The position numbers and the translations under genes are program-made. From Chloroflexota bacterium (GTDB lineage Bacteria > Chloroflexota > Dehalococcoidia > SM23-28-2 > JACOUE01), in the NCBI GenBank assembly GCA_016178045.1, contig JACOUE010000067.1, positions 1 to 56,592 of the forward strand: DNA of 56,592 bases, in the 5' to 3' direction. Position 1 is the stretch's first letter; each line of letters opens with the position of its first letter. This document shows, piece by piece, positions 1 through 56,592 of this stretch. The notes under the pieces are model-generated. The model was given only the letters and a program-made list of their open reading frames with translations. It ran no database searches and was not told the DNA's origin.

Positions 1-3000
1 TCGGCCTTCGCTTCGCTCAGGCGACCCTTCGACAGGCTCAGGGCGAGCGGAGCGGTTCCGCTCGGCGAAGGCGCGCTGGATGGCTACGGCGCACTGGAGG
101 GCGCGGCGGGCGCTCTGGAAGGCCACCATGAAGCCGTCCCCCTCCGACTTCACCTCGAAGCCGTCGTGGGCCGCTACCTGCTGGCGGACCAGGGCGTTGT
201 GGGCCCGCAGGACCTCGACCCAGCGCCGGTCCCCCAGGCGCTCCGTGAGCCTGGCGGAGTCCTCGATGTCCGTGAAGAGGATGGTGACCGTGCCGTCGGG
301 GGCGGCGTGCGGCCTCAGGTCCGGCTTCTCGACGTAGACGGCGGAGGCGACGGCGTCGATGGAGGTCCGGACGTCGGTGGAAGAGAGGCCCTGGGCCTGG
401 AGCTTGAGGGCCAGCGCCCGCTCCACCAGCTTCTTCATCCCCAGCTCCTGGGCGGTACTCAGGGCCTGAGCCAGCAGCTCCAGCGCCTTCTGGCGATCGT
501 CGGGGGCGTCGCGACGCAGCAGCATGTCGGCGTAGCCGTACCGGGTCCAGGCCAGCCGGGGCTTCGCCCCCATCTCCTCGTGGGCCTGGAGGTCGTCCTG
601 GAAGTGCTGTTCTGCCTCTTTCCGCCTGTTCATGGTGGTGGCCAGGGTTCCCAGGTAGCGGGAGATGGGCAGAGCGGCGAAGTCGTCGGCGACGAGCCGC
701 TCGAACTCCTCGCGTGCCTCCGCCTCGCGCCCCTGCTCGGCGTACAGGAAGGCCAGGCCGGTGCGCCAGGCGGGGACCAGGGGGTACTGGGCCACGAAGG
801 CCTTCATGGGCGCCTCCAGCTCTTGCAGGCGGCCCTGCTCCCGGCGCAGCAGGTAAGTCTGGACGGCGAACAGCTGAAGGGCGTTGGCGACCTGCCCCCG
901 CTGTCCGAGGGCCAGGGCCTGCTGGGCCAGCCGCTCCCCTTCCTCAAAGCGGCCGTCCAACATGGCGCGCATGCCCCGCATCTGTGCTAGGTTCCACAGA
1001 TGCCACGGCTGGCGGAGCTCCTCGGCCAGCCGGCCGAAGATCTCCAGCTCTGCATCCACCCCGCGTATGTCGCCCAGCTCCAGGTAGTCGAGCAGGCGCC
1101 ACAGATGGGTCCCACCCTCCAGCTCCTTCTCTCCAGCCTCTTCCGCCAGCCTGATCATCTCTTCAGTGGCGGCCAGCCGTTGCTCGACAGTGTCGAGCTC
1201 CCACAGGGCCTGGTGCTTGGCCGTCAGGGCGAAGGCAAGGGCGCCCTTATCGCCCACGCGCCTGGCGACCTCGATGCCCTGGTCGGCCAGAACCAGCCTC
1301 TCCTCCTTGGGCGCCGTGAAATAGAGGCCCATGGCCAGGCGGCCCAGCACGCGCGCCTTGAGGCCGCTGTCCCCGTCGCCCAGGGCCGCGAGCGCCTCGT
1401 GCAGGAGGGCCAGCAGCGGCTCGTCAACGAGGCCGGCCTCAAAGTAGGAGCCGAACCCCACCGCAGCCCGGGCGAGGTGCCGCGCCGAGCCGAGCTTCCG
1501 GGCGACCTCCGCGGCGCGCTGGAACGTCTCGCGGCTGCCGTCGGTGTCCCCCGCCCGCCACTGGGCGTCGCCCAGAGCAAGCAAGAGCTCGCAGCGCCGC
1601 CACTCATCGGGCGGCTCCTTGAGCTCCAGGGCCTGCAGGGCCAGCTCGTAGTGGCCGACGGCCTCTTCGTAGGCCAGGAGAGACATCGCCCGCTCGCCGG
1701 CCCGCCGGGCGTAGTCGACAGCCTTATCCACGTCGCCGCCCTGGGCACCCTCGCAGAAGTGGTAGGCCAGCTCCGCCAGGTAGGGGTCCGGGTTCTTCGC
1801 ATACAGCTCCTCAAGCACGGCACCGACCTGCCGGTGCAGCCGCACGCGGCGGGTGGTGGTGAGCTCCTCGTACAGGGTCTCGCGGATGAGGGCGTGGGTG
1901 AACGTGTAGCGCCCGACGGCCCTGGGCACCTCGCTGATGACGCGGGCGCCCATCGCCTCTTCCAGGGCCTCCAGCAGGCGGTCGCCTGAGACATCGCTGA
2001 CGTGCTCAAGGGCGTCGAGGCCGAACTCGCGGCCGATGACGGAGGCGACGGTCAGGACGCGGTTGCACTCGTCGGACAGGTGGTCCAGGCGCCGCCCCAC
2101 GACTTCCCGAACGCTCTGGGGGATGGTGACGCTCCAGGACTTCACCGCCTCGGGCTGCTCCAGGCGGCCGTCGGCCACCAGGAGGCGCACGATCTCGTTG
2201 ACGAAGAAGGGGTTGCCTTCTGTCTCTTTGTAGACGGCTTCCACCAGCGACTCGGGCGGCGCGCGGCCGGCCGTCAGCTCAATGAAGCGGGCGACGTCGT
2301 GCTCGCTGAGCCCGCGGAGGAGGATACGTTGGCTGAGGCCCTCGCGGTTGAGCTCGGCCAGGGTCTGGGACAGCGGGTGGTGCCGCCTCACCTCGACGTC
2401 GCGGTAGGTGGCCAGGACCATTAGGCGGGCGCCCCTCATCTCTCGCGCCAGGAACTGCAACAGGAGCAGCGACGGCTTGTCCGCCCAGTGCAGGTCGTCC
2501 AGGACCAGAACGATGGGATGGCGCTTGCTGGCGCTCCGTAAGAACGTGGTAACGCTATCGAAGAGACGGAAGCGGGCCTGCTCCGGCTCCAGGGTCGGCG
2601 GCGTGGGCAGGCCGGGGAGGCGCTCCCGCACCTCCGACACCACCTGAGCGATGTCGGCGGCGCCGGGCCCCATGTCCGACATGAGGTCTTTGGGGTCGCG
2701 GTCGTAGGCGTAGGAGCGGATCACCTGGACCCACGGCCAGTAGGCGGGGGCGCCCTCGCCCTCGTAGCAGCGGCCCCAGAGGACCTGGACGCCGCGGAGG
2801 CGGGCGTAGGTGGCCAGTTCCTCCGCCGTGCGGGTCTTGCCGATTCCCGGCTCGCCCACCAGCATCAGGAGACGCCCGTGGGCCGAGAGGGCGTCCTCCA
2901 GCCCGGCCCGCAGTTCGTCCAGCTCCTTCTCGCGGCCGACGAATACGCCGCCGGCCAAGCGGTCCAACGGGTTCGCCTCCTCCTGGACAACTCGCTCGGC

Positions 3001-4035
3001 GACGGTCGAAGCCGTAGAGGCGATGGCGGACAGGGCCTGGCGGACGGCGGCGGCCCTCTCCGGGCGCTCCTCCGGCGTCTTGGCCAGCAGGCGCAGGATC
3101 AGAGCCTCAAGGGCGCGGGGGATCTCCGGGTTGTGCCAGGAGGGGGCGACAGGGGCGGTGTTGATGTGCTGGGAGATGATAGCGACGGCGTCGTCGCCGA
3201 GGAAGGGGGGACGTCCGGTGACGATCTCGTACAGCACGCAGCCCAGGGAGTAGAGGTCGCCGCGGGCGTCGGAGGCGCGGCCCAGGGCCTGCTCCGGCGG
3301 CATGTAGGCGACGGTGCCCACCATCATGCCGGCCATGGTGAGGCGGGAGCGGTCCAGGGCGATGGCGAGGCCGAAGTCGCCCAGCTTGGCCGTGCCGTCC
3401 GTGGCGAGCCAGACGTTGCCCGGCTTCAGGTCCCGGTGGACGATGCCCCGGCCGTGGGCGTGTTCCAGGGCCTGGCAGACCTCGTCGGCGACGCGCAGGG
3501 CCTGGTCCAGGGGCAGGCGACGATTCTCGGCCTGCGCCAGCCGGCCCTCGAGGTCGCCTCCGGCCATGTGCTGGCTGACGATGTAGGGCTGGCCGTCCTC
3601 CTCGCCGATGTCGTACACGGTGACGACGTTGGGGTGGTCGCCCAGGCGGCCCATGGCCTGGGCCTCGCGGCGCACGCGCACAAGGCCAGCCTCATCAAGC
3701 CCCTCCGTCTTGATGAGGGCGAACGCCACGTCCCGGTCGAGGCGGGTGTCATGCGCCAGGTAGACGCGTTTCTTGCCGCCTTCGCCCAGGAAGCTCCGCA
3801 CTTGATAGCGGCCGGAGCTGAAGGCGGCGGGCAGGGTGGGAGAGGGCCGGGGGGTGGGGGTGCGCGTCGCGGTTGCTACCAGGGGCTGACCGCAGGCGCC
3901 GCAGAATTTGTGGCCGCGGGGGTTGGAGGCGCTGCAGGCGGGACAGGCGGTGGAGTCAGCTAAGGGGGTGCCGCATTCGCCGCAGAAAACTGCGCCTTCT
4001 CGATTTTGGTAACCGCAGGAGGGGCAGAGCACCAT
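1..4035 (-). CDS. Zinc ribbon - Ser/Thr kinase - AAA ATPase - TPR - adenylate/guanylate cyclase (3' end outside window)
   Basis: The reading frame is open from ATG at 4035 to the window edge, 1345 codons, and has no stop. The N-terminus has two CxxC zinc-ribbon knuckles (CPSCG, CGECG, then CPAC, CGACG; residues 4-48). A Hanks-type kinase follows: GEGG loop near residue 85, HRDLKPGN near 197, DFGLA near 222. Next come a Walker A motif GEPGIGKT near 395 in an AAA/NB-ARC-like ATPase, helical TPR-like repeats to about 1200, and a class III cyclase starting at VTILFTDIEDSA near 1245. The architecture is that of a large cytoplasmic signalling protein that could phosphorylate targets and make cyclic nucleotide; no substrate is evident. 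A palindromic repeat adds RPEPVEG in frame at the cut end. It diverges from imuB across 122 bp. A weak GGGGA lies just before the ATG. Confidence 0.88.
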   Translation of the reverse strand, partial: MVLCPSCGYQNREGAVFCGECGTPLADSTACPACSASNPRGHKFCGACGQPLVATATRTPTPRPSPTLPAAFSSGRYQVRSFLGEGGKKRVYLAHDTRLDRDVAFALIKTEGLDEAGLVRVRREAQAMGRLGDHPNVVTVYDIGEEDGQPYIVSQHMAGGDLEGRLAQAENRRLPLDQALRVADEVCQALEHAHGRGIVHRDLKPGNVWLATDGTAKLGDFGLAIALDRSRLTMAGMMVGTVAYMPPEQALGRASDARGDLYSLGCVLYEIVTGRPPFLGDDAVAIISQHINTAPVAPSWHNPEIPRALEALILRLLAKTPEERPERAAAVRQALSAIASTASTVAERVVQEEANPLDRLAGGVFVGREKELDELRAGLEDALSAHGRLLMLVGEPGIGKTRTAEELATYARLRGVQVLWGRCYEGEGAPAYWPWVQVIRSYAYDRDPKDLMSDMGPGAADIAQVVSEVRERLPGLPTPPTLEPEQARFRLFDSVTTFLRSASKRHPIVLVLDDLHWADKPSLLLLQFLAREMRGARLMVLATYRDVEVRRHHPLSQTLAELNREGLSQRILLRGLSEHDVARFIELTAGRAPPESLVEAVYKETEGNPFFVNEIVRLLVADGRLEQPEAVKSWSVTIPQSVREVVGRRLDHLSDECNRVLTVASVIGREFGLDALEHVSDVSGDRLLEALEEAMGARVISEVPRAVGRYTFTHALIRETLYEELTTTRRVRLHRQVGAVLEELYAKNPDPYLAELAYHFCEGAQGGDVDKAVDYARRAGERAMSLLAYEEAVGHYELALQALELKEPPDEWRRCELLLALGDAQWRAGDTDGSRETFQRAAEVARKLGSARHLARAAVGFGSYFEAGLVDEPLLALLHEALAALGDGDSGLKARVLGRLAMGLYFTAPKEERLVLADQGIEVARRVGDKGALAFALTAKHQALWELDTVEQRLAATEEMIRLAEEAGEKELEGGTHLWRLLDYLELGDIRGVDAELEIFGRLAEELRQPWHLWNLAQMRGMRAMLDGRFEEGERLAQQALALGQRGQVANALQLFAVQTYLLRREQGRLQELEAPMKAFVAQYPLVPAWRTGLAFLYAEQGREAEAREEFERLVADDFAALPISRYLGTLATTMNRRKEAEQHFQDDLQAHEEMGAKPRLAWTRYGYADMLLRRDAPDDRQKALELLAQALSTAQELGMKKLVERALALKLQAQGLSSTDVRTSIDAVASAVYVEKPDLRPHAAPDGTVTILFTDIEDSARLTERLGDRRWVEVLRAHNALVRQQVAAHDGFEVKSEGDGFMVAFQSARRALQCAVAIQRAFAERNRSARPEPVEGSPERSEGR
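25..50. repeat. TTCGACAGGCTCAGGGC-type repeat inside the cyclase domain
   Basis: This copy shares the core CCTTCGACAGGCTCAGGGC with copies near 35961 and 37294. It is read in frame here and encodes ARPEPVEG. It lies in the middle of the cyclase fold, apparently in a loop. Confidence 0.8.
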
Positions 4036-4105
4036 TTTTCCCCGCAGGACAAGACCATGTTGGCGCTAAAGTCACAGGTTGTCAACGGTATTCGCCGGAA
4101 GGTGG

Positions 4106-4135
4106 TTGACAAAAAGAACATTAGTTCTATATACT
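4106..4135 (+). promoter_or_regulatory. imuB promoter
   Basis: TTGACA at 4106-4111 and TATACT at 4130-4135 are separated by 18 bp. This is a near-consensus sigma-70 promoter 22 bp before the imuB ATG. AGGAGG at 4144-4149 is the ribosome-binding site. Confidence 0.85.
4115..4128. promoter_or_regulatory. LexA/SOS-type operator
   Basis: The palindrome AGAACATTAGTTCT contains GAAC-N4-GTTC, the LexA box type known from Bacillus and actinobacteria. It lies wholly between the -35 and -10 hexamers, so a bound repressor would block polymerase. The gene downstream belongs to a classic SOS mutagenesis family, which supports the reading. That this organism's LexA uses this box is inferred. Confidence 0.75.
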
Positions 4136-4157
4136 ATCAGGTCAGGAGGGCTGCCCC

Positions 4158-5345
4158 ATGGTCATCGCCTGCCTGCACGTCCCCCGCTTTGCCGTAGAGG
4201 CCGAACGCCAGCGCCGGCAGGACACCGCCTCCCGCCTCCTCCTCATCGGCGATTCCACCGTGTTCGACTGCTCCTTGGGCGCCGAGGCGTCGGGAGTGCG
4301 GCGGGGGATGCGGATGTCGGAGGCGATCGGCCTCTGCCATCGAGCGGTGGTGCTCGCTCCCGACCAGCCCCACTACCAGCGCCGCTTTGACGAGGTGCTG
4401 GACTTCTTGGAGGGCGCGAGTCCGGCAGTGGAAGGGCAAAGCCTGGGCACCGGCTACTTCTCCCTCAGCGGGCTGCCCGGGGAGCCGGCTATCCTCGCCG
4501 GGGAGGTGATCGCCGGGCTGCACCGCCGGCTCGGCTTCATGGCCGCGATAGGTGTGGCGAACGGCAAGTTCCCCGCCCGGGTGGCGGCACAGACCGCGCG
4601 GCCGGGCCTGGCGAAGGTGGTGCCGCCGGGAGGGGAGGCCGCCTTCCTGGCGCCCCTGCTCGTCGACCACCTGCCCGCCGGTGAATCGATGCGCTGGCGG
4701 CTGGCCCTCCTGGGCCTGGAGACGATGGGCGATTTGGCCCGGCTGCCCCTGGGGGCGTTCCAGTCGCAGTTCGGGCCGGAGGGCAGGCGCTGCTGGGAGC
4801 TGGCCCGGGGGACCGACAGCGAGCCGCTGCTGCCGCGGGTGCGGGAGGAGACGGTGGTACGACGGCTCCAGCTGCCGGCGGCCGCCGTCACCCTGGAGGC
4901 GATCCTGGCGGGGGTGGAGCGGCTGGTCTACGCCGCCTACGGCAGCCCTGATCGCCGGGCGCGCTGGGTGCGGAAGGCGGTGGTGCGGGGGGTGGTGGAC
5001 GGCCCGGACGGGCAGGCCGGCGGCAGCTGGGAGGTCGCCGTCCCCTTCCGGGAGGCGCTCTCGGACCCCCGCGACGCCTGGTTCGCGGTCAAGAGCGCGG
5101 TCTCGCGGCGCCCGCCGCCGCGGCCGGTGGAGGAGCTGGAGGTGGAGCTGGTGGGGCTGAGCGGGGAGTCGGGCAAGCAGGCCGGAATGTTCGAGAGCAA
5201 GGGCAGGCTATGGCGGCAGGTGGAGGAGGCCGTGCGGCAGCTCAAAGCCCAGCACGGTCAGAGCCCGATAGGAAAGGTGGTGGAAGTAGAGCCGTGGTCG
5301 CGGATACCGGAGCGGCGGGCGGCGCTGGTCGAATACGAGCCCTAA
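4158..5345 (+). CDS. imuB: ImuB-like Y-family DNA polymerase homologue, probably catalytically inactive
   Basis: The 395-residue protein aligns by eye with the ImuB branch of Y-family polymerases. These act in the translesion mutasome as an adaptor linking DnaE2 to the sliding clamp. The N-terminal acidic motif of active enzymes (DxD) reads CLHVPRF (residues 5-11), and the SxDE motif reads SLGTGYFSLSG, so the metal-binding acids are missing, as known for ImuB. QAGMF at 341-345 could be a clamp-binding peptide (inference). ATG at 4158 has AGGAGG eight bases upstream. The gene overlaps a DUF6504-like ORF, and dnaE2 lies 2.2 kb downstream. The promoter carries an SOS-type box, so damage induction is likely. 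Confidence 0.85.
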   Translation: MVIACLHVPRFAVEAERQRRQDTASRLLLIGDSTVFDCSLGAEASGVRRGMRMSEAIGLCHRAVVLAPDQPHYQRRFDEVLDFLEGASPAVEGQSLGTGYFSLSGLPGEPAILAGEVIAGLHRRLGFMAAIGVANGKFPARVAAQTARPGLAKVVPPGGEAAFLAPLLVDHLPAGESMRWRLALLGLETMGDLARLPLGAFQSQFGPEGRRCWELARGTDSEPLLPRVREETVVRRLQLPAAAVTLEAILAGVERLVYAAYGSPDRRARWVRKAVVRGVVDGPDGQAGGSWEVAVPFREALSDPRDAWFAVKSAVSRRPPPRPVEELEVELVGLSGESGKQAGMFESKGRLWRQVEEAVRQLKAQHGQSPIGKVVEVEPWSRIPERRAALVEYEP

Positions 5346-5581
5346 ACCGCCCGCGGCCGGTCAGGGTGGAGGCCGGCGAGGACGGACGGCCTATCGCCGT
5401 CTGGCTCTCCGGGTGCCGCTACACTGTTGAGGCGGTGCTGGAGACCTGGCGCATCGACGACGAGTGGTGGCGGCCGCGGCCGGTCTCGAGGGCGTACTAC
5501 TCGCTGCTGCTGGAGGACGGGCGGACGGTGACGGTATACCGGGATCTGGTGAAGGCGGCGTGGTTCAAACAGGAATATTGA
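5294..5581 (+). CDS. DUF6504-like small protein, partner of ImuB/DnaE2
   Basis: The C-terminal 75 residues contain a compact basic and aromatic domain (WRIDDEWWRPRPVSRAYYSLLL...) of the kind found next to imuB/dnaE2 in actinobacteria and Chloroflexota (DUF6504, from memory). Its molecular role is unknown. The start is uncertain: GTG at 5294, after an AAGGTGGTGG stretch, overlaps imuB by 52 bp; GTG at 5366 would trim it to the conserved core. Either way it is probably translationally coupled to imuB. A damaged partial copy of this gene lies at 6096-6160. Confidence 0.7.
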   Translation: MVADTGAAGGAGRIRALNRPRPVRVEAGEDGRPIAVWLSGCRYTVEAVLETWRIDDEWWRPRPVSRAYYSLLLEDGRTVTVYRDLVKAAWFKQEY

Positions 5582-5610
5582 GTTTGGCCGGCAGCACCGC
5601 GGCGGGCGGA

Positions 5611-6015
5611 CTACTGGCCGGTGAAGTTCACGTCCGTCACCTGCCAGTCGCCGTCCTGGCCGGTGAGGGTCAGCTCCCAGCTCGCTTCTGTGGCGTAGAT
5701 GCCGATCGAGATGGTGGCTGTGTCGCCGTTCACCTGGGGCTGGTCGCTGAGGAAGCACACCTTACCCACGGTCTCTGCGATGATCTGCCCGGCCTCATCC
5801 TCGGTCCCGGCCGCGTTCACCTGGTCGGCGATGGCGTCGCAGGTGAGGGGGTCGGTGAGGCTGAAGGTGTCGCTGTCGAGGCCGGTGGCGCCGACATAGG
5901 AGGATACGGCGTCGGTGATGTCCTGGAGAGTGGCGGTCTGCCGCCCTCCCTCCCCGTCGCAGGCGAGAAAGAGGAAGGCGGCGGCGAGGGACAGGACAGC
6001 GAGGATCTTTCCCAC
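5611..6015 (-). CDS. Predicted lipoprotein of unknown function
   Basis: The 134-residue product starts MGKILAVLSLAAAFLFLAC, a clear lipoprotein signal peptide with lipobox cysteine. The mature part is acidic with a beta-rich C-terminus (a tryptophan-containing segment near ASWELTLTGQDGDWQVTDV) that could be a small NTF2-like or DUF4878-like fold; I do not recognise the family. GTG at 6015 is preferred because GGAAAGGGG lies six bases before it. An upstream TTG at 6039 would put charged residues ahead of the signal. It is convergent with the DUF6504-like gene and lies between that gene and its partial copy. Confidence 0.75.
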   Translation of the reverse strand: MGKILAVLSLAAAFLFLACDGEGGRQTATLQDITDAVSSYVGATGLDSDTFSLTDPLTCDAIADQVNAAGTEDEAGQIIAETVGKVCFLSDQPQVNGDTATISIGIYATEASWELTLTGQDGDWQVTDVNFTGQ

Positions 6016-6095
6016 GGTAAGCCCCTTTCCTACCCGCAAGCGCCCGTAGTCTAGCAGGAGGATGGAAAGTAAATCAAGGGACGGGCTCAGGCTAC

Positions 6096-6160
6096 ACCTG
6101 GCGCATCCCTGCCTGCCGGCCGGCAGGGACGACGAGTGGTGGCGAAAGCGACCGGTCAGC
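6096..6160 (+). pseudogene. Partial copy of the DUF6504-like gene, split by a 20-bp palindromic insert
   Basis: ACCTGGCGCATC (6096-6107) and GACGACGAGTGGTGG (6128-6142) are identical to contiguous DNA at 5444-5470 in the DUF6504-like gene. Here they are separated by exactly 20 extra bases, CCTGCCTGCCGGCCGGCAGG (6108-6127), containing a perfect 16-bp palindrome. The encoded motif DDEWWRKRPVSR is recognisable, but the insert shifts the frame. Similarity fades after about 6160. There is no start codon or RBS of its own. Confidence 0.7.
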
Positions 6161-6217
6161 CGGGTGGTGGGCGACGCAAGGATCAGGCTGGAAGGGGTGG
6201 GGTGGGATGGGGTGAGG

Positions 6218-6637
6218 TTATTCTCCTGGTGGCGGTATTACGCCCAGCTGCTGCATCAGGCCCAGTCGGTCAAAAGTCTCCCACAGCTCCGACACTTTGC
6301 CCCCGACCATGCGGAAGATAGCGACCCCCGCGATCTCCACCTCTTTGTTCGTGGGTGCAACGCCCATGAACTCGCCCTGGTGCGTGCCGCGCAGGCTGAA
6401 ACGAATCACCGCCTTGTCTCCTTCGGCGACCGCGTCATCGATGATGTGCTTGAGGTTAGGGAACGCCACGTAGAACCCCTTGGCCAACTCCGCATGGCCC
6501 GCCAGGTCCATGGATGGGAACCCGACGATATGAGCCGTGTAGTTGGGAGCGCACAGGTCGGCTGGCGGTGGACCCTTATGCAGGTCCTGTCCCTCACAGA
6601 AACGACGGGCGATGGCCTTGTTCTCCTCCGCTGACAC
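6218..6637 (-). CDS. SnoaL-like (NTF2-fold) ester cyclase family protein
   Basis: The 139-residue protein has the usual SnoaL-like pattern: N-terminal helix (EENKAIARRFCEGQ), NYTAH, a central DLAGHAELAKGFYVAFPNLK stretch and C-terminal strands GVAIFRMVGGKVSELWETFD. Members are small cytoplasmic NTF2-fold proteins, some of them polyketide cyclases and many uncharacterised; no substrate can be assigned. It stands alone on the minus strand between the DUF6504 remnant and the dnaE2 5' remnant. Upstream on its strand, TGAGGAGGGCC places a good ribosome-binding site before the ATG at 6637. Confidence 0.8.
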   Translation of the reverse strand: MSAEENKAIARRFCEGQDLHKGPPPADLCAPNYTAHIVGFPSMDLAGHAELAKGFYVAFPNLKHIIDDAVAEGDKAVIRFSLRGTHQGEFMGVAPTNKEVEIAGVAIFRMVGGKVSELWETFDRLGLMQQLGVIPPPGE

Positions 6638-6698
6638 TGGCGGCCCTCCTCATGACTCTGCGAGACAGCTTGGTATAAGCATATAGCATGCCCCTGCC

Positions 6699-6793
6699 AT
6701 GATGTCCAACTACGCCGAACTCCACGCCCACTCCAACTTCTCCTTCCTCGAGGGCGCCTCGCACATCGAGGAGCTGGTGCTGCGGGCGCGGGA
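6699..6793 (+). pseudogene. 5' stub of a dnaE2 gene
   Basis: The stub encodes MMSNYAELHAHSNFSFLEG... for about 31 residues. This is the same PHP-domain start as the complete dnaE2 at 7541, with a shared uninterrupted block CACTCCAACTTCTCCTTCC and beyond. Homology stops at 6793, two bases before the vapC stop codon. The copies differ at several positions, so this is an older or foreign allele rather than a fresh duplication. The true frame is open only because it runs antisense through vapC. Confidence 0.85.
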
Positions 6794-6794
6794 G

Positions 6795-7220
6795 CTACTG
6801 AGGCCCCGCCGCCGACAGCCATTCTACGGGGACGACGCCTTCGACCTGGCTGAAGTCGGGGTCGCCGGTGACGACAGGGGCAGCCAGACGCTGGGCCAGG
6901 GCAGCGGCGAAGCAGTCAGCGTAGCCGATGCCGCTGACTGCTTTAAGCGATCCGGCCATCAGAGCCAACTCCAAGTCCACGTCCGCTATCTCCACGCCGA
7001 ATTCTTCCACCCGTCCCAGCATCTCGTGCGCGTGCTCCAGTCCACGCTCTCGAATCGCCCGATAAAAGACTTCGCCAAGGTTCACCGTAGTGATACTCAA
7101 GGCGATCTCGCCAGCCCGGGCCTGCTCGAGCAATTCTCGTACACGAGCGCCAGCGGTTTCAGCTCGGAAGAACGCGAGAAGCGCGAAGCTATCCAGGACA
7201 AAGTGTGGTTTATTGATCAC
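6795..7220 (-). CDS. VapC-type PIN-domain toxin (ribonuclease)
   Basis: The 141-residue PIN domain shows the expected acidic residues: Asp in VLDSFALLAFF, Glu in NLGEVFYRA, Asp in GYADCFAAALA and Asp in VTGDPDF. PIN toxins cleave RNA, often tRNA or rRNA, and are neutralised by the partner antitoxin. It overlaps the antitoxin gene upstream by 4 bp (7217-7220), the usual VapBC arrangement. Its stop codon abuts the dnaE2 stub, so the pair sits exactly between two dnaE2 5' ends. Confidence 0.9.
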   Translation of the reverse strand: MINKPHFVLDSFALLAFFRAETAGARVRELLEQARAGEIALSITTVNLGEVFYRAIRERGLEHAHEMLGRVEEFGVEIADVDLELALMAGSLKAVSGIGYADCFAAALAQRLAAPVVTGDPDFSQVEGVVPVEWLSAAGPQ

Positions 7221-7483
7221 GAGAGCGGTCTAGGTGGCGGCAGGTCGCGCTCTTCACGCTCCAGTTCCTCTTGCCGGTCTTCCAGCAGGCCCTTCGTCAT
7301 CGAAGGCCCTCCCTTGAACATCCCGTACGCGGCTGCGATCGGGTCCTTTGCCACAGGGACTATCGCTATGGTGCGCCCGTATTCAATGACGTGCACCCTG
7401 TCTCCCGGCTTGATCCCGTGCCGCTCCCGGATCTCTTTCGGGATCACCACCCAGCCTTTCTTAGAGACTGTCACCGTGGACAT
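7217..7483 (-). CDS. AbrB/SpoVT-fold antitoxin, VapB-type
   Basis: The 88-residue protein begins with a swapped-hairpin AbrB domain (VSKKGWVVIPKEIRERHGIKPGD), which binds DNA and represses its own operon in this family. The charged C-terminal tail (EDRQEELEREERDLPPPRP) is the likely toxin-binding segment. ATG at 7483 lies 57 bp from the dnaE2 ATG on the other strand, so the two genes share a divergent promoter region. Confidence 0.9.
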   Translation of the reverse strand: MSTVTVSKKGWVVIPKEIRERHGIKPGDRVHVIEYGRTIAIVPVAKDPIAAAYGMFKGGPSMTKGLLEDRQEELEREERDLPPPRPLS

Positions 7484-7540
7484 CTGCTCACATCCTGTAA
7501 TACAAAATCAGATCACAGTATAACATAAGCGCAAAACGTT
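7484..7540. promoter_or_regulatory. Divergent vapB / dnaE2 promoter region
   Basis: This AT-rich gap holds TATAAC at 7519-7524, a plausible -10 for dnaE2, and TATACTGTG on the opposite strand for vapBC. I see no GAAC-N4-GTTC box here, unlike at imuB. If VapB autoregulates this gap, dnaE2 expression could be tied to it; that is inference. Confidence 0.45.
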
Positions 7541-10500
7541 ATGCCTCCCTACATTGAACTGCACTGCCACTCCAACTTCTCCTTCCTCGAGGGCGCCTCG
7601 CACGTCGAGGAGGCGGTGCTGCGGGCGCGGGATCTGGGGTACGAGGCCCTGGCCCTCACCGACCACGACGGCCTCCACGGGGCGATGGAGTTCGCCCAGT
7701 GCGCCCGCGCCTGGGGGCTGCGCCCCATCACCGGCGCCGAGGTCACGCTGGCCCCGCCTTCGCCCCCCGCCGGGAACAAGGAACAGAGAACAAGGTCCAA
7801 GGAGCACGGCGCGGCCTCTTGCTCAGAGCGGCAGGTGGCCCACCTCACTCTGCTCTGCGAGACGCAGCGGGGCTACGCCAACCTCTGCCGCCTCCTCAGC
7901 CACGCCCACCTCGACCATCCCCGCGGCGAACCCTGGGTGGAGCCGGAGGTGTTAGCAAACCACGCCGAGGGGCTCATCGCCCTCTCCGGCTGCCGGCGGG
8001 GCGAGGTGCCGTCGCTGGTCGCCCAGGGGCGCTACCGGGAGGCGGAGGAGGCGGCCCGCCGCTACCTCCAGTGGTTCGCCCAGACGGGCGCCCGTAGTGG
8101 CGGGCCGGGCAACTTCTTCATCGAGCTCCAGGACAACCTGGTGCACGGCGACGCCCGCCGCAACCGCGCCCTGGCCGACCTGGCGGAGCACCTCGGCGTC
8201 GGCACTGTCGCCACCGGCAACGTCCACTACCACGTGCGGGAGCGCCACCGTCTCCAGGACGTGCTGGTGGCCATCAAGCACCGCACCACCCTGGACGCCT
8301 CGCACCGCCTGCGCCGCGAGAACTCAGAGTACTACCTGAAGCCGCCCGAGGAGATGGCCGAGCGGTGGCGCGACTACCCGGAGGCCATCGCCAACACGCT
8401 GCGCATCGCCGAGCGCTGCCAGTTCGACCTCACCCGCGACCTCGACTACCGCTTCCCCGATTACCCAGTGCCCGCGGGCGAGACGCCCGACTCCTACTTG
8501 CGAAAGCTCTGCTACCGCGAAGCCGAGCTGAAGTACGGCCGCATCAAACCCCAGGTGCGCGACCGCCTAGAAGAGGAGCTGGCCCTAGTGGAGCGCCACG
8601 GCCTGGCCGGCTTCTTCCTCCTCCACCGCGAGATCCTCCAGCTGGCCTACCGGGTGGCGGAGGAGGTCCGCGGCCGCCCCTCGCTGGCCCCGCCGGGCCG
8701 CGGCCGCGGGTCGTCCGTGGGGTCGGTCATCTGCTACCTGATCGGCCTCAGCCACATCGACCCCATCGCCAACAACCTCTTCCTGGGTCGCTTCCTGAAC
8801 GAGGAGATGGCCTCCGTCCCCGACATCGACCTCGACTTCCCCCGCGACATCCGCGAGAAGCTGATCCTCCGCATCTACGAGCACTTCGGGAAGGAGCACG
8901 TGGGCCTCGTGGCGACCTTCCCCACGTACCGCATCCGGGGCGCGGTACGGGAGGTGGGGAAGGCACTGGGCCTGCCGCCCGCCGAGCTGGACCGGCTGGC
9001 CAAGGTCAGCGAAGGCGGCTCCGCCCGCAGCATCCGCGAAGAGATGGCCCGCCTGGCCCACTACCGCGACAAGCTGAACGCCCCCCTCTGGCGCCACCTG
9101 GCCGACCTGGTGGAGGAGATCGCCGGCTTCCCGCGCCACATTAGCCAGCACGTGGGCGGCATGGTCATATCGTCGAAGCCGCTGGTGGAGCTGGTGCCCC
9201 TGGAGCAGTCGGCCATGCCCGGGCGCGTCCTGATGCAGTGGGACAAGGACTCCGTGGACGACGCCCGCATGATCAAGATTGACTTCCTGGCCCTGGGCAT
9301 GCTCTCCGCCGTCGACGAGTGCCTCGACCTCATTGAGCAGCAGCGGGGGAAGCGCATCGACCTTTCGCGCATCGACTTCCAGGATGAGCGGGTGTACGAC
9401 TCCATCTGCCGCGCCGACACGATGGGCGTCTTCCAGGTCGAGTCGCGGGCCCAGATGCAGACGCTGCCCCGCGTGCGGCCGCGCTCCCTGGACGACCTGA
9501 CGGTGGAAGTGGCGATCATCCGCCCGGGGCCCATCGTGGGCGGCGCCGTCAACCCCTACATCCGGCGCCGCCTGGGCCGGGAGCCCGTCACCTACGACCA
9601 CCCCTCGCTGGAGCCGGTGCTGACGGAGACGCTGGGCGTCGTCCTCTTCCAGGAGCAGGTGCTCCAGGTGGCGATGGCCCTGGCCGGCTTCAGCGCTGGC
9701 CAGGCGGAGAGCCTGCGCCGGGCGATGAGCCGCAAGCGCTCGCGGGAGGCGATCGCAAAGCTCAAGCAGCAGTTCATCGAGGGCTGCCTGGGCAACGGCG
9801 TGTCGCAGCAGACGGCGGAGACGGTGTTCGCCAAGATCGCCGGCTTCGCCGAGTTCGGTTTCCCCAAGGCCCACGCCGCCGCCTTTGGCCTGCTGGCCTA
9901 CCAGTCGGCCTGGCTCCGCACCTACTACCCGGCGGAGTCCCTCTGCGCCTTGTTCAACGCCCAGCCCATGGGGTTCTACGGGCCCCACGTGCTGGTGAAC
10001 GACGGCAAGCGCCACGGCGTTGACGTCCTGCCGCCCGACATCAACCGCAGCGGGGCGAATTGCACTGTAGAGGTGCCGGCAGACGATGATGGACCGCCCA
10101 TCCTACGTAGGGACAGACCTTTAGGTCTGTCCGAGGGTCTGTCCGCGGACAGATCTTCAGACCTGTCTCTACACTCTCCTGGCGACCTGAAGGTCGCCGC
10201 TACACCCCTTTCCTCCGTAGGGGCGGCCTTTAGGCCGCCCGCAGGGGAGGGGAACAGCATCGTTCGCATCGGCTTCCGCTACGTCAAGGGCATGAGCGAG
10301 GCAACAGCGCGGGAGGTGGAGGAGGGGCGGGGGCGGGGCGGGGAGTTCCGCTCGCTGTTCGACTTCGTGGAGAGGACGCGGCTGAAGCGGGAGGCGATCG
10401 AGAACCTTATCGCCTGCGGCGCCTTCGATTGCTTCGGGCTGGAGCGGCGGGAGCTGCTGTGGCAGCTGGGCCTGGTCTACCGCTCGGACGGCCGCAACGC

Positions 10501-10993
10501 CGCCCAGCGCCAGCTGGCCCTGCCCCTGCCCACGGAGCAGGACATGCCCGGACAGGCGGGGTTCGAGCTTGCCCCCATGACGGAGTGGGACCGCATGGTG
10601 GCGGACTACGCCGTGCTGGGCCTCTCGCCCTCGTACCACCCAATGGCCTTCCTGCGCCCCGGCCTGCACGAGGGCGTGGTGCCCAGCAACCTGCTGCCCT
10701 CGCTGCCGGACGGCGCATCGGTAGATACGGCGGGGATGGTGGTCTGCCGCCAGCGGCCGGGCACGGCCAAGGGGTTCGTCTTCCTGGTGCTGGAGGACGA
10801 GTTCGGCCTGATGAACGTGGTCGTGAAGCCGGGCCTGTATGAGCGACAACGCTCGCTGGTGCGCACGGAGCCGTTCCTGCTGGTGCACGGGACGCTCGAG
10901 CGGCGGGACGGGACGGTCAACGTGGCGGCGAAGCGGTTCACACCCCTGCGGCCCAACGGCGCCGTCGCCCCGGAGGCGCACAACTTCGGGTAG
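7541..10993 (+). CDS. dnaE2: Error-prone DNA polymerase III alpha subunit DnaE2
   Basis: The 1150-residue C-family polymerase starts with a PHP domain (ELHCHSNFSFLEGASHVEE). It carries the catalytic aspartates in PDIDLDFPRD after GRGSSVGSV, the (HhH)2-type region, and a C-terminal OB fold (GMVVCRQRPGTAKGFVFLVLE). The length and lack of further C-terminal domains fit DnaE2 rather than the replicative DnaE1. DnaE2 copies damaged DNA together with ImuB. Two stretches are foreign to the family: about 25 residues near 78-103 (NKEQRTRSKEHGAAS; nt 7772-7848) and about 55 residues near 850-905, encoded by stacked palindromes at 10111-10240. Both keep the frame. The last 32 coding bases are duplicated at 12981. 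Confidence 0.93.
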   Translation: MPPYIELHCHSNFSFLEGASHVEEAVLRARDLGYEALALTDHDGLHGAMEFAQCARAWGLRPITGAEVTLAPPSPPAGNKEQRTRSKEHGAASCSERQVAHLTLLCETQRGYANLCRLLSHAHLDHPRGEPWVEPEVLANHAEGLIALSGCRRGEVPSLVAQGRYREAEEAARRYLQWFAQTGARSGGPGNFFIELQDNLVHGDARRNRALADLAEHLGVGTVATGNVHYHVRERHRLQDVLVAIKHRTTLDASHRLRRENSEYYLKPPEEMAERWRDYPEAIANTLRIAERCQFDLTRDLDYRFPDYPVPAGETPDSYLRKLCYREAELKYGRIKPQVRDRLEEELALVERHGLAGFFLLHREILQLAYRVAEEVRGRPSLAPPGRGRGSSVGSVICYLIGLSHIDPIANNLFLGRFLNEEMASVPDIDLDFPRDIREKLILRIYEHFGKEHVGLVATFPTYRIRGAVREVGKALGLPPAELDRLAKVSEGGSARSIREEMARLAHYRDKLNAPLWRHLADLVEEIAGFPRHISQHVGGMVISSKPLVELVPLEQSAMPGRVLMQWDKDSVDDARMIKIDFLALGMLSAVDECLDLIEQQRGKRIDLSRIDFQDERVYDSICRADTMGVFQVESRAQMQTLPRVRPRSLDDLTVEVAIIRPGPIVGGAVNPYIRRRLGREPVTYDHPSLEPVLTETLGVVLFQEQVLQVAMALAGFSAGQAESLRRAMSRKRSREAIAKLKQQFIEGCLGNGVSQQTAETVFAKIAGFAEFGFPKAHAAAFGLLAYQSAWLRTYYPAESLCALFNAQPMGFYGPHVLVNDGKRHGVDVLPPDINRSGANCTVEVPADDDGPPILRRDRPLGLSEGLSADRSSDLSLHSPGDLKVAATPLSSVGAAFRPPAGEGNSIVRIGFRYVKGMSEATAREVEEGRGRGGEFRSLFDFVERTRLKREAIENLIACGAFDCFGLERRELLWQLGLVYRSDGRNAAQRQLALPLPTEQDMPGQAGFELAPMTEWDRMVADYAVLGLSPSYHPMAFLRPGLHEGVVPSNLLPSLPDGASVDTAGMVVCRQRPGTAKGFVFLVLEDEFGLMNVVVKPGLYERQRSLVRTEPFLLVHGTLERRDGTVNVAAKRFTPLRPNGAVAPEAHNFG
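10111..10240. repeat. Cluster of four perfect palindromes inside dnaE2
   Basis: There are four perfect inverted repeats: arms GGACAGACCT/AGGTCTGTCC at 10111-10132; TCTGTCCGCGGACAGA at 10138-10153; arms GGCGACCT/AGGTCGCC at 10181-10198; arms GGGCGGCCT/AGGCCGCCC at 10221-10240. Three share a CCT-NN-AGG centre. The stretch is translated in frame as low-complexity protein. Confidence 0.9.
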
Positions 10994-11014
10994 CGCTCGT
11001 CCCTAGCAGGAGCC
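10962..11014. repeat. 53-bp direct repeat, copy 1 (dnaE2 3' end)
   Basis: This copy is identical over 53 bp to 12981-13033. It covers the last codons and stop of dnaE2 plus 21 bp beyond. Together the copies bracket the DUF262 gene. Confidence 0.97.
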
Positions 11015-12831
11015 TATGACGGGCCGGGCCACGCTTTCGCGAACCGGTCCGCGAGCTGACTCCCCCGTTCTCGAATCGCGCTCTCGTCCCAGACACCGGA
11101 TCCGCTGGACAGCAGCGCCTTATTGAGGTGCAGGACGCTATGCTTCGCGAGCTCTTCCCGCTTCACCGCCCATGGGCCGTTGGAGAGCGCAGGGTTGAGT
11201 TTGTCGTTTACGAGCGTGAGATTGCCGATTGTGTGGAGGAGGCGGTTGCGCTGCTGCGCGGCCTCCAGTTCATCTTGCTGATCTAGCGATCCTAGCGGCC
11301 AGTGCTCACGCCAGGCCTGTGGCATAACATGCTCAATCGTGAGGACACCACGTTTGACGTGCTCTTCCTCAGTCTTGGGAGACCGGAGCGCGTCTTCCAG
11401 GCCTTCCAGGATTATCCGGAGGCGTCCTCTCGTGAGGAGCTGGTACACGGGTAGCGAGAGGAAGGCTTCTCTGACTTGTCCATCAGTCGGCCAGAAGCGT
11501 GCGTCGGCCGTCTGAGATGCGAGGAACGGCTCGATGACATCATCAGTCGCCTCGGGACCGGTGACGTTAAGTTGACGCATCAGCTCAAGGAACAGCTTGT
11601 TATAGTCTTTTGTGGTCATCCGACAGATCATGCGACGGACGAGGTAGCTTTCGATCGCCTGGAGAGCACGGTGCAGCCGCCCCTCGCTAAGTTGGTAGCG
11701 ATTTGAAAACAGCCAAAGGATTACTGGGGTCGTGACGCCCGCGTCCATGACTCGCCAACGGTAGAGGAAACTACCCTCCAAAGACCAGTCATCGATGCTG
11801 TTCAAGTCACGGAACGCGTCACCGATCTGTTTAATATCGGCAACGACGTCAGTTATCCGTCCATCAGAGTCCTCGGCGTATCGCCGAAACCTAGGGAAAA
11901 AGTGCGTTGATTGAATCTCATCGGCTGTGCGCATCGTGAGCCAGTAGTTGAGATAGATGTCGATCCTGGGGCGAACCAACCGACCTTGCCGCACCTCGGT
12001 TCGCCACCATTCCTGATCAAACGCTTGCCAGTACCGGTGGTAGACTTCGTCGCCATTGAGGCCGACTTGGGCGGCCATGTGGAGGATCGAATTCTTGATG
12101 AGATCGGAATCGAGCAGCGGGGTGCCGCGGGCGTTCAGCGTTTCAAAGATGATGTTGGCGTCGTCTGTTGACTGAAGGTCGATGACCACCATATTGAGCA
12201 GGCCCATCAAAGCTGTGACGAGCGCCTCAGCGCGACGGTCCGCGAACTCGGACCGCTCACCCAGCCACTGCCGGATCTGTAGTTTGAAGAATTCGTGTGC
12301 TTGAACAATTAGGCTATGCTCGAAGCCGGCAACGACAAGCTCGTTGGACATGGCGCAGCGGAACGCTTGTTGGTCGACCAGAGTGGGCCAGACCTTGAAC
12401 GTATGGTCCGGATCGCTCTCTGCGAAGAATTCATCATTGACGACCAGCTTGCGCAGCTGTTTGGCTTCCTTGGGCCAACCATCCTGCTCCAATACTTCTT
12501 GAGCTGCATCCAGTAGAAGCTGGAGGGTAGCTAGCCGCTGCTGCCCATCGATGACGTGTCTAGTTTCGAGATCCGCTGTCGCCGTCGCCTGCTGCTGGAG
12601 GACTACCGCGCCCATGAAATGCGTGCCCGCATTCTCCTCAGCCAGCGGCCGTTTGTCCTCCCCGAGCCGCTCCAGCTGCTCAAGATACTCCTCCGCGATA
12701 TTTCGGACGTCGTTCCAGAGCGGCTCCCACTGGTCTTCCTGATTCCATACGTAAGGCCGCTGGAAGGTTGGGATAATGTATCGAACGTCCTTCTGGAATA
12801 GCGCTTTCAGGGTGAGGATGTCGGCCTTCAT
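11014..12831 (-). CDS. DUF262/DUF1524 protein (GmrSD-like, putative type IV restriction or defence)
   Basis: The 605-residue protein has an N-terminal DUF262 ParB-like domain with IPTFQRPYVW (about 20-29) and VIDGQQRLATLQLL. A helical middle follows, and then a C-terminal DUF1524 HNH-like nuclease region (LTIEHVMPQAW, then HTIGNLTLVNDKLNPALSN). In the characterised GmrSD enzyme, DUF262 uses NTP and DUF1524 cuts modified phage DNA; whether this protein does so is inference. It is visibly AT-richer than its neighbours. It is convergent with dnaE2, carries its own promoter and sits between two 53-bp copies of the dnaE2 end. The stop codon shares one base with copy 1. Confidence 0.88.
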   Translation of the reverse strand: MKADILTLKALFQKDVRYIIPTFQRPYVWNQEDQWEPLWNDVRNIAEEYLEQLERLGEDKRPLAEENAGTHFMGAVVLQQQATATADLETRHVIDGQQRLATLQLLLDAAQEVLEQDGWPKEAKQLRKLVVNDEFFAESDPDHTFKVWPTLVDQQAFRCAMSNELVVAGFEHSLIVQAHEFFKLQIRQWLGERSEFADRRAEALVTALMGLLNMVVIDLQSTDDANIIFETLNARGTPLLDSDLIKNSILHMAAQVGLNGDEVYHRYWQAFDQEWWRTEVRQGRLVRPRIDIYLNYWLTMRTADEIQSTHFFPRFRRYAEDSDGRITDVVADIKQIGDAFRDLNSIDDWSLEGSFLYRWRVMDAGVTTPVILWLFSNRYQLSEGRLHRALQAIESYLVRRMICRMTTKDYNKLFLELMRQLNVTGPEATDDVIEPFLASQTADARFWPTDGQVREAFLSLPVYQLLTRGRLRIILEGLEDALRSPKTEEEHVKRGVLTIEHVMPQAWREHWPLGSLDQQDELEAAQQRNRLLHTIGNLTLVNDKLNPALSNGPWAVKREELAKHSVLHLNKALLSSGSGVWDESAIRERGSQLADRFAKAWPGPS

Positions 12832-12932
12832 GTCGGTCTGTCCTCCTGCGTCGAGTCATCAGCTTGTAACAGTTCCATCGGAAACCGATCTTCTGTTGCC
12901 CCGTGGTCTAACAAGTCAACGGCAGGCATTCG

Positions 12933-12962
12933 ATAGTGTGCCCAAGAAGCAGGGTGTGTCAA
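12933..12962 (-). promoter_or_regulatory. Promoter of the DUF262 gene
   Basis: On the minus strand TTGACA (12962-12957) and CACTAT (12938-12933) are 18 bp apart, about 100 bp before the start. Both lie inside the inserted segment, so the cargo gene brought its own promoter. Confidence 0.55.
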
Positions 12963-12980
12963 GCGTCCTGCTTCAGACCA

Positions 12981-13033
12981 CCGTCGCCCCGGAGGCGCAC
13001 AACTTCGGGTAGCGCTCGTCCCTAGCAGGAGCC
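12981..13033. repeat. 53-bp direct repeat, copy 2
   Basis: This is an exact copy of 10962-11014. It encodes the dnaE2 C-terminal peptide and stop without the rest of the gene, and runs directly into the cupin gene's promoter. Confidence 0.97.
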
Positions 13034-13038
13034 GTCGA

Positions 13039-13070
13039 TATAATAAGATCGCCCATCGCCGACAGGAGGT
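13039..13070 (+). promoter_or_regulatory. -10 box and ribosome-binding site of the cupin gene
   Basis: TATAAT at 13039-13044 begins five bases after repeat copy 2, and AGGAGGT precedes the ATG at 13076. No good -35 is visible; if used, it would lie inside the duplicated 53 bp. Confidence 0.6.
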
Positions 13071-13075
13071 GCCCC

Positions 13076-13633
13076 ATGGCCCGCGCGGGCGACGTCATCG
13101 AGAACCAGGTATCAGGGGAGCGGTTCACTTTCCGCAAGACCGCCGCGGAGACCGACGGCCAGTTGTTACAGTTCGAGCTGGCGCTACGGCCCGGCGGCCG
13201 CGTGCCCATCGACCACATTCACTCGAAGCAGGAAGAGCGGTTCGAGGTCATTTCCGGCAGGGCGACCTTTCGAGTCGGCAAGACCGAGCGTGAGCTGACG
13301 GCGGGGGAGTCGGTGGTCGTGCCGCCGGGGACCGCTCACAGCGTCCGCAACGACTCCGGCGAGGAGACGCGGATCGCGGTCGAGTTCCGGCCGGCGATGA
13401 GCACTGAATTCCTCTTCGAGGCCATCTGCCGTCTCGCTGGAGAGGGGAAAGTGAGCAGAAGCGGTCTGCCCAACCCGCTGCGCATGGCGGTCGTGGCCCG
13501 GTCCCTCCGCGATGAGACCTACATGGCCGGGGTGCCGGTCGCCTTGCAGAGGGCGGGCATCGCAGTGATGGCGCCGCTGGGGCGGCTCCTCCGCTACGGC
13601 CCGCCGCTGGCCGGACACGACGGCGGCGAATGA
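13076..13633 (+). CDS. Cupin-domain protein
   Basis: The 185-residue protein has a single conserved cupin barrel: PIDHIHSKQEERFEVISGRATFRVG (motif 1 with metal-binding His and Glu) and VPPGTAHSVRN (motif 2 with His). A C-terminal helical extension of about 70 residues follows (FLFEAICRLAGEGK... LLRYGPP). Cupins bind a metal and act as dioxygenases, isomerases or sensors; nothing here fixes the substrate. The start is well supported by AGGAGGT. Before the DUF262 insertion it would have directly followed dnaE2. Confidence 0.85.
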   Translation: MARAGDVIENQVSGERFTFRKTAAETDGQLLQFELALRPGGRVPIDHIHSKQEERFEVISGRATFRVGKTERELTAGESVVVPPGTAHSVRNDSGEETRIAVEFRPAMSTEFLFEAICRLAGEGKVSRSGLPNPLRMAVVARSLRDETYMAGVPVALQRAGIAVMAPLGRLLRYGPPLAGHDGGE

Positions 13634-13703
13634 GGAAGCGCTCTCACCCGAAGTCCCGTTTAGGCCAGCCCGGGAGAACGGCGGATTGACACTAATCCCG
13701 TCA

Positions 13704-13844
13704 CTGCCGTACAACTGGGCGTGAATCTGTTTGTAGTTGGAAAAGAGGGAGACCGTGGGAGGGCCGAAAGCCGGGGCGCTTCTGCCGGGCGTCCACAAGA
13801 TCCGCGTCCCCCTGATCGACAGTCCCCTGGGCTGGGTGAACAGC
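13704..13844. repeat. 141-bp direct repeat, copy 1 (orphan 5' end of an MBL gene)
   Basis: This copy is identical to 16398-16538, with weaker similarity extending about 20 bp upstream (GATTGACA). It includes a GTG start (13755) and the first 30 codons of the MBL-fold gene (LLPGVHKIRVPLIDSPLGW), then stops abruptly before the response-regulator gene. Confidence 0.97.
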
Positions 13845-13851
13845 GTCGATC

Positions 13852-14544
13852 ATGGCGATGAACCAAGATAGGGTCCTGGTAGTAGAAGACGAGGCAATGG
13901 TGGCGGAGGTGGTTGAGCGGTACCTCCGGCGCGATGGCCACGAGGTTCAGGTGGTGCACGATGGGGCTGCCGCTCTGGCCGCCTTCGACCGGTTCCAGCC
14001 CGATCTCATAATCCTTGACGTCATGCTGCCTGGTGTTGACGGAATGCAGGTCTGCCGGGAGGTGCGCGCCCGTTCCCAGACGCCGATCATCATGCTCACG
14101 GCTCGTGGGGAAGAAGTCGACAAGCTTCTCGGTCTGGGTCTCGGCGCCGACGATTACGTCACGAAGCCCTTTAGCCCGCGAGAGCTGGCGGCGAGGGTGC
14201 AGGCTGTGCTGCGCCGCTCGGGCCAGCAGGCTAAGGTGGACGGTGACGCCCTCCGTTTCGGCGACCTGCGCATCAGCGGCCGTACGCGCGCTGTCGAGGA
14301 CCGGCGTGGACTGGTCAACCTCACGGCACGAGAGTTCGACTTGCTGTTCCACCTGGCGAGGCACCCCGGGCAGGTGTTCACGAGGGAGCAGCTCATGGAC
14401 AGCGTTTGGGATTACGACTTCGCCGGGGACTCGAGCACGGTAACAGTGCACATGCGGCGGCTGCGGGCCAAGCTGGAGGTGGACCCCTCACGGCCGCGGC
14501 ACCTGAAGACGGTCTGGGGAGTTGGATACAAGTTTGAGCCGTAA
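13852..14544 (+). CDS. OmpR-family response regulator
   Basis: The 230-residue protein has a receiver domain (VLVVEDEAMV, phosphoacceptor Asp in LIILDVMLPG, Thr in IIMLTARG, Lys in DDYVTKPF). It also has a winged-helix DNA-binding domain (LTAREFDLLFHLARHPGQVFTREQL, STVTVHMRRLRAKLE). It is phosphorylated by the kinase encoded immediately downstream, whose start overlaps its end. The gene begins eight bases after the orphan MBL 5' end, which may therefore act as its leader. Targets are unknown; the secreted-protein gene downstream is one candidate. Confidence 0.93.
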   Translation: MAMNQDRVLVVEDEAMVAEVVERYLRRDGHEVQVVHDGAAALAAFDRFQPDLIILDVMLPGVDGMQVCREVRARSQTPIIMLTARGEEVDKLLGLGLGADDYVTKPFSPRELAARVQAVLRRSGQQAKVDGDALRFGDLRISGRTRAVEDRRGLVNLTAREFDLLFHLARHPGQVFTREQLMDSVWDYDFAGDSSTVTVHMRRLRAKLEVDPSRPRHLKTVWGVGYKFEP

Positions 14545-15808
14545 CGTTGATGCTCCCCGGCCTCTTCGCCGCCTCGCCCTGCCCTGGCTTGGCGCGGCAC
14601 TGGCGCTGACGCTGGCCACCGGCTCAGGGCTCCTGCTGGCTCAGGCGCTAATGGAGCCGCCGCCCGGAGAGCAGCGGTCGTTGGCGGCGTATCTGGCACT
14701 CGCCGGCGCCGCCACGATGGCCGGAGGTTGGCTCGCCCTGCGCCTCGCCGACGGCCTCGTAGGCCTGCCGATACAGGCGAAGGCCTTCTTGGGCTCCACG
14801 CTAGCCAGCGGCGTGGCTCTGCTAAACGTGTTCATCGTTGCCCAGTTCATGTTCGTCTCAACGTCGCACGACCTGAAGCTGCTGGTGGCGCTGCTTGCCT
14901 TCAGCGCCGTGGTCACCCTGTTCTTCAGTCTGTGGGTGGCTTCGACCGTGGCGAGCCGGCTGGAGGCGGTGGCCGCCGCCATCCGCGAGCTGGCCTCTGG
15001 CCGCTATGACTCGCGCTTGGACGTGGCCGGAGGCGATGAGGTAGCGGCGCTTGCGCGCGACGTAGACTCCCTGGCGGAGCGGCTGCGGCAAGCGGAAGGC
15101 GAGCGTGCTGCGTTGGACCGCGAGAGGCGGGATCTGACCACCGCCATATCGCACGACCTGCGCACGCCGCTGGCTAGCGTGCGGGCGATGGTGGAGGCGC
15201 TGGACGACGGGATAGTGCGGGACGCGGAAGAGGTCGCCCGATATTATTGCGTGATGCGCCGCGAGATCGAGCGGTTGAGCGGCATGATCGACGATCTGTT
15301 CGAACTGGCACGGCTGGAGGCGGGCGCCCTGCGGCTCGACAAGCAACCTCTTGCCCTTCAGGAAGTCGCCGCTGAGGTCGTGGACGCGATGCAGGCGCAG
15401 GCGAAGGTCGCCGGGATAGACCTACGGTTGGAGGTGAAGGGTGAGCCTCCACATCTGCCGCTGGATGGAGCACGCATCGAACGGGCGCTATCGAATCTGG
15501 TGCGCAATGCCCTGCAGCATACGCCCGTCGGCGGATGGGTGAAGGTGATGGTGTTCGCCGAGGACGGCTGGGTGAGCCTGCGAGTCGCTGACAGCGGGGA
15601 GGGCATCGACCGGGGCGAGCTAGAGCGCATCTGGGCCCGGTTCTATCGCGGCGATAAGTCGCGCCAGCGAGCCAAAGGGGGAGATGGGGCTGGCCTCGGG
15701 CTGGCAATCGTGCGCGGCGTTGTCGCGGCTCACAGCGGACAGGTGGCGGCGAGATCGAGCCCCGGGCGGGGCGCCACGTTCGAGATACGGCTGCCGCGGG
15801 AAGTCTAA
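14534..15808 (+). CDS. Membrane sensor histidine kinase
   Basis: Hydrophobic segments near residues 15-40, 50-75, 80-110 and 115-140 suggest four membrane passes with short external loops. HAMP (ASRLEAVAAAIRELASG...), the H-box AISHDLRTPLASVRAM, the N-box ALSNLVRNALQHTP and the G-boxes VADSGEGID and GAGLGLAIV follow. It is a complete HisKA/HATPase kinase. The start is unclear: TTG 14534, with GGGGAG upstream, or TTG 14522. Both overlap the regulator gene and imply coupled translation. The signal sensed is unknown. Confidence 0.9.
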   Translation: MSRNVDAPRPLRRLALPWLGAALALTLATGSGLLLAQALMEPPPGEQRSLAAYLALAGAATMAGGWLALRLADGLVGLPIQAKAFLGSTLASGVALLNVFIVAQFMFVSTSHDLKLLVALLAFSAVVTLFFSLWVASTVASRLEAVAAAIRELASGRYDSRLDVAGGDEVAALARDVDSLAERLRQAEGERAALDRERRDLTTAISHDLRTPLASVRAMVEALDDGIVRDAEEVARYYCVMRREIERLSGMIDDLFELARLEAGALRLDKQPLALQEVAAEVVDAMQAQAKVAGIDLRLEVKGEPPHLPLDGARIERALSNLVRNALQHTPVGGWVKVMVFAEDGWVSLRVADSGEGIDRGELERIWARFYRGDKSRQRAKGGDGAGLGLAIVRGVVAAHSGQVAARSSPGRGATFEIRLPREV

Positions 15809-15872
15809 GGCCGCGGCGCGGGCAGGGGCTGGCCAGCGGCCGCCCTCTTGTGGCGCTCTCCTATCGCGGGTC

Positions 15873-16238
15873 TTAGGACGGAGGTGCGAACCCCCCACCG
15901 ATGAGGGGGCAGCTGAAGTAGACAGTGCCGCTTGGGGTACTCATGATCCACCGGCCGCCCACGTAGCCGTTGTCCCCTGGGCCGAAGGCGGTCTTGAAGG
16001 CAGGCGTTGTGCCACAGTGGTTGTCCGGGTCCGGCTCCAGCACCTGGAAGGGTCCCTGGGGCGGCAGCCCCTGAGCGGTCACGACGGAATCGTAGCAGAG
16101 GCCCTGGCTCTCGACGTAGACGACGACCCTGGGCAGAGGCTTGGGTGGCGTTGTGGCACCAGCATCTTCACTCAGCACAAGCCCGAGGCCGATGACGGCG
16201 GCGATGGACAGCGCTGCCGCGAGCATGAATCGTCTCAT
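15873..16238 (-). CDS. Small secreted protein of unknown function
   Basis: The 121-residue product starts MRRFMLAAALSIAAVIGLGL, a Sec signal peptide probably cleaved after DAGA. The mature region is proline-rich, with three cysteines (GLCYDS, NHCGT, FSCPL) and no domain I recognise. ATG at 16238 is chosen over an upstream ATG because GAGGAGG precedes it. It is convergent with the kinase and lies within the segment bracketed by the 141-bp repeats, so it is part of the same acquired block. Confidence 0.75.
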   Translation of the reverse strand: MRRFMLAAALSIAAVIGLGLVLSEDAGATTPPKPLPRVVVYVESQGLCYDSVVTAQGLPPQGPFQVLEPDPDNHCGTTPAFKTAFGPGDNGYVGGRWIMSTPSGTVYFSCPLIGGGFAPPS

Positions 16239-16397
16239 TGTGGTTCCTCCTCTCAGCCGATCCGACGCTTCCACGCTAGCGGGCAAGGCTTACCCAATCG
16301 TGAAGGAGGTTACGGAAGGGTAAAATCGCAGCGCCGGGGTCTGGCGGCAGTCCGGCGTCGACCACGGCAGAATCGTTGATTGACATTGATCCTTTCG

Positions 16398-16538
16398 CTG
16401 CCGTACAACTGGGCGTGAATCTGTTTGTAGTTGGAAAAGAGGGAGACCGTGGGAGGGCCGAAAGCCGGGGCGCTTCTGCCGGGCGTCCACAAGATCCGCG
16501 TCCCCCTGATCGACAGTCCCCTGGGCTGGGTGAACAGC
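16398..16538. repeat. 141-bp direct repeat, copy 2
   Basis: This copy is identical to 13704-13844. It ends at the same nucleotide (after GGGTGAACAGC) at which the MBL gene becomes discontinuous. Confidence 0.97.
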
Positions 16539-17320
16539 ACAACCACCCCGACCACTACGGGCTGGCCGGCCGCCTGGTGCAGATGGCCCGCTGCGGGCTG
16601 GTCATGCACCGCCTGGACGCCGTCCACATCGACAGCCGCTACGTCGACATACGCGTGCTCCAGGGCGAGATGGAGCAGTGGCTCCGCATACACGGCGTCC
16701 CCCTGGACGAGCTGGCCCCCTTCGTCAAGGCGTCCGAGGCGATCATCGACCGCGTGAACGTCGTCAAGCCGGACTGGGAGGTGGCGGGCGGCGAGCGCAT
16801 CGCCGCCGGGCCGCTGGAGTGGGAGATAATCTGGACGCCGGGGCACTCTTCCGGCCACATCTGCCTCTACGAGCGAAACCGCAAGGCGTTCCTTAGCGGC
16901 GACCACATCCTCAACCCGATCACGCCCAACATCGGCCTCCACGCCGAGGCAATGGGCAACCCCCTGGCCGACTACCTGAGCTCACTGCGCGAGGTGCGGG
17001 AGTATGACGTGGAGCTCGTCCTGCCCGCCCACGGCGACGAGTTCCGCGGCTTCCGCGAGCGCATCGATGAGCTGCTGGGCCACCACGAGGAGCGCCTGGC
17101 GGAGATCCGTTCAGTGCTGGCGAAAGGGCTGCGCACCGCCTACCAGATTGCCTCCCGGATGAGCTGGAACGCGGAAGGCTCCTGGGATGAGCTTCCCCCC
17201 TTCCAGCGGCGCATGGCTACGACGGAGGCCCTCGCCCACCTAGAGCTGCTCCACAGTCGCGGCGAGGTGCGGCGATCTACGGCTGAAGGGGGCGTAATCC
17301 GCTACTCCCTGGGGGGTTGA
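16449..17320 (+). pseudogene. MBL-fold metallo-hydrolase with internal deletion and frameshift
   Basis: The first 30 codons from GTG 16449 (PGVHKIRVPLIDSPLGWVNS) are in one frame. From 16539 the protein resumes in another frame at HNHPDHYGLAG, the HxHxDH metal motif, and continues through GHSSGHICLY, SGDHILN and LPAHGDEF to a TGA at 17320. Intact relatives, such as the MBL at 48070, have roughly 40-60 residues between these points. The segment carrying the first strands is therefore missing, and the frame is broken. As read, it would not make a complete enzyme. The break coincides with the end of the 141-bp repeat. Confidence 0.8.
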
Positions 17321-17347
17321 GCTTGTGCGGCGAAAGTAGCCGCTGGG

Positions 17348-19432
17348 TCAGTGGGGGATAGTGTGCGACTGGTCCGGCAGGTTGTCCCCGTCCAGGTCGG
17401 TGTCCAGCGACGTGGGGTCGAGGCTCTTGTTCCAGCTGTAGGTGGCGTGGGTCAGCGACGTCACTTCGGCGATATAGGTGCCGGCCCCCGGGGTTATCCA
17501 GCCTGACCGGAAGATCCCGTTCGTATCGGTCGTGCCGTTGTAGCTGGCGATGAGGGTGCCGCCGCCGTTGCGCACCTGCAGGCTGACGCCGGCGCCCGCC
17601 ACCACGGCGTCGGTGCTGTCGGTGAGACCGTTGGCGTCGGAGTCGCGCTGGACCACGACCGTTATTCGCTCCTTGTGATTGCCGTTGCGGGCGACGGACG
17701 TGAAGTAGATGTTCCACACGTACATGTCGTTGGGGTTGCCGAGGGCGGGCGTTGCCGTAGGGGTGGGGACTGGGGTCCCTGTCGGGGCGGGCGTGGCCGT
17801 GGCGACGGGCGTAGCGGTCGGGTTCGGCGTGGCGGTCGGCGACGGGCTCGAGCCGCAGTCCTTGACGGCCTTGAAGGCGTTGACCCGCCCGTGGGCCCAC
17901 AAGCTCCCGGTGCCGGATATGGCGTCGGCCGTCGACTCGATGCGGTTGCGAACGCTGCTGGCGCTGGTGCCGTAGCAGGTGGCCCAGACCAGCGCCGCCG
18001 CGCCGGCGACGTGGGGCGTCGCCATGGAGGTGCCGTTCCACTCGGCGTAGTTGTTCTTGACCACGATCTTCAGCGTGGTAAGGCCGGCGTTGATCCGGGA
18101 GACCAGGTCCTCGCCGTCGGCCTTGGAGATGGACAGCGCGGGAAGCCAGTCGCCGGCCCCGCCCAGAGTGCCGGTGAAGTTGCCGATATCGTTGTTGTAG
18201 ATCACGACCCCCACGCAGCCGTCGGCCTTGGCGTTGCCCACTTTGGCGGCGAAGGTGTTGCTGCCCCGCTGGACGAGGGCGATCTTCCCCGTGCAGTTGA
18301 CGCTGTCGAAATCGGAGACGTCACCGAGGCCCGCGTATACCGCCGACGCCTCGATACCGGAGTTGGCCGTCCCCTCGGCGTAGCGGAGGGGCCTAGCCTC
18401 GCGCTCGAGGCCACCGGCGCTGGTGATGAAGACGAGCCCGAGGTTGTCGGTGTCCACTTCGGTCCGCGCCGGCACCGACGAGGCGATGTTGACCCCCGGG
18501 GCGGCCGCGTCGACCCAGGAGCTGTCGTAGTTGGAGAAGGACGCCTTCTGGTCCCGGTTGTCCGTCGCCGCCACAGCGATGCAGTTGGAGTAGGCGGCCG
18601 GGTAGAACTTCTGGGTGTTGCCGTTGTTCCCGGCGGCGCAGGCCAGCACTACGCCTTTGTTCCAGGCGTAGGTTACGGCGTCCTGCAGAGTGGTTGAGCT
18701 GGTAGTGCCCCCCAGGCTCAGGTTTATGACCTTCGCCCCGTTGTCCGCCGCCCAGATGATCCCATTCGCCACGGAGCCGTAGGTGCCGCCGCCGTCGTCG
18801 CCCAGCACCTTGCCGTTCATGAGGATGGCGCCGCCGGCCACCCCGGACATGCCGATGCTGTTGTCCGTGGCCGCCGCCGCTATCCCCGCCACGTGCGTGC
18901 CGTGGCCGAAGACGTCGTCCACAGTGGCGCTGCTGCTGAAGTTCTGCTCGGCGACGACGCGGCTGGAGGTGATATCCTCGTGGCTCTTCTTGATGCCGGT
19001 GTCCAGGACCGCGATCCTGACGGCGCTGCCGCTCGATATGCCCCACGCTTCGGGCGCGTCGATGTCGGCGTCGGCCGTCCCTCCGACCTGCCCGGTGTTG
19101 TGCAGGCCCCACTGGGTGGGGAAAAAGGGGTCGTCCAGGGCCCGGGCGATACCGTTGAGCTCGGCGTACTTGACGTTGGGGTTGTGCTGGTAGAGGGGCA
19201 GGCTCTGCAACGCCTGCCCGGGGGCCACCTTGACCACCTGCACGCCCAGCGCCGGGATCTCGTCGATCACGCGGCCCCCGGCCTGGCCATGCACGGCGGC
19301 GACGGTGTGGGCCGGCGTCCCGGGGACGAACTTGACCAGCAGTTCGTCGTCCACGAAGGCGCCGACCTGGGCAGACCCGCTGGGCTGATGGAAGGCCCCG
19401 ACGGCGATGGCTATGAAGGCCCCTGCCAGCAC
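17348..19432 (-). CDS. Secreted subtilisin-family (S8) serine protease
   Basis: The protein of about 694 residues has an inhibitor-like propeptide, then a peptidase S8 domain with Asp144 (AVLDTGI), His177 (GHGTHVAGI), oxyanion Asn (AAGNNGN) and Ser in NGTSMATPHVAG. An inserted PA-like domain lies between His and Ser (DSVNCTGKIALVQRG). A Pro/Thr linker (PTATPNPTATP...) follows, then a C-terminal beta-sandwich and a calcium-site-like tail (DTDLDGDNLPD). GTG at 19432 is the first usable start; the hydrophobic signal seems to extend about 15 codons further upstream, where no standard start exists, so the true N-terminus is open. It is predicted to be extracellular. Confidence 0.9.
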   Translation of the reverse strand: MLAGAFIAIAVGAFHQPSGSAQVGAFVDDELLVKFVPGTPAHTVAAVHGQAGGRVIDEIPALGVQVVKVAPGQALQSLPLYQHNPNVKYAELNGIARALDDPFFPTQWGLHNTGQVGGTADADIDAPEAWGISSGSAVRIAVLDTGIKKSHEDITSSRVVAEQNFSSSATVDDVFGHGTHVAGIAAAATDNSIGMSGVAGGAILMNGKVLGDDGGGTYGSVANGIIWAADNGAKVINLSLGGTTSSTTLQDAVTYAWNKGVVLACAAGNNGNTQKFYPAAYSNCIAVAATDNRDQKASFSNYDSSWVDAAAPGVNIASSVPARTEVDTDNLGLVFITSAGGLEREARPLRYAEGTANSGIEASAVYAGLGDVSDFDSVNCTGKIALVQRGSNTFAAKVGNAKADGCVGVVIYNNDIGNFTGTLGGAGDWLPALSISKADGEDLVSRINAGLTTLKIVVKNNYAEWNGTSMATPHVAGAAALVWATCYGTSASSVRNRIESTADAISGTGSLWAHGRVNAFKAVKDCGSSPSPTATPNPTATPVATATPAPTGTPVPTPTATPALGNPNDMYVWNIYFTSVARNGNHKERITVVVQRDSDANGLTDSTDAVVAGAGVSLQVRNGGGTLIASYNGTTDTNGIFRSGWITPGAGTYIAEVTSLTHATYSWNKSLDPTSLDTDLDGDNLPDQSHTIPH

Positions 19433-19608
19433 GTTCGCCAGCAGCAGCAGGGCCTTCCGGCTGAGGCCGATGTTTGGTCTTATGGTGGCTTCCCCCGCAG
19501 GTTGGTAGCCAACATGATAATAATTTGCGTGAAGTAAATCAATACTTGAAGGAGGATTCCGCTGTTGGAAACGACGGTAGCGGTTAGGCGGGCGTTATTG
19601 CGGCGCGG

Positions 19609-19769
19609 CTAGATGTCGGGGAGCGGCGGCCCCTCGGGGGGACTGCCGTTCGGCGCGAAGATAGCCATGGCGCCCACCGCCTGTTCGCGCCCGACTCCCC
19701 GTCACCGCATGCGGCAAGGACGATCGCGGCCATGACCGCGACTCCCGTTGCGATAGCATATCGCCTCAT
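19609..19769 (-). pseudogene. Short lipoprotein gene with a frameshift
   Basis: From ATG 19769 the product reads MRRYAIATGVAVMAAIVLAACGDGESG, a textbook lipoprotein signal. The original frame then turns into arginine-rich nonsense. The next frame gives a sensible acidic tail, EQAVGAMAIFAPNGSPPEG, ending at TAG (19611-19609). A one-base indel near 19690 would restore a protein of about 53 residues. It is either a real frameshift or a sequencing error; function is unknown. Confidence 0.5.
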
Positions 19770-19967
19770 AGTCGATGTTCTCCCGCTTGTTTCCACCGGA
19801 AGCTCATGCTTGCAGACTCGCCCCTGATTCTAGCGCGCCCCCAATCTCTCTGGTGGACCCCAGGCCAGCAATGAGTCAAAGCGGCTGGGCTTTGTACCAA
19901 GTGCGGAGGACGCCGCACGTGAAAGTCGTGATCGAGTAGGCGCTCTTTCGGTCGGGGCTCCGCCTAG

Positions 19968-20390
19968 TTATCCCCCTCCGAATGCTGTCTTGAGCAGCTG
20001 AGCCGCGGCTTCGGTTGCCGGCGCTTCATACTCAATGGTGAGGCCGCCCGGCGTTTCGAAATAGAAGTTGCGTATACCCGCCGCTACACCCGTCGCTTGT
20101 GTTATAGGGGGCTGCCGTATGGCGGCGCCTTTGGCCTTCAATTTTTCGTATAGGGCATCCACCTCGGGCAGATCCACGGAGATGTCTATCGTTTCCCCCT
20201 TCAGGTTAGTATACGCGGGATGCGCCGGGTCCCTCGGCAGCACGATCACCGTGAAGTTGTCGGCGACCTTGAACGCCGCCACGGTGTTAGGGACGTACGC
20301 GTTCTCCGGGCAGCCGAGCACCTCACGGAAGAACCGGACCTCCGCCTCGAAGTCGTCGACGTGATGCTCGATGCAATTGGCCCTCATCAT
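19968..20390 (-). CDS. VOC (glyoxalase/dioxygenase) superfamily protein
   Basis: The 140-residue protein has the paired beta-alpha-beta-beta-beta pattern of VOC proteins: N-terminal CIEHHVDDFEAEVRFFREVLG and C-terminal GIRNFYFETPGGLTIEYEAP. Putative metal ligands are His9 or His10 and Glu near the C-terminus. Members include lyases, dioxygenases and antibiotic-binding proteins; the substrate cannot be told. AAGGAGGTCCCC precedes the ATG. On the minus strand a TATAAT box lies at 20445-20440. Confidence 0.82.
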   Translation of the reverse strand: MMRANCIEHHVDDFEAEVRFFREVLGCPENAYVPNTVAAFKVADNFTVIVLPRDPAHPAYTNLKGETIDISVDLPEVDALYEKLKAKGAAIRQPPITQATGVAAGIRNFYFETPGGLTIEYEAPATEAAAQLLKTAFGGG

Positions 20391-20439
20391 GGGGACCTCC
20401 TTCTTGGGGCATGTGTCTTCGCGGCCTACGAGTTAGTGA

Positions 20440-20445
20440 ATTATA
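20440..20445 (-). promoter_or_regulatory. -10 box of the VOC gene
   Basis: A perfect TATAAT on the minus strand lies 50 bp before the VOC start. The -35 is weak. It lies outside the inserted HEPN-like segment. Confidence 0.5.
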
Positions 20446-20489
20446 CCATCCCGAGCGCGAGTCGAACTTCACGTCTGGACTACTGGTCG

Positions 20490-20511
20490 CCACTGGACGA
20501 ACGTCGGCATG
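20490..20511. repeat. 22-bp copy of the dnaN 3' end
   Basis: This matches 21379-21400 at 21 of 22 positions and encodes, on the minus strand, MPTFVQW, against MPMFVQW at the end of DnaN. It marks the far side of the HEPN-like gene. Confidence 0.85.
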
Positions 20512-20528
20512 TATGTTCAGCGTGCGCT

Positions 20529-21350
20529 TTAGGACTTCGCCGATTCGGGCGGTAAGGTCGGAAGCTTACTTACGATGTCCTGACCTAACACGTTGCAGGT
20601 GAACATGACTTGGTTGAACTCATCAACGCTGAGGCTGATCCGCTCACCCAGCTTGAAAACCTTCGAGGCGTCCTCCAACTTGTGCATTACTGTTGCTGGC
20701 CCCTCGATCATCGACCCACTCGATACTTCTATTTCCCTTCCGTCCTTCTCGTAGAAAACCTTGCTTCGTCGCCACTTCATTTTGAGGCTGTTGTTCGGGG
20801 GGTCGTTGATGTCCTTTTTGGTAACGACGCCGTGGCGATGTTCGAGGCAATTTCGCACCTTGTTGATGGAGAGAACGTGTTCTCGGAAGTCGAGCGGGGA
20901 CTGAAGACGCTCCGAGACTCGATCCATCAGCGTTGGCAGATGGAATTGCTGCGCCTTCGTCCTTATGGAGTCGATGTGGGACTTAATTTCATCGAGTGAC
21001 TTGAAGCTGCCAGGCCAGTTCATCACTACTTCGCAGTACAAGTATGCTTCACGCAGGGCTGCGAAGACTGCCTTGATGAATTCCCCAAAAGCGGTAGTGA
21101 ACATCCATGTCTGGTAGCTTTGCTTGAGAGCTTCAAGTTGTTCCTCAGTTAGCCTCTCTTCTTGGTCGCCAATCTTGAATTGGAAGAAGCTTGTCGGCAG
21201 ATTGGGAAGCACGTCAGTCTCGTACTGCTCGACTGCATGTAGCCCCAACGCTACGTTGTTGAAGCTCTCACGGAGGATTCGCTGTAAAGGTGCGATTATC
21301 CCGTTTTGATTCAGTTGGACGGTAAGTCGGACTTTTGGCTGCGCGTCCAC
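20529..21350 (-). CDS. Unknown protein with a HEPN-like R-N-x3-H motif
   Basis: The 273-residue, mostly helical protein belongs to no family I can name. RNCLEH at 166-171 fits the Rx4-6H signature of HEPN ribonucleases, including the polar residue after Arg, and lies in a helical context as expected. HEPN proteins are frequent in toxin-antitoxin and phage-defence systems; this role is inference. Base composition is clearly AT-richer than dnaN. The GTG start lies 25 bp after the dnaN stop on the same strand, so it could be read from the dnaN promoter. No antitoxin gene is adjacent. Confidence 0.65.
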   Translation of the reverse strand: MDAQPKVRLTVQLNQNGIIAPLQRILRESFNNVALGLHAVEQYETDVLPNLPTSFFQFKIGDQEERLTEEQLEALKQSYQTWMFTTAFGEFIKAVFAALREAYLYCEVVMNWPGSFKSLDEIKSHIDSIRTKAQQFHLPTLMDRVSERLQSPLDFREHVLSINKVRNCLEHRHGVVTKKDINDPPNNSLKMKWRRSKVFYEKDGREIEVSSGSMIEGPATVMHKLEDASKVFKLGERISLSVDEFNQVMFTCNVLGQDIVSKLPTLPPESAKS

Positions 21351-21375
21351 TGTTCTTCCGGGTGGTGAAGCTGCC

Positions 21376-22518
21376 TCACCACTGGACGAACATCGGCATG
21401 ACGACGTGCACGTAGTTGTCGATGCCCAGCGGGCGGATGACGCCGGGACTGGAGGGGCTGCTGGCCTCTAGCGCTACCTGCCCCGCCTCCAGCACCTGGA
21501 GGACGTCCTGGAGGTACTTGCTGTTGAAGGCGATCTTCGCTGGCTCCCCTTCCACTGTCACGTCCAGCTCCCCGTGGTGGTCGCCGATCTCCTCGGCGCG
21601 GGCGGAGATGGTGAGCTTGCCCGGCTCCGTGTCCGCCCCCGGCTCGACCTGGATGCGGACGATGCCGGAGCCGTCGCGGGCGAAGATGGCGGCGATGCGG
21701 GTCTCGCGCAGGAACTCGGCCAGGTCGATGACGGCGCGGGTGGTGTAGCTCTGGGGGATGAGCTGGCTGTAGTTGGGGAAGGTGCCCTGGATGAGCTGGA
21801 TGACCATCTCGATGCTCTTCAGGCGAAACATCACCTGGCTGCGGCCGGCGTTGAACGCCATCTCGACCGCCTCTTCGTCGTCGCCGATGAGGCGCTCCAG
21901 CTCGCGCAGGCCGCGGGCGGGGATGATGACCTCCACCTTCTCGGGGGCGTCGGCGTCAAGGCTGAGGCTGTGGACGGCCAGCCGAAAGCCGTCGGCGGCG
22001 GCCAGGGTGAGCTGGCGGTCCTCAAGGAGGGTGTGGACGCCGGTGAGGACGGGCCGGGTGTCGTCGGTGGCGGCGGCGAACTCGACCTGGGCGACGGCGG
22101 CCTGGAGGGCCTTCGGGTCGAGCTTGACGGAGACGCCGTCGGCCACGGAAGGGATGGGTGGGAAGTCGGCGGCGTCCATGCCCGCCATGGTCGCCTCGTT
22201 GCGGGCGCAGACGATGCGCAGCTGCTTGGCGCGGGGGGCCAGGCTCAGGTCGATGCGCGACTCGGCGCCGCTGGGGAGCGCGTTCACGAAGTCGGTGAGG
22301 AGGCGGGCGGGTACGGTGATGGCGCCCTCCTCTTCCACCTGGGCGCCGATCCAGCAGGTGACCGCGATCTCCAGGTTGGTGGCGGCCAGCTTGAGGCGGC
22401 CGTCCTGGCTGGTGATGAGCACGTGGGAGGTCTGGGGCAGCGTACTGCGGGTGGCGACGGCGCGGCCGACGACGCCGAGCCCCTTGGCGAGGTTCTCCTG
22501 AAGGCAGGATAGTTTCAT
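21376..22518 (-). CDS. dnaN: DNA polymerase III beta subunit (sliding clamp)
   Basis: The 380-residue protein shows the three clamp domains and hallmark pieces: MKLSCLQENLAKGLGVVGRAV, ATNLEIAV, FPPIPSV, TDDTRPVLTGVH, AADGFRLAV and the C-terminal HVVMPMFVQW. The ring tethers polymerases, and probably ImuB/DnaE2, to DNA. It is not next to dnaA here; hemL lies upstream. It has its own promoter at 22573-22601. The last 22 bp before its stop are repeated at 20490, beyond the HEPN-like gene. Confidence 0.96.
   Translation of the reverse strand: MKLSCLQENLAKGLGVVGRAVATRSTLPQTSHVLITSQDGRLKLAATNLEIAVTCWIGAQVEEEGAITVPARLLTDFVNALPSGAESRIDLSLAPRAKQLRIVCARNEATMAGMDAADFPPIPSVADGVSVKLDPKALQAAVAQVEFAAATDDTRPVLTGVHTLLEDRQLTLAAADGFRLAVHSLSLDADAPEKVEVIIPARGLRELERLIGDDEEAVEMAFNAGRSQVMFRLKSIEMVIQLIQGTFPNYSQLIPQSYTTRAVIDLAEFLRETRIAAIFARDGSGIVRIQVEPGADTEPGKLTISARAEEIGDHHGELDVTVEGEPAKIAFNSKYLQDVLQVLEAGQVALEASSPSSPGVIRPLGIDNYVHVVMPMFVQW
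21379..21400. repeat. 22-bp dnaN terminal repeat, original copy
   Basis: These are the last seven codons of dnaN, adjacent to its TGA. They pair with 20490-20511 (one mismatch). Confidence 0.85.
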
Positions 22519-22572
22519 TTGGGGTTCACCTACTTAAACGCTTATACAAATAAAGGTCGCAGGCTGGACGAT

Positions 22573-22601
22573 AGTATACACCTGAGGCAGGGCCAAAACA
22601 A
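22573..22601 (-). promoter_or_regulatory. dnaN promoter
   Basis: On the minus strand TTGTTT (22601-22596) and TATACT (22578-22573) are separated by 17 bp, about 55 bp before the dnaN ATG. Confidence 0.7.
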
Positions 22602-22610
22602 TCCTCGCTG

Positions 22611-23915
22611 CTACCCGGCTGCTCGAAGCGCCCCTCGCGCTGCCTCTACCGTCTCCTCGATGTCATCGTCGCTGTGGGCCAGGGAGACGAACATCGCCTC
22701 GAACTGCGACGGCGTCAGGAACACGCCCCGCGACAGCATCTCGCCGAAGAAGCGGGCGTAGCGCTTCGTGTCGCAGCGCCTGGCCGAGGCGTAGTCGGTC
22801 ACCGGGCGGTCGCTGAAGAACAGCGTCAGCAGGGAGCCGGCGCGGTTGACGGTGGCGGGCACCTCCGCCTCGGCGACGGCGCGGCGGAGGCCGTCCTCCA
22901 GGTAGATGCTGCTCACCTCCAGCCGCTCGTAGGCGGCGTCGTCCTGGAGGGCGCGCAGGGTAGCGATGCCGGCGGCCATGGCCAGCGGGTTGCCGGAGAG
23001 GGTCCCCGCCTGGTAGACGGGCCCCAGCGGGGCGACCATCTCCATCACCTCGCGCCTGCCGCCGTAGGCGCCGACCGGCAGCCCGCCGCCGATGACCTTG
23101 CCCAGACACGTCAGGTCCGGCTGCACCCCGAAGACGTCCTGGGCGCCCCCGTAGCGCAGGCGGAAGCCGGTAATCACCTCGTCGAAGACGAGGAGCGCGC
23201 CGGCTTCCGACGTCAGCTTGCGGAGGGCCTTGAGGAAGCCCTTCGCCGGCGTGACGACGCCCATGTTGGCCGCCACCGGCTCCACGATGACGGCCCCGAT
23301 TTCATCGGGGCGCTCCTCGAACAACTGCTCGGCGGCAGCGAGGTCGTTGTAGGGCAGCACGACCGTCTCCGTGGCGTACGACTCAGGGACACCCGGGCTG
23401 TCCGGTAGGCCCAGGGTGGCCACCCCTGAGCCCGCTTGCACCAGGAGGCCGTCGGCGTGGCCGTGGTAGCACCCCTCGAACTTCACGACCTTGCTGCGGC
23501 CGGTGAAGGCGCGGGCCAGGCGCAGGGCGGACATTGTCGCCTCGGTGCCGGAGCTGACGAAGCGCACGAGCTCGATGGAGGGGACGGCTTCGCAGATGAG
23601 CTTCGCCAGCTCGACCTCCAGCTCGGTGGTGGCCCCGTAGGCGGTGCCGCGGGCGGCCGCCCTGACGATGGTCGAGGTCACGAGAGGCTCGGCGTGGCCC
23701 AGGATGAGCGGCCCGTAGGCGCCCACGTAGTCGATGTACTCGTTGCCGTCGGCATCGTAGACGTGTGACCCCAGCCCGTAGGCGATGACGACGGGCTCCC
23801 CGCCTACGGCCTTGAAGGCGCGCACGGGGCTGGAGACGCCGCCGGGCATGTAGCGCCGGGCCTGGGCGAACAGCTCGCGGGAGCGGTCGCGCTTGGGGCG
23901 TTTCTTTTCGGCCAT
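22611..23915 (-). CDS. hemL: Glutamate-1-semialdehyde 2,1-aminomutase
   Basis: This PLP enzyme makes 5-aminolevulinate from glutamate-1-semialdehyde, the product of HemA. Family blocks are intact: [54 protein letters not shown] and the PLP-lysine loop [19 protein letters not shown] at 23915 is preferred; an in-frame GTG at 23933 lies in a palindrome of the RAYT-type REP family. It is last in the minus-strand heme cluster, separated from hemB by the GxxExxY, HAD and RAYT genes. Confidence 0.95.
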
Positions 23916-23927
23916 ACGTTGTCCGTA

Positions 23928-24015
23928 GATCACGGCCCCAGCCGTGATCGATCGATGGAGTCAAGCTTGAATTGCGGCATGTGACTATCCTCGGGTCAGG
24001 GCTGGGGGCCTGATC
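23928..24015. repeat. REPIN-like mini element made of RAYT gene ends
   Basis: A perfect hairpin (arms GATCACGGC/GCCGTGATC, 23928-23949) and a second one (arms GGTCAGG/CCTGATC, 23994-24015) flank DNA that repeats the RAYT start. On the minus strand the ATG at 23980 is followed by MPQFK, as at 24537. This looks like an internally deleted copy of the RAYT unit. Confidence 0.8.
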
Positions 24016-24040
24016 TACCGTAATTTTTTATCTTATTGTA

Positions 24041-24062
24041 GGTCACGGCCCCAGCCGTGACC
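24041..24062. repeat. REP hairpin overlapping the RAYT stop codon
   Basis: Perfect arms GGTCACGGC/GCCGTGACC enclose a CCCA loop. The last codons and TGA of the RAYT gene lie within the hairpin. Confidence 0.85.
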
Positions 24063-24537
24063 CGTCCAGCAGGTCTATTTCAAAGGGCGACTTCTCGCTG
24101 CGAGCATAAGTGCCGCAAGAGGAAAATTCATAGTCTTCAGGCAATGAGACGAGACCATCCTTGACAGGATTTAGATGAATGTAGTTCAAGGCGGCGACGA
24201 ATTGCGCCTCGTCGCGGATCACTCGATCGTAGAAGCGCGATTGCCAGATTGGGCCGCTTATTCGGAGGGCCTCCCGAATCTGTTTACCGGTGAAGCTCTT
24301 GAAGTTGCGCATGATGTCCGAGATGGAGCAACTGCCGGGCGTAATAAGCAAATGGACGTGGTCGGGCATTACCACATAACCGTGGAGCCGAAATCCCATG
24401 TGATCTCGATAGAATCGCAGGTTATCCATGATCATCTGTGACAGACGCGGGTCAGCGAAAAACGCCCGCCGCTCCTTGGTGGCGGTCGTAGCGAAGTAGC
24501 AATGGTCAGGAAGGATGTACCGTTTGAATTGCGGCAT
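24043..24537 (-). CDS. REP-associated tyrosine transposase (RAYT, Y1_Tnp)
   Basis: The 164-residue protein matches the Y1 transposase family: MPQFKRYILPDHCYFATTAT, the metal-binding HUH-type motif MPDHVHLLITPG, then SFTGKQIREA and the region IWQSRFYDRVIRDEAQFVAALNYIHLNPVKDGLV, which carries the likely catalytic tyrosine (YIHLNPV). Such enzymes nick single-stranded REP palindromes and are thought to spread them. It is bounded by two REP hairpins (24041-24062 and 24550-24572) with a mini copy beside it. It sits between hemL and a HAD gene. Confidence 0.93.
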   Translation of the reverse strand: MPQFKRYILPDHCYFATTATKERRAFFADPRLSQMIMDNLRFYRDHMGFRLHGYVVMPDHVHLLITPGSCSISDIMRNFKSFTGKQIREALRISGPIWQSRFYDRVIRDEAQFVAALNYIHLNPVKDGLVSLPEDYEFSSCGTYARSEKSPFEIDLLDGSRLGP

Positions 24538-24549
24538 CTGACCACTTTC

Positions 24550-24572
24550 GGTCAGGGCTGGGGCTCCTGACC
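24550..24572. repeat. REP hairpin upstream of the RAYT gene
   Basis: The arms GGTCAGG-GC and GC-CCTGACC pair around TGGG with a one-base bulge. The HAD gene's stop falls at its edge. Confidence 0.75.
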
Positions 24573-25310
24573 TACCCCTGATCCACAAAGGAGCGGAAGG
24601 AGCTCTTGCAAAGAAGCGACCTTCACGTCGGGCGGCGGGACGCGCCGGGGTCGGCGCAGGCGGAAGCGGTTGACCCAGGCGACCTTCAGGCCGGCCTGCC
24701 GCCCGCCCAGGAGGTCGGGCACCGGGTTGTCGCCCACGTAGAGGATGGACGAGGGCGTCAGGGCCAGGCTCGAGGCCAGGTGGCGGAAGATGGCCGGGTC
24801 CGGCTTGATGGCGCCCGCCCGCTCCGAAGAGACGACGGTGTCGAAGTGGAGGCTGTTCCGCTCCAGGCAGGCCAGGAGGAAGTCGTCGTCGGCGTTGGAG
24901 AGCAGGGCGACCCGGTACCGCGAGCGCAGGGCGTCGAGGATGTCGCGGGCCTCGGGGTAGGCGGGGGCGGTCGCCAGCTTCTCCTTCAGGTAGAGGGCGG
25001 CCTGCCAGGGGTCGCCCTCGAGGCGGAGTCGCTTGAATACGTGCTCGAACTGGCGGGCCCACGCCTCGTCGTAGCGGCTGTAGACGGGCCGTTCGTGGTT
25101 CTCGGCGCGGAAGGCGAGGGCGGCGCGGAGGAAGCGGCGCCAGAGGTCGGCGGCGTCGGCGTCGAGCCTCTGGCGGTCGCAGATCTCGGCCATGGTGGCG
25201 ATGAAGTCCGGCTGGTTGAAGTCGATGACGGTGCCGTAGCAGTCAAACGCAACGGCTCTGATATCAGCCACAGATAGACACAGATTTTTCACAGATTTGT
25301 TGGAGGACAT
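24552..25310 (-). CDS. HAD-superfamily hydrolase
   Basis: The HAD motifs are in order: nucleophile DCYGTVIDF (motif I), LLSNADDDF (motif II), Lys in AGAIKPDPAIF (motif III) and YVGDNPVPDLLGG (motif IV). This is subfamily IA, related to phosphoglycolate phosphatase-like and haloacid-dehalogenase-like enzymes; the substrate is unknown. The first 13 codons (MSSNKSVKNLCLS) derive from a CACAGAT repeat, so GTG at 25271 is an equally likely start. The last residues overlap the REP hairpin at 24550. It lies between hemB and hemL without an obvious heme role. Confidence 0.85.
   Translation of the reverse strand: MSSNKSVKNLCLSVADIRAVAFDCYGTVIDFNQPDFIATMAEICDRQRLDADAADLWRRFLRAALAFRAENHERPVYSRYDEAWARQFEHVFKRLRLEGDPWQAALYLKEKLATAPAYPEARDILDALRSRYRVALLSNADDDFLLACLERNSLHFDTVVSSERAGAIKPDPAIFRHLASSLALTPSSILYVGDNPVPDLLGGRQAGLKVAWVNRFRLRRPRRVPPPDVKVASLQELLPLLCGSGVGQEPQP
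25267..25285 (-). repeat. Inverted repeat, left end of the GxxExxY cassette
   Basis: On the minus strand this reads ATCTGTGTCTATCTGTGGC. It matches 25719-25737 on the plus strand with one mismatch, pointing outward. Confidence 0.85.
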
Positions 25311-25730
25311 CTAGAACACCAGCCGTTTGACCTCGACACGTTTCGGCCCGAAGTTCAGGAGCAGTCCTACTTTAACCCCCGTGGCCTTGTGGTGATTTAT
25401 GACCTGCGCCTCGTGAGCGCCAGATAGACTCTCCGCCGACTTGATTTCGCAGATGACCTTGTCGTCCACGAAGATATCAGCGTAGAAAAGGCCAACTGTT
25501 TGCCCTTTGTAAGCGACCGCGATTTCGGCCTGGGGCACAGCGTGAAGCCCGCGCCCGCTGAGTTCATGAACTAGTGCCGTCTCATAGACTTTCTCCAGAA
25601 AGCCAGGCCCTAGCTCGCGGTAGACCTCATAGGCACCGCCAATGATTTCCCGGGTCAAATCTTGGTGCGGGTAACGGGTTTCACTCGAAGGGGGCGGTGG
25701 GGCCAATTTCTGTGTTTTATCTGTGTCCAT
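25311..25730 (-). CDS. GxxExxY family protein
   Basis: The 139-residue protein carries GPGFLEKVYETALVHEL (the GxxExxY motif). A nuclease-like core follows, IFVDDKVICEIKSAESLSGAHEAQVINHH, with D and ExK spacing resembling PD-(D/E)xK enzymes, and it ends NFGPKRVEVKRLVF. No biochemical function is established to my knowledge. The ORF starts inside one outward-facing repeat and ends about 25 bp from the other, so the gene fills a small repeat-bounded cassette. It interrupts the heme cluster between hemB and the HAD gene. Confidence 0.88.
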   Translation of the reverse strand: MDTDKTQKLAPPPPSSETRYPHQDLTREIIGGAYEVYRELGPGFLEKVYETALVHELSGRGLHAVPQAEIAVAYKGQTVGLFYADIFVDDKVICEIKSAESLSGAHEAQVINHHKATGVKVGLLLNFGPKRVEVKRLVF

Positions 25731-25737
25731 CTGTGGC
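25719..25737 (+). repeat. Inverted repeat, right end of the GxxExxY cassette
   Basis: ATCTGTGTCCATCTGTGGC overlaps the first codons of the GxxExxY ORF, whose start codon lies inside it. Confidence 0.85.
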
Positions 25738-25754
25738 CAATCTCAAATCTACGC

Positions 25755-26750
25755 CTAATGTCCGCCCAGCCAGCGGGAGGCCTCCTTCGCGTGGTAGGTG
25801 ACGATGAGGTCGGCGCCGGCCCGCTTGATGGCGGTGAGTATCTCGAGGGTGACGAGCCGCTCGTCCAGCCAGCCGTTGCGGGCGGCGGCCTTGACCATGC
25901 CGTACTCGCCGCTGACGTTGTAGGCCGCCAGGGGGTGGTCGAAGCGCTGGCGGGCGCGGGCGATGATGTCGAGGTTGGGCAGCGCCGGCTTGACCATCAC
26001 GATGTCGGCGCCCTCCTCGATGTCGGCCTCGATCTCGCGCAGGGCCTCGCGGGCGTTGCCGGGGTCCATCTGGTAGCCGCGGCGGTCACCGAACTGGGGG
26101 GCGGACTCGGCGGCCTCGCGGAAGGGGCCGTAGAAGGCGGAAGCCTGCTTGGCGGCGTAGCTCATGATCGGCGTGTCGCTGAAGCCGGACTCATCCAGGG
26201 CCGAGCGGATGGCGGCCACGCGGCCGTCCATCATGTCCGACGGGGCGACGACGTCGGCGCCGGCCTCGGCGTGGGAGACGGCGGTGCGGGCCAGCAGGGG
26301 CAGCGTGCGGTCGTTGTCGACGGCATCGCCGACCACGACACCGCAGTGGCCATGCGAGGTGTACTCGCAGAGGCAGACGTCGGTGACGACGACGAGCCCC
26401 GGGTCGGCCTGCTTGAGGGCGCGCGCGGCCCGCTGGACGATGCCGTCGGGGTCGTACGCCTCGGAGCCGATGTCGTCCTTGGCGGCGGGCAGGCCGAAGA
26501 GGAGGACGGCGGGGATGCCCAGCGACCGCAGCTCCTCCGCCTCCCGCGCCAGCTCGTCCGGCGAGAGGTGGTACTGGCCGGGCATGGAGTCGATCTCCCG
26601 GCGCACGCCCTGGCCGTGGATGGCGAACAGCGGGTAGATGAAGTCGGCGGGCGAGAGGCGCGTCTCCCGCACGAGGTCGCGCAGCCGCTCGCTGCGGCGC
26701 AGCCGCCGCAGCCGGCGGAAGGTCTCGCTAGTGGTACGAAGGGTAGTCAT
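25755..26750 (-). CDS. hemB: Porphobilinogen synthase (delta-aminolevulinate dehydratase)
   Basis: The enzyme joins two 5-aminolevulinates into porphobilinogen. The 331-residue protein has the cysteine-rich zinc site [15 protein letters not shown]. It has both active-site lysine regions: [15 protein letters not shown] and [10 protein letters not shown]. The zinc-type signature separates it from magnesium-dependent forms. It overlaps the upstream unknown gene by 4 bp (ATGA), so it is translated in the same operon. Confidence 0.95.
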
Positions 26751-27295
26751 GGCAGGCCGATTGCCTCGCCGAAAAGCTTCTCGAAGCAGATCTGCTGGCC
26801 ACTACTCGGAAAGGGTATCTTCCTGTCCATCACTTGATATCCTTCCCGTCCAAGCGGAAGGTAGAAGGCATCATAGACAGTCGCCTTGATCAGCACGATA
26901 GGCGTGCGCTGGCTCATATAGCCTCCCGCCACAAGGTCTTCCAATCGCCGGAGGAGGTTGCTGTTCTCTAACACATAACGGACTCTTCGCGGGCCTCCCT
27001 TTGGAGCACCATCCAACGGCTCTTCGACCGCGTCCAGTAGCCAGAATCCTTTCTCTTGCAACCTGCCAAGCAAGTTACGCTTCTGTTCGGGCCTTCTCAC
27101 GTAGCGTGCGAACTCCAGTGGGAATAAGACTTTCATCACCCCACGAAAGAGCCAGTCAGCCGTTGGAACATTCTCGAAGTAGAAGTACCTGTCATCGGTT
27201 GGCGGAGCCTCAGCGATGAGAAAGCATCGAATAGGATTAGGCTTGTACTTTTCCCGGGCCGCCTGCCGGCGTGCCTTCGCCTCGATTCTAGACAT
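26747..27295 (-). CDS. Unknown protein within the heme operon
   Basis: The 182-residue protein is not recognised with confidence. It begins basic ([20 protein letters not shown]). It has [20 protein letters not shown], which loosely recalls the first motif of uracil-DNA-glycosylase-like proteins, and ends [22 protein letters not shown]. The start ATG overlaps the cobA-hemD stop and the end overlaps hemB, so it is locked into the operon by translational coupling. Its base composition is more AT-rich than hemB, which hints at later insertion. Confidence 0.7.
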
Positions 27296-29009
27296 GGGTT
27301 CTCCCGAAATGTTGTCGTATCGCCTCCACCAAGCCGGGCACGGTGTACGCCGACGCCACCACGTCCGGCGGGCGGCCCAGCACCTCCGCCGCCGCCTTCG
27401 CCGTCACCGGGCCAATGCAGGCGATGAGCGGCTTTGCACGGCGTTCGTCCGTTGTGACACCCCCCGCGCCACTCCCCGGATCCCTTCGCGATGGTACCAC
27501 CTTCCGCGTGCCGACGCCTTCGCCGCCTGCCTGCCGGTAGGCATGGCTCAGGATGACACGGAAGTCTTCCCCCAGCAGGGCCGCCAGGTTGCGCACTGTG
27601 GACGACGAAGTGAAGGTGACGATGTCGATCTCGCCGCGGCGCAGCATCTCCAGCGCCTCCGCCGGCGCCGACCGGGGAACGGCGGACCGGTAGAGCAGGA
27701 CCTCCTCGACCTCGGCGCCCAGGGCTCGCAGCCCCTCGACCAGCTCGGGGCGGGCGCCCTCGGCCCGGGGCACCAGGACCGCGTCGTCGGGCTTGAGGTG
27801 GGGGCGCAGCGCCTCGACCGTCCCCTCGGCGATGTACTCGTCGGGGACGGCGTCGGCGGTGATGCCGCACTCGGCCAGCGCGGCGGCCGTGGCCGGGCCG
27901 ATGGCGGCGACTCTCGTCTCAGCGAAGGCGCGGGCGTCCAGCCCCCCCTCCTTGAGCGCCTCGAAAAACAGGTCGACGGCGTTGGCGCTGGTGAAGACGG
28001 CCCAGGCGAAGCCGCCGGCGCGGAGCTTTGCAATGGCGGCCCGCGTCGCCGCCGCGTCCTCCAGCGGCTCGACCTCGATGGCCGGCAGCTCGACGGGCAC
28101 GGCCCCCTCCAGGGCGAGCAGGCGGGCGAGGGCGCCGGCTTGGCGTCGAGTGCGCGTTATCAGCACGCGCTTCCCGAACAGCGGCCGGTTCTCGTACCAG
28201 GAGAGCGCCTCCCTCATGCGCACGACTTCGCCCACCACGGCGACGGTCGGCGGCGTCAGGCCCGCCTGCTCGGCCCGTTGTACGATGTCGGCCAGGGTGC
28301 CGGTCACTGTGCGCTGATCGGGGGTCGTCCCCCAGCGGACGACGGCGGCCGGCGTGTCTGGGGGCCGGCCGTTCTCCAGCAGCTTGTCGACGACGGTAGA
28401 CAGGGTCTTCGTCCCCATCAGGACGATGAGCGTATCGATCCCGGCCAGCTTGTCCCACTGGAGGGCAGGCTCGGCGGGGTCGTGGCTGGGGCCACGACCT
28501 ACGGGGCGGTGTTCTGCCTCGTGGCCGGTGATGACGGCGAAGGACGACGATAGGCCGCGGTGGGTGACGGGGATGCCGGCGTAGGCGGGAACCGCCGTGG
28601 CCGAGGTCACGCCCGGCACTACCTCGAAGGGGACGCCGGCGGCGCGCAGGGCCTGCGCCTCCTCGCCGCCGCGCCCGAAGACGAAGGGGTCGCCGCCCTT
28701 CAGGCGCACGACCCGCTTGCCCTGTTTCGCCTTCTCGACGAGCAGGCGGTTGATGGCGTCCTGGTCCCAGTGCGGGCCTCCGCCCTCCTTGCCGGCGAAG
28801 ATGAGTTCTGCGCCCGCGCGCGTCTCTTTCAGCAGCTGCGGGCTCACCAGGCGGTCGTACACCAACACATCCGCCTCGCGCAGGCGCTCGAGGCCGGCCA
28901 CGGTAATGAGGCCGGGGTCGCCGGGCCCGGCGCCCACCAGCCAGACCTTACCCTTCCCCGCCCCGCTGCCGCCGGGGTCGGGGGACGAGGGTCGGCGGTC
29001 ACGGGTCAC
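27288..29009 (-). CDS. cobA-hemD: Uroporphyrinogen-III C-methyltransferase / uroporphyrinogen-III synthase fusion
   Basis: The N-terminal half is a SUMT methylase (VWLVGAGPGDPGLITVAG, RLKGGDPFVFGRGGEEA, VPAYAGIPVTHRG), which makes precorrin-2. The C-terminal half is HemD (FGKRVLITRTRRQAGALARLL, FAWAVFTSANAVDLFF, ACIGPVTAKAA), which closes the tetrapyrrole ring. Two insertions are unusual. HRPVGRGPSHDPAEP is encoded by a perfect REP-like hairpin at 28479-28498. A stretch of about 37 residues in HemD (YRQAGGEGVGTRKVVPSRRD...) contains another palindrome at 27528-27543. Both keep the frame. It overlaps hemC by 4 bp. Confidence 0.92.
   Translation of the reverse strand: MTRDRRPSSPDPGGSGAGKGKVWLVGAGPGDPGLITVAGLERLREADVLVYDRLVSPQLLKETRAGAELIFAGKEGGGPHWDQDAINRLLVEKAKQGKRVVRLKGGDPFVFGRGGEEAQALRAAGVPFEVVPGVTSATAVPAYAGIPVTHRGLSSSFAVITGHEAEHRPVGRGPSHDPAEPALQWDKLAGIDTLIVLMGTKTLSTVVDKLLENGRPPDTPAAVVRWGTTPDQRTVTGTLADIVQRAEQAGLTPPTVAVVGEVVRMREALSWYENRPLFGKRVLITRTRRQAGALARLLALEGAVPVELPAIEVEPLEDAAATRAAIAKLRAGGFAWAVFTSANAVDLFFEALKEGGLDARAFAETRVAAIGPATAAALAECGITADAVPDEYIAEGTVEALRPHLKPDDAVLVPRAEGARPELVEGLRALGAEVEEVLLYRSAVPRSAPAEALEMLRRGEIDIVTFTSSSTVRNLAALLGEDFRVILSHAYRQAGGEGVGTRKVVPSRRDPGSGAGGVTTDERRAKPLIACIGPVTAKAAAEVLGRPPDVVASAYTVPGLVEAIRQHFGRTHV
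27528..27543. repeat. TGCCTGCCGGTAGGCA palindrome in hemD
   Basis: This is a near-perfect 16-bp palindrome of the same kind as 6112-6127 and 34455-34470. It is translated in frame as part of YRQAG. Confidence 0.75.
28479..28498. repeat. REP-like hairpin in cobA
   Basis: Perfect arms GTCGTGGC/GCCACGAC flank the loop TGGG, the same loop style as the RAYT-flanking REPs at 24041 and 24550. It is read in frame. Confidence 0.85.
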
Positions 29010-29935
29010 GGCGCCGTCTCCCTAGACGGTGCTGGCGCCAGCAGGGCGGCGGCGCCCATCTCGATGACGCGCTCCACCAGGCGGACGCCGAGCGATTCCG
29101 CCTCGGCGACGGGGCCCTCGATCTCGTCCCGCAGGATGCGCCGGCCTTCGACTTCGGCCACCAGGCCGCGGAGGCGGAGGACGCCGTCCTTGACGGCGCC
29201 GTAGGCGGCGATGGCGGCCTGGCAGCCCCCGCCCAGCCGGCGCTCGAAGGCGCGCTCGGCATCGGTGGCGGTGTGCGTCTCGGGGTCGTCGATGGAGCGG
29301 GCGAGGGCTACCGCTTCGGCGTCGTCCGCCCGCGCCTCCAGGGCGAGGGCGCCCTGGCCGGCGGCGGGGAGCATCGCCTCTAGGCTGAGGACCTCCGTCG
29401 CCATCTCGAGGATGTCCAGGCGGGCAAGGCCGGCGGCGGCGAGGACGGTGCCGTCGTACTCGCCCCGCTCCACCTTGGCCAGCCGCGTGTCCACGTTGCC
29501 CCGGATGTCGGCGACGGTGATATCGGGCCGCAGGGCGCGGACCTGGGCGGCGCGCCGGGGGCTGCCCGTGCCGACGACCGCTCCCTCCGGCAGATCGGCC
29601 AGCTTACGGCCGTCTCGGGCGAAGAGGGCGTCGTGGACTTCGCCCCGGGGCGGCACGGCGGCGATCGCAAGCCCCTCCGCCTGCCGGGACGGCAGGTCCT
29701 TCAGGCTGTGGACGGCGATGTCGATGCCGTTGCGCAGGAGCGCCTTCTCCAGCTCGACCACGAAGACGCCGCGCCCGCCGATCTCGGCAAGCGAGGCGCG
29801 GCCGAGCTTATCGCCGGTGGTGCGGATCGCGACGACTTCGAAGCGGCCTTGGGGATGCGCCTTGCGCAGCGCCTCTAGGACGATGTCGGTCTGGCGGAGG
29901 GCGAGACGGCTGCCCCTGGTGCCGATGCGGAACAG
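29006..29935 (-). CDS. hemC: Porphobilinogen deaminase (hydroxymethylbilane synthase), start lost or unusual
   Basis: The enzyme polymerises four porphobilinogens. Domains are intact from RIGTRGSRLALRQTD through TTGDKLG, HSLKDLP, GTGSPRRAAQ and the cofactor cysteine in RRLGGGCQAAIAAYG. No ATG, GTG or TTG lies near the expected N-terminus. The frame runs upstream into hemA sequence as nonsense, with the next ATG at 30082. A CTGAGCTTGTCG-type repeat (29935-29958) sits exactly where the hemC start and hemA end should be. Translation might use CTG at 29935 or a frameshifted HemA-HemC fusion. Confidence 0.85.
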   Translation of the reverse strand: MFRIGTRGSRLALRQTDIVLEALRKAHPQGRFEVVAIRTTGDKLGRASLAEIGGRGVFVVELEKALLRNGIDIAVHSLKDLPSRQAEGLAIAAVPPRGEVHDALFARDGRKLADLPEGAVVGTGSPRRAAQVRALRPDITVADIRGNVDTRLAKVERGEYDGTVLAAAGLARLDILEMATEVLSLEAMLPAAGQGALALEARADDAEAVALARSIDDPETHTATDAERAFERRLGGGCQAAIAAYGAVKDGVLRLRGLVAEVEGRRILRDEIEGPVAEAESLGVRLVERVIEMGAAALLAPAPSRETAP

Positions 29936-30971
29936 CCTGCCCTGAGCTTGTCGTGGGCACCACGTCCAGGGAGTGCCACCACTCGCGGAAACGCGCCACC
30001 TCCTCTTCGATGATGGCCTCGACGCGGGCCACCTCTTTCTGACGGCCGCGCAGGCTGGCCTGGGAGACGGCCTGGAGGTCATCGATGTCGTACAGGAGGA
30101 CGCCGGGGATATCGCGCACGGCCGGGTCGATGTCCCTGGGCACGGCGATATCGATTAGGAGGAGGCCGCGCCCGGTCCGCCTGGCCACGGCCGGGGCCAC
30201 CGTCTGGGCGCCGAGCACGAAGCTGTCGGCGCCGCTGGCGCTGATCACGATGTCGGAAGCGCCGAGGGCCTTCGGCAGGGCCTCGAAGGGCACGGCTTCT
30301 CCGCCGAGGCCGCGGGCCAGCTCGGCGGCGCGGGCGAATGTCCGGTTCGTCACCAGGATGCGCGACGCCCCGCTCTCGGCGAGGGCGCGGGCGGCCAGCT
30401 TGCCGCTGGAGCCGGCGCTGATCACCAGCACGGTCCGCTCCGTCAGGTCGCCGAACGTCTTCCTGGCAAGGGCGACGGCGGTGGAGCTCACGGATACCCC
30501 GTAGCGCCCGATGTGCGTCTCGCTCCGGGCCCGCTTGCCCACGGCGAGGGCGCTGTGGAAGAGGCGGTTGAGCACGCCGTTCAGGCTGCCGGCCTCGGTG
30601 GCGGCGGAGAGGGCCTCCCGCACCTGGCGCAGGATCTGCGCCTCGCCCAGCACCATGGAGTCGATGCCGGCGGCTACGCTATACAGATGACGCACGGCGT
30701 CGTCGTGGCGGCGGACGTAGAAGCGGCTCAAATCGACCTCGACGCCTTTGAGGGCGTTGAGCAGTTCGACCAGCCGCCGGTCCAGCGAGGGCGAATCGAG
30801 GGCGGTGGCGTAAAGCTCGGTGCGGTTGCAGGTGGAGAGGAGTACGGCGGCGCCGAGCTCGCCGCCCAGCCGTCCGAGCGCGGGCGGCATCTCGGCGGGC
30901 GCGAAGGCGAGCGCCTCGCGCTCTTCCACGCGGGCCGTGCGGTGGTTGATCCCGGCGGCGACGATGATCAT
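29808..30971 (-). CDS. hemA: Glutamyl-tRNA reductase, C-terminal domain missing
   Basis: HemA reduces glutamyl-tRNA to glutamate-1-semialdehyde, the first step of the pathway. The N-terminal catalytic domain (GINHRTARVEEREALAF, catalytic Cys in LLSTCNRTELYA) and the NADPH-binding domain (VLVISAGSSGKLAARAL, VLLYDIDDLQAV) are present. Homology stops near 29953, after WWHSLDVVPT, at residue 340 from ATG 30971. The last 47 residues are read out of frame through hemC. Family members are about 420 residues long with a C-terminal dimerisation domain, which is absent here. ATG 30986 is an alternative start; both overlap or abut the upstream siroheme gene. Confidence 0.85.
   Translation of the reverse strand: MIIVAAGINHRTARVEEREALAFAPAEMPPALGRLGGELGAAVLLSTCNRTELYATALDSPSLDRRLVELLNALKGVEVDLSRFYVRRHDDAVRHLYSVAAGIDSMVLGEAQILRQVREALSAATEAGSLNGVLNRLFHSALAVGKRARSETHIGRYGVSVSSTAVALARKTFGDLTERTVLVISAGSSGKLAARALAESGASRILVTNRTFARAAELARGLGGEAVPFEALPKALGASDIVISASGADSFVLGAQTVAPAVARRTGRGLLLIDIAVPRDIDPAVRDIPGVLLYDIDDLQAVSQASLRGRQKEVARVEAIIEEEVARFREWWHSLDVVPTTSSGQAVPHRHQGQPSRPPPDRHRPRGAAQGASPRPLRSRRDPHHRR
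29935..29958. repeat. CCCTGAGCTTGTCG-type repeat at the hemA/hemC junction
   Basis: This is a variant of the CCTTCGACAGGCTCAGGGC repeat with one mismatch in the core, in reverse orientation. It sits at the point where hemA homology ends and hemC homology begins. Confidence 0.75.
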
Positions 30972-30975
30972 CGAG

Positions 30976-31620
30976 TCACGCTTCATGGGCCTTCGCGGGC
31001 TCCAGCAGGACCTTGAGCAGCTGCTCGCGGGCCTCCCGGCGCCTGCCCGCGGCCAGGAGCCGGCGCAGGCTGCCATCCAGGGCCCGGTTCCACGTCTCCG
31101 CGTCGATGGTGACGCCGCGGTCCCGCAACTCCTGCCTGACCTCGCCCGCCACCTCCAGGAGGAGGGCGAAGTCTTCGGTCAGGAAGCCTTCCAGCTCCTC
31201 GCGGATTTTGCGGGCGAGGGCGGGACTGGCGCCGCTGGTGGAGATGGCGACGATCAGGCCGCTGCGGCGGAGGATGGAGGGCATGATGAAGTCGCAGTTG
31301 GGCGTATCGTCCACGGCGTTGACCCATACCCGGCGCTGCCGTCCCTCAGCAGCGACGGTCGAGTTGACGGACCGGTCGTCGGTAGCGACGAAGGCGAGGA
31401 CGGAGCCCGCGAGGTCGCCGGGCCGGTACTCCCGCCGGAGGTGGCGGACGCGGCCTGCGTCGACGAGGGCGGCCAGTTCGAGGTGGAGGTCGGGGCTGAC
31501 CACGGTGACGGCGGCAGCGGCGTCCAGGAGGCCTTCCACCTTGCGCAGGGCGATCTCGCCCCCGCCGATGACCACCACCGGCTTTTCGGCTACGTCCAGG
31601 AAGATGGGGTAGTAGCGCAT
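30976..31620 (-). CDS. Precorrin-2 dehydrogenase / sirohydrochlorin ferrochelatase-like protein
   Basis: The 214-residue protein matches the CysG N-domain/Met8/SirC family: YYPIFLDVAEKPVVVIGGGEIALRKVEGLL (NAD-binding), FVATDD, NAVDDTPNCDFIMPSI and STSGASPALARKIREELE. It oxidises precorrin-2 to sirohydrochlorin, the branch made possible by the CobA half of the fusion downstream. It is the first gene of the minus-strand heme/siroheme cluster, and its end overlaps or abuts hemA. The C-terminal helices are those of a monofunctional SirC-like protein. Confidence 0.92.
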   Translation of the reverse strand: MRYYPIFLDVAEKPVVVIGGGEIALRKVEGLLDAAAAVTVVSPDLHLELAALVDAGRVRHLRREYRPGDLAGSVLAFVATDDRSVNSTVAAEGRQRRVWVNAVDDTPNCDFIMPSILRRSGLIVAISTSGASPALARKIREELEGFLTEDFALLLEVAGEVRQELRDRGVTIDAETWNRALDGSLRRLLAAGRRREAREQLLKVLLEPAKAHEA

Positions 31621-31741
31621 CGCTCTAGGCTGCAGGCTCCGGGTCTGGCTGGGGGCAAAAGGACGCGCTGATGCGCGACGGGGGGTTCGCGTTGCGCGGT
31701 CGGATTACCCCTGGCATGGCTAGTCAGCCGCTGGCTCGTGT

Positions 31742-32416
31742 TCAGGAGGAGCGCTTGAGGCCGGCAGCACCCTGTTCTTCCGAGTAGGCTTCCATGATGG
31801 CCAGGAGCACCTGGTCGGCCAGGCCCGAGAGCAGTTCCCAGACCTCCACCGCCTCCTCGGCCGACAGGTTGGTCCGCTGGGCCAGCTCCATGGCAGTGTC
31901 ATCGAGGCTCTTTCGGAAGAAGGTGAAGGCCTCCACTGCCTCGGGCAGGCTCAGCTTGTCCTTCACCAGCTCCTCGCCGTACTCGTGGCCGATCTCCCGC
32001 GCCTCCTCGATGAGGCGGGAGCGGCGGCTCCCCTTGGCGAGGTACTCCGACACCAGCCCGACGAGCCGCCGGCCCAGCGGGCGCAGGCGCTCGCGGTCGT
32101 TCTGGGATATGCGGTTGTACCAGGGGGCGGCGTGGCCGGGTCCGCGCTGGAGGCGCCGGCGGATGCGGGTGAGGGCGAGTTGCGTGAGGTTGGTGTAGGG
32201 GGGGCGGCCCTGGGGGCCCTGGCCGGCGGTGAGGGAGTGCAGGTCTTCCTCGGAGAAGCGGCGGTGACCGCCGGGCGTCCGGAACGCGCGGACGTGTCCG
32301 GCGTCGGCCCAGCGACGGAGCGTGGATTCGTTTACGCCGAGGAGTTTACAGGCCTGTCCCAGGGTGACCCAGCGGGTGCTGACTTCCGGTTCCTGGCGGG
32401 CAAGTCGGGCGCTCAC
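31742..32416 (-). CDS. MerR-like helix-turn-helix regulator with helical sensor domain
   Basis: Residues 17-60 form a MerR/excisionase-type DNA-binding domain (TLGQACKLLGVNESTLRRWADAGHVRAFRTPGGHRRF). The remaining 150 residues are helical (RRLVGLVSEYLAKG, LVKDKLSLPEAVEAFTFFRKSLDDT) and resemble RsbRD-type N-terminal sensor domains. It lies directly upstream of the heme cluster in the same direction, 121 bp apart, so regulation of tetrapyrrole synthesis is a reasonable guess. The start is GTG at 32416 with AGAGAGG upstream. Confidence 0.8.
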   Translation of the reverse strand: MSARLARQEPEVSTRWVTLGQACKLLGVNESTLRRWADAGHVRAFRTPGGHRRFSEEDLHSLTAGQGPQGRPPYTNLTQLALTRIRRRLQRGPGHAAPWYNRISQNDRERLRPLGRRLVGLVSEYLAKGSRRSRLIEEAREIGHEYGEELVKDKLSLPEAVEAFTFFRKSLDDTAMELAQRTNLSAEEAVEVWELLSGLADQVLLAIMEAYSEEQGAAGLKRSS

Positions 32417-32470
32417 AACAAAACCTCTCTAAAGCTACGGAAACTTGCAGGGCGGGACTTTGCTAGTGAG

Positions 32471-32500
32471 ATATTACTATAGTGTCGCGATAAGTGTCAA
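32471..32500 (-). promoter_or_regulatory. Promoter of the MerR-like regulator
   Basis: Minus-strand TTGACA (32500-32495) and TAATAT (32476-32471) have an 18-bp spacer. AT-rich DNA surrounds them, unlike the flanking genes. Confidence 0.65.
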
Positions 32501-32566
32501 GTCCAACAGATATAAACTATGGTCGCCCAAAAGTAGTAGGAGATGTGGCAAGAGTTGACGTAGGCA

Positions 32567-32595
32567 TTGAAGGGGCAGATTTTCGGGTGTAGAAT
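32567..32595 (+). promoter_or_regulatory. Promoter of the EF-Tu domain-2-like gene
   Basis: TTGAAG (32567-32572) and TAGAAT (32590-32595) have a 17-bp spacer, about 40 bp before the GTG start. Confidence 0.65.
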
Positions 32596-32636
32596 CAGGC
32601 GGCAGCGAGCCAGTGGCAGGAAGGAGGGATCTGCCT

Positions 32637-32906
32637 GTGACTGAGGAGGCTCGAAAAGAAGAGGAAGTGGGGAGGGTCAGCGACTACTTCGCCAAGATCG
32701 GTGTCGCCGGCATCGATCTTACGGGCCGGCTGAAGGTGGGGGACCGCATCCACATCAAGGGCCACACGACGGACCTGGAGCAGGTGGTGGAGAGCCTGCA
32801 GGTGGAGCACGACGCGGTGCAGGAGGCTGGCCGCGGGGCAAAGATCGGCGTGAAGGTGAAGGACCGCTGCCGCCACGGCGACCACGTCTACCGGATAGTC
32901 GAATAA
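32637..32906 (+). CDS. Translation elongation factor domain-2-like small protein
   Basis: The 89-residue protein is essentially one beta-barrel: EEVGRVSDYFAKIGVAGIDLTGRLKVGDRIHIKGHTTDLEQVVESLQ..., as in domain 2 of EF-Tu/IF2 but without a GTPase. Such stand-alone proteins are known in bacteria and archaea; their role is unclear. GTG at 32637 is chosen because AGGAAGGAGGG precedes it. A clear terminator hairpin follows at 32930-32952. Confidence 0.82.
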   Translation: MTEEARKEEEVGRVSDYFAKIGVAGIDLTGRLKVGDRIHIKGHTTDLEQVVESLQVEHDAVQEAGRGAKIGVKVKDRCRHGDHVYRIVE

Positions 32907-32929
32907 GGTACGCGAGCCTTTACTGCGGG

Positions 32930-32952
32930 AGGAGCGCCCCGGCGGCGCTCCT
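32930..32952. terminator. Intrinsic terminator-like hairpin
   Basis: The 9-bp perfect stem AGGAGCGCC/GGCGCTCCT has a 5-base loop and is followed by a short T-rich tail. It sits between two convergent genes and could serve both. Confidence 0.65.
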
Positions 32953-32972
32953 TTGCCTTGCCCAGTGCCCCT

Positions 32973-34373
32973 CTACTTCCGCGACGGCTCCGGGGTGACC
33001 CGCAGCTGGAACTGGTCCTTGAAACGGTAGTCCTGGCGGTGGATCAACTGGTGGTAGGAGCCGAAGCCCTCCTCTCCCTCCTCGTCCACCAGGTCCAGCG
33101 GGTCGTGGTGATCGTCCTCATTGCGGGAGAAGAGGCGGCGGATCTCGTAGGTGGTGGTGCGCTCGGCGGGCACGCGGCCGATGTCGCGGATCAGGCGGCG
33201 CATCTCGCGGGGCTTGAGGCGCTGGCCGTAGGCGGCCCCGGCGGCGGTGGAGATGGACTCGTTGATTAGGGTGCCCATGAAGTCGTTGCAGCCGACGTTG
33301 AGGCACACCTGGGCCAGCTTCGGCCCCTCCTTGACCCACGACACCTGGAGGTTGGGGATCCAGCTGTTGAGCATGATGCGGGAGACGGCGTACATCTTCA
33401 CCACTTCCGCCCCGGTAGCGCCGGTACGGACGTCGGCTACGAACCCCTTCTTGTACATGGGCGCTTCCTCGAAAATGAAGGACAGTGGTACGAACTCGGT
33501 GAAGCCGCCCGTCTGGCGCTGGAGGTCGCGCAGGAGGGCGATGTGGGCCGCCTTGTGCCGGCTGTTCTCGACGTGGCCGTACATGATGGTGGAGGTGGTG
33601 GGGATGCCCAGCCGGTGCGCGGTGGTGATCACCTCTACCCACTGGGCGGTGGTGATCCGCCCCGGCGATATCAGGTTCCGCACCTCATCGTCGAGGATCT
33701 CGGCGGAGGTGCCGGGGAGGGAGCCGACGCCGGCGTCCTTGAGAGCGCGCAGGTACTCCTCGATGGAGCAGCGGGCGCGGACGGAGCCGTAGAGCACCTC
33801 CTCGGGCGAGAAGCCGTGGATGTGGATGTCGGGCAGCTCCTTCTTGATGGCGCGGGTGAGATCGACGTAGAAGTAGCCGTCCATCTTGGGCGGGAGGCCG
33901 GCCTGGATGCAGACCTCCGTGGCGCCCAGGTCCCAGGCCTCGCGGGCCCGGCGGACCACTTCCTCGATGGGCAGGAAGTAGCCCTCCTCCTCGCGATGGT
34001 CGCGGGAGAAGGCGCAGAAGCCGCAGTGCTTGATGCAGACGTTGGTGAAGTTGATGTTGCGGTTGAGGATGTAGGTGACGACGTCGCCGACGGAGCGGCG
34101 GCGCAGCTCGTCGGCGACGATGACCAGGGCGTTGAGCTCGAGCCCCTCGGCGTCGAAGAGGCGGGTGGCCTCTTCCACCGTGACGTCTTCGCCGGCGAGG
34201 GCGCGGTCCAGGGTGCGGGCCACGTCCCGGTCGATCAGGGAGAGGAGGCGGGGCCAGATGGAGTGGAGGTTGGAGGTTTGGGACTGTCGGATGCCCCAGG
34301 CTTCAGCCTGGGGTTTTGTATTCTCCCCACCCCAGCCTGAAGGCTCGGGCATCGAGTGATTCTTTGCTACCAT
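32973..34373 (-). CDS. cofH: FO synthase subunit 2 (CofH)
   Basis: This radical SAM enzyme couples tyrosine to the ribityl-uracil intermediate in F420 precursor (FO) synthesis. Cysteines 113, 117 and 120 in NVCIKHCGFC bind the iron-sulfur cluster. CofH-type blocks follow (VCIQAGLPPKMDGYFY, HIHGFSPEE, GSLPGTSAEIL). The start ATG overlaps the cofG stop by 7 bp, so the N-terminus is fixed by coupling. However, residues 8-26 (MPEPSGWGGENTKPQAEAW) are encoded by a pair of REP-like hairpins inserted just after the start. The partner cofG is immediately upstream. Confidence 0.95.
   Translation of the reverse strand: MVAKNHSMPEPSGWGGENTKPQAEAWGIRQSQTSNLHSIWPRLLSLIDRDVARTLDRALAGEDVTVEEATRLFDAEGLELNALVIVADELRRRSVGDVVTYILNRNINFTNVCIKHCGFCAFSRDHREEEGYFLPIEEVVRRAREAWDLGATEVCIQAGLPPKMDGYFYVDLTRAIKKELPDIHIHGFSPEEVLYGSVRARCSIEEYLRALKDAGVGSLPGTSAEILDDEVRNLISPGRITTAQWVEVITTAHRLGIPTTSTIMYGHVENSRHKAAHIALLRDLQRQTGGFTEFVPLSFIFEEAPMYKKGFVADVRTGATGAEVVKMYAVSRIMLNSWIPNLQVSWVKEGPKLAQVCLNVGCNDFMGTLINESISTAAGAAYGQRLKPREMRRLIRDIGRVPAERTTTYEIRRLFSRNEDDHHDPLDLVDEEGEEGFGSYHQLIHRQDYRFKDQFQLRVTPEPSRK
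34294..34349. repeat. Two REP-like hairpins in the 5' end of cofH
   Basis: The first has perfect arms CCCCAGGCT/AGCCTGGGG (34294-34313). The second has arms CCCCAGCCT/AGGCTCGGG with one mismatch (34330-34349). GATGCC and GGCATC flank the pair in inverted order, so the whole forms a REPIN-like unit. Confidence 0.85.
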
Positions 34374-35590
34374 TGCTCCTCCTCTCGCTTCACCAGGCCG
34401 GAGTCGTCCGCCAGGGCGCCGATGCGGTCGCGCAGGCCCTCGGGGACGAAGCCCTGCCTGCCGGCAGGCACGGCGTTATCGCTGCGGACGTACTCCGGGT
34501 AGAGGGCCAGCCGCTCCCGCAGCTCGAAGCCGGCTTCGGCGCACACGTCGCGCAGCTCGGCGAGCTTGGGCCAGGGCGCCTCCGGGTTGATGAAGTCTTT
34601 CGTCACCGGCGAGATGCCGCCCCAGTCGTTGATGCCGGCGAAGAGGTACTGCCCGTACTCTCGGGGCGTCAGGTTGGGCGGCGCCTGGATGTTCATCGGG
34701 CCCAGGACCAGGCGGGCCACGGCGATGGTGCGGGCCATGTCGGCGGCGTCCGGCTCGGGGTGGTCGCTCATCGCGATGTCCGGCTTGGCGCGGAAGTTTT
34801 GGACGATGACCTCTTGGACGTGGCCGTACCGTCCGTGCAGCTCCTTGATGGCGAAGAGGGAGTCGGCCCGCTCCTCCAGCGTCTCGCCGATGCCGATGAG
34901 GATGCCGGTGGTGAACGCCACCTTCTGCCGGCCGGCGAACTCGATGGTCTGGAGGCGCCGCTTCGGCACCTTGTCCGGGCAGCGGTGGTGGGCCATGCCC
35001 GGCCGGAGCAGCCGGGCCGACACGTTCTCCAGCATTATCCCCATTGAAGCGTTGACCGGCCGGAGCATGGCGATGTCGTCGTAGGTCATGAGGCCCGGGT
35101 TGGCGTGGGGGAGGAGGCCGGTCTTGCGGAGCACCAGCTCGCACATGTCGCGCAGGTACTCGAGGGTCGTGCGGTAGCCCCGCTCGGCCAGCCAGCGGCG
35201 GTACGAAGGGTACTTCGCCTCGGGCTTGTCGCCCAGGGAGAAGAGGGCCTCCTTGCAGCCGGCGAACTTCCCGGCCCGCGCCACCGCGAGCACCTCGTCC
35301 GGCGTCATGGTGTGCGCCTCCGGCTCGTCGGGCTGGTAGACGAACGTGCAGTAGCCGCAGGTGTCGCGGCAGAGGTTGGTGAGGGGGATGAACACCTTTC
35401 GGGAGTAAGTGACGACGCGACCGTGGTAGCGGTCGCGCAGGCGGGACGCCGCTTCCATCAGGGCGGCTAGGTCCGGGCCATCGGCGCGGATGAGGGCGCA
35501 GGCGTCCTCGCGGGTCAGGGGGTAACCTTCGAGGGCGCGGTCGAGGATGGGGCGGACCTGTACGTTGGGCTCGCTCTTGGTGGCAAGCAT
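34367..35590 (-). CDS. cofG: FO synthase subunit 1 (CofG)
   Basis: CofG is the second radical SAM half of FO synthase, closing the deazaflavin ring. Cys74, Cys78 and Cys81 lie in NLCRDTCGYCTF; EALFSLGDKPE, the NPGLMTYDDI region and NDWGGISPVT are family-typical. Near residue 385 a TGCCTGCC-GGCAGGCA palindrome adds VPAGRQG in frame. cofH follows with a 7-bp overlap. Together with the LLM oxidoreductase at 50632 it shows that the cell makes and uses F420. Confidence 0.95.
   Translation of the reverse strand: MLATKSEPNVQVRPILDRALEGYPLTREDACALIRADGPDLAALMEAASRLRDRYHGRVVTYSRKVFIPLTNLCRDTCGYCTFVYQPDEPEAHTMTPDEVLAVARAGKFAGCKEALFSLGDKPEAKYPSYRRWLAERGYRTTLEYLRDMCELVLRKTGLLPHANPGLMTYDDIAMLRPVNASMGIMLENVSARLLRPGMAHHRCPDKVPKRRLQTIEFAGRQKVAFTTGILIGIGETLEERADSLFAIKELHGRYGHVQEVIVQNFRAKPDIAMSDHPEPDAADMARTIAVARLVLGPMNIQAPPNLTPREYGQYLFAGINDWGGISPVTKDFINPEAPWPKLAELRDVCAEAGFELRERLALYPEYVRSDNAVPAGRQGFVPEGLRDRIGALADDSGLVKREEEQW
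34455..34470. repeat. TGCCTGCCGGCAGGCA palindrome in cofG
   Basis: This perfect 16-bp palindrome is translated as PAGRQ, with relatives at 6112-6127 and 27528-27543. Confidence 0.85.
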
Positions 35591-35662
35591 CTACCGTCCT
35601 TCTAGGGCTGCTGCCACGAGGTTACGTTACGCCAGCGCTATAGCGGTGTCAACGGGACGCGA

Positions 35663-37084
35663 CTACCTTTCCCACCTCACCTGGAACACGCGCACGGGGT
35701 CCTCGAAGCCGCGGAGGGCCACGTCGCCGCGATCGGCGAAGAGGAAGCCCTTGCCGGCGCACAGCTCCCGCACCGCCAGCGAGGCGAGGACCTCGCCCCC
35801 TTCCGCGTGGGCGGCGATGCGGGCGGCCAGGATCACCGACTGGCCGAAGAGGTCGCCCTCCTCCTCGATGGGCTCCCCGGCGTTGAGGCCGACGCGGATG
35901 TGCAGGGGCTCGCTTTCCGCCGCCGCTCGTGGTGAGCCTGTCGAACCATGAGCGGCCCCTCGCCCTTCGACAGGCTCAGGGCGAGCGGAGATAGCGTCGA
36001 TCCGCGCCGCAAACGCCCGCTGGAGGGCGACGGCGCACTCGACGCCTTTGGTGACGGAGGGGAAGGAGGCCATGAAGCCGTCGCCCATGGTCTTGACCTC
36101 GGTGCCGCCGTGCTCCTTGAGGACGTCGCGGATGATGCGCTCGTGCTCGCGCAGCACCTGGCGGCCCTTTTCGTCGCCCAGGCGCTGCATCATCTCGGTG
36201 TGACCGACGATGTCGGTGAAGAGGACGGTGCGGAGAGCGCCTCCCGCCTGAGAAAAGGCCCGGCGTTGCGGCTCGGAGCCGTCACCCTCCCTCAAGAAGG
36301 CGTCGATGGCGTTGGCCACCGTCTCAGGGTTCGCAAAATCTGTGGTCGCCTCCAATATCAGCAATCGCCCGTTGGGGATGGCCGCGGCCAGTTGTTGCCC
36401 TAGAGCCACCCCCACGGGGAACAGGGTGTCCTCCCGAAACGAGATGACAAGGGTGGGAGCTTTCACCTGCTGAAGAAGACCGGTCACGTCTGAATGCATG
36501 TTCTGTTCGAGGGCCCGGGCAACTACGTCGCCAGAGGTCGACTGTCTGTAGCCTTCTGCCACCCGTAAGTTAAGCTCCGGCAACTCCGTGCCGACGGCCA
36601 TATTGGCAAAGGTGCGGGCAGCGAAATCCCAATTGGCGCGCGCAAGCTGTATCAGGCCCTCCAGCATCTCACGCGAGAAGACATCCAGCACTCGGGCAAA
36701 GGTTCTCGAGAGAATAAGGCGGTGCACTTGCCGGGGATGTCGTGCCGCGTATTCAATGGCCCGCGGGCCCGCCCAAACCGGCCCCCAGAGGGAGAAGCTT
36801 TTCAGACCAGCGGCCCGTACAACGGCCTCGAGATCGCGCACGAGAGCAGCGTGGGACAAGTCGGCGACGTCGCGCTGCGACAAGCCGGTGCCACGCCCGT
36901 CGAAGCGAATGCGCCGGCGCCCTCGCCCGAAACCGGGGAAGGACTGCTGCGGGGTGGCGAACAGGTGGTCGAGGGAGAAGGACCCAATCGCGCCGTGGCA
37001 TATCACCAGCGTCGGCCCCTCGCCCTCGACGGTGTAGGCGATGCGGACGCCGTCCTCCGTGGTGCAGTAGCGGACCTCAGCCAT
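35663..37084 (-). CDS. Alpha/beta-hydrolase-like sensor fused to class III nucleotide cyclase
   Basis: The N-terminal 260 residues follow the alpha/beta-hydrolase fold (TLVICHGAIG, FDGRGTGLS), but the nucleophile elbow reads WGPVWAGP instead of GxSxG, so hydrolysis is unlikely and ligand sensing more probable. The C-terminus is a cyclase (LRTVLFTDIVGHTEMMQRLGD, KTMGDGFMASF, HIRVGLNAGEP). Between cyclase strands a tandem repeat adds ISARPEPVEGRG and STGSPRA in frame. ATG 37084 is preferred over 37114 because similarity begins there. The cyclase half is of the same general type as the first protein of the window. Confidence 0.87.
   Translation of the reverse strand: MAEVRYCTTEDGVRIAYTVEGEGPTLVICHGAIGSFSLDHLFATPQQSFPGFGRGRRRIRFDGRGTGLSQRDVADLSHAALVRDLEAVVRAAGLKSFSLWGPVWAGPRAIEYAARHPRQVHRLILSRTFARVLDVFSREMLEGLIQLARANWDFAARTFANMAVGTELPELNLRVAEGYRQSTSGDVVARALEQNMHSDVTGLLQQVKAPTLVISFREDTLFPVGVALGQQLAAAIPNGRLLILEATTDFANPETVANAIDAFLREGDGSEPQRRAFSQAGGALRTVLFTDIVGHTEMMQRLGDEKGRQVLREHERIIRDVLKEHGGTEVKTMGDGFMASFPSVTKGVECAVALQRAFAARIDAISARPEPVEGRGAAHGSTGSPRAAAESEPLHIRVGLNAGEPIEEEGDLFGQSVILAARIAAHAEGGEVLASLAVRELCAGKGFLFADRGDVALRGFEDPVRVFQVRWER
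35929..35988. repeat. Inverted pair of GCCTGTCGAA repeats in the cyclase domain
   Basis: GTGAGCCTGTCGAAC (35932 onward) and CCCTTCGACAGGCTCAGGGC (from about 35963) face each other and are both read in frame. Confidence 0.8.
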
Positions 37085-37152
37085 CGCGGGGACAGGATAG
37101 CACAATCGGCGCACGATAGGAGACGCGGCGTAGAGCGCCCGCCCGGCGTATG

Positions 37153-37158
37153 TATAAT
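37153..37158 (+). promoter_or_regulatory. -10 box of the haloalkane dehalogenase gene
   Basis: A perfect TATAAT lies 38 bp before the GTG start. No strong -35 is visible. Confidence 0.5.
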
Positions 37159-37195
37159 GGCAGCAACGGCCCCTCTGCTAGAAGGAGTGAACCCC

Positions 37196-38101
37196 GTGAG
37201 CGATAAGCCCATCTCCGCCGCTTTCCCCTTCGAGTCGAAGTACGTCGAGGTCGCCGGCTCGCGCATCCACTACGTGGAAGAGGGCGGCGGCGACCCTTCG
37301 ACAGGCTCAGGGCAGGCCCCTATCCTGTTCCTGCACGGCAACCCCACCTCCTCCTACCTGTGGCGGAACATCATCCCCTACGCCGCCCAGGTGGGGCGCG
37401 CCATCGCCATGGACCTCATCGGCATGGGGAAGTCGGACAAGCCGGACATCGAGTACCGCTTCTTCGACCACGTCCGCTACGTGGAGGGGTTCATCGAGAA
37501 GCTCGGCCTGCGCGACATCACCCTCGTCATCCACGACTGGGGCTCGGCCCTGGGGTTCCACTACGCCTCACGGCACGAGTCGAACGTGAGCGGCCTGGCC
37601 TTCATGGAGGCGATCCTGCGCCCCGTCACCTGGGACGAGTGGCCCGAGCAGGCGCGGGCGCTGTTCCAGTCCTTCCGCACGCCGGGCGTGGGGGAGCGCC
37701 TGATCATGGAGCAGAACGTCTTCGTGGAGAACGTCCTGCCCGCGTCGATAGTCCGTAAGCTGACCGACGAGGAGATGGGGCGCTACCGGGCGCCGTTCCC
37801 CACGCCGGAGAGCCGCAAGGCGGTGTGGCGCTGGCCCAACGAGATCCCGGTGAACGGCGAGCCCAAGGACGTGGTGGACGCCGCCCAGGCCTACGCCGAC
37901 TGGCTCAAGCGCACCGACCTGCCGAAGCTGCTCTTCTACGCCCAGCCCGGCGCCCTCGTGCGCGCCGAGATGCTGGAGTGGTGCCGCGCGAACCTGAAGA
38001 ACCTCACGACCGTAGACATCGGGCCGGGTGTGCACTTCGTGCAGGAGGACAACCCCCACCTGATCGGCGGGGAGCTGGCCAAGTGGTACCGGGGACTGTA
38101 G
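37196..38101 (+). CDS. Haloalkane dehalogenase
   Basis: The 301-residue alpha/beta hydrolase has the haloalkane dehalogenase (subfamily II) signature. Nucleophile Asp114 with halide-binding Trp115 lies in VIHDWGSALGF, halide-binding Asn49 in HGNPTSSYLWRNI, acid Glu138 in AFMEAI and base His280 in VHFVQEDNP. It would hydrolyse carbon-halogen bonds to alcohols. The GTG start has AAGGAG upstream. A repeat at 37294-37318 inserts DPSTGSGQA before the first core strand without breaking the frame. The physiological substrate is unknown. Confidence 0.93.
   Translation: MSDKPISAAFPFESKYVEVAGSRIHYVEEGGGDPSTGSGQAPILFLHGNPTSSYLWRNIIPYAAQVGRAIAMDLIGMGKSDKPDIEYRFFDHVRYVEGFIEKLGLRDITLVIHDWGSALGFHYASRHESNVSGLAFMEAILRPVTWDEWPEQARALFQSFRTPGVGERLIMEQNVFVENVLPASIVRKLTDEEMGRYRAPFPTPESRKAVWRWPNEIPVNGEPKDVVDAAQAYADWLKRTDLPKLLFYAQPGALVRAEMLEWCRANLKNLTTVDIGPGVHFVQEDNPHLIGGELAKWYRGL
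37294..37318. repeat. CCTTCGACAGGCTCAGGGC repeat in the dehalogenase gene
   Basis: This copy is identical in core to 25-50 and 35963-35985, but read in another frame, giving PSTGSGQA. Confidence 0.85.
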
Positions 38102-38162
38102 CTCCGCATCCGAGTCCACAATGCAGATGTCGGTTCGTCTCACCCGCCCGCCCCGACGGCCA

Positions 38163-38186
38163 CCAGGGGGGCAGAGCCCCCTCTGG
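38163..38186. terminator. Possible terminator hairpin after the dehalogenase gene
   Basis: CCAGGGGGG pairs with CCCCCTCTGG (one bulge) across AGAG. There is no T-run, so the function is uncertain. Confidence 0.35.
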
Positions 38187-38243
38187 ACTCCCCCGAAACC
38201 GATTCGGGCCGATAGATAGACGTGGGGCTAGAAAGAGACAGGC

Positions 38244-38741
38244 ATGAGCAAGCTGGAACTGATACGGGCGCTATACGAGTACAACGACTGGGCCAACAAT
38301 TGTGTCCTCGCCGCGGCGTCCGGGCTGAGCGAGGGGGAGCTGCGGCGTCCGCTGGGAGCGAGCTATGGAAGCGTGCGGGGCAACCTGGCGCACATCGTGC
38401 GGGCCCAGGCGGGTTGGTACTGGCGCTGGACCGGCGAGGGGCTGGAGTTGTGGCGCGCCATGGGCAGCGACCCCGCCTTCTCAGCGGTCCGGGAGGCGTT
38501 CGCCGTGTCGCACAAGCAGATGGCGGAGTTCGTGGGAGGGCTGGCGGAGGACGAGGTGGCGCGGACGCTCACCTACGTCGACCGGGAGGGGACCGAGCGA
38601 CAGAGGCCGCTGTGGCAACTGATGTTGCACGTGGTGAACCACGGCACCCAGCACCGTTCAGAAACTGCGATGGCGCTTACGGAGTTGGGTCGGTCGCCCG
38701 GGGATCTGGACTACGTGTACTTTGAGCTGGGACGGGCCTAG
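38244..38741 (+). CDS. DinB/YfiT-like metal-dependent protein
   Basis: The 165-residue four-helix-bundle protein has the DinB-family metal triad: His50 (NLAHIV), His133 and His137 (HVVNHGTQHRSE). Relatives include thiol S-transferases that use bacillithiol or mycothiol, and many of unknown role; despite the name it is not a DNA polymerase. AGAAAGAGACAGGC precedes the ATG. Its TAG stop lies inside the 21-bp repeat and would originally have overlapped the end of ribH. Confidence 0.85.
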   Translation: MSKLELIRALYEYNDWANNCVLAAASGLSEGELRRPLGASYGSVRGNLAHIVRAQAGWYWRWTGEGLELWRAMGSDPAFSAVREAFAVSHKQMAEFVGGLAEDEVARTLTYVDREGTERQRPLWQLMLHVVNHGTQHRSETAMALTELGRSPGDLDYVYFELGRA

Positions 38742-38758
38742 TCGGCCCGCAGGCGGCG
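38738..38758. repeat. 21-bp direct repeat, copy 1 (dinB-like stop / ribH 3' end)
   Basis: This copy is identical to 40169-40189. It contains the DinB-like stop on the plus strand and the RRLRAD-stop of RibH on the minus strand. Confidence 0.9.
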
Positions 38759-38804
38759 CGGTTGGTATTACGGTGAATCTGGACAACGATGCTTGGCCGT
38801 GGCT

Positions 38805-39785
38805 TCACATCTCAATGAACTTGCCGTCCTTGAATAAGGTGATGCTTCTGTTTTGAGATACGGCGATTACGACCAGTTGGGGTTGCTCCGTACTCACGAG
38901 GAAAGCGGTGGCATGTCTACCCCGCCCTGCGAATTTTTGGGGCACCTGGCCGGACGGCCGCAACATGAAGGTAGCGTCAACGAATTCACCTTGACTGGAC
39001 ACAAGGAGCGCGCCGTCCTGCTTGGCGATGTTGATGAACTCGTGTCGGCCCACGAGGCGGATAGGTACCTTAGATACTGTTAACCGAGAAGGGTCGCGAG
39101 ACAGTCTATCATCGGGGTCTCCAAGCAGGATTAAGGCGCCGTAACCGAGGTGCGTCAGTTCAATCGCAAGGTCGATGATCTGCCAAATGAGCTGGGCCCC
39201 GATGGAAGTTTCTTGAGAGAGAGCCGCCACCTCCGCCTTCGGAAGAGACCTTAGCTCCCACTTGCCAACGATCTCAGACAGCGTGCCAACCAAATCCAGT
39301 TCACCGCTGGAATAAACGCGAAAGCTTCTCTGCCACTTAAGAGCCTGAAATGCATAAGCGTCTCCCGACCGCGTCAGCCAAGCGAGGAGGTTCGGGCCGG
39401 GTCCCGCATCCGGGTTGTACAGCCGCCTTATCGAACGCAGTATGCCGTCGTAGTCGAAGCAGAAAGCGAACTGTTGCTCGTCGTGCACATCGTAGTATTT
39501 GAAGAGCGCATCGAGCTCATCGAGGGCAGAGAGTTCTGGCGCCTCGACGATCGATTTGTGGGGTAGGGAGTAGTCCAGCGATTTTGGGTCGGCTATTAGC
39601 AGTGTGCACCCTACGGGCCGGTCCTCAACCTTGATCAATGGCACTCGCATTAAGTGGAAGCAGAGCGCCTTGCAAATGAGAGGGACCTTTTTTGCGCCGA
39701 AGTGCTTATCTAGATCCTGCCAGAGCCGGACGTATTCCTCGACGGCCTTCGCGGGCAGTCGTTCATTTATTAGGGTCTGTTTCAC
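38805..39785 (-). CDS. Diadenylate-cyclase (DAC/DisA-N) fold protein
   Basis: In the 326-residue protein the C-terminal 120 residues follow the DAC domain. GALILLGDPDD (about 216-226), the DGA motif at 257-259 (KQDGALLVSS) and GRGRHATAF at 287-295 replace the canonical DGA and RHR motifs. Strands VVIAVSQN and a terminal hairpin follow. An earlier segment (GCTLLIADPKSL, 59-70) may be a second degenerate copy. Canonical DAC makes c-di-AMP; here only part of the RHR motif remains, so nucleotide binding rather than synthesis is possible. It is AT-richer than its neighbours and bounded by 21-bp copies of the ribH end. Confidence 0.75.
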   Translation of the reverse strand: MKQTLINERLPAKAVEEYVRLWQDLDKHFGAKKVPLICKALCFHLMRVPLIKVEDRPVGCTLLIADPKSLDYSLPHKSIVEAPELSALDELDALFKYYDVHDEQQFAFCFDYDGILRSIRRLYNPDAGPGPNLLAWLTRSGDAYAFQALKWQRSFRVYSSGELDLVGTLSEIVGKWELRSLPKAEVAALSQETSIGAQLIWQIIDLAIELTHLGYGALILLGDPDDRLSRDPSRLTVSKVPIRLVGRHEFINIAKQDGALLVSSQGEFVDATFMLRPSGQVPQKFAGRGRHATAFLVSTEQPQLVVIAVSQNRSITLFKDGKFIEM

Positions 39786-39821
39786 CTCGGACCGGGTCGG
39801 GGCTTCCTCGGTCGCGACGAA

Positions 39822-40040
39822 TTACTCCTTATGGGAGACCAGGTCGTTTTCCTTGGGCGTCTCCCAGCCAGACGCCTCCTTATAAGTGGGCGCCGCAGGA
39901 TAGGTTTTGGCGGTCTTTACCAACTCCTGGGGGACCTTACGGGTCACGGACTGACCTTGTTTACCGTCGCGTTTGGGCAAGCGCCAGGCCAACAGGAATC
40001 CTCCTCGGAGCTTAGCGACTCGGCTCAACAATTTTATCAC
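39822..40040 (-). CDS. Possible small protein upstream of the DAC-like gene
   Basis: The 72-codon ORF begins with GTG at 40040 and ends 36 bp before the DAC-like start on the same strand, inside the same inserted segment. The product is basic (MIKLLSRVAKLRGGFLLAWRLPKRD...) with no recognisable domain. There is no clear ribosome-binding site, and the start lies in a hairpin (CGGCTC...GAGCCG). It may simply be the leader of the DAC gene. The remaining 40041-40168 holds only AT-rich, promoter-like DNA. Confidence 0.3.
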   Translation of the reverse strand: MIKLLSRVAKLRGGFLLAWRLPKRDGKQGQSVTRKVPQELVKTAKTYPAAPTYKEASGWETPKENDLVSHKE

Positions 40041-40168
40041 GAGCCGTCAAGCCCCCTTTATGGTACCGCATACCGCCCTACAATCAATAACGCAGTTCTT
40101 TCACAGTTCGTTACAAGCGTTCACTATAGGGCGCAAGCTGAAAGATGCGTGAAATTGCGCGCCGTGAG

Positions 40169-40189
40169 CTAGTCGGCCCGCAGGCGGCG
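40169..40189. repeat. 21-bp direct repeat, copy 2 (ribH 3' end)
   Basis: This copy is identical to 38738-38758. It covers the ribH stop and the last six codons. Confidence 0.9.
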
Positions 40190-40642
40190 GAGCAGGTTCG
40201 CCATCTCAATGGCGTTGACGGCGGCCTCGTAGCCCTTGTTGCCGTGCTGGCCGCCGGCGCGGTCCAGCGCCTGCTGCAGGTTCTCGCAGGCCAGGACGGC
40301 GTGCAGCACCGGCACCCCCGTCTCCAGCGCCGTCTGCACGATGCCCTGCGTCGCCCCCTCCGCCACCAGTTCGAAGTGCCTGGTCTCGTGGCGGATGACG
40401 CAGCCGACGGCGACGATGGCGGAGTAGCGCCGCGTCTCGGCCAGCCGCCTGGCGGCGAGGGGGATCTCGAGGGAGCCGGGCACCCGGACCACGTCGATGT
40501 CGTCGCGGCCGACGCCGTGCCGCTCGAACGCGTCCAGGGCGCCCTCCAGCAGCTTCCCGGTAACCGCTTCGTTGAAGCGGGCCACGACGACGGCGAAGGC
40601 GTGGCCCTGGCCTTGAAGGTCGCCTCGGAACTCAGTGGTCAT
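40169..40642 (-). CDS. ribH: 6,7-dimethyl-8-ribityllumazine synthase
   Basis: This enzyme condenses the ribityl-uracil with dihydroxybutanone phosphate. The 157-residue protein has VVVARFNEAVTGKLLEGALD, VRVPGSLEIPLAARRLAE, VAVGCVIRHETRHFE and GVPVLHAVLACENLQQALDRAGG, all family-typical including the catalytic His of RHET. Its ribityl-uracil substrate is also used by CofH. It follows ribBA on the minus strand, with a small palindrome between them. The 3' end is duplicated beyond the DAC-like insert. Confidence 0.96.
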   Translation of the reverse strand: MTTEFRGDLQGQGHAFAVVVARFNEAVTGKLLEGALDAFERHGVGRDDIDVVRVPGSLEIPLAARRLAETRRYSAIVAVGCVIRHETRHFELVAEGATQGIVQTALETGVPVLHAVLACENLQQALDRAGGQHGNKGYEAAVNAIEMANLLRRLRAD

Positions 40643-40662
40643 GGTGATTAGGAACCCTTCAC

Positions 40663-40680
40663 GACAGGCTAAAGCCTGTC
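40663..40680. repeat. Palindrome between ribBA and ribH
   Basis: Perfect arms GACAGGCT/AGCCTGTC around AA, of the same CCT-NN-AGG-like type seen in dnaE2 and cofH. Confidence 0.75.
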
Positions 40681-40699
40681 CTTCATGGTCTGAGATGGC

Positions 40700-41731
40700 T
40701 CAGAAGGGCATCTCGATGAAGTGGCCCAGCTTGTCGCGCTTGGTCTCCAGGTAGCGCCAGTTGTGGGGGTTGGGGGTGGCCATAATGGGCAGCCTGTCCA
40801 CCACCTCCAGGCCGTACCCCTCCAGCCCCGAGCGCTTCGACGGGTTGTTGGTGAGGAGGCGCATCTTCTTCACGCCCAGGTCGATCAGGATCTGCATGCC
40901 GATTCCGTAGTCGCGGCGGTCGGCGGGGAAGCCCAGGGCGTGGTTGGCCTGCACGGTGTCCAGGCCGTGGTTGTCCTGGAGGGCGTAGGCGCGGATCTTG
41001 TTGCAGAAGCCGATGCCCCGGCCCTCCTGGCGCATGTAGACGAAGACGCCCCGTCCCTCATCGGCGATGCGCTGGAGGGCGAGCTGGATCTGCTCGCCGC
41101 AGTCGCAGCGGAGGGAGCCGAAGACGTCGCCGGTGACGCACTGGCTGTGCACGCGGACCAGTACCGGGTCGGACGAGTTGATGTCGCCGAAGACCAGGGC
41201 GGCGTGCTCGTCGGGGTCGATGTCGCTGCGGTAGGCGTAGACCCTGAAGTCGCCGTAGCGGGTGGGCATGACGCTCTCCGCCACCCGGTGGACCAGGCGC
41301 TCGCGCTGGATGCGGTGGCGGATGAGCTGGTTGATGCCGATGAGCTTGATCCCGTGCCGCTGTCCGAACCGCTTGAGCTGGGGCAGTCGCATCATGGAGC
41401 CGTCGCGGTTCATCAGCTCGCAGAGGATCGCCGCCGGGTAGAGGCTGGCCAAACGGCACAGGTCGACCGTGGCCTCGGTGTGGCCGGCCCGCACCAGGAT
41501 GCCGCCCTCGCGGATGCGCAGGGGGTAGACGTGGCCGGGCATCACCAGGTCCTCCGGCCGGGTGCTTGAGTCGATGAGGAGCTTGATGGTCTGAGCCCGG
41601 TCGTGGGCGGAGACGCCGGTGGTGACGTTGTAGCGGCCGTCCACCGAGACGGTGAAGGCGGTGCCGTAGCGCGATTGGTTGTTGCCGACCATCATGGGGA
41701 CCCGCAGCTCGTCGAGGCGTTCGCCGGTCAT
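40700..41731 (-). CDS. ribBA: RibBA main ORF: rest of DHBP synthase plus GTP cyclohydrolase II
   Basis: From ATG 41731 the ORF contains most of dihydroxybutanone-phosphate synthase (GTAFTVSVDG, PGHVYPLRIREGG, HTEATVDLCRLA). It also holds complete GTP cyclohydrolase II with its zinc cysteines (SQCVTGDVFGSLRCDCGEQ), VYMRQEGRGIG and LLTNNPSK. The first 59 residues of RibB, including its DDEGRENEGDL metal/catalytic motif, are in a separate frame upstream. The ATG is an internal Met of normal RibB (VPMTGERLDEL). ATG and the upstream TGA overlap as ATGA. A one-base deletion in CCCATG would explain the split; coupled translation of two halves is the alternative. Confidence 0.92.
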   Translation of the reverse strand: MTGERLDELRVPMMVGNNQSRYGTAFTVSVDGRYNVTTGVSAHDRAQTIKLLIDSSTRPEDLVMPGHVYPLRIREGGILVRAGHTEATVDLCRLASLYPAAILCELMNRDGSMMRLPQLKRFGQRHGIKLIGINQLIRHRIQRERLVHRVAESVMPTRYGDFRVYAYRSDIDPDEHAALVFGDINSSDPVLVRVHSQCVTGDVFGSLRCDCGEQIQLALQRIADEGRGVFVYMRQEGRGIGFCNKIRAYALQDNHGLDTVQANHALGFPADRRDYGIGMQILIDLGVKKMRLLTNNPSKRSGLEGYGLEVVDRLPIMATPNPHNWRYLETKRDKLGHFIEMPF

Positions 41732-41907
41732 GGCACGCAGATGATGCCGCTGGTGTAGCGGAGCATGAAGTTGATCGCCTCGTCGGTTACGAACTGGGCG
41801 GGAAGGGTCAGGTCGCCTTCGTTCTCCCGGCCCTCGTCATCGAAGATGATGACGAAGCGTCCGTGCCGGTACTCCTGGATGGCTTCTTCGACGGTAGCGA
41901 GGCCCAT
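41728..41907 (-). CDS. ribBA: RibB N-terminal fragment (separated by frameshift)
   Basis: From ATG 41907, preceded by AGGAGGTCC, this reads MGLATVEEAIQEYRHGRF, then FDDEGRENEGDLTLPAQFV, and ends TSGIICVP-stop. That is precisely the start of DHBP synthase, with the acidic active-site loop. The TGA at 41730-41728 overlaps the ATG of the next ORF. Restoring one base gives a full-length RibBA of about 402 residues. No FMN-riboswitch consensus is visible in the 220 bp upstream; TATACT near 42000 is a candidate -10. Confidence 0.85.
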   Translation of the reverse strand: MGLATVEEAIQEYRHGRFVIIFDDEGRENEGDLTLPAQFVTDEAINFMLRYTSGIICVP

Positions 41908-42129
41908 GGCAGGACCTCCTACTTCCCGAGATACGGTGAGAGGGCTCAGCGCCTCATCCTCGGTCAGGGCACACTCTCCTTCTGTGCAGAGTTCCTGACT
42001 CAGTATACAGCAGATTTTTCGCTCCAGCGCAACTTTCCGCCTGTCATCTCCTGACCGCGGCCGTAACGACTTATTGTCAACAGCATCCTATCTCTGTGTC
42101 CCTTCCAAGGTTAGTTGGTGGGTGGAGTG

Positions 42130-43281
42130 ATGTTTGACGCCGAAAGCAAGTCTTTAACGGCAGGCCCTCCCCTGGCCTCACTCGAAGGACGGAAGGATTT
42201 CGAGGAACGGGTAGAGGCGGATTTCGAGCGGTGGGGCCAGGGGCAGGGCACCTTTAGCGTGGTGATAACGGGGCTGGACGGCTTCCGTATGGTCAACGAC
42301 TGCCTGGGGTCCGAAGAAGGCGACCGCATCCTCGACCGCTTCGTGTGTTCCGTCTCCGGGCTGGCGCCTTCGGTCCACCGGGTCGGCGGCGATGAGTTCG
42401 CCGCCGTCCTCCCCGAGGCGGGCGGTCAGGCGGCCGTGTCTCTAGCCGAGCAGTTGCGGGAGCGGGTCGAGCGCGCGCTGTCCACGCCCATAGGCGGCCT
42501 TTCCGTCAGCGTGGGCGTCAGCAGCTGTCCGGACGGTGCCGCTTCCGCCCCGGAGATGGTGTACGGTGCCGAGGCGGCGATGGACTGGGCAAAGGCCGCC
42601 GGCGGCAACAAGGTTGGCTACTGGACGGAGCTGGCCTGGCCCGAGAAGGACGTCTGGAAGCGCCGGGGTACGGTGCCCGACCCCGTGACCGCCCTGGTGG
42701 CGACGCTGGAGCGCAAGACGGGCGCTCTCACGGGGCAGGCCGCCCGCTCCGCTTGGTACGCCAGGAAGGTGGCGGCGGCGCTCGGGTTCCCGGAAGGGGA
42801 GCAGGCGCTGGTGGAGGCGGCCGGCCTCCTCCACGAGATCGGCAAGCTGGCCACGCCGTCCGCGATCCTCTCGAAGGCGGGGCCCCTGACCGACGAGGAA
42901 AAGGCCGTCGTCCGCCGGCACCCGCTGGTCGGCAGCGAGATCATCGCTCGCATTCCCTCGCTCGCCGCGGCGGCGCCCATCGTCATCCACCACCACGAGC
43001 ACTACGACGGCAGCGGCTACCCCGGCGGCCTGAGGGGCGAGCAGATACCGATTGGGTCGCGCATCATCCTGGTGGCGGACGCCATCGACGCAATGACCAC
43101 ATACCGCGCTTACCGGAACGTCGTGTCGCTGCAGACGGCGCTGCAGGAGCTGCAGCGCTGCGCCGGCCGCCAATTCGACCCGAGGGTGGTGCAGGCGTTC
43201 GTGGAGATCGTGAGCAGGCAGGGGCTGAACGCCCTCCACTGGTCGAGGGTGGGGGCCCGCCAAGGGAAGACTATTTCATGA
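42130..43281 (+). CDS. Cytoplasmic GGDEF + HD-GYP protein with HD changed to HE
   Basis: The 383-residue protein has a diguanylate cyclase domain with intact GGDEF (86-90). It also has an HD-GYP phosphodiesterase-type domain (HHHEHYDGSGYPGGL near 286). The defining HD pair reads LLHEIGK (235-236) instead of LLHDIGK, which should weaken metal binding. GGDEF makes and HD-GYP degrades c-di-GMP, so the balance may favour synthesis or sensing. ATG 42130 follows a GGTGG-rich stretch; TTG 42115 is possible. It is the first gene of a plus-strand block between ribBA and ribE, transcribed opposite to both. Confidence 0.88.
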   Translation: MFDAESKSLTAGPPLASLEGRKDFEERVEADFERWGQGQGTFSVVITGLDGFRMVNDCLGSEEGDRILDRFVCSVSGLAPSVHRVGGDEFAAVLPEAGGQAAVSLAEQLRERVERALSTPIGGLSVSVGVSSCPDGAASAPEMVYGAEAAMDWAKAAGGNKVGYWTELAWPEKDVWKRRGTVPDPVTALVATLERKTGALTGQAARSAWYARKVAAALGFPEGEQALVEAAGLLHEIGKLATPSAILSKAGPLTDEEKAVVRRHPLVGSEIIARIPSLAAAAPIVIHHHEHYDGSGYPGGLRGEQIPIGSRIILVADAIDAMTTYRAYRNVVSLQTALQELQRCAGRQFDPRVVQAFVEIVSRQGLNALHWSRVGARQGKTIS

Positions 43282-43306
43282 GCGATTACGCGGAGAGGGG
43301 CTGAAG

Positions 43307-44782
43307 GTGATGAAGGGGATCAAGCGGACGCTGCTGGTATTCCTGGCGCTGCTGCTGGTGCAGGCGTTCGGCGCGGCCGGGATCGCCGGCGCCGACTCCA
43401 ACGACGATGTGCCCGGCAGGCTTCACCCCGCCGTGCGCGTCTTCGCCGAGCAGCACCCGGGCGAGCAGGTGCCCGTCATCGTGCAGAGCCGTGGCGACCT
43501 TACGCTCATAGAGGACAGCCTCAGGGCCGCGGGCGGCCGCCACGTCCAGCGCCTGGAGATCATCGACGGCTTCGCCGCCTGGGTGACGTTCGAGCAGGCG
43601 CAGGAGCTGGCCCGCCCGCCCGACGTCGCCTGGGTGTCCCTGAACGCGGTGACGGTCCCCACCCATCGCCCCGGCGAAGCTTTCGACTACTCGCGGCTGG
43701 CCACCGTTTACCCGGCCGCCGCGAACGCCGTGCCCGCCTGGGCTGAGGGCCTCACCGGGAAGGGCGTGACGGTAGCGGTTATCGATTCGGGGATATCGCC
43801 GAGCCCGGACTTCGGCCAGAGGGCCGGGCGGAACTTCGACTTCAGCAGCCTCTCCAACGCGGTCGTCGACGAGAACGGCCACGGCACCTTCGTGGCCGGG
43901 ATCATCGCCGGCGACGGCGAGGAGTACATCGGGATCGCGCCCCACGCCCGCCTCCTCGGTCTCAAGGTGTCGGGCCGCGAGGGGTACGCGCTGGTCAGCG
44001 ACGTCATCTTCGCCCTCCAGTGGGTGGTGGACCACGGCGGCGAGTATGGCATACGGGTGGTTAACCTCTCGCTGGTCTCTACCGTGGCCGACAGCTACCG
44101 GCTCGACCCGCTGGACGCCGCCGTGGAGCAGGCGTGGTTCCACGGGACCGTGGTGGTGGCCGCGGCCGGCAACTTCGGCGACGGGGAGTTCGCCGTCGAT
44201 CACGCGCCGGCCAACGACCCGTACGTGATAACGGTCGGCGCCTTCGACGACCGCGGCACGCAGCCGTTCGCCGACGACGCCCTCGCTTCCTGGTCCAGCC
44301 GCGGGGAAACCGTGGACGGCTTTGCCAAGCCGGAGGTGGTGGCGCCGGGCGCCGGGATAACGGCCACGCTCGCCGGCGGCTCCGACTTCGCCCGGAACCT
44401 GAGGGAGTACACGGCAGACGGCCGCTACATCCGGTTGAGCGGGACGTCGGCGTCGGCCGCCGTGGTCTCCGGGACCGTGGCGCTAATGCTGGAGGATGAG
44501 CCGAACCTGACACCCGACCAGGTCAAGTTCCGCCTGGTGCACTCGGGCTCCGCCCTGGGGGGGTCGGGCGCGCCGCGGGTCGACGCTTACGCCGCCGTCT
44601 CCTCGACCGCGGACGGCGAAGCCAACAAGAACGCCGTGCCCAGCGACCTCATCGACCCGGAGACCGGCGAGATCGTTGAGGACAGCGTGCTCTGGCGGAG
44701 CGTCCTCTGGCGGAGCGTGCTGTGGCGCAGCGTCCTGGACGGCTCTAGGTTCCTCGAGGGCAGCGTGCTCTGGCGGAGATGA
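43307..44782 (+). CDS. Secreted subtilase with C-terminal SVLWR repeats
   Basis: The 491-residue protein has a signal peptide (MMKGIKRTLLVFLALLLVQA) and an inhibitor-like propeptide. The S8 domain has Asp160 (AVIDSGI), His192 (GHGTFVAGI), Asn289 and Ser381 (SGTSASAAVVSG). The C-terminal 30 residues repeat SVLWR four times, the copies separated by DGSRFLEG once. Similar SVLW repeats end some other Chloroflexota and actinobacterial subtilases (from memory); a role in export or surface retention is a guess. It lies between two c-di-GMP genes on the same strand, with 25 and about 95 bp gaps. Confidence 0.92.
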   Translation: MMKGIKRTLLVFLALLLVQAFGAAGIAGADSNDDVPGRLHPAVRVFAEQHPGEQVPVIVQSRGDLTLIEDSLRAAGGRHVQRLEIIDGFAAWVTFEQAQELARPPDVAWVSLNAVTVPTHRPGEAFDYSRLATVYPAAANAVPAWAEGLTGKGVTVAVIDSGISPSPDFGQRAGRNFDFSSLSNAVVDENGHGTFVAGIIAGDGEEYIGIAPHARLLGLKVSGREGYALVSDVIFALQWVVDHGGEYGIRVVNLSLVSTVADSYRLDPLDAAVEQAWFHGTVVVAAAGNFGDGEFAVDHAPANDPYVITVGAFDDRGTQPFADDALASWSSRGETVDGFAKPEVVAPGAGITATLAGGSDFARNLREYTADGRYIRLSGTSASAAVVSGTVALMLEDEPNLTPDQVKFRLVHSGSALGGSGAPRVDAYAAVSSTADGEANKNAVPSDLIDPETGEIVEDSVLWRSVLWRSVLWRSVLDGSRFLEGSVLWRR

Positions 44783-44876
44783 ACGGGCGCATGGGGTGAA
44801 CGCAGCAGCGGCGCCCCTCCGGAGCGGGCAGTCAGAAGCGGCGGCCGCTTCGCCCGGGACCGGAGCCGACGAACAC

Positions 44877-46682
44877 ATGAGCACGGCCGCGCGCATCTAC
44901 CTGGCGGCCGTGTACGGCTTTGCCGTCGGAGGCGCCGCCCTGGCCGTAGTGCTGAGCCCGCGCGGGGCGTCCACCGAAGAGCTGGCCGCCTTCGGCCTGC
45001 TGCTGGTGCTGGCCGCTGCGGCCCAGCTCTTCATGGTGGACGCCCCCAACCGGCACTCGTACCACGCCACGCCGGCGTTCCTCATAGCGGCTGCGCTCGT
45101 CCTCGACCCGCTGCTGCTCTCGCCGCTGGTAGTGCTCGCCCTCGTGCCGGAGTGGCTGAAGTACCGCTATCCGTGGTACATCCAGGTCTTCAACATCTGC
45201 ACGTACCTCGTGAACGTACTGGCGGCGTGGGCCGTCTTTCACGTCGTCACCCCCGGCGGCAGCGTCGATTCGTCGTGGCGGGTGGCGGGCGCGGCCGTCA
45301 GCGGCAGCGTGGCGTTTGTCGCCCTCAACCACATCATGGTGGCGCTGGTGCTGCGGCTGGCCCGGGGGATCGGCCTGCGGGAGTCCGGCGTGTTCAGCTG
45401 GGACAGCCTCCAGACGGACCTCGCGCTCCTGGGAGTGGGCGTGGCCTTCGCCACGTTCTGGTCGCTGAGCCCGCCGCTGGTGGCGCTGGGGATAATGCCG
45501 CTGTTCCTTTTCTACCGGGCGCTGTTCGTGCCGCGGCTCCAGGACGAAGCCCACCACGACGCCAAGACCGAGCTGCTGACGGCGCGCCGCTTCACGGACC
45601 TACTCAACGCCGAGGTGGAGCGGGCGACGAAGCTGTCGCGTCCGACTTCCGTCCTCATGGCCGACCTCGACCTCCTGCGTAACGTTAACAACGCCCTCGG
45701 CCACCTGGCGGGCGATGAAGTCCTGCGGGCCGTCGCCGACGTCATCAAGCAGTCCCTGCGCGCGAACGACCCGGCCGGGCGCTTCGGGGGCGAGGAGTTC
45801 GTGGTCCTGCTGCGGAACACGGATGCCCAGGGGGCGCTGCGGGTGGCGGAGAGGCTGCGCGCCGCCGTGGAATCGACGGCCATGCCGGTCTCGGCGGCGC
45901 CGGAGCCGGTGCGGGTCACGATGAGCATCGGCGTCGCCTCTTTCCCCGATCCCTGCCCCGACGCCCACAAGCTCGTCCACTACGCCGACCTCGCCGTCTA
46001 CCGGAGCAAGGTCAACGGCCGCAACCGCGTGAGCATGGCCGCTCCCGCCCTGGACGAGGCGTCGTCCTCCTCCGGGCGCAGCTACCGCGACATCCTGGAG
46101 TCGCTGGCCTTCGCCCTCGACGCGCGGGGGGCCGCCGTCCACGGCCAGACGGTGCGGGTCACCGCTCTCTCGCTGGCCATCGCCCGCGACCTGGGCATCG
46201 AGGAAGGCTCGCAGGAGTGGGAAGACCTGGAGCGGGGCACCCTGCTGCACGACGTCGGCAAGCTGGTCATCCCGAGCGACGTCCTCTACAAGCCGGGCGT
46301 CCTGGACGAGAAGGAGTGGACGGAGGTGCGCCGGCATCCCGAGATCGGCTGGGCGATGCTGCGGGAGATCGACATCCTGAGCGGCGCGGCGGAGATCGTG
46401 CGCGCCCACCACGAGCACTGGGACGGCTCCGGCTACCCGCGGGGGCTGAAGGAGGAGGAGATACCGCCGGGGGCGCGGGTCCTGGCCGCGGCCGACGCCT
46501 TCGACGCCATCACCTCGGAGCGGCCGTACCGCCAGGCCCAGTCCGAGGCGGTCGCCGTGGAGGAGATCCTCCGCCACCGGGGCACCCAGTTCGACCCGGC
46601 GGTGGTCGACAGCCTGGTGCGGGTGCTGGGTCACCGGCCGCAGGAGCAGGCGGCCGATCGGGAGGCCCCGAGTCTTCCCTAG
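44877..46682 (+). CDS. Membrane GGDEF + HD-GYP c-di-GMP enzyme
   Basis: The 601-residue protein has seven to eight hydrophobic segments in the first 240 residues (MASE-like sensor). A GGDEF domain with GGEEF (RFGGEEFVVLL) follows, then an HD-GYP domain with intact LLHDVGK and HHEHWDGSGYPRGL. It can in principle both make and degrade c-di-GMP. ATG 44877 directly precedes the first membrane helix; GTG 44796 would add 27 low-complexity residues. The gene ends four bases before the ribE stop on the other strand. Confidence 0.9.
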   Translation: MSTAARIYLAAVYGFAVGGAALAVVLSPRGASTEELAAFGLLLVLAAAAQLFMVDAPNRHSYHATPAFLIAAALVLDPLLLSPLVVLALVPEWLKYRYPWYIQVFNICTYLVNVLAAWAVFHVVTPGGSVDSSWRVAGAAVSGSVAFVALNHIMVALVLRLARGIGLRESGVFSWDSLQTDLALLGVGVAFATFWSLSPPLVALGIMPLFLFYRALFVPRLQDEAHHDAKTELLTARRFTDLLNAEVERATKLSRPTSVLMADLDLLRNVNNALGHLAGDEVLRAVADVIKQSLRANDPAGRFGGEEFVVLLRNTDAQGALRVAERLRAAVESTAMPVSAAPEPVRVTMSIGVASFPDPCPDAHKLVHYADLAVYRSKVNGRNRVSMAAPALDEASSSSGRSYRDILESLAFALDARGAAVHGQTVRVTALSLAIARDLGIEEGSQEWEDLERGTLLHDVGKLVIPSDVLYKPGVLDEKEWTEVRRHPEIGWAMLREIDILSGAAEIVRAHHEHWDGSGYPRGLKEEEIPPGARVLAAADAFDAITSERPYRQAQSEAVAVEEILRHRGTQFDPAVVDSLVRVLGHRPQEQAADREAPSLP

Positions 46683-46685
46683 CGG

Positions 46686-47273
46686 CTACGCCCGCTCGCG
46701 CTCCTGCAGGAGCTGCTCCACGTAGCGGGCGATGATGTCCGTCTCGAGGTTGACGGCGTCGCCGGGCTTGCGGCGCGTGAGGTTGGTCTGCTCCTGGGTG
46801 TACTCCACCAGCGACACGGTGAGCGAGGTGTCGTCCCGGGAGACGATGGTGAGGCTCACGCCGTCGATGGTAATCGGTCCCTTCACCACTACGTAGCGCA
46901 TGATCTCCGGCGGCGCCTCGTAGCGGGCGATAACGGCGTCCTCCTCGGGCGTGAGGGAGATGAGCTTACCCGTGGCCTCCACCACCCCCCGCACCAGGTG
47001 GCCGGACAGCCGCGACGAGAGGGTGAGGGCGCGCTCCAGGTTCACGGCATCGCCTGGGCTCAGGCCGCTCAGGTTGGAGCGCCGGTACGTCTCCGGCATG
47101 ACGCTGAAGTGGAGCGACTCCTCGTCCATGTACGTCACCGTGAGGTCGACGCCGTTCACGGCGATGGAGTCGCCCAGGTTCGTCCCGCGCAGGCACTTCT
47201 TGCAGGCGATGCGCAGGCGGCCGCGGTCCGCCCCGCGGACGCTGCCCACTTCCTCGATGATGCCGGTGAACAT
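46686..47273 (-). CDS. ribE: Riboflavin synthase alpha chain
   Basis: This enzyme dismutates two lumazines to riboflavin. The 195-residue protein has the two tandem lumazine-binding barrels: MFTGIIEEVGSV...NGVDLTV and GHLVRGVVEATGK...IDGVSLTI. It lies in the same orientation as ribBA and ribH but is separated from them by the 4.6-kb plus-strand block. In many bacteria these genes are contiguous, so the block looks inserted. Confidence 0.95.
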   Translation of the reverse strand: MFTGIIEEVGSVRGADRGRLRIACKKCLRGTNLGDSIAVNGVDLTVTYMDEESLHFSVMPETYRRSNLSGLSPGDAVNLERALTLSSRLSGHLVRGVVEATGKLISLTPEEDAVIARYEAPPEIMRYVVVKGPITIDGVSLTIVSRDDTSLTVSLVEYTQEQTNLTRRKPGDAVNLETDIIARYVEQLLQERERA

Positions 47274-47293
47274 GGCAAGGACAGTATAAGGCC

Positions 47294-48064
47294 CTAGCCG
47301 AAGCCCTTCTCTCGGGCCAGGGCGGCCACTACGAGGCGCTGGCCGGAGTACTGCGTGGGGGCGTTCTCGTATAGCCAGGCGATGGCCTTGCCGGTGAGGG
47401 CCGGGTCCTCCGCCCGCGACAGGTCAATGCCGCGGGCCTCGGCCAGCTTCTTCATCCGCTCCGTGGCCACCATGCCCGGCCACAGGCTGACCACGGCCAC
47501 CTTCGTGTCCCGTAGCTGCGAGGCCAGGGCCTGGGCCAGCCGGTCGAGCCCCGCCTTCACCACGCCGTAGGCGACCGGGAACATCGGCACGTCGGCGACG
47601 GCGCCCCCGGACGAGATGTTGGCGATGAGCCCGCCCGTCTCCTGCCGCAGCATGTAGGGGATGGCGGTGTGGCTGGCCACGTAGTGGGCGCGCAGCCCCA
47701 CCCCCGTCACCGCGTCCCACTCCTCCAGCGGCCGCTCCCAGAACTTCTTTTCTCCGGGCACGACCCCGCCGATGGCGTTGTTTACCAAGATGTCGATGCG
47801 CCCCAGTTCGGCCCACACGCGGGCGACCAGCGACTTCACCACTGCGTCGTCGGTGATGTCGGCCTTAACAGCGAGGGCTCTGCCGCCGAGCGCCTCGATC
47901 TCCTGCACCGTCTGGTGGATGGTGCCCGGGAAGTCGGGCGTCTCCGTCTCGGACCGCCCCACCACGACCACAGTGGCCCCCTGCCGCGCCAGCTCCAGCG
48001 CGATCCCCTTCCCCACGCCGCGGCTGGCCCCGGTGACGATGGCGACCCTGGCGTCCAGTCCCAT
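47294..48064 (-). CDS. Short-chain dehydrogenase/reductase
   Basis: The 256-residue Rossmann protein has VAIVTGASRGVGKGIALELA (cofactor motif TGxxxGxG) and DILVNNAIGG. ANISSGGAVADVPMFPVAYGVVKAG carries the catalytic Ser and the Y-x3-K motif as YGVVK. It is an NAD(P)-dependent alcohol/ketone oxidoreductase of unknown substrate. It follows the MBL hydrolase gene by five bases, so the two are co-transcribed. Confidence 0.92.
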   Translation of the reverse strand: MGLDARVAIVTGASRGVGKGIALELARQGATVVVVGRSETETPDFPGTIHQTVQEIEALGGRALAVKADITDDAVVKSLVARVWAELGRIDILVNNAIGGVVPGEKKFWERPLEEWDAVTGVGLRAHYVASHTAIPYMLRQETGGLIANISSGGAVADVPMFPVAYGVVKAGLDRLAQALASQLRDTKVAVVSLWPGMVATERMKKLAEARGIDLSRAEDPALTGKAIAWLYENAPTQYSGQRLVVAALAREKGFG

Positions 48065-48069
48065 GGCGG

Positions 48070-48789
48070 TCAGGCGGCCAGCGCCGCCTTCTCCAGGTAG
48101 CGGCGGAAGGCGGCGCTGGCCTTCCCCTTCAGCACCCGACCGTGACCGAAGCAGGCCACCTCGAACTCCAGCTCCGCCAGCTTGCGCATGGACTCGATCG
48201 CCTGGTCCATGTCGTGGGTGAACACGCCGAAAGGCGGGCCCAGCCGGCCGAAGATGTTGGCGGCGGCGTCCCCCACGAAGAGGACGCCGCCGTGGCGCGG
48301 CGTGAGCAGGGAGGTATGACCGGGCGTATGCCCCGGCGTGTAGATCACCCGCAGGCCGTCGGCGATGCCGAGCTGCTCGCCGTCGCTCACCTCGTGGTCG
48401 ACGGCGGCCGCCGGCGCAGCCGGGCCCATCCTCGCCATGACGGTGCCGATGACCCGCTGGAGGAACGTCCGGGGGAACGGTCCCTCGGGAGGCTTCTCGC
48501 CGCGGACGTAGGGCGCGTCGCCGGGGTGCACGTAGACGGCGGCGCCGGTCGCATCCTTGAGGGCGGCGAGGCTCCCGGTGTGGTCGACGTGGTAGTGGGT
48601 GATGAGGATGTGCTTGACGTCGGCGGCCTGCCGGCCGAGGCGCGACAGCTCGGCGAGGATGAAGTCGCGCCGCCCGGGCAGCCCCGTGTCGACGAGGGCG
48701 AGCCCGCCGTCCGCCTCCAGCAGGTACGCCCGCACGTAGCTCATCGATATGCTGATGCCGTAGACGCCGGGTACGATCTCCTCGGCCAT
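48070..48789 (-). CDS. MBL-fold metallo-hydrolase
   Basis: The 239-residue protein has the complete binuclear site: THYHVDHTGS (HxHxDH), GHTPGHTSLL, FVGDAAANIFG and CFGHGRVLKG. Glyoxalase II-like and lactonase-like members share it; the substrate is unknown. It serves as an intact comparison for the deleted MBL gene at 16449. GAGGCGCC lies before the ATG at 48789. Confidence 0.92.
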   Translation of the reverse strand: MAEEIVPGVYGISISMSYVRAYLLEADGGLALVDTGLPGRRDFILAELSRLGRQAADVKHILITHYHVDHTGSLAALKDATGAAVYVHPGDAPYVRGEKPPEGPFPRTFLQRVIGTVMARMGPAAPAAAVDHEVSDGEQLGIADGLRVIYTPGHTPGHTSLLTPRHGGVLFVGDAAANIFGRLGPPFGVFTHDMDQAIESMRKLAELEFEVACFGHGRVLKGKASAAFRRYLEKAALAA

Positions 48790-48942
48790 GGGGGCGCCTC
48801 CTCATCTCTCTAAGTGCGAGGACTTGGCTGGAAAATAGCAAGGCGGCCGACGCCTGTCAATCGGGGCAGGCCGGGAGGAGTTGCTGGCTGGCGAGGAGCT
48901 GCGGGCCCTGGAGGGCCGGGCCGCCCCGGCCGGCGCCGTTAT

Positions 48943-49611
48943 CTACTCTTGAAGGTCTTCCGGGGGGTGTCTCAAACAGGTGCGAAAGGCGTCGCCTGCG
49001 TCGCCCAGGGGCGGCTGGGCAAGCACCTTGAGGAAGGCGGCCACGGCGTCGGGATCGAACTGAGTACCGGCGTTGCGCTTCAGCTCCTCGACCGCCTCCT
49101 CGGGCGACATCGCCTTCCGGTACGGGCGGTCGCTGGTCATGGCGTCGAAGGCGTCCGTGACCAGCAGGATGCGGGAGGGCGCCGGGATCGCTTCCCCGGC
49201 CAAGCCGTCCGGGTAGCCCGAGCCGTCGAAGTGCTCGTGGTGGTGGAGGACGGCGGGAAGGGTGCTGAAGACGGACGGGATGTGCTGGAGGATGCGCACG
49301 CCCGCCCGGGGGTGCTCTTTCATGCAGGTCCACTCCTCAGGGGTGAGGGGGCCCGGCTTCAGGAGGACCTGGTCGGGCACCGCCAGCTTGCCGATGTCGT
49401 GGAGGAGAGCGGCGACGGAGACTACAGACCGCTCTTCGTGGTTGAGCCCGATCTCCTGCGCCACCCGTAATGCGTACCAGGAGCACCTCTGAGCGTGGGC
49501 CCCGGTGCCACGGTCTCGTTCGGCGAGGGCGGCCACCAGCGCGTTCACCAGGCCCGCCGCTTCGCTCGAGCTGTCGGTCGGCTGCCAGATACGGATGGAA
49601 GAGTCGGCCAT
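48943..49611 (-). CDS. Stand-alone HD-GYP phosphodiesterase
   Basis: The 222-residue protein is a single HD-GYP domain with intact LLHDIGK and HHHEHFDGSGYPDGL, followed by DAFDAMTSDRPYR. It should hydrolyse c-di-GMP to GMP. It lacks an N-terminal receiver or sensor domain apart from about 25 residues. This is the third HD-GYP gene in 7.5 kb. The intervals 48790-48942 and 49612-49863 hold no further gene that I can see. Confidence 0.9.
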   Translation of the reverse strand: MADSSIRIWQPTDSSSEAAGLVNALVAALAERDRGTGAHAQRCSWYALRVAQEIGLNHEERSVVSVAALLHDIGKLAVPDQVLLKPGPLTPEEWTCMKEHPRAGVRILQHIPSVFSTLPAVLHHHEHFDGSGYPDGLAGEAIPAPSRILLVTDAFDAMTSDRPYRKAMSPEEAVEELKRNAGTQFDPDAVAAFLKVLAQPPLGDAGDAFRTCLRHPPEDLQE

Positions 49612-49863
49612 CGCAATCAGGCCTCCCCCTGGCGGTCCCCTACGTCGGGGTTGCTGCCGAGTTGATGCGCAATAGTTTGCGAACTCCGGAACATCATATT
49701 CGCTCCCGTGCGGGCCGGATAACAGAGCTAGGATGCCGCTTTGCTAAAGCTGTTACGAAAATGGAGGCGTACATCGCGGCCGGATAGCGCGTCGCCGGCC
49801 GCTCTTGGCGGCAGCGTCTTCCCGTAGTACCCTCACATTACTCGCACCGGGGGGCGGAGCCTG

Positions 49864-50616
49864 ATGCCGGAAATCACCGTCGCGACCCTCAACCTGTTCA
49901 ACCGCATGGGCGAGTGGGAGAGGCGCGCCCCCCTGGTCATCGACCAGCTGGAGGCGCTGGCGGCGGACGTCGTCGGGTTCCAGGAAGTCGACCTCATGCT
50001 GGACCAGGGGATGTGGATAGCCCGCCAGATAAACCTGCGCCTGCCCGCGCGGCCACACTACCGGATCAAGCACGGCGCAAGCCCGGGCAAGCGGGTGAGC
50101 TACCACGGCATCGCCACGCTGGCCAAGCTTGAGTTCCTGGAGCACGAGGTTCTTGACCTCATGACCTTCGAGCGAATAGCGCAGCGGAGCGTGATCCGCG
50201 CGGGCGAGGAGCGGTTCGTCTTTGTGAACACGCACCTGCACCACCCGCCCGAGGCGGAGGAGGAGCGCTGCCGCCAGGCCGAGTACATGCTCGACTGGCT
50301 GGACCGCGACGGCCGCGGCCTGCCGACCGTCATCGCCGGCGACTTCAACTCCTACCCCGGGGAGAGGACCGTGGCCCTGATGAAAAGCCGCTACCGCTCG
50401 GCGCACGAGGCGGTGCACGGTCGGGAGCCCGAGAAGACGTGGCCCACGCCCGTGAACACCTTCGACCCTGCGCCGCCGGGTGCGCTGGACTACATCTACG
50501 TCTCGGACGGGTTCCGGATAATCGACGCCGGCCTGGCGTTCGACAGGCCCTTGGAGGGAGACTCGAACCTGTACCCGTCCGACCACCTGGGACTGTACGC
50601 GCGGCTGGAGCTGTAG
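49864..50616 (+). CDS. Endonuclease/exonuclease/phosphatase (EEP) family protein
   Basis: The 250-residue protein has the EEP catalytic set: Asn in ATLNLFN, Glu in VGFQEVD, His in NTHLHH, GDFNSYPGE, DYIYVSDG and the terminal SDHLGLYARL. Members cut phosphodiesters in nucleic acids, lipids or inositol phosphates; the substrate is not evident. There is no signal peptide. It is followed 15 bp later by the LLM oxidoreductase. Confidence 0.9.
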   Translation: MPEITVATLNLFNRMGEWERRAPLVIDQLEALAADVVGFQEVDLMLDQGMWIARQINLRLPARPHYRIKHGASPGKRVSYHGIATLAKLEFLEHEVLDLMTFERIAQRSVIRAGEERFVFVNTHLHHPPEAEEERCRQAEYMLDWLDRDGRGLPTVIAGDFNSYPGERTVALMKSRYRSAHEAVHGREPEKTWPTPVNTFDPAPPGALDYIYVSDGFRIIDAGLAFDRPLEGDSNLYPSDHLGLYARLEL

Positions 50617-50631
50617 CCGAGGAGGGAGCGC

Positions 50632-51660
50632 ATGAAGCTGGGGCTGACGGTGGGATACTGGAGCGCGGGGCCGCCCCCGGGCGTGGAGGAGGCCATCGCC
50701 GCCGCCGAGGGGCTGGGGTTCGACTCCCTGTGGACGGCGGAGGCCTGGGGGTCCGACTGCCTGACGCCCCTGGCCTGGTGGGGCTCGCGGACCAAGCGCC
50801 TGAAGCTGGGGACGGCCATCGCCCAGATCTCCGCCCGTACCCCGGCGGCGATGGCGATGGCGGCCATGACCCTCGACCACCTGTCGGGCGGGCGCTTCAT
50901 CCTGGGGCTGGGGGCGTCGGGGCCGCAGGTGGTGGAGGGGTGGTACGGCCAGCCCTATCCCCGGCCGCTGGAGCGCACCCGCGAGTACGTCGAGATCATC
51001 CGGCGCATCGTGGCGCGGGAGGAGCCGCTGGAGTTCCGGGGGAAGCAGTACCAGGTCCCGTACCCGGGCGGCACCGGCCTCGGCAAGCCGCTCAAGTCCA
51101 TCGTCCACCCCCTGCGCAAGGAGATCCCCATCTACCTCGGCGCCGAAGGGGAGAAGAACGTCGCCATGACGGCGCAGATCGCCGACGGCTGGCTGGCGAT
51201 CTTCTTTTCGCCCAAGAGCGACGGGTACTACCGGAAGGCGCTGGCGGAGGGGTTCGCGCGATCGGGGGCGCGCCACCGCCCGGACGACTTCGAGGTGGTG
51301 TCGACGGTGCCCGTCGTCGTCAACCCGGACGTGGAGGCGGCGGCCGATTTCCTGCGGCCGATGCTGGCCCTGTACATCGGGGGGATGGGCGCCCCCAGGA
51401 TGAACTTCCACTTCGACGTCTTCTCCCGCCTCGGTTACGAGGGCGAGTGCCGGCGCATCCGCGACCTGTTCCTGGAGGGGAAGAAGGGCGAAGCGAATGC
51501 CGCCGTGCCCACGAAGATGGTCGAGGACGTGGCGCTGATCGGGCCGGTCGGCAAGATCAAGGACGAGCTGCCGCTTTGGAAGCAGACGCTGCTGACGACG
51601 ATGGTCGTCGGCGGGCCGGCGCCCCTCCTCCGGACAGTAGCGGAGCTGGTGCTGGGCTAG
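50632..51660 (+). CDS. LLM-class (luciferase-like) F420-dependent oxidoreductase
   Basis: The 342-residue TIM-barrel protein has features of the bacterial luciferase-like superfamily: KLGLTVGYWSAG, GFDSLWTAEAWGSD, LKLGTAIAQISARTPAAMAMAA, RFILGLGASGPQVVEGWYG. This subfamily is usually F420-linked, and cofG/cofH in the window support that cofactor. The substrate is unknown. GGAGGGAGCGC precedes the ATG. Confidence 0.9.
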   Translation: MKLGLTVGYWSAGPPPGVEEAIAAAEGLGFDSLWTAEAWGSDCLTPLAWWGSRTKRLKLGTAIAQISARTPAAMAMAAMTLDHLSGGRFILGLGASGPQVVEGWYGQPYPRPLERTREYVEIIRRIVAREEPLEFRGKQYQVPYPGGTGLGKPLKSIVHPLRKEIPIYLGAEGEKNVAMTAQIADGWLAIFFSPKSDGYYRKALAEGFARSGARHRPDDFEVVSTVPVVVNPDVEAAADFLRPMLALYIGGMGAPRMNFHFDVFSRLGYEGECRRIRDLFLEGKKGEANAAVPTKMVEDVALIGPVGKIKDELPLWKQTLLTTMVVGGPAPLLRTVAELVLG

Positions 51661-51687
51661 GCGGTCTCTCTGGACCAGCCGGTAGGC

Positions 51688-51702
51688 CGGGCTGAAGGCC
51701 CG
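51688..51702. repeat. Short palindrome upstream of the phosphotransferase gene
   Basis: Arms CGGGC/GCCCG flank TGAAG, with a centre resembling the other CCTGAAGG-type repeats. TTGACA follows at 51710-51715. Confidence 0.45.
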
Positions 51703-51717
51703 CGCCTCCTTGACATA

Positions 51718-52764
51718 TTGCCCCAAATCCATTACAACGCGTGGGAAGTGGAAATAGGGGATTCGCTCCACCGCTTCCTCGCCGACCAGCTGCCGCAGGG
51801 CCGTAACCTGCGCGTTTCCGGACTGGAGCGTTGCGGCGGCGGCGCCTCCCGCGAGACGTGGGCGTTCGACCTTCACTGGCAGGAGGACGGAGGGGAACGG
51901 GAAGGGCGGTACATCCTGCGGCGCGACCCGCCCGTCAGCCTGCTGGAGACCGGCCTCACCACCGACCGCCGCCACGAGTTCACCGTCGTGCGGGCGGTGC
52001 ACGGGCTCGGGCTGCCGGTGCCGCGGATGCACTGGCTGGATGCGGACGGCTCGTACTTCGGGCGGCCGGCCCTGATCATGGAGCGTATGTCGGGCCAGCC
52101 CACGCCCCCCGCCTTTCCGGCCAGCGAGGACCCGAAGCTGCGCGAGACGGTGGCTCACCAGTTCGTCGACATCCTGGCCCGCGTCCACACCGCCGGCTGG
52201 CAGAGCCTGGGGTTGACCTGGGTGATGGAGCCGCCCGGGCCGGAGCAGGAGGCGGCGCGGCGGCAGGTTGACCTCTGGCAGGCGGTCTACGAGAAGGACC
52301 GGCTGGAGCGCCACGCCATCATCGAGGAGGCGTTCCTATGGCTGCGGACTCACCTGCCCTCGACGAACCGGATCGTCCTGGTCCACGGCGACTTCCGAAC
52401 CGGCAACTACCTGTACGACGAGACCGGCATCACCGCCTTCCTGGACTGGGAGCTAGCCCACCTGGGCGACCCCATGGAGGACCTGGGCTGGGCCTGCATG
52501 CGCTTCTGGAGCGGCCAGGGCCTGGCCGGGGGCCTCCTCCCGGAGGAGGAGCTCTTCCGCCTCTACGAGGAGCGGAGCGGCATCCCCGTCGACCGGGAGC
52601 GGGTCTTCTTCTACAAGGTGCTGGGGAACGTTAAGATGGCGGCCATCGCCCTGTCCGGGGTGCGCGCCTTCTGCCAGGGGCAGGCCCTGGACGTCACGTA
52701 TGCCCTGGTGGGCTTCATGGTGCCGCGCCTCTGCGCCGACATCGCCGAGCAGATAGGGTTGTGA
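51718..52764 (+). CDS. Aminoglycoside-phosphotransferase-fold (APH) kinase
   Basis: The 348-residue protein of the APH/choline-kinase fold has the N-lobe strand GRYILRRDP, the catalytic loop LVHGDFRTGNYLY (HGDxRxxN) and the metal motif FLDWELAHLGDP. The subfamily seen beside acyl-CoA genes is of unknown substrate; a small alcohol or coenzyme-like acceptor is plausible. The start is uncertain: TTG 51718 has no good RBS, and GTG 51748 is possible. The next gene starts 13 bp downstream. Confidence 0.85.
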   Translation: MPQIHYNAWEVEIGDSLHRFLADQLPQGRNLRVSGLERCGGGASRETWAFDLHWQEDGGEREGRYILRRDPPVSLLETGLTTDRRHEFTVVRAVHGLGLPVPRMHWLDADGSYFGRPALIMERMSGQPTPPAFPASEDPKLRETVAHQFVDILARVHTAGWQSLGLTWVMEPPGPEQEAARRQVDLWQAVYEKDRLERHAIIEEAFLWLRTHLPSTNRIVLVHGDFRTGNYLYDETGITAFLDWELAHLGDPMEDLGWACMRFWSGQGLAGGLLPEEELFRLYEERSGIPVDRERVFFYKVLGNVKMAAIALSGVRAFCQGQALDVTYALVGFMVPRLCADIAEQIGL

Positions 52765-52776
52765 AAGGAGCGAGGG

Positions 52777-53703
52777 ATGATCACCGAGAAGGACGAGGAA
52801 CGGCACCCTCACACGGAGGACGGCCGCTGGCGCGAGAGCCTGTACTGGGACCTGGTCCTGCCCGAAGAGGGCCTGGGCGGGGTGATCTACCTCCGGCTCA
52901 CCCCGGCCACCCGAGTCGCCGACACGATGCTCCTCCTCTACCAGGGCCACGCCCAGAAGGCGGCCGACTGCCCCTACGTCTACGCCCACGCCGACCAGGC
53001 GCTGCCGGCAAGCCTCACTGAGGTGACGGTGGGCCACTTCGGCCTGCGGCGCGTCTTGCCGCTGATGGAGTTCGCCCTCTCCTTCAACGACGGGCAGGGG
53101 ACGGCCCTGGAGGCGGCGTGGCGCGGCCGCCACCGCCCCTTCGACTACGCCGGCAACCGCGACGGCTGTCCCCAGGTGATGGGCGTCAACCGCTTCGAGC
53201 AGACGGGCCACGTGACGGGCCGCCTATCGCTCAAGGGGAAGGAGATGACGCTCAGGGAAGCGTTCTCCCACCGCGACCACTCGTGGGGGATCCGGGACTG
53301 GGCGGCGATGCAGCACTACAAGTGGGTCTCGTTCCGCGCCGGCGAGGTGGCCGCGAACCTGTTCCTCCCCACCGTGCGAGGGGAGTCGGCGCTGAACGGC
53401 TACCTGGCCCTCGGGGAGGACGCGGCGCCGCTGGCCGACGTGCAGGTGCAGACGGAGTACGACGCGAAGGAGCCGCTGCGCCAGCGCGCCGTAAAGCTGC
53501 GGCTACGGGACGAGAAGGGCCGCGAGGTGGAGGCCGAGGGAGAATCGTTCGCCTCGGTCCCCCTGCCCAGCGAGGGGGCGGTCATCTACGAGGCCGCCGC
53601 CTCCTTCTCCGCCAACGGTAAGACCGGCGAAGGCGTGATCGAGTACCTGTGGCCGCAGTCGTACGTGGAGCACCTGGGCCGCTACAAGCTGCCGGAGGGC
53701 TGA
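52777..53703 (+). CDS. Lipocalin-like (CrtC/DUF7064-7065-type) protein
   Basis: The 308-residue beta-rich protein has RHRPFDYAGN, VTGRLSLKGKEMTLREAFSHRDHSWGIRDW and a C-terminal EGVIEYLWPQSYVEH. The DHSWG(x)R motif is typical of a two-domain calycin-type family (CrtC/AttH/DUF7064-7065) known from memory to neighbour APH-fold kinases. It probably binds or hydrates a hydrophobic small molecule. AAAGGAGCGAGGG precedes the ATG. Confidence 0.78.
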   Translation: MITEKDEERHPHTEDGRWRESLYWDLVLPEEGLGGVIYLRLTPATRVADTMLLLYQGHAQKAADCPYVYAHADQALPASLTEVTVGHFGLRRVLPLMEFALSFNDGQGTALEAAWRGRHRPFDYAGNRDGCPQVMGVNRFEQTGHVTGRLSLKGKEMTLREAFSHRDHSWGIRDWAAMQHYKWVSFRAGEVAANLFLPTVRGESALNGYLALGEDAAPLADVQVQTEYDAKEPLRQRAVKLRLRDEKGREVEAEGESFASVPLPSEGAVIYEAAASFSANGKTGEGVIEYLWPQSYVEHLGRYKLPEG

Positions 53704-53704
53704 G

Positions 53705-54169
53705 ATGAGACCGGACATCGGCGATATCCTGGCCGGGGTACAGCGCATCATGACCCAGGAGATCGTGCCGGCCCTGCCGCCGGGCTATCTGCGGGAGAAG
53801 GCGATGTACACCCTCTTCCTGCTGGAGCACTGCCGCGCCCGCTGGCACCTGGCCCCCGCCTACCTGCGGGACGAGAACGCCGCCCTGCATCACACTCTCC
53901 AGCGCCTGCTCGAAGTCGCCCGCGACGACCTGCCGGCGGGCCTTGCCGCCGAGATCGAGGAGTTCTCCCCGGCCGACGCGGACTCGCCCGTACCGGCGCT
54001 CCAGGAGGAAAACCTGCGGCTGAGGGAGCAGATGAGCCGGGTGCGGGATGCGGCGGACTCCGCTCCACCCAGGGTGCGCGAGCGGGTGCGGAAGGAGATC
54101 GCCGCCTTCGCCCGGAAGCAGCTGGAGCGGGAGCGGGAGTGGGTGAAGGTGGGCGAGGTCGTCTGGTAG
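53705..54169 (+). CDS. Unknown helical protein (DUF6285-like)
   Basis: The 154-residue helical protein (ILAGVQRIMTQEIVPALPPGYLREKAMYTLFLLEH...) has a predicted coiled coil near 98-115 (ALQEENLRLREQMSRVRDA). Length and context recall DUF6285-like proteins found beside APH-fold kinases. It starts one base after the upstream stop (TGAGATG), so it is tightly coupled. Confidence 0.7.
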   Translation: MRPDIGDILAGVQRIMTQEIVPALPPGYLREKAMYTLFLLEHCRARWHLAPAYLRDENAALHHTLQRLLEVARDDLPAGLAAEIEEFSPADADSPVPALQEENLRLREQMSRVRDAADSAPPRVRERVRKEIAAFARKQLEREREWVKVGEVVW

Positions 54170-54341
54170 GCGCCACTAACGCGCGGTTGCCCCACGAGCG
54201 CGCTTCGGCGTGCAGCGGCTGAACCGTCCTTTCGGTTAGGCGAGCTGCCCACGACTCTGTCGACCCTCGGCCCCTTGGGAACCTAATTGGTGTCAGATCC
54301 GTCTTCTTCCGTAGAAGATACGTTGTTTCTGGGAAAAGCAC

Positions 54342-54371
54342 TTGACATCTTCAAAAAAAAGGGTGCATAAT
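54342..54371 (+). promoter_or_regulatory. Strong promoter of the exported-protease pair
   Basis: TTGACA at 54342-54347 and CATAAT at 54366-54371 are separated by 18 bp; an A8 tract lies in the spacer. Transcription would start near 54378, ruling out an ORF start at 54342. The region 54170-54341 holds no gene, only a short hairpin near 54225. Confidence 0.75.
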
Positions 54372-54395
54372 CGCGACGCTGCCTCTGGGGTCGGA

Positions 54396-54956
54396 ATGCG
54401 TACGGTCTTTGTCGCAGGCGTCCTGACCGGCGTGGCGTTAATAGTGGCAGGCGTTTTCGCCTTCACTCGACTCGGGCCGGGCGCCTCCGGCAGCTCCACC
54501 CAGCGGCCGGCGACGAGCCACCAGCCACAGCAGGAGCAACCTGAAATACCCGACCTCACCAACTACACACCGCCACCTGGCTGCCTGCTCGACCGCATCT
54601 ACGGCAAAGACGGCTCCGTTTGGTCTCAGTTCCTCGACGCGCCTATCCGGCCGATTATTGTTATCTTGGAGGATGGTGACCAGGACATTTTCCCCATCGA
54701 CTTCTATCCCATTGCCCTGAACTGTCACGACTCCGTGCAAGTGGCTAACCCCTACACCCCTGCCACGCCTATCATAGGCCAGCGGTGTCCTGGAGACACT
54801 CTAGTATCAAGGGGCGGATGGGTGGAATCAGACTGCTATGGTCGACTGCGGCCCGACATACCCTTGATAATCGGAGAAGGCGACCGCATTCATATCAGCC
54901 CCCCTCTCGGCCCACGGGGCATAATCATTTCAGAGGGGCCTCCTATCGATAGATGA
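54396..54956 (+). CDS. Membrane-anchored protein of unknown function
   Basis: From ATG 54396 the 186-residue product has one N-terminal membrane helix (VFVAGVLTGVALIVAGVFAF). A Ser/Gln/Pro-rich linker follows (SSTQRPATSHQPQQEQPE), then an exported domain with four cysteines (GCLLD, LNCHD, QRCPG, SDCYG). The cysteines could form two disulfides. I do not recognise the domain. It is AT-richer than genes upstream. The stop overlaps the next ATG (ATGA), so it is probably a partner or inhibitor of the protease encoded there. Confidence 0.7.
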   Translation: MRTVFVAGVLTGVALIVAGVFAFTRLGPGASGSSTQRPATSHQPQQEQPEIPDLTNYTPPPGCLLDRIYGKDGSVWSQFLDAPIRPIIVILEDGDQDIFPIDFYPIALNCHDSVQVANPYTPATPIIGQRCPGDTLVSRGGWVESDCYGRLRPDIPLIIGEGDRIHISPPLGPRGIIISEGPPIDR

Positions 54957-55633
54957 AGGTTCGCATCTTCACGCTGGGTTTCATCCTGGGTGCGACGGGG
55001 ATGTCGCTGGTTTTGGTTTTTTTGGCGGCTACCGTGCACGGCGTGTCTGCTCATCATCCGTTTCACGAACCGGTGATCCATATGACCGACTATCACGACG
55101 CGGTGCCGAACGTCTCCTGGGGATATTCCTTCTGCTGTACAGATGACCCCGGCATCCAACTCTACAGCTTCTTCGAAGACGCTTTGGGCTGGCAGGCCCT
55201 TAATCAGTACCAGCCCACCGATTTCTACCAGCTAAGCTACAGCGCGGCCGACATCGCCATTTCGTTCGTCAACGACGGCGGTGCCGACAACAAATGTGGT
55301 GCGGGGGCCAGTGGCTGCGTAACCTACGACAGCGGGACCACATGCGTAAGTAGCTGCTCTCAGGATCTTCTCCACGCCTCCCGGATTAACATGTGGGTGC
55401 GCGCTACGTACTGGAACGGCGCTAGTACGAACGCCCGTAGGGACCTCATCAACCACGAGGTCGGCCACACCCTGGGGCACGCGGAGCACTACCGGAATGC
55501 GGCGATTTACGGACACATAGACGACACTTCGGTATACAGCGGAGTCATGGACAACGATGTTGGCGACGTCAACGGGTATCCGTCCGACAGAGAAATAAAG
55601 GCGGCCCATTGGATTACTGAGCAGTGGTACTAA
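54953..55633 (+). CDS. Secreted zinc metalloprotease with a variant metzincin motif
   Basis: The 226-residue protein has a signal peptide (ILGATGMSLVLVFLAATVHGVSA) and NHEVGHTLGHAEHY at 167-180. His168, Glu169 and His172 form the HExxH zinc site with Gly175. The canonical third ligand position (178) is Glu, flanked by His176 and His179. SGVMDN at 197-201 fits a Met-turn. Six cysteines suggest disulfides (FCC, KCGAGASGC, TTCVSSC). It resembles M10/M7-type metzincins without clear family membership. Confidence 0.8.
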   Translation: MKVRIFTLGFILGATGMSLVLVFLAATVHGVSAHHPFHEPVIHMTDYHDAVPNVSWGYSFCCTDDPGIQLYSFFEDALGWQALNQYQPTDFYQLSYSAADIAISFVNDGGADNKCGAGASGCVTYDSGTTCVSSCSQDLLHASRINMWVRATYWNGASTNARRDLINHEVGHTLGHAEHYRNAAIYGHIDDTSVYSGVMDNDVGDVNGYPSDREIKAAHWITEQWY

Positions 55634-55687
55634 GCTGGCACCGACTGCGGCGACAATACCTCCTGCCCCTGGCTGTTTCGTTCGCAA

Positions 55688-56592
55688 TTAGAGCTGCCGC
55701 GGCTCCGGTCCGAGCGTCTGCTTGTGACGGCCGCGCTCCGCCTGACGTAGCCCGATAACGCCTTCGCGCCGCAGCCCCTCGATCTCCTCCCAGGCGAAGC
55801 CGTGCTCCAGCAGCACCTCCTCCGTGTGCTGCCCGAACTCCGGGGCCGGCCCCCGGACCTGCCCGGGAGTCCGCTCCAGGTTCACCGTTGCGTTCACCAT
55901 TCGCAGCGGCCCGTGGGCCGGGTGCTCGAAGGTGGTGACCATCTCGTTCTCCAGCACCTGGGGGTCGTCCGCCAGCTCGCCGTAGTCCTGCACCACCTCG
56001 ATGAGGAGGTCGTGGCGGCGGAACCGCTCCAGCCAGCCGCGGGCCGGCCGGGTGGCAAAGAGCTCGTCCAGCTTTCCTATGAGGGCCATGAGGTCGGCGG
56101 CGTGCATGCGGATCCAGTCGATGCTCATCTCCTCGGGCTCCAGCCTCTCGCCGGTTGCCTCCTCAATCGCCTTGCGGAAGGGGGGCCAGTAGCGGCCGGG
56201 CTGGGCCATCGCCAGCATCACCCACTTGCCGTCGCCGCACTTGTAGTGGTTCCAGAGGGGTGAGGTGAGCCGGCGCGACACGCGCGGTATGGGGGAGCCG
56301 GCGTAGGTGCCCGACATCAGGTAGCTGTGAGCCGCGGGTTGAGCTTCGCCAGGGAGTCGTAGTCGATCTTCAGGCGTTTGTCGACGCCGGGGCGGAAGTT
56401 CTGCACGACGACGTCCGCCTTCTCCGCCAGGCGGTAGAACACGTCGCGCCCCCGGTCTGCTTTCAAGTCGAGAACGAGGCTGCGCTTGTTACGGTTGTGG
56501 GTCTCCCAGTAGGCGTTGGGGCCGCCGGGCGTGACCTCGTAGCGGACGAGGCCGCGGCCGGGGTCCGGCGAGTCCGGCCCCTCGATCTTGAT
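55688..56592 (-). pseudogene. CaiB/BaiF family III CoA-transferase, internally deleted and frameshifted (5' end outside window)
   Basis: From the window edge to about 56318 one frame encodes the family N-terminus: YWETHNRNKRSLVLDLK, ADVVVQNFRPGVDKRLKIDYDSLAKLNPRL, then a TGA. A second frame from about 56330 down to 55688 encodes the C-terminal half (SYLMSGTYAGSPIPR, LTSPLWNHYKCGDGKWVMLAM ... EVLLEHGFAWEEIEGLR). Intact members have roughly 100 residues between these, including the active-site Asp region. The gene is therefore missing its middle and is out of frame, or two contigs were wrongly joined. Confidence 0.8.

Follow-up and report, generated by a model that had tools for sequence, protein, structure and literature searches.

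An exact 53-bp repeat of the dnaE2 3' end around a GmrSD-type gene: a possible scar of integration with one-sided homology in a Chloroflexota genome

The genome of an uncultured Chloroflexota bacterium (Dehalococcoidia, order SM23-28-2) carries a GmrSD-type restriction-like gene between two identical 53-bp copies of the 3' end of the polymerase gene dnaE2. The repeat may well be the scar of an integration that combined homology at one gene end with an illegitimate join on the other side, a reading to which we assign a probability of about 0.5. It is preferred because, at parallel loci, the repeated copies are alleles and one junction is native in relatives. The locus is instructive as a record of a known process and does not represent a new kind of element.

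Structure and content of the repeat-flanked segment

The window is the whole stretch of DNA that was analysed (56,592 nucleotides, contig JACOUE010000067.1). The features of the locus are as follows.

6702-6796, plus strand: orphan dnaE2 5' fragment (MSNYAELHAHSNFSF..), a companion scar, 91% identical over 80 bp to the intact dnaE2 5' end
6795-7483, minus strand: PIN gene (6795-7220; Pfam PIN) and AbrB-type antitoxin gene (approximately 7217-7483; assigned by resemblance to locus L091 of a relative only), between the fragment and intact dnaE2
7541-10993, plus strand: dnaE2, ImuC-type error-prone polymerase alpha subunit, 1150 aa, intact (Pfam DNA_pol3_alpha, finger, PHP, HHH_6 and OB)
10962-11014, plus strand: repeat copy A, the final 32 bp of dnaE2 including the stop codon, plus 21 bp
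11014-12831, minus strand: GmrSD-type (DUF262 + DUF1524/HNH) type IV restriction-like gene, 605 aa (Pfam PF03235 and PF07510; PADLOC models Orf5 and mREase_IV)
11015-12980: inserted segment, 1966 bp, GC 57.4% (window tiles of equal size: mean 67.0%, sd 3.6%)
12832-12980, minus strand: non-coding stretch of 149 bp upstream of the GmrSD gene
12981-13033, plus strand: repeat copy B, a dnaE2 3'-end remnant that runs into the cupin gene's leader (TATAATAAG at about 13037)
13076-13633, plus strand: cupin-domain gene, 185 aa, intact (Pfam Cupin_2, 1e-14)

The two copies form a direct repeat identical at 53 of 53 positions with a start-to-start spacing of 2019 bp, a match far above chance (blastn E = 2e-20 within the window), and a search allowing up to 3 mismatches found the 53-mer at these two places only in the 2.03-Mb genome. 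The first-pass annotation had described an exact duplication that takes in the dnaE2 stop codon (10991-10993) and 21 bp beyond it, around an insert with one gene that leaves both neighbours intact; all of this is borne out by the alignment, the open reading frames and Pfam, with dnaE2 retaining a full set of DnaE domains. On the left the segment abuts the repeat closely, with the GmrSD stop codon including the final base of copy A. In the present sequence, the right junction (12980/12981) has no obvious shared bases. Resident DNA shows no deletion at this presumed illegitimate side: both neighbours are whole and 53 bp are duplicated.

The GmrSD gene is full length, encodes a single chain and is the sole gene between the copies. 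Its N-terminal GmrSD_N domain (DUF262, PF03235) scores 115 bits against a cut-off of 33 (5.4e-33), and its C-terminal GmrSD_C nuclease domain (DUF1524, PF07510) scores 91 bits against a cut-off of 23 (8.4e-26). From these domains, the product is most likely a modification-dependent endonuclease of the GmrSD type, in one chain, directed against phage DNA. It resembles the GmrSD (DUF262-DUF1524) type IV restriction enzymes in having both domains in one full-length chain encoded by a lone gene, but is at most 59% identical to the nearest homologues found. An earlier suggestion that the insert brought its own promoter is not supported: the 149-bp non-coding stretch upstream of the gene is present but contains no sigma-70-type consensus.

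Among 25 species of the order examined, the GmrSD gene occurs in this genome and is absent from the other 24, and the segment DNA has no counterpart in 40 relatives (longest match 49 bp). The closest homologues are from a Candidatus Binatia bacterium MAG (59% identical) and from a Chloroflexi MAG and an Actinomycetes MAG (53%); plasmid homologues exist, all below 60% identity, none of them a close source. Flanking repeats were not found around GmrSD homologues in other genomes. Since the gene is found in none of the other species examined and the segment is GC-poor (57% versus 67%), it is a lineage-specific and probably foreign gain. The identity of the copies had been taken to indicate a recent event, but 53 identical bases are insufficient for this, as our estimate still allows a divergence of several percent; the unadapted base composition is the better support for recent acquisition.

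That the empty site consisted of dnaE2 followed by the cupin gene is plausible because copy B continues straight into the cupin leader. This arrangement, proposed in the first-pass annotation, was not seen in relatives. Orthologues of dnaE2, which lie behind imuB across the order (about 70-73% identical by tblastn in several genera), were detected in nine or more of its members, and none of these dnaE2 loci carries the present cupin gene. One relative (G005), whose genome has no other clear dnaE2, contains an orphan dnaE2 3'-end fragment of 31 codons at 61% identity (L102, 2349-2441).

Parallel loci with allelic copies

The 53-bp case is the 3'-end mirror image of several 5' scars in the same genome. 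Multi-base codon changes (GCC/ATT, GCC/TGC, CTG/GCG) set the orphan 5' fragment upstream of dnaE2 apart from the intact gene, and the fragment retains the residues of relatives. On another contig, a pycB 5' fragment starts MAIS while intact pycB starts MGVK, and at L152 (8981-9851) a second PIN-AbrB-like pair lies between cupredoxin-like 3' ends reading VHPTVML and VHPTQMV. Judged by these sequences, the dnaE2 5', pycB and cupredoxin-like pairs are distinct alleles rather than decayed copies.

Two of the flanked segments also have an ordinary neighbourhood in relatives. The PIN-AbrB pair lies immediately upstream of dnaE2, without any repeat, in two other genera (G015 and G022; L091 5016-5731 and L097), and a PD-(D/E)XK gene lies immediately upstream of FmdB in 14 of 14 relatives, while in the present genome the two genes come after an FmdB 5' fragment. 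Because these junctions are native in relatives, one side of the flanked segment is ordinary, and it is the fragment that is anomalous. The names PD-(D/E)XK, FmdB, pycB and cupredoxin-like, all on other contigs, were read from translations and not from a family-library search.

The three safe 5' remnants (L150 15561-16618, L030 3736-4039 and window 6702-6796) end 91, 71 and 95 nt past the start codon, too few values to set against chance. Two further apparent 5' fragments (L041 at 16945 and L060 at 11433) proved to be full paralogues and were dropped. Within the window, positions 6123-6157 match 5451-5485 over 35 bp at 83%. They are probably a piece of the DUF6504-like gene that follows imuB (DDEWWR.RPVSR) and may represent one more scar in this cassette.

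Local repeats in the genome and the order

A survey for repeat pairs of at least 40 bp and at least 85% identity, 0.1-6 kb apart and not inside one gene, covered 619 kb from this genome and 987 kb from its relatives (800 kb plus 187 kb of dnaE2 loci). Nine pairs were found in the former and 11 in the latter, or about 1.1-1.5 per 100 kb, and most repeats are short (about 40-170 bp, with one of 326 bp). A gene terminus is touched by 11 of 19 pairs against 4.4 expected (P about 5e-4, with crude gene calls); the 19 leave out one pair in the dnaE2 loci and include an unsafe 141-bp pair, without which the count is 10 of 18. Such an excess would be expected of one-sided integration, whose survivors should lie on gene ends. 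The GmrSD event is thus not unique: comparable gene-end repeats recur in the genome and in the order.

The payloads between the repeats are unrelated (GmrSD, PIN-AbrB, lipoprotein, PD-(D/E)XK), and repeats at different loci have, by eye, no common sequence. No payload-encoded or site-specific enzyme is therefore needed. In Escherichia coli, Staphylococcus aureus and Streptococcus pyogenes, direct repeats flank 10-18% of the small variable segments and are mostly shorter than 30 bp (PMC2884548), a measure by which the present repeats are long.

Other repeats were recorded in the course of the survey. At L024 (3457-9684), 326-bp repeats (91%) enclose 5.6 kb that includes a tyrosine-recombinase-like gene, and at L154 (16710-19380) two 75-bp sequences resembling copies of a tRNA gene, 98.7% identical, surround a 2.5-kb segment. 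The direct repeats at 23967 and 24524 of the window flank, on a reading of the sequence only, a REP-associated tyrosine transposase-like gene (23967-24576); they were set apart as a different kind of structure and not used as a parallel case. A dispersed repeat, CCCTTCGACAGGCTCAGGGCGAGCGGAG, occurs at 25-52, 35963-35990 and 37294-37321 of the window, the third copy at 79%.

The neighbouring 141-nt repeat

Close to the locus, an exact 141-nt repeat (13704-13844 and 16398-16538) surrounds a two-component system. Two contig ends of the MAG overlap by exactly 141 nt, which suggests that the assembler used k = 141. The MBL gene (16449-17320) lacks about 135 nt and is frameshifted exactly at the end of the repeat, and the enclosed two-component genes are old in the order. 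The 141-nt repeat is possibly an assembly artefact; with its length equal to the overlap, the MBL gene broken at its end and its enclosed genes old, it was set aside as a parallel event. Because it is unsafe, the clustering of three repeats within 10 kb carries little weight.

Proposed route of integration

The incoming DNA would have carried the GmrSD gene adjoining a dnaE2 3' end, tail to tail in the donor. The incoming dnaE2 end would pair and recombine homologously with resident dnaE2. The non-homologous end, on the promoter side of GmrSD, would attach by an illegitimate join roughly 53 bp within the homologous stretch, so that part of the resident dnaE2 tail would survive ahead of the cupin gene. 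In general form, DNA carrying a neighbour gene and part of a gene G would cross over within G, and a remnant of resident G would persist. Either homology-facilitated illegitimate recombination of linear DNA or a single crossover after recircularisation could give the same product, and the short repeat is slightly more in keeping with the linear piece. ComEC is present in the genome, so DNA uptake would be possible on the basis of gene content. The donor arrangement, the roles of RecA and of DNA uptake, and a route shared by the 53-bp case and the parallel cases are parts of the scheme that we infer.

Homology-facilitated illegitimate recombination has been described in naturally competent Streptococcus pneumoniae, Acinetobacter baylyi and Pseudomonas stutzeri (PMC3240628), and it is likewise known from E. 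coli conjugation (PMC3240628). On the proposed reading, the present locus would resemble it in its one-sided homology, its illegitimate other join and its independence of the payload, but the published products mostly delete resident DNA at the illegitimate side, whereas here a 53-bp gene end is duplicated. In E. coli, DNA with homology to one gene end gave mostly gene-end duplications of 109-950 bp around the insert and rarely an illegitimate product; the duplications were attributed to recircularisation and a single crossover (PMC3240628). As at the GmrSD locus, part of the homologous gene end stands on both sides of the insert, but these duplications involve 109-950 bp and an engineered plasmid rather than 53 bp in an uncultured lineage. 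In the T6SS immunity arrays of Vibrio cholerae, old gene ends stand beside newly gained modules and have been explained by the same kind of recombination (PMC5361080). The likeness lies in the displaced old gene ends adjoining a new module; those remnants are, however, tied to a fast-evolving effector locus, whereas the scars described here are scattered over housekeeping and other genes.

Several points speak against one-sided homology. The 53-bp copies are identical, so the locus by itself does not distinguish a remnant contributed by a donor from a precise duplication; no donor carrying GmrSD beside dnaE2 was found; and the classic form of homology-facilitated illegitimate recombination typically produces deletions, not duplications (PMC3240628). 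One of the FmdB differences (G to R) is plausibly the result of decay, so that copying with later decay would also fit that case. A single crossover needs just the short homology and would be indistinguishable here.

Alternative explanations

The main rival to one-sided homology, although a rather unlikely one, is capture of the GmrSD DNA at a staggered double-strand break: two nicks 53 nt apart, filled in during ligation (for example by Ku/LigD), would give an exact 53-bp target duplication from a donor without homology. The exact identity of the copies fits this, no donor with dnaE2 homology is known, and a Ku gene is present in the genome and in 10 of 25 members of the order. Similar repeat pairs, however, occur in the relatives G001 and G008, in which no Ku gene was detected (both genomes are incomplete), and the parallel copies differ by multi-base codon changes instead of decay, with one junction native in relatives. 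The same distinct alleles and native junction weaken the target-site duplication that the first-pass annotation had implied. Signs of a transposon were also sought; the segment holds its single GmrSD gene and no transposase, and no inverted repeat pairs its ends. If the incoming DNA recircularised and shared 53 bp with dnaE2, a single (Campbell-type) crossover would leave the same structure, and such integrants were the main product in E. coli, where 56 of 60 clones had gene-end duplications (PMC3240628). The efficiency of this route grows with the length of homology, so that long repeats would be expected where mostly short ones are seen, and it is judged unlikely, with the proviso that long repeats may be lost by deletion.

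Gene 3' ends restored by a repeat are typical attachment sites of integrative elements, and in principle the 53-bp copies could be attL and attR, bounding an integrase-free island that has decayed or is mobilised in trans. This is very improbable: no recombinase or integrase gene lies within 11015-12980, the 53-mer occurs nowhere else in the genome, the relatives of GmrSD are without such flanks, and no core common to the loci is evident. There is an even slighter chance that the structure is an artefact of the metagenome contig, a suspicion raised by the neighbouring repeat whose 141 nt equal the contig-end overlap in the assembly. A misjoin at the 53-bp repeat is unlikely because 141-mers would cover the repeat together with unique flanks, and the contig is otherwise coherent here. 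The four 5' scars in the genome end 71, 90, 91 and 95 nt past the start codon (the 90-nt one is unsafe). It is very doubtful that an unrecognised, payload-independent process in the order inserts genes one at a time at gene ends, each time leaving behind 50-95 bp of the resident end.

Implications

If integration with one-sided homology is the right explanation, short gene-end duplications could be read as scars of one-sided recombination in uncultured bacteria, and they would show how compact genomes acquire single defence and toxin-antitoxin genes in the absence of mobile elements. Direct repeats on both sides of a segment, moreover, do not always mark it as the inserted part: at the FmdB locus, the flanked gene is in its ancestral neighbourhood and the surplus piece is the fragment.

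Follow-up and report, generated by a model that had tools for sequence, protein, structure and literature searches.

A REPtron in a Chloroflexota genome with an apparent internally deleted copy of its RAYT gene alongside

PMC3733652 describes REPs with a GTAG tag, intragenic REPs, REP dimers and the arrangement known as a REPtron, and PMC8266576 reports GTAG-dependent cleavage at CT dinucleotides. Pseudogenised RAYTs and RAYTs at shared positions are mentioned in PMC3686654. The origin of REPINs, elements composed of two inverted REPs and running from GTAG to CTAC (Bertels and Rainey 2011), is an open question; the proposal made in 2011 traces them to REPs at the flanks of an ancestral IS200-like element (PMC3116915). 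In the portions of the open literature that we searched, PMC2817692 and PMC3686654 among them, we found no description of internally deleted RAYT copies that keep both ends.

The window, that is, the whole stretch of 56,592 nucleotides analysed here, comes from a 2.0-Mb draft genome of a Chloroflexota bacterium (G000; other G numbers denote compared genomes, which are fragmented drafts, and L numbers denote loci). It contains a RAYT gene with the following surroundings:

24043..24537, minus strand: RAYT (TnpA-REP) gene, 164 aa plus stop, assigned by family models, alignment to 4er8 and dN/dS
24550..24575, minus strand: 5′ REP of the RAYT unit, with GTAG tag, CAGG-type stem, one-base bulge and CCCA loop
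24038..24062, plus strand: 3′ REP of the RAYT unit, with GTAG tag on the plus strand, CACGG-type stem and CCCA loop
22611..23933, minus strand: hemL, downstream neighbour of the RAYT gene
24552..25310, minus strand: HAD-family hydrolase gene, upstream neighbour, overlapping the 5′ REP

We analysed the family membership of the encoded protein. It scored 132.3 bits against the NCBIfam model REP_Tyr_transpos (NF047646; cut-off 80), which places it within a curated family, and it matched Pfam Y1_Tnp (2.4e-12); its score against NCBIfam transpos_IS200 was 36.7 bits, below the cut-off of 55 for that model. In the alignment to the solved E. coli TnpA-REP (4er8; E 6.7e-13) the HUH motif DHVHLL falls on EHMHCI, with the histidines conserved, and Y119 falls on Y115, which marks Y119 as the putative catalytic tyrosine (Y115F is named as a catalytic mutant of TnpA-REP in PMC8266576). 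The gene is under constraint between G000 and G011: the comparison with the G011 orthologue gave a dN of 0.20 and a dS of 1.5–1.7, with differences at 48% of third and 15% of second codon positions.

Read along the gene, the unit has the form GTAG-hairpin, gene, hairpin-CTAC, the 3′ REP being inverted relative to the 5′ REP, and the stop codon of the gene lies inside the 3′ hairpin. We could confirm the first-pass annotation in placing the gene between REP hairpins with a TGGG/CCCA loop, a loop found in 10 of the 14 REP copies of the genome. For the core of the 3′ REP, TCACGGCTGGGGCCGTGA, there are two exact matches, at 23930 and 24043, and a third at 23996 that differs in 3 positions, against 0.09 matches expected. 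The order on the minus strand is HAD-family gene, RAYT, mini element (described below), hemL; the longest ORF of hemL begins within the mini element, the ATG at 23915 being the likelier start. The window RAYT is the one full-length gene for its REP type, and its flanking REPs belong to a family dispersed in the genome. The other RAYTs of G000 are at most 38% identical to it, and the two nearest have different flanking hairpins. Two further RAYT genes with hairpin families of their own lie at L002:1360-2160 (C22 of G000) and L003 (C65 of G000), the former having GTAG-tagged REP dimers on both sides with a spacer of about 20 nt.

We compared the HAD-hemL locus in relatives. The survey covered 22 loci (G005, G017 and G020 gave no usable hemL locus), of which three carry the RAYT unit: that of the window and those of G011 and G023, two other families in which the unit sits at the same HAD-hemL place. 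At 15 of the 22 loci the HAD gene abuts hemL (gap −7 to 68 nt); no RAYT relic was seen in the HAD-hemL junctions displayed, and a HAD gene was not detected at 4 of the 22 loci, one of which (G013) begins at a contig end. The RAYT is 70% identical between G000 and G011 and 56–57% between G000 and G023, the HAD gene 55 and 71%, and hemL 75% for both pairs; the HAD identities thus pointed to transfer of the RAYT and the hemL identities did not. It is possible, though somewhat doubtful, that the unit was inserted independently at this junction, as a preferred site, in more than one lineage, as opposed to being inherited and then lost. The abutment of HAD and hemL in 15 relatives would fit independent insertion, as would the missing unit in the closest relatives of G023 by HAD (G003, G006, G019 and G021), and the RAYT identities, which run opposite to those of HAD. 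However, hemL is equally distant in both pairs, three taxa cannot tell a change of rate from transfer, and clean loss through excision is possible in this enzyme class. That a whole RAYT unit is cleanly present or absent at one intergenic site across the order is relevant to the idea that REPtrons are immobile as units.

REPs were searched for with a 25-nt pattern, allowing up to three mismatches, and with the reversed pattern as a control. In G000 this gave 13 matches against 0 for the control, and addition of the bulged 5′ REP brings the number to 14. The REPs have a stem of nine pairs, and their loops group as CCCA/TGGG (10), CCTA (3) and CGCA (1). Outside the window they form four head-to-head dimers, nearly spacerless, and one single copy on C20; as an inverted pair of REPs repeated at several sites, the four dispersed dimers qualify as REPINs. 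The dispersed REPs, sharing tag, loop and most of the stem with the RAYT flanks, are not of the unrelated kind that the first-pass annotation had named as a refutation. Among 32 distinct REPs from G000, G011 and G023, 97.6% of the stem cells pair and 38 cells have changed on both sides. The covariation score was 0.394, compared with 0.132 for shuffled stems (0 of 500 as high) and at most 0.138 when the stem was slid, so that the stem pairs co-vary strongly.

At least one REP match was found in 35 of the 61 genomes of the class (that of the window included), mostly at the low level of the controls. G011 had 54 matches, G015 20 (mostly with a GTGG tag), G000 13, G023 9 and the others at most 4. 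A RAYT at least 56% identical to that of the window occurs only in G000, G011 and G023 among the 61 genomes. The REPs accompany this RAYT, as judged from these three genomes against the other 58, with the exception of G015.

Two further hairpin sites in the window had been noticed on first pass, one in cobA (28479) and possibly one in cofH (34294):

28478..28502, minus strand: single REP in cobA (part of a cobA-hemD fusion), an exact member of the family with the CTAC tag
34290..34353, no strand assigned: inverted palindrome pair outside the RAYT system, of ATGCCCCAGCCTTCAGGCTGGGG type, without the GTAG tag

The first was borne out. At the REP, cobA of G000 has ten extra residues with the reading frame kept, and the insert is missing from 18 of 20 orthologue loci (10 extra residues in G000, 9 in G022), which shows that these REPs insert at new sites. 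In G022 (L167) the insert in the same CobA loop is another palindrome, CCCCTCTC...GAGAGGGG, so that two unrelated palindromes have been accommodated here. The second site did not hold: the hairpins at 34290-34353 were rejected as REP members, since the GTAG tag is missing and their sequence is that of a different repeat family, which has several further matches elsewhere in G000. The pair occupies the initial codons of a 466-aa ORF (cofH according to the first-pass annotation), and may be an N-terminal extension of this ORF or reflect a wrong start.

Next to the RAYT gene lies a short element with the following parts:

23925..24019, minus strand: mini-RAYT, the RAYT unit without its interior; both end REPs, the leader and the first codons are kept
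23994..24018, minus strand: left REP of the mini, from the REP pattern search
23925..23949, plus strand: right REP of the mini, from the REP pattern search and stem comparison
23930..23980, minus strand: residual mini frame of 16 codons, MPQFK...SRLGP-stop, read from the sequence

It had been described as an 88-bp unit with the MPQFK start and a terminal hairpin but without the interior, all of which stands except the length, which is 95 bp (GTAG to CTAC plus one base). The left 53 nt are 83% identical to the RAYT start region (genome-wide E 9e-8), with 14 bases at the gene start the same in both, and the right 23 nt are 96% identical to the RAYT 3′ REP; between the hairpins, the interior of about 45 nt is mostly RAYT leader and start codons. 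The mini stays in frame into SRLGP-stop, as in the RAYT. In its right REP the outer stem pair has changed from G-C to A-T, and since both sides changed, the hairpin has been kept. Folded alone as DNA, the mini is stabler than its shuffles (z −4.3), as expected of any inverted pair of hairpins. Like a MITE, it keeps both ends of its parent and has lost the interior. However, the full element has one copy in G000, the remaining matches being the RAYT start region and single REPs, so that it is not a dispersed population as REPINs are; nor was mobilisation to unlinked sites seen in the G000 genome or, likewise, in G223. Derivation of the mini from the RAYT unit through loss of the interior is, on the sequence homologies, well supported. 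Plain tandem duplication does not account for all of it, because a 19-nt AT-rich stretch, foreign to the RAYT unit, separates the RAYT 3′ REP from the mini. As both ends have diverged, the event is old and its junction blurred.

We asked how often such repeats occur at the edges of RAYT genes. The survey took in 139 loci, a mixture of contigs similar to the window RAYT and better-scoring matches from a class-wide search; 135 had a RAYT ORF and 123 were left after removal of duplicates. At 40 survey loci a repeat overlapped the RAYT ORF by at least 12 nt, and most of these look like REPs in or over the gene; L025, L035, L273, L293, L001 and L039 were inspected closely. Minis with both RAYT edges were found at 3 of the 123 loci, in three families (G000, G011 and G223). 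This number is a minimum because L280, L265, L253, L055 and L002 are ambiguous, mainly owing to an ORF call that runs upstream of the likely start or over a neighbour. There are four minis in all, every one adjacent to a RAYT and in direct orientation.

In G011 the mini lies directly downstream of the RAYT, starting right after the CTAC of its 3′ REP. It opens with 27 nt identical to the leader and the gene as far as its 12th nt, and continues with two copies of the gene tail, one of 55 nt (95%) and one of 87 nt (98%) that takes in the 3′ REP; it has no left hairpin of its own. G223, from another family, has two elements of about 100 bp, one on each side of a different RAYT, both made up of the two hairpins with the leader and 22 nt from the gene start between them. 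Their left parts are 87 and 91% identical to the RAYT unit over 71 and 74 nt, and the joint and the right-hairpin variant are common to both, so that a mini can be copied, upstream as well as downstream of the gene. A search of G223 and four relatives gave no other instance of the full G223 mini. The retained left part ends 14 (G000), 12 (G011) and 22 nt (G223) past the start codon, a striking likeness to which no probability is attached, the cases having been picked for their resemblance to the G000 mini.

Three more loci have repeats, of the gene tail (L293 and L035) or of a degenerate interior stretch (L025). At L025 (3196-3349 and 3470-3731), a Clostridiales RAYT, there is a REP pair within the reading frame, and a degenerate, REP-flanked partial copy of the gene follows. 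REPs also appear to lie within the ORF of several other RAYTs, for example L027, L030, L035, L057 and L064. In the window, a small ORF at 25311-25730, which we take to resemble GxxExxY proteins, lies between 37-nt inverted repeats with CATCTGTGG-like sequence (25259-25745). In G023 an apparent C-terminal tail of a GxxExxY-like ORF is found in tandem, with similar flanking repeats (L040:457-627); an unrelated gene thus shows something comparable to the tail copies of the RAYT.

The anatomy of the locus, the homology of the mini ends, the constraint on the RAYT, the paired stem changes and the dispersed REP and REPIN copies are observed. As a whole they are probably best explained by a REPtron composed of a domesticated single-strand transposase gene, inverted GTAG-tagged REPs and a locally formed, internally deleted copy. 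The RAYT protein would nick single-stranded REPs beside the GTAG tag and spread REPs and REPINs in trans. The mini would have formed in place: slippage or unequal exchange between the palindromic ends of the RAYT unit, which are nearly identical, would have duplicated the unit, and the copy would afterwards have lost its interior. A local origin is suggested because the four minis are all adjacent and direct, and no other copy exists in G000 or G223. The mini may now be an inert by-product, or it may serve as a non-autonomous substrate; presumably the dispersed REPINs of today do not stem from it. The evidence supports local collapse of RAYT units to REPIN-like minis; that minis became the REPINs is not yet supported. 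We thus regard the mini as a local internal-deletion derivative, one that is plausible as an intermediate, though not proven as an ancestor, of REPINs. Deleted copies beside intact RAYT genes, constrained where this can be tested, make the 2011 proposal testable with respect to spontaneous formation of minis, action of the RAYT on them, and their spread.

The first-pass annotation had gone further and seen a plausible origin of REPINs in the RAYT gene itself. What stands of this is that the mini is a RAYT derivative from which the interior was lost and that such elements recur in two other families. The step to REPINs is not yet supported, as the minis of G000 and G223 were found only beside a RAYT and the tested spacers have no significant RAYT sequence. 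That the mini is the kind of intermediate that gave REPINs, by deletion of the interior followed by loss of the spacer to a 50-bp REPIN which the RAYT then spreads, seems to us rather unlikely. It draws on a size series in G000, from the RAYT unit (about 540 bp) through the mini (95 bp) to the REPIN (about 50 bp), each of the form GTAG-hairpin...hairpin-CTAC, and on the two kinds of REPIN arm in G011. The search for REPIN pairs in relatives found 2 in G023 and 17 in G011, the arms of dispersed REPINs being spaced by 1–17 nt. Each of the 17 pairs of G011 combines a GGC-type arm, whose loop is variable (CCCA in 6 of 17), with a GTC-type arm (one degenerate), whose loop is near-constant (CCCA in 15 of 17). 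The ends of RAYT units show a parallel pattern of loop variability, with CCCA, CCTA and CCCT on the left and CCCA three times on the right. However, the 17 pairs look like copies of one element and are thus not independent, the commonest arms in G000 (GGTCGAGGC and GGGCAGGGC) differ from those of the mini, G023 has near-identical REPINs with no mini at its RAYT, and no significant RAYT sequence was found in the tested spacers (12 distinct from G011, one from G223).

The spacer candidates themselves were as follows. The 17-nt spacers of G011 resemble the RAYT start (best 12/17), a likeness rejected by shuffling: for the 12 distinct spacers (two shorter ones, L111 and L188, were left out), 387 of 2000 column shuffles were as good against the whole RAYT unit and 265 of 2000 against its first 40 nt. 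RAYT sequence in one G223 REPIN spacer was likewise rejected, as 787 and 813 of 5000 shuffles matched the G223 minis equally well. Most of the G011 REPINs are embedded in a longer repeat, some 118 bp in length, whose outer arms are of GTAGCGTTCCGTTTGTTCATGAT ... GTCATGAATCGGCGAGACGCTAC type (loci L108-L117, L185-L188, L191, L193 and L203), as if built into a second, outer inverted-repeat element.

A broader form, in which RAYT units give rise to mini-RAYTs repeatedly and these are the missing link to REPINs, is in our judgement unlikely. Read in this way, the left part ends 12–22 nt past the start codon as if the functional left end reached into the first codons. If it were true, RAYT units would collapse time and again, giving rise to new REPINs next to the very gene by which they are later mobilised.

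It is improbable, to our mind, that the mini was made by transposition, the RAYT cutting and joining the ends of its own unit, or a REPIN inserting nearby and capturing the leader. The ends of the G000 mini do coincide with the GTAG and CTAC tags, and the G011 downstream copy begins directly behind the CTAC of the RAYT 3′ REP, but random insertion would not favour four minis that are all direct and adjacent, and REPtrons are described in PMC6006769 as apparently not moving as a unit. Chance juxtaposition of two REPs around unrelated sequence, although inverted REP pairs are common in REP-bearing genomes, is highly improbable and already contradicted by homology that extends about 28 nt past the left hairpin and takes in the 14 bases shared with the RAYT start (genome-wide E 9e-8), and by recurrence of the architecture in G011 and G223.

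The REPtron with a locally formed, internally deleted copy, the account that we prefer, can be set against known systems. As a REPtron it is ordinary, and the recurrent mini-RAYTs are new in that they are undescribed in the open literature searched, so far as it was accessible. As in the REPtron/RAYT systems of E. coli, Stenotrophomonas and Pseudomonas, there are a Y1 HUH gene with inverted, GTAG-tagged hairpin flanks, dispersed REPs, head-to-head dimers and a single gene per REP type. The present system differs from these in its few REPs (14 in a 2.0-Mb draft), its nine-pair stem with a CCCA loop and the internally deleted RAYT copy adjoining the gene. The dispersed dimers fit the description of REPINs, whereas the mini has its interior of RAYT leader and start codons and is single-copy. 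With IS200/IS605 the window RAYT unit has in common a related transposase and hairpin ends; in contrast to those elements, it falls under the RAYT model, is present in a single copy and has inverted, tagged palindromes at both ends. Finally, the mini resembles the MITEs of insertion sequences in being an internal-deletion derivative that keeps both ends of an autonomous element and, unlike them, is not dispersed but adjoins its parent in the same direction.
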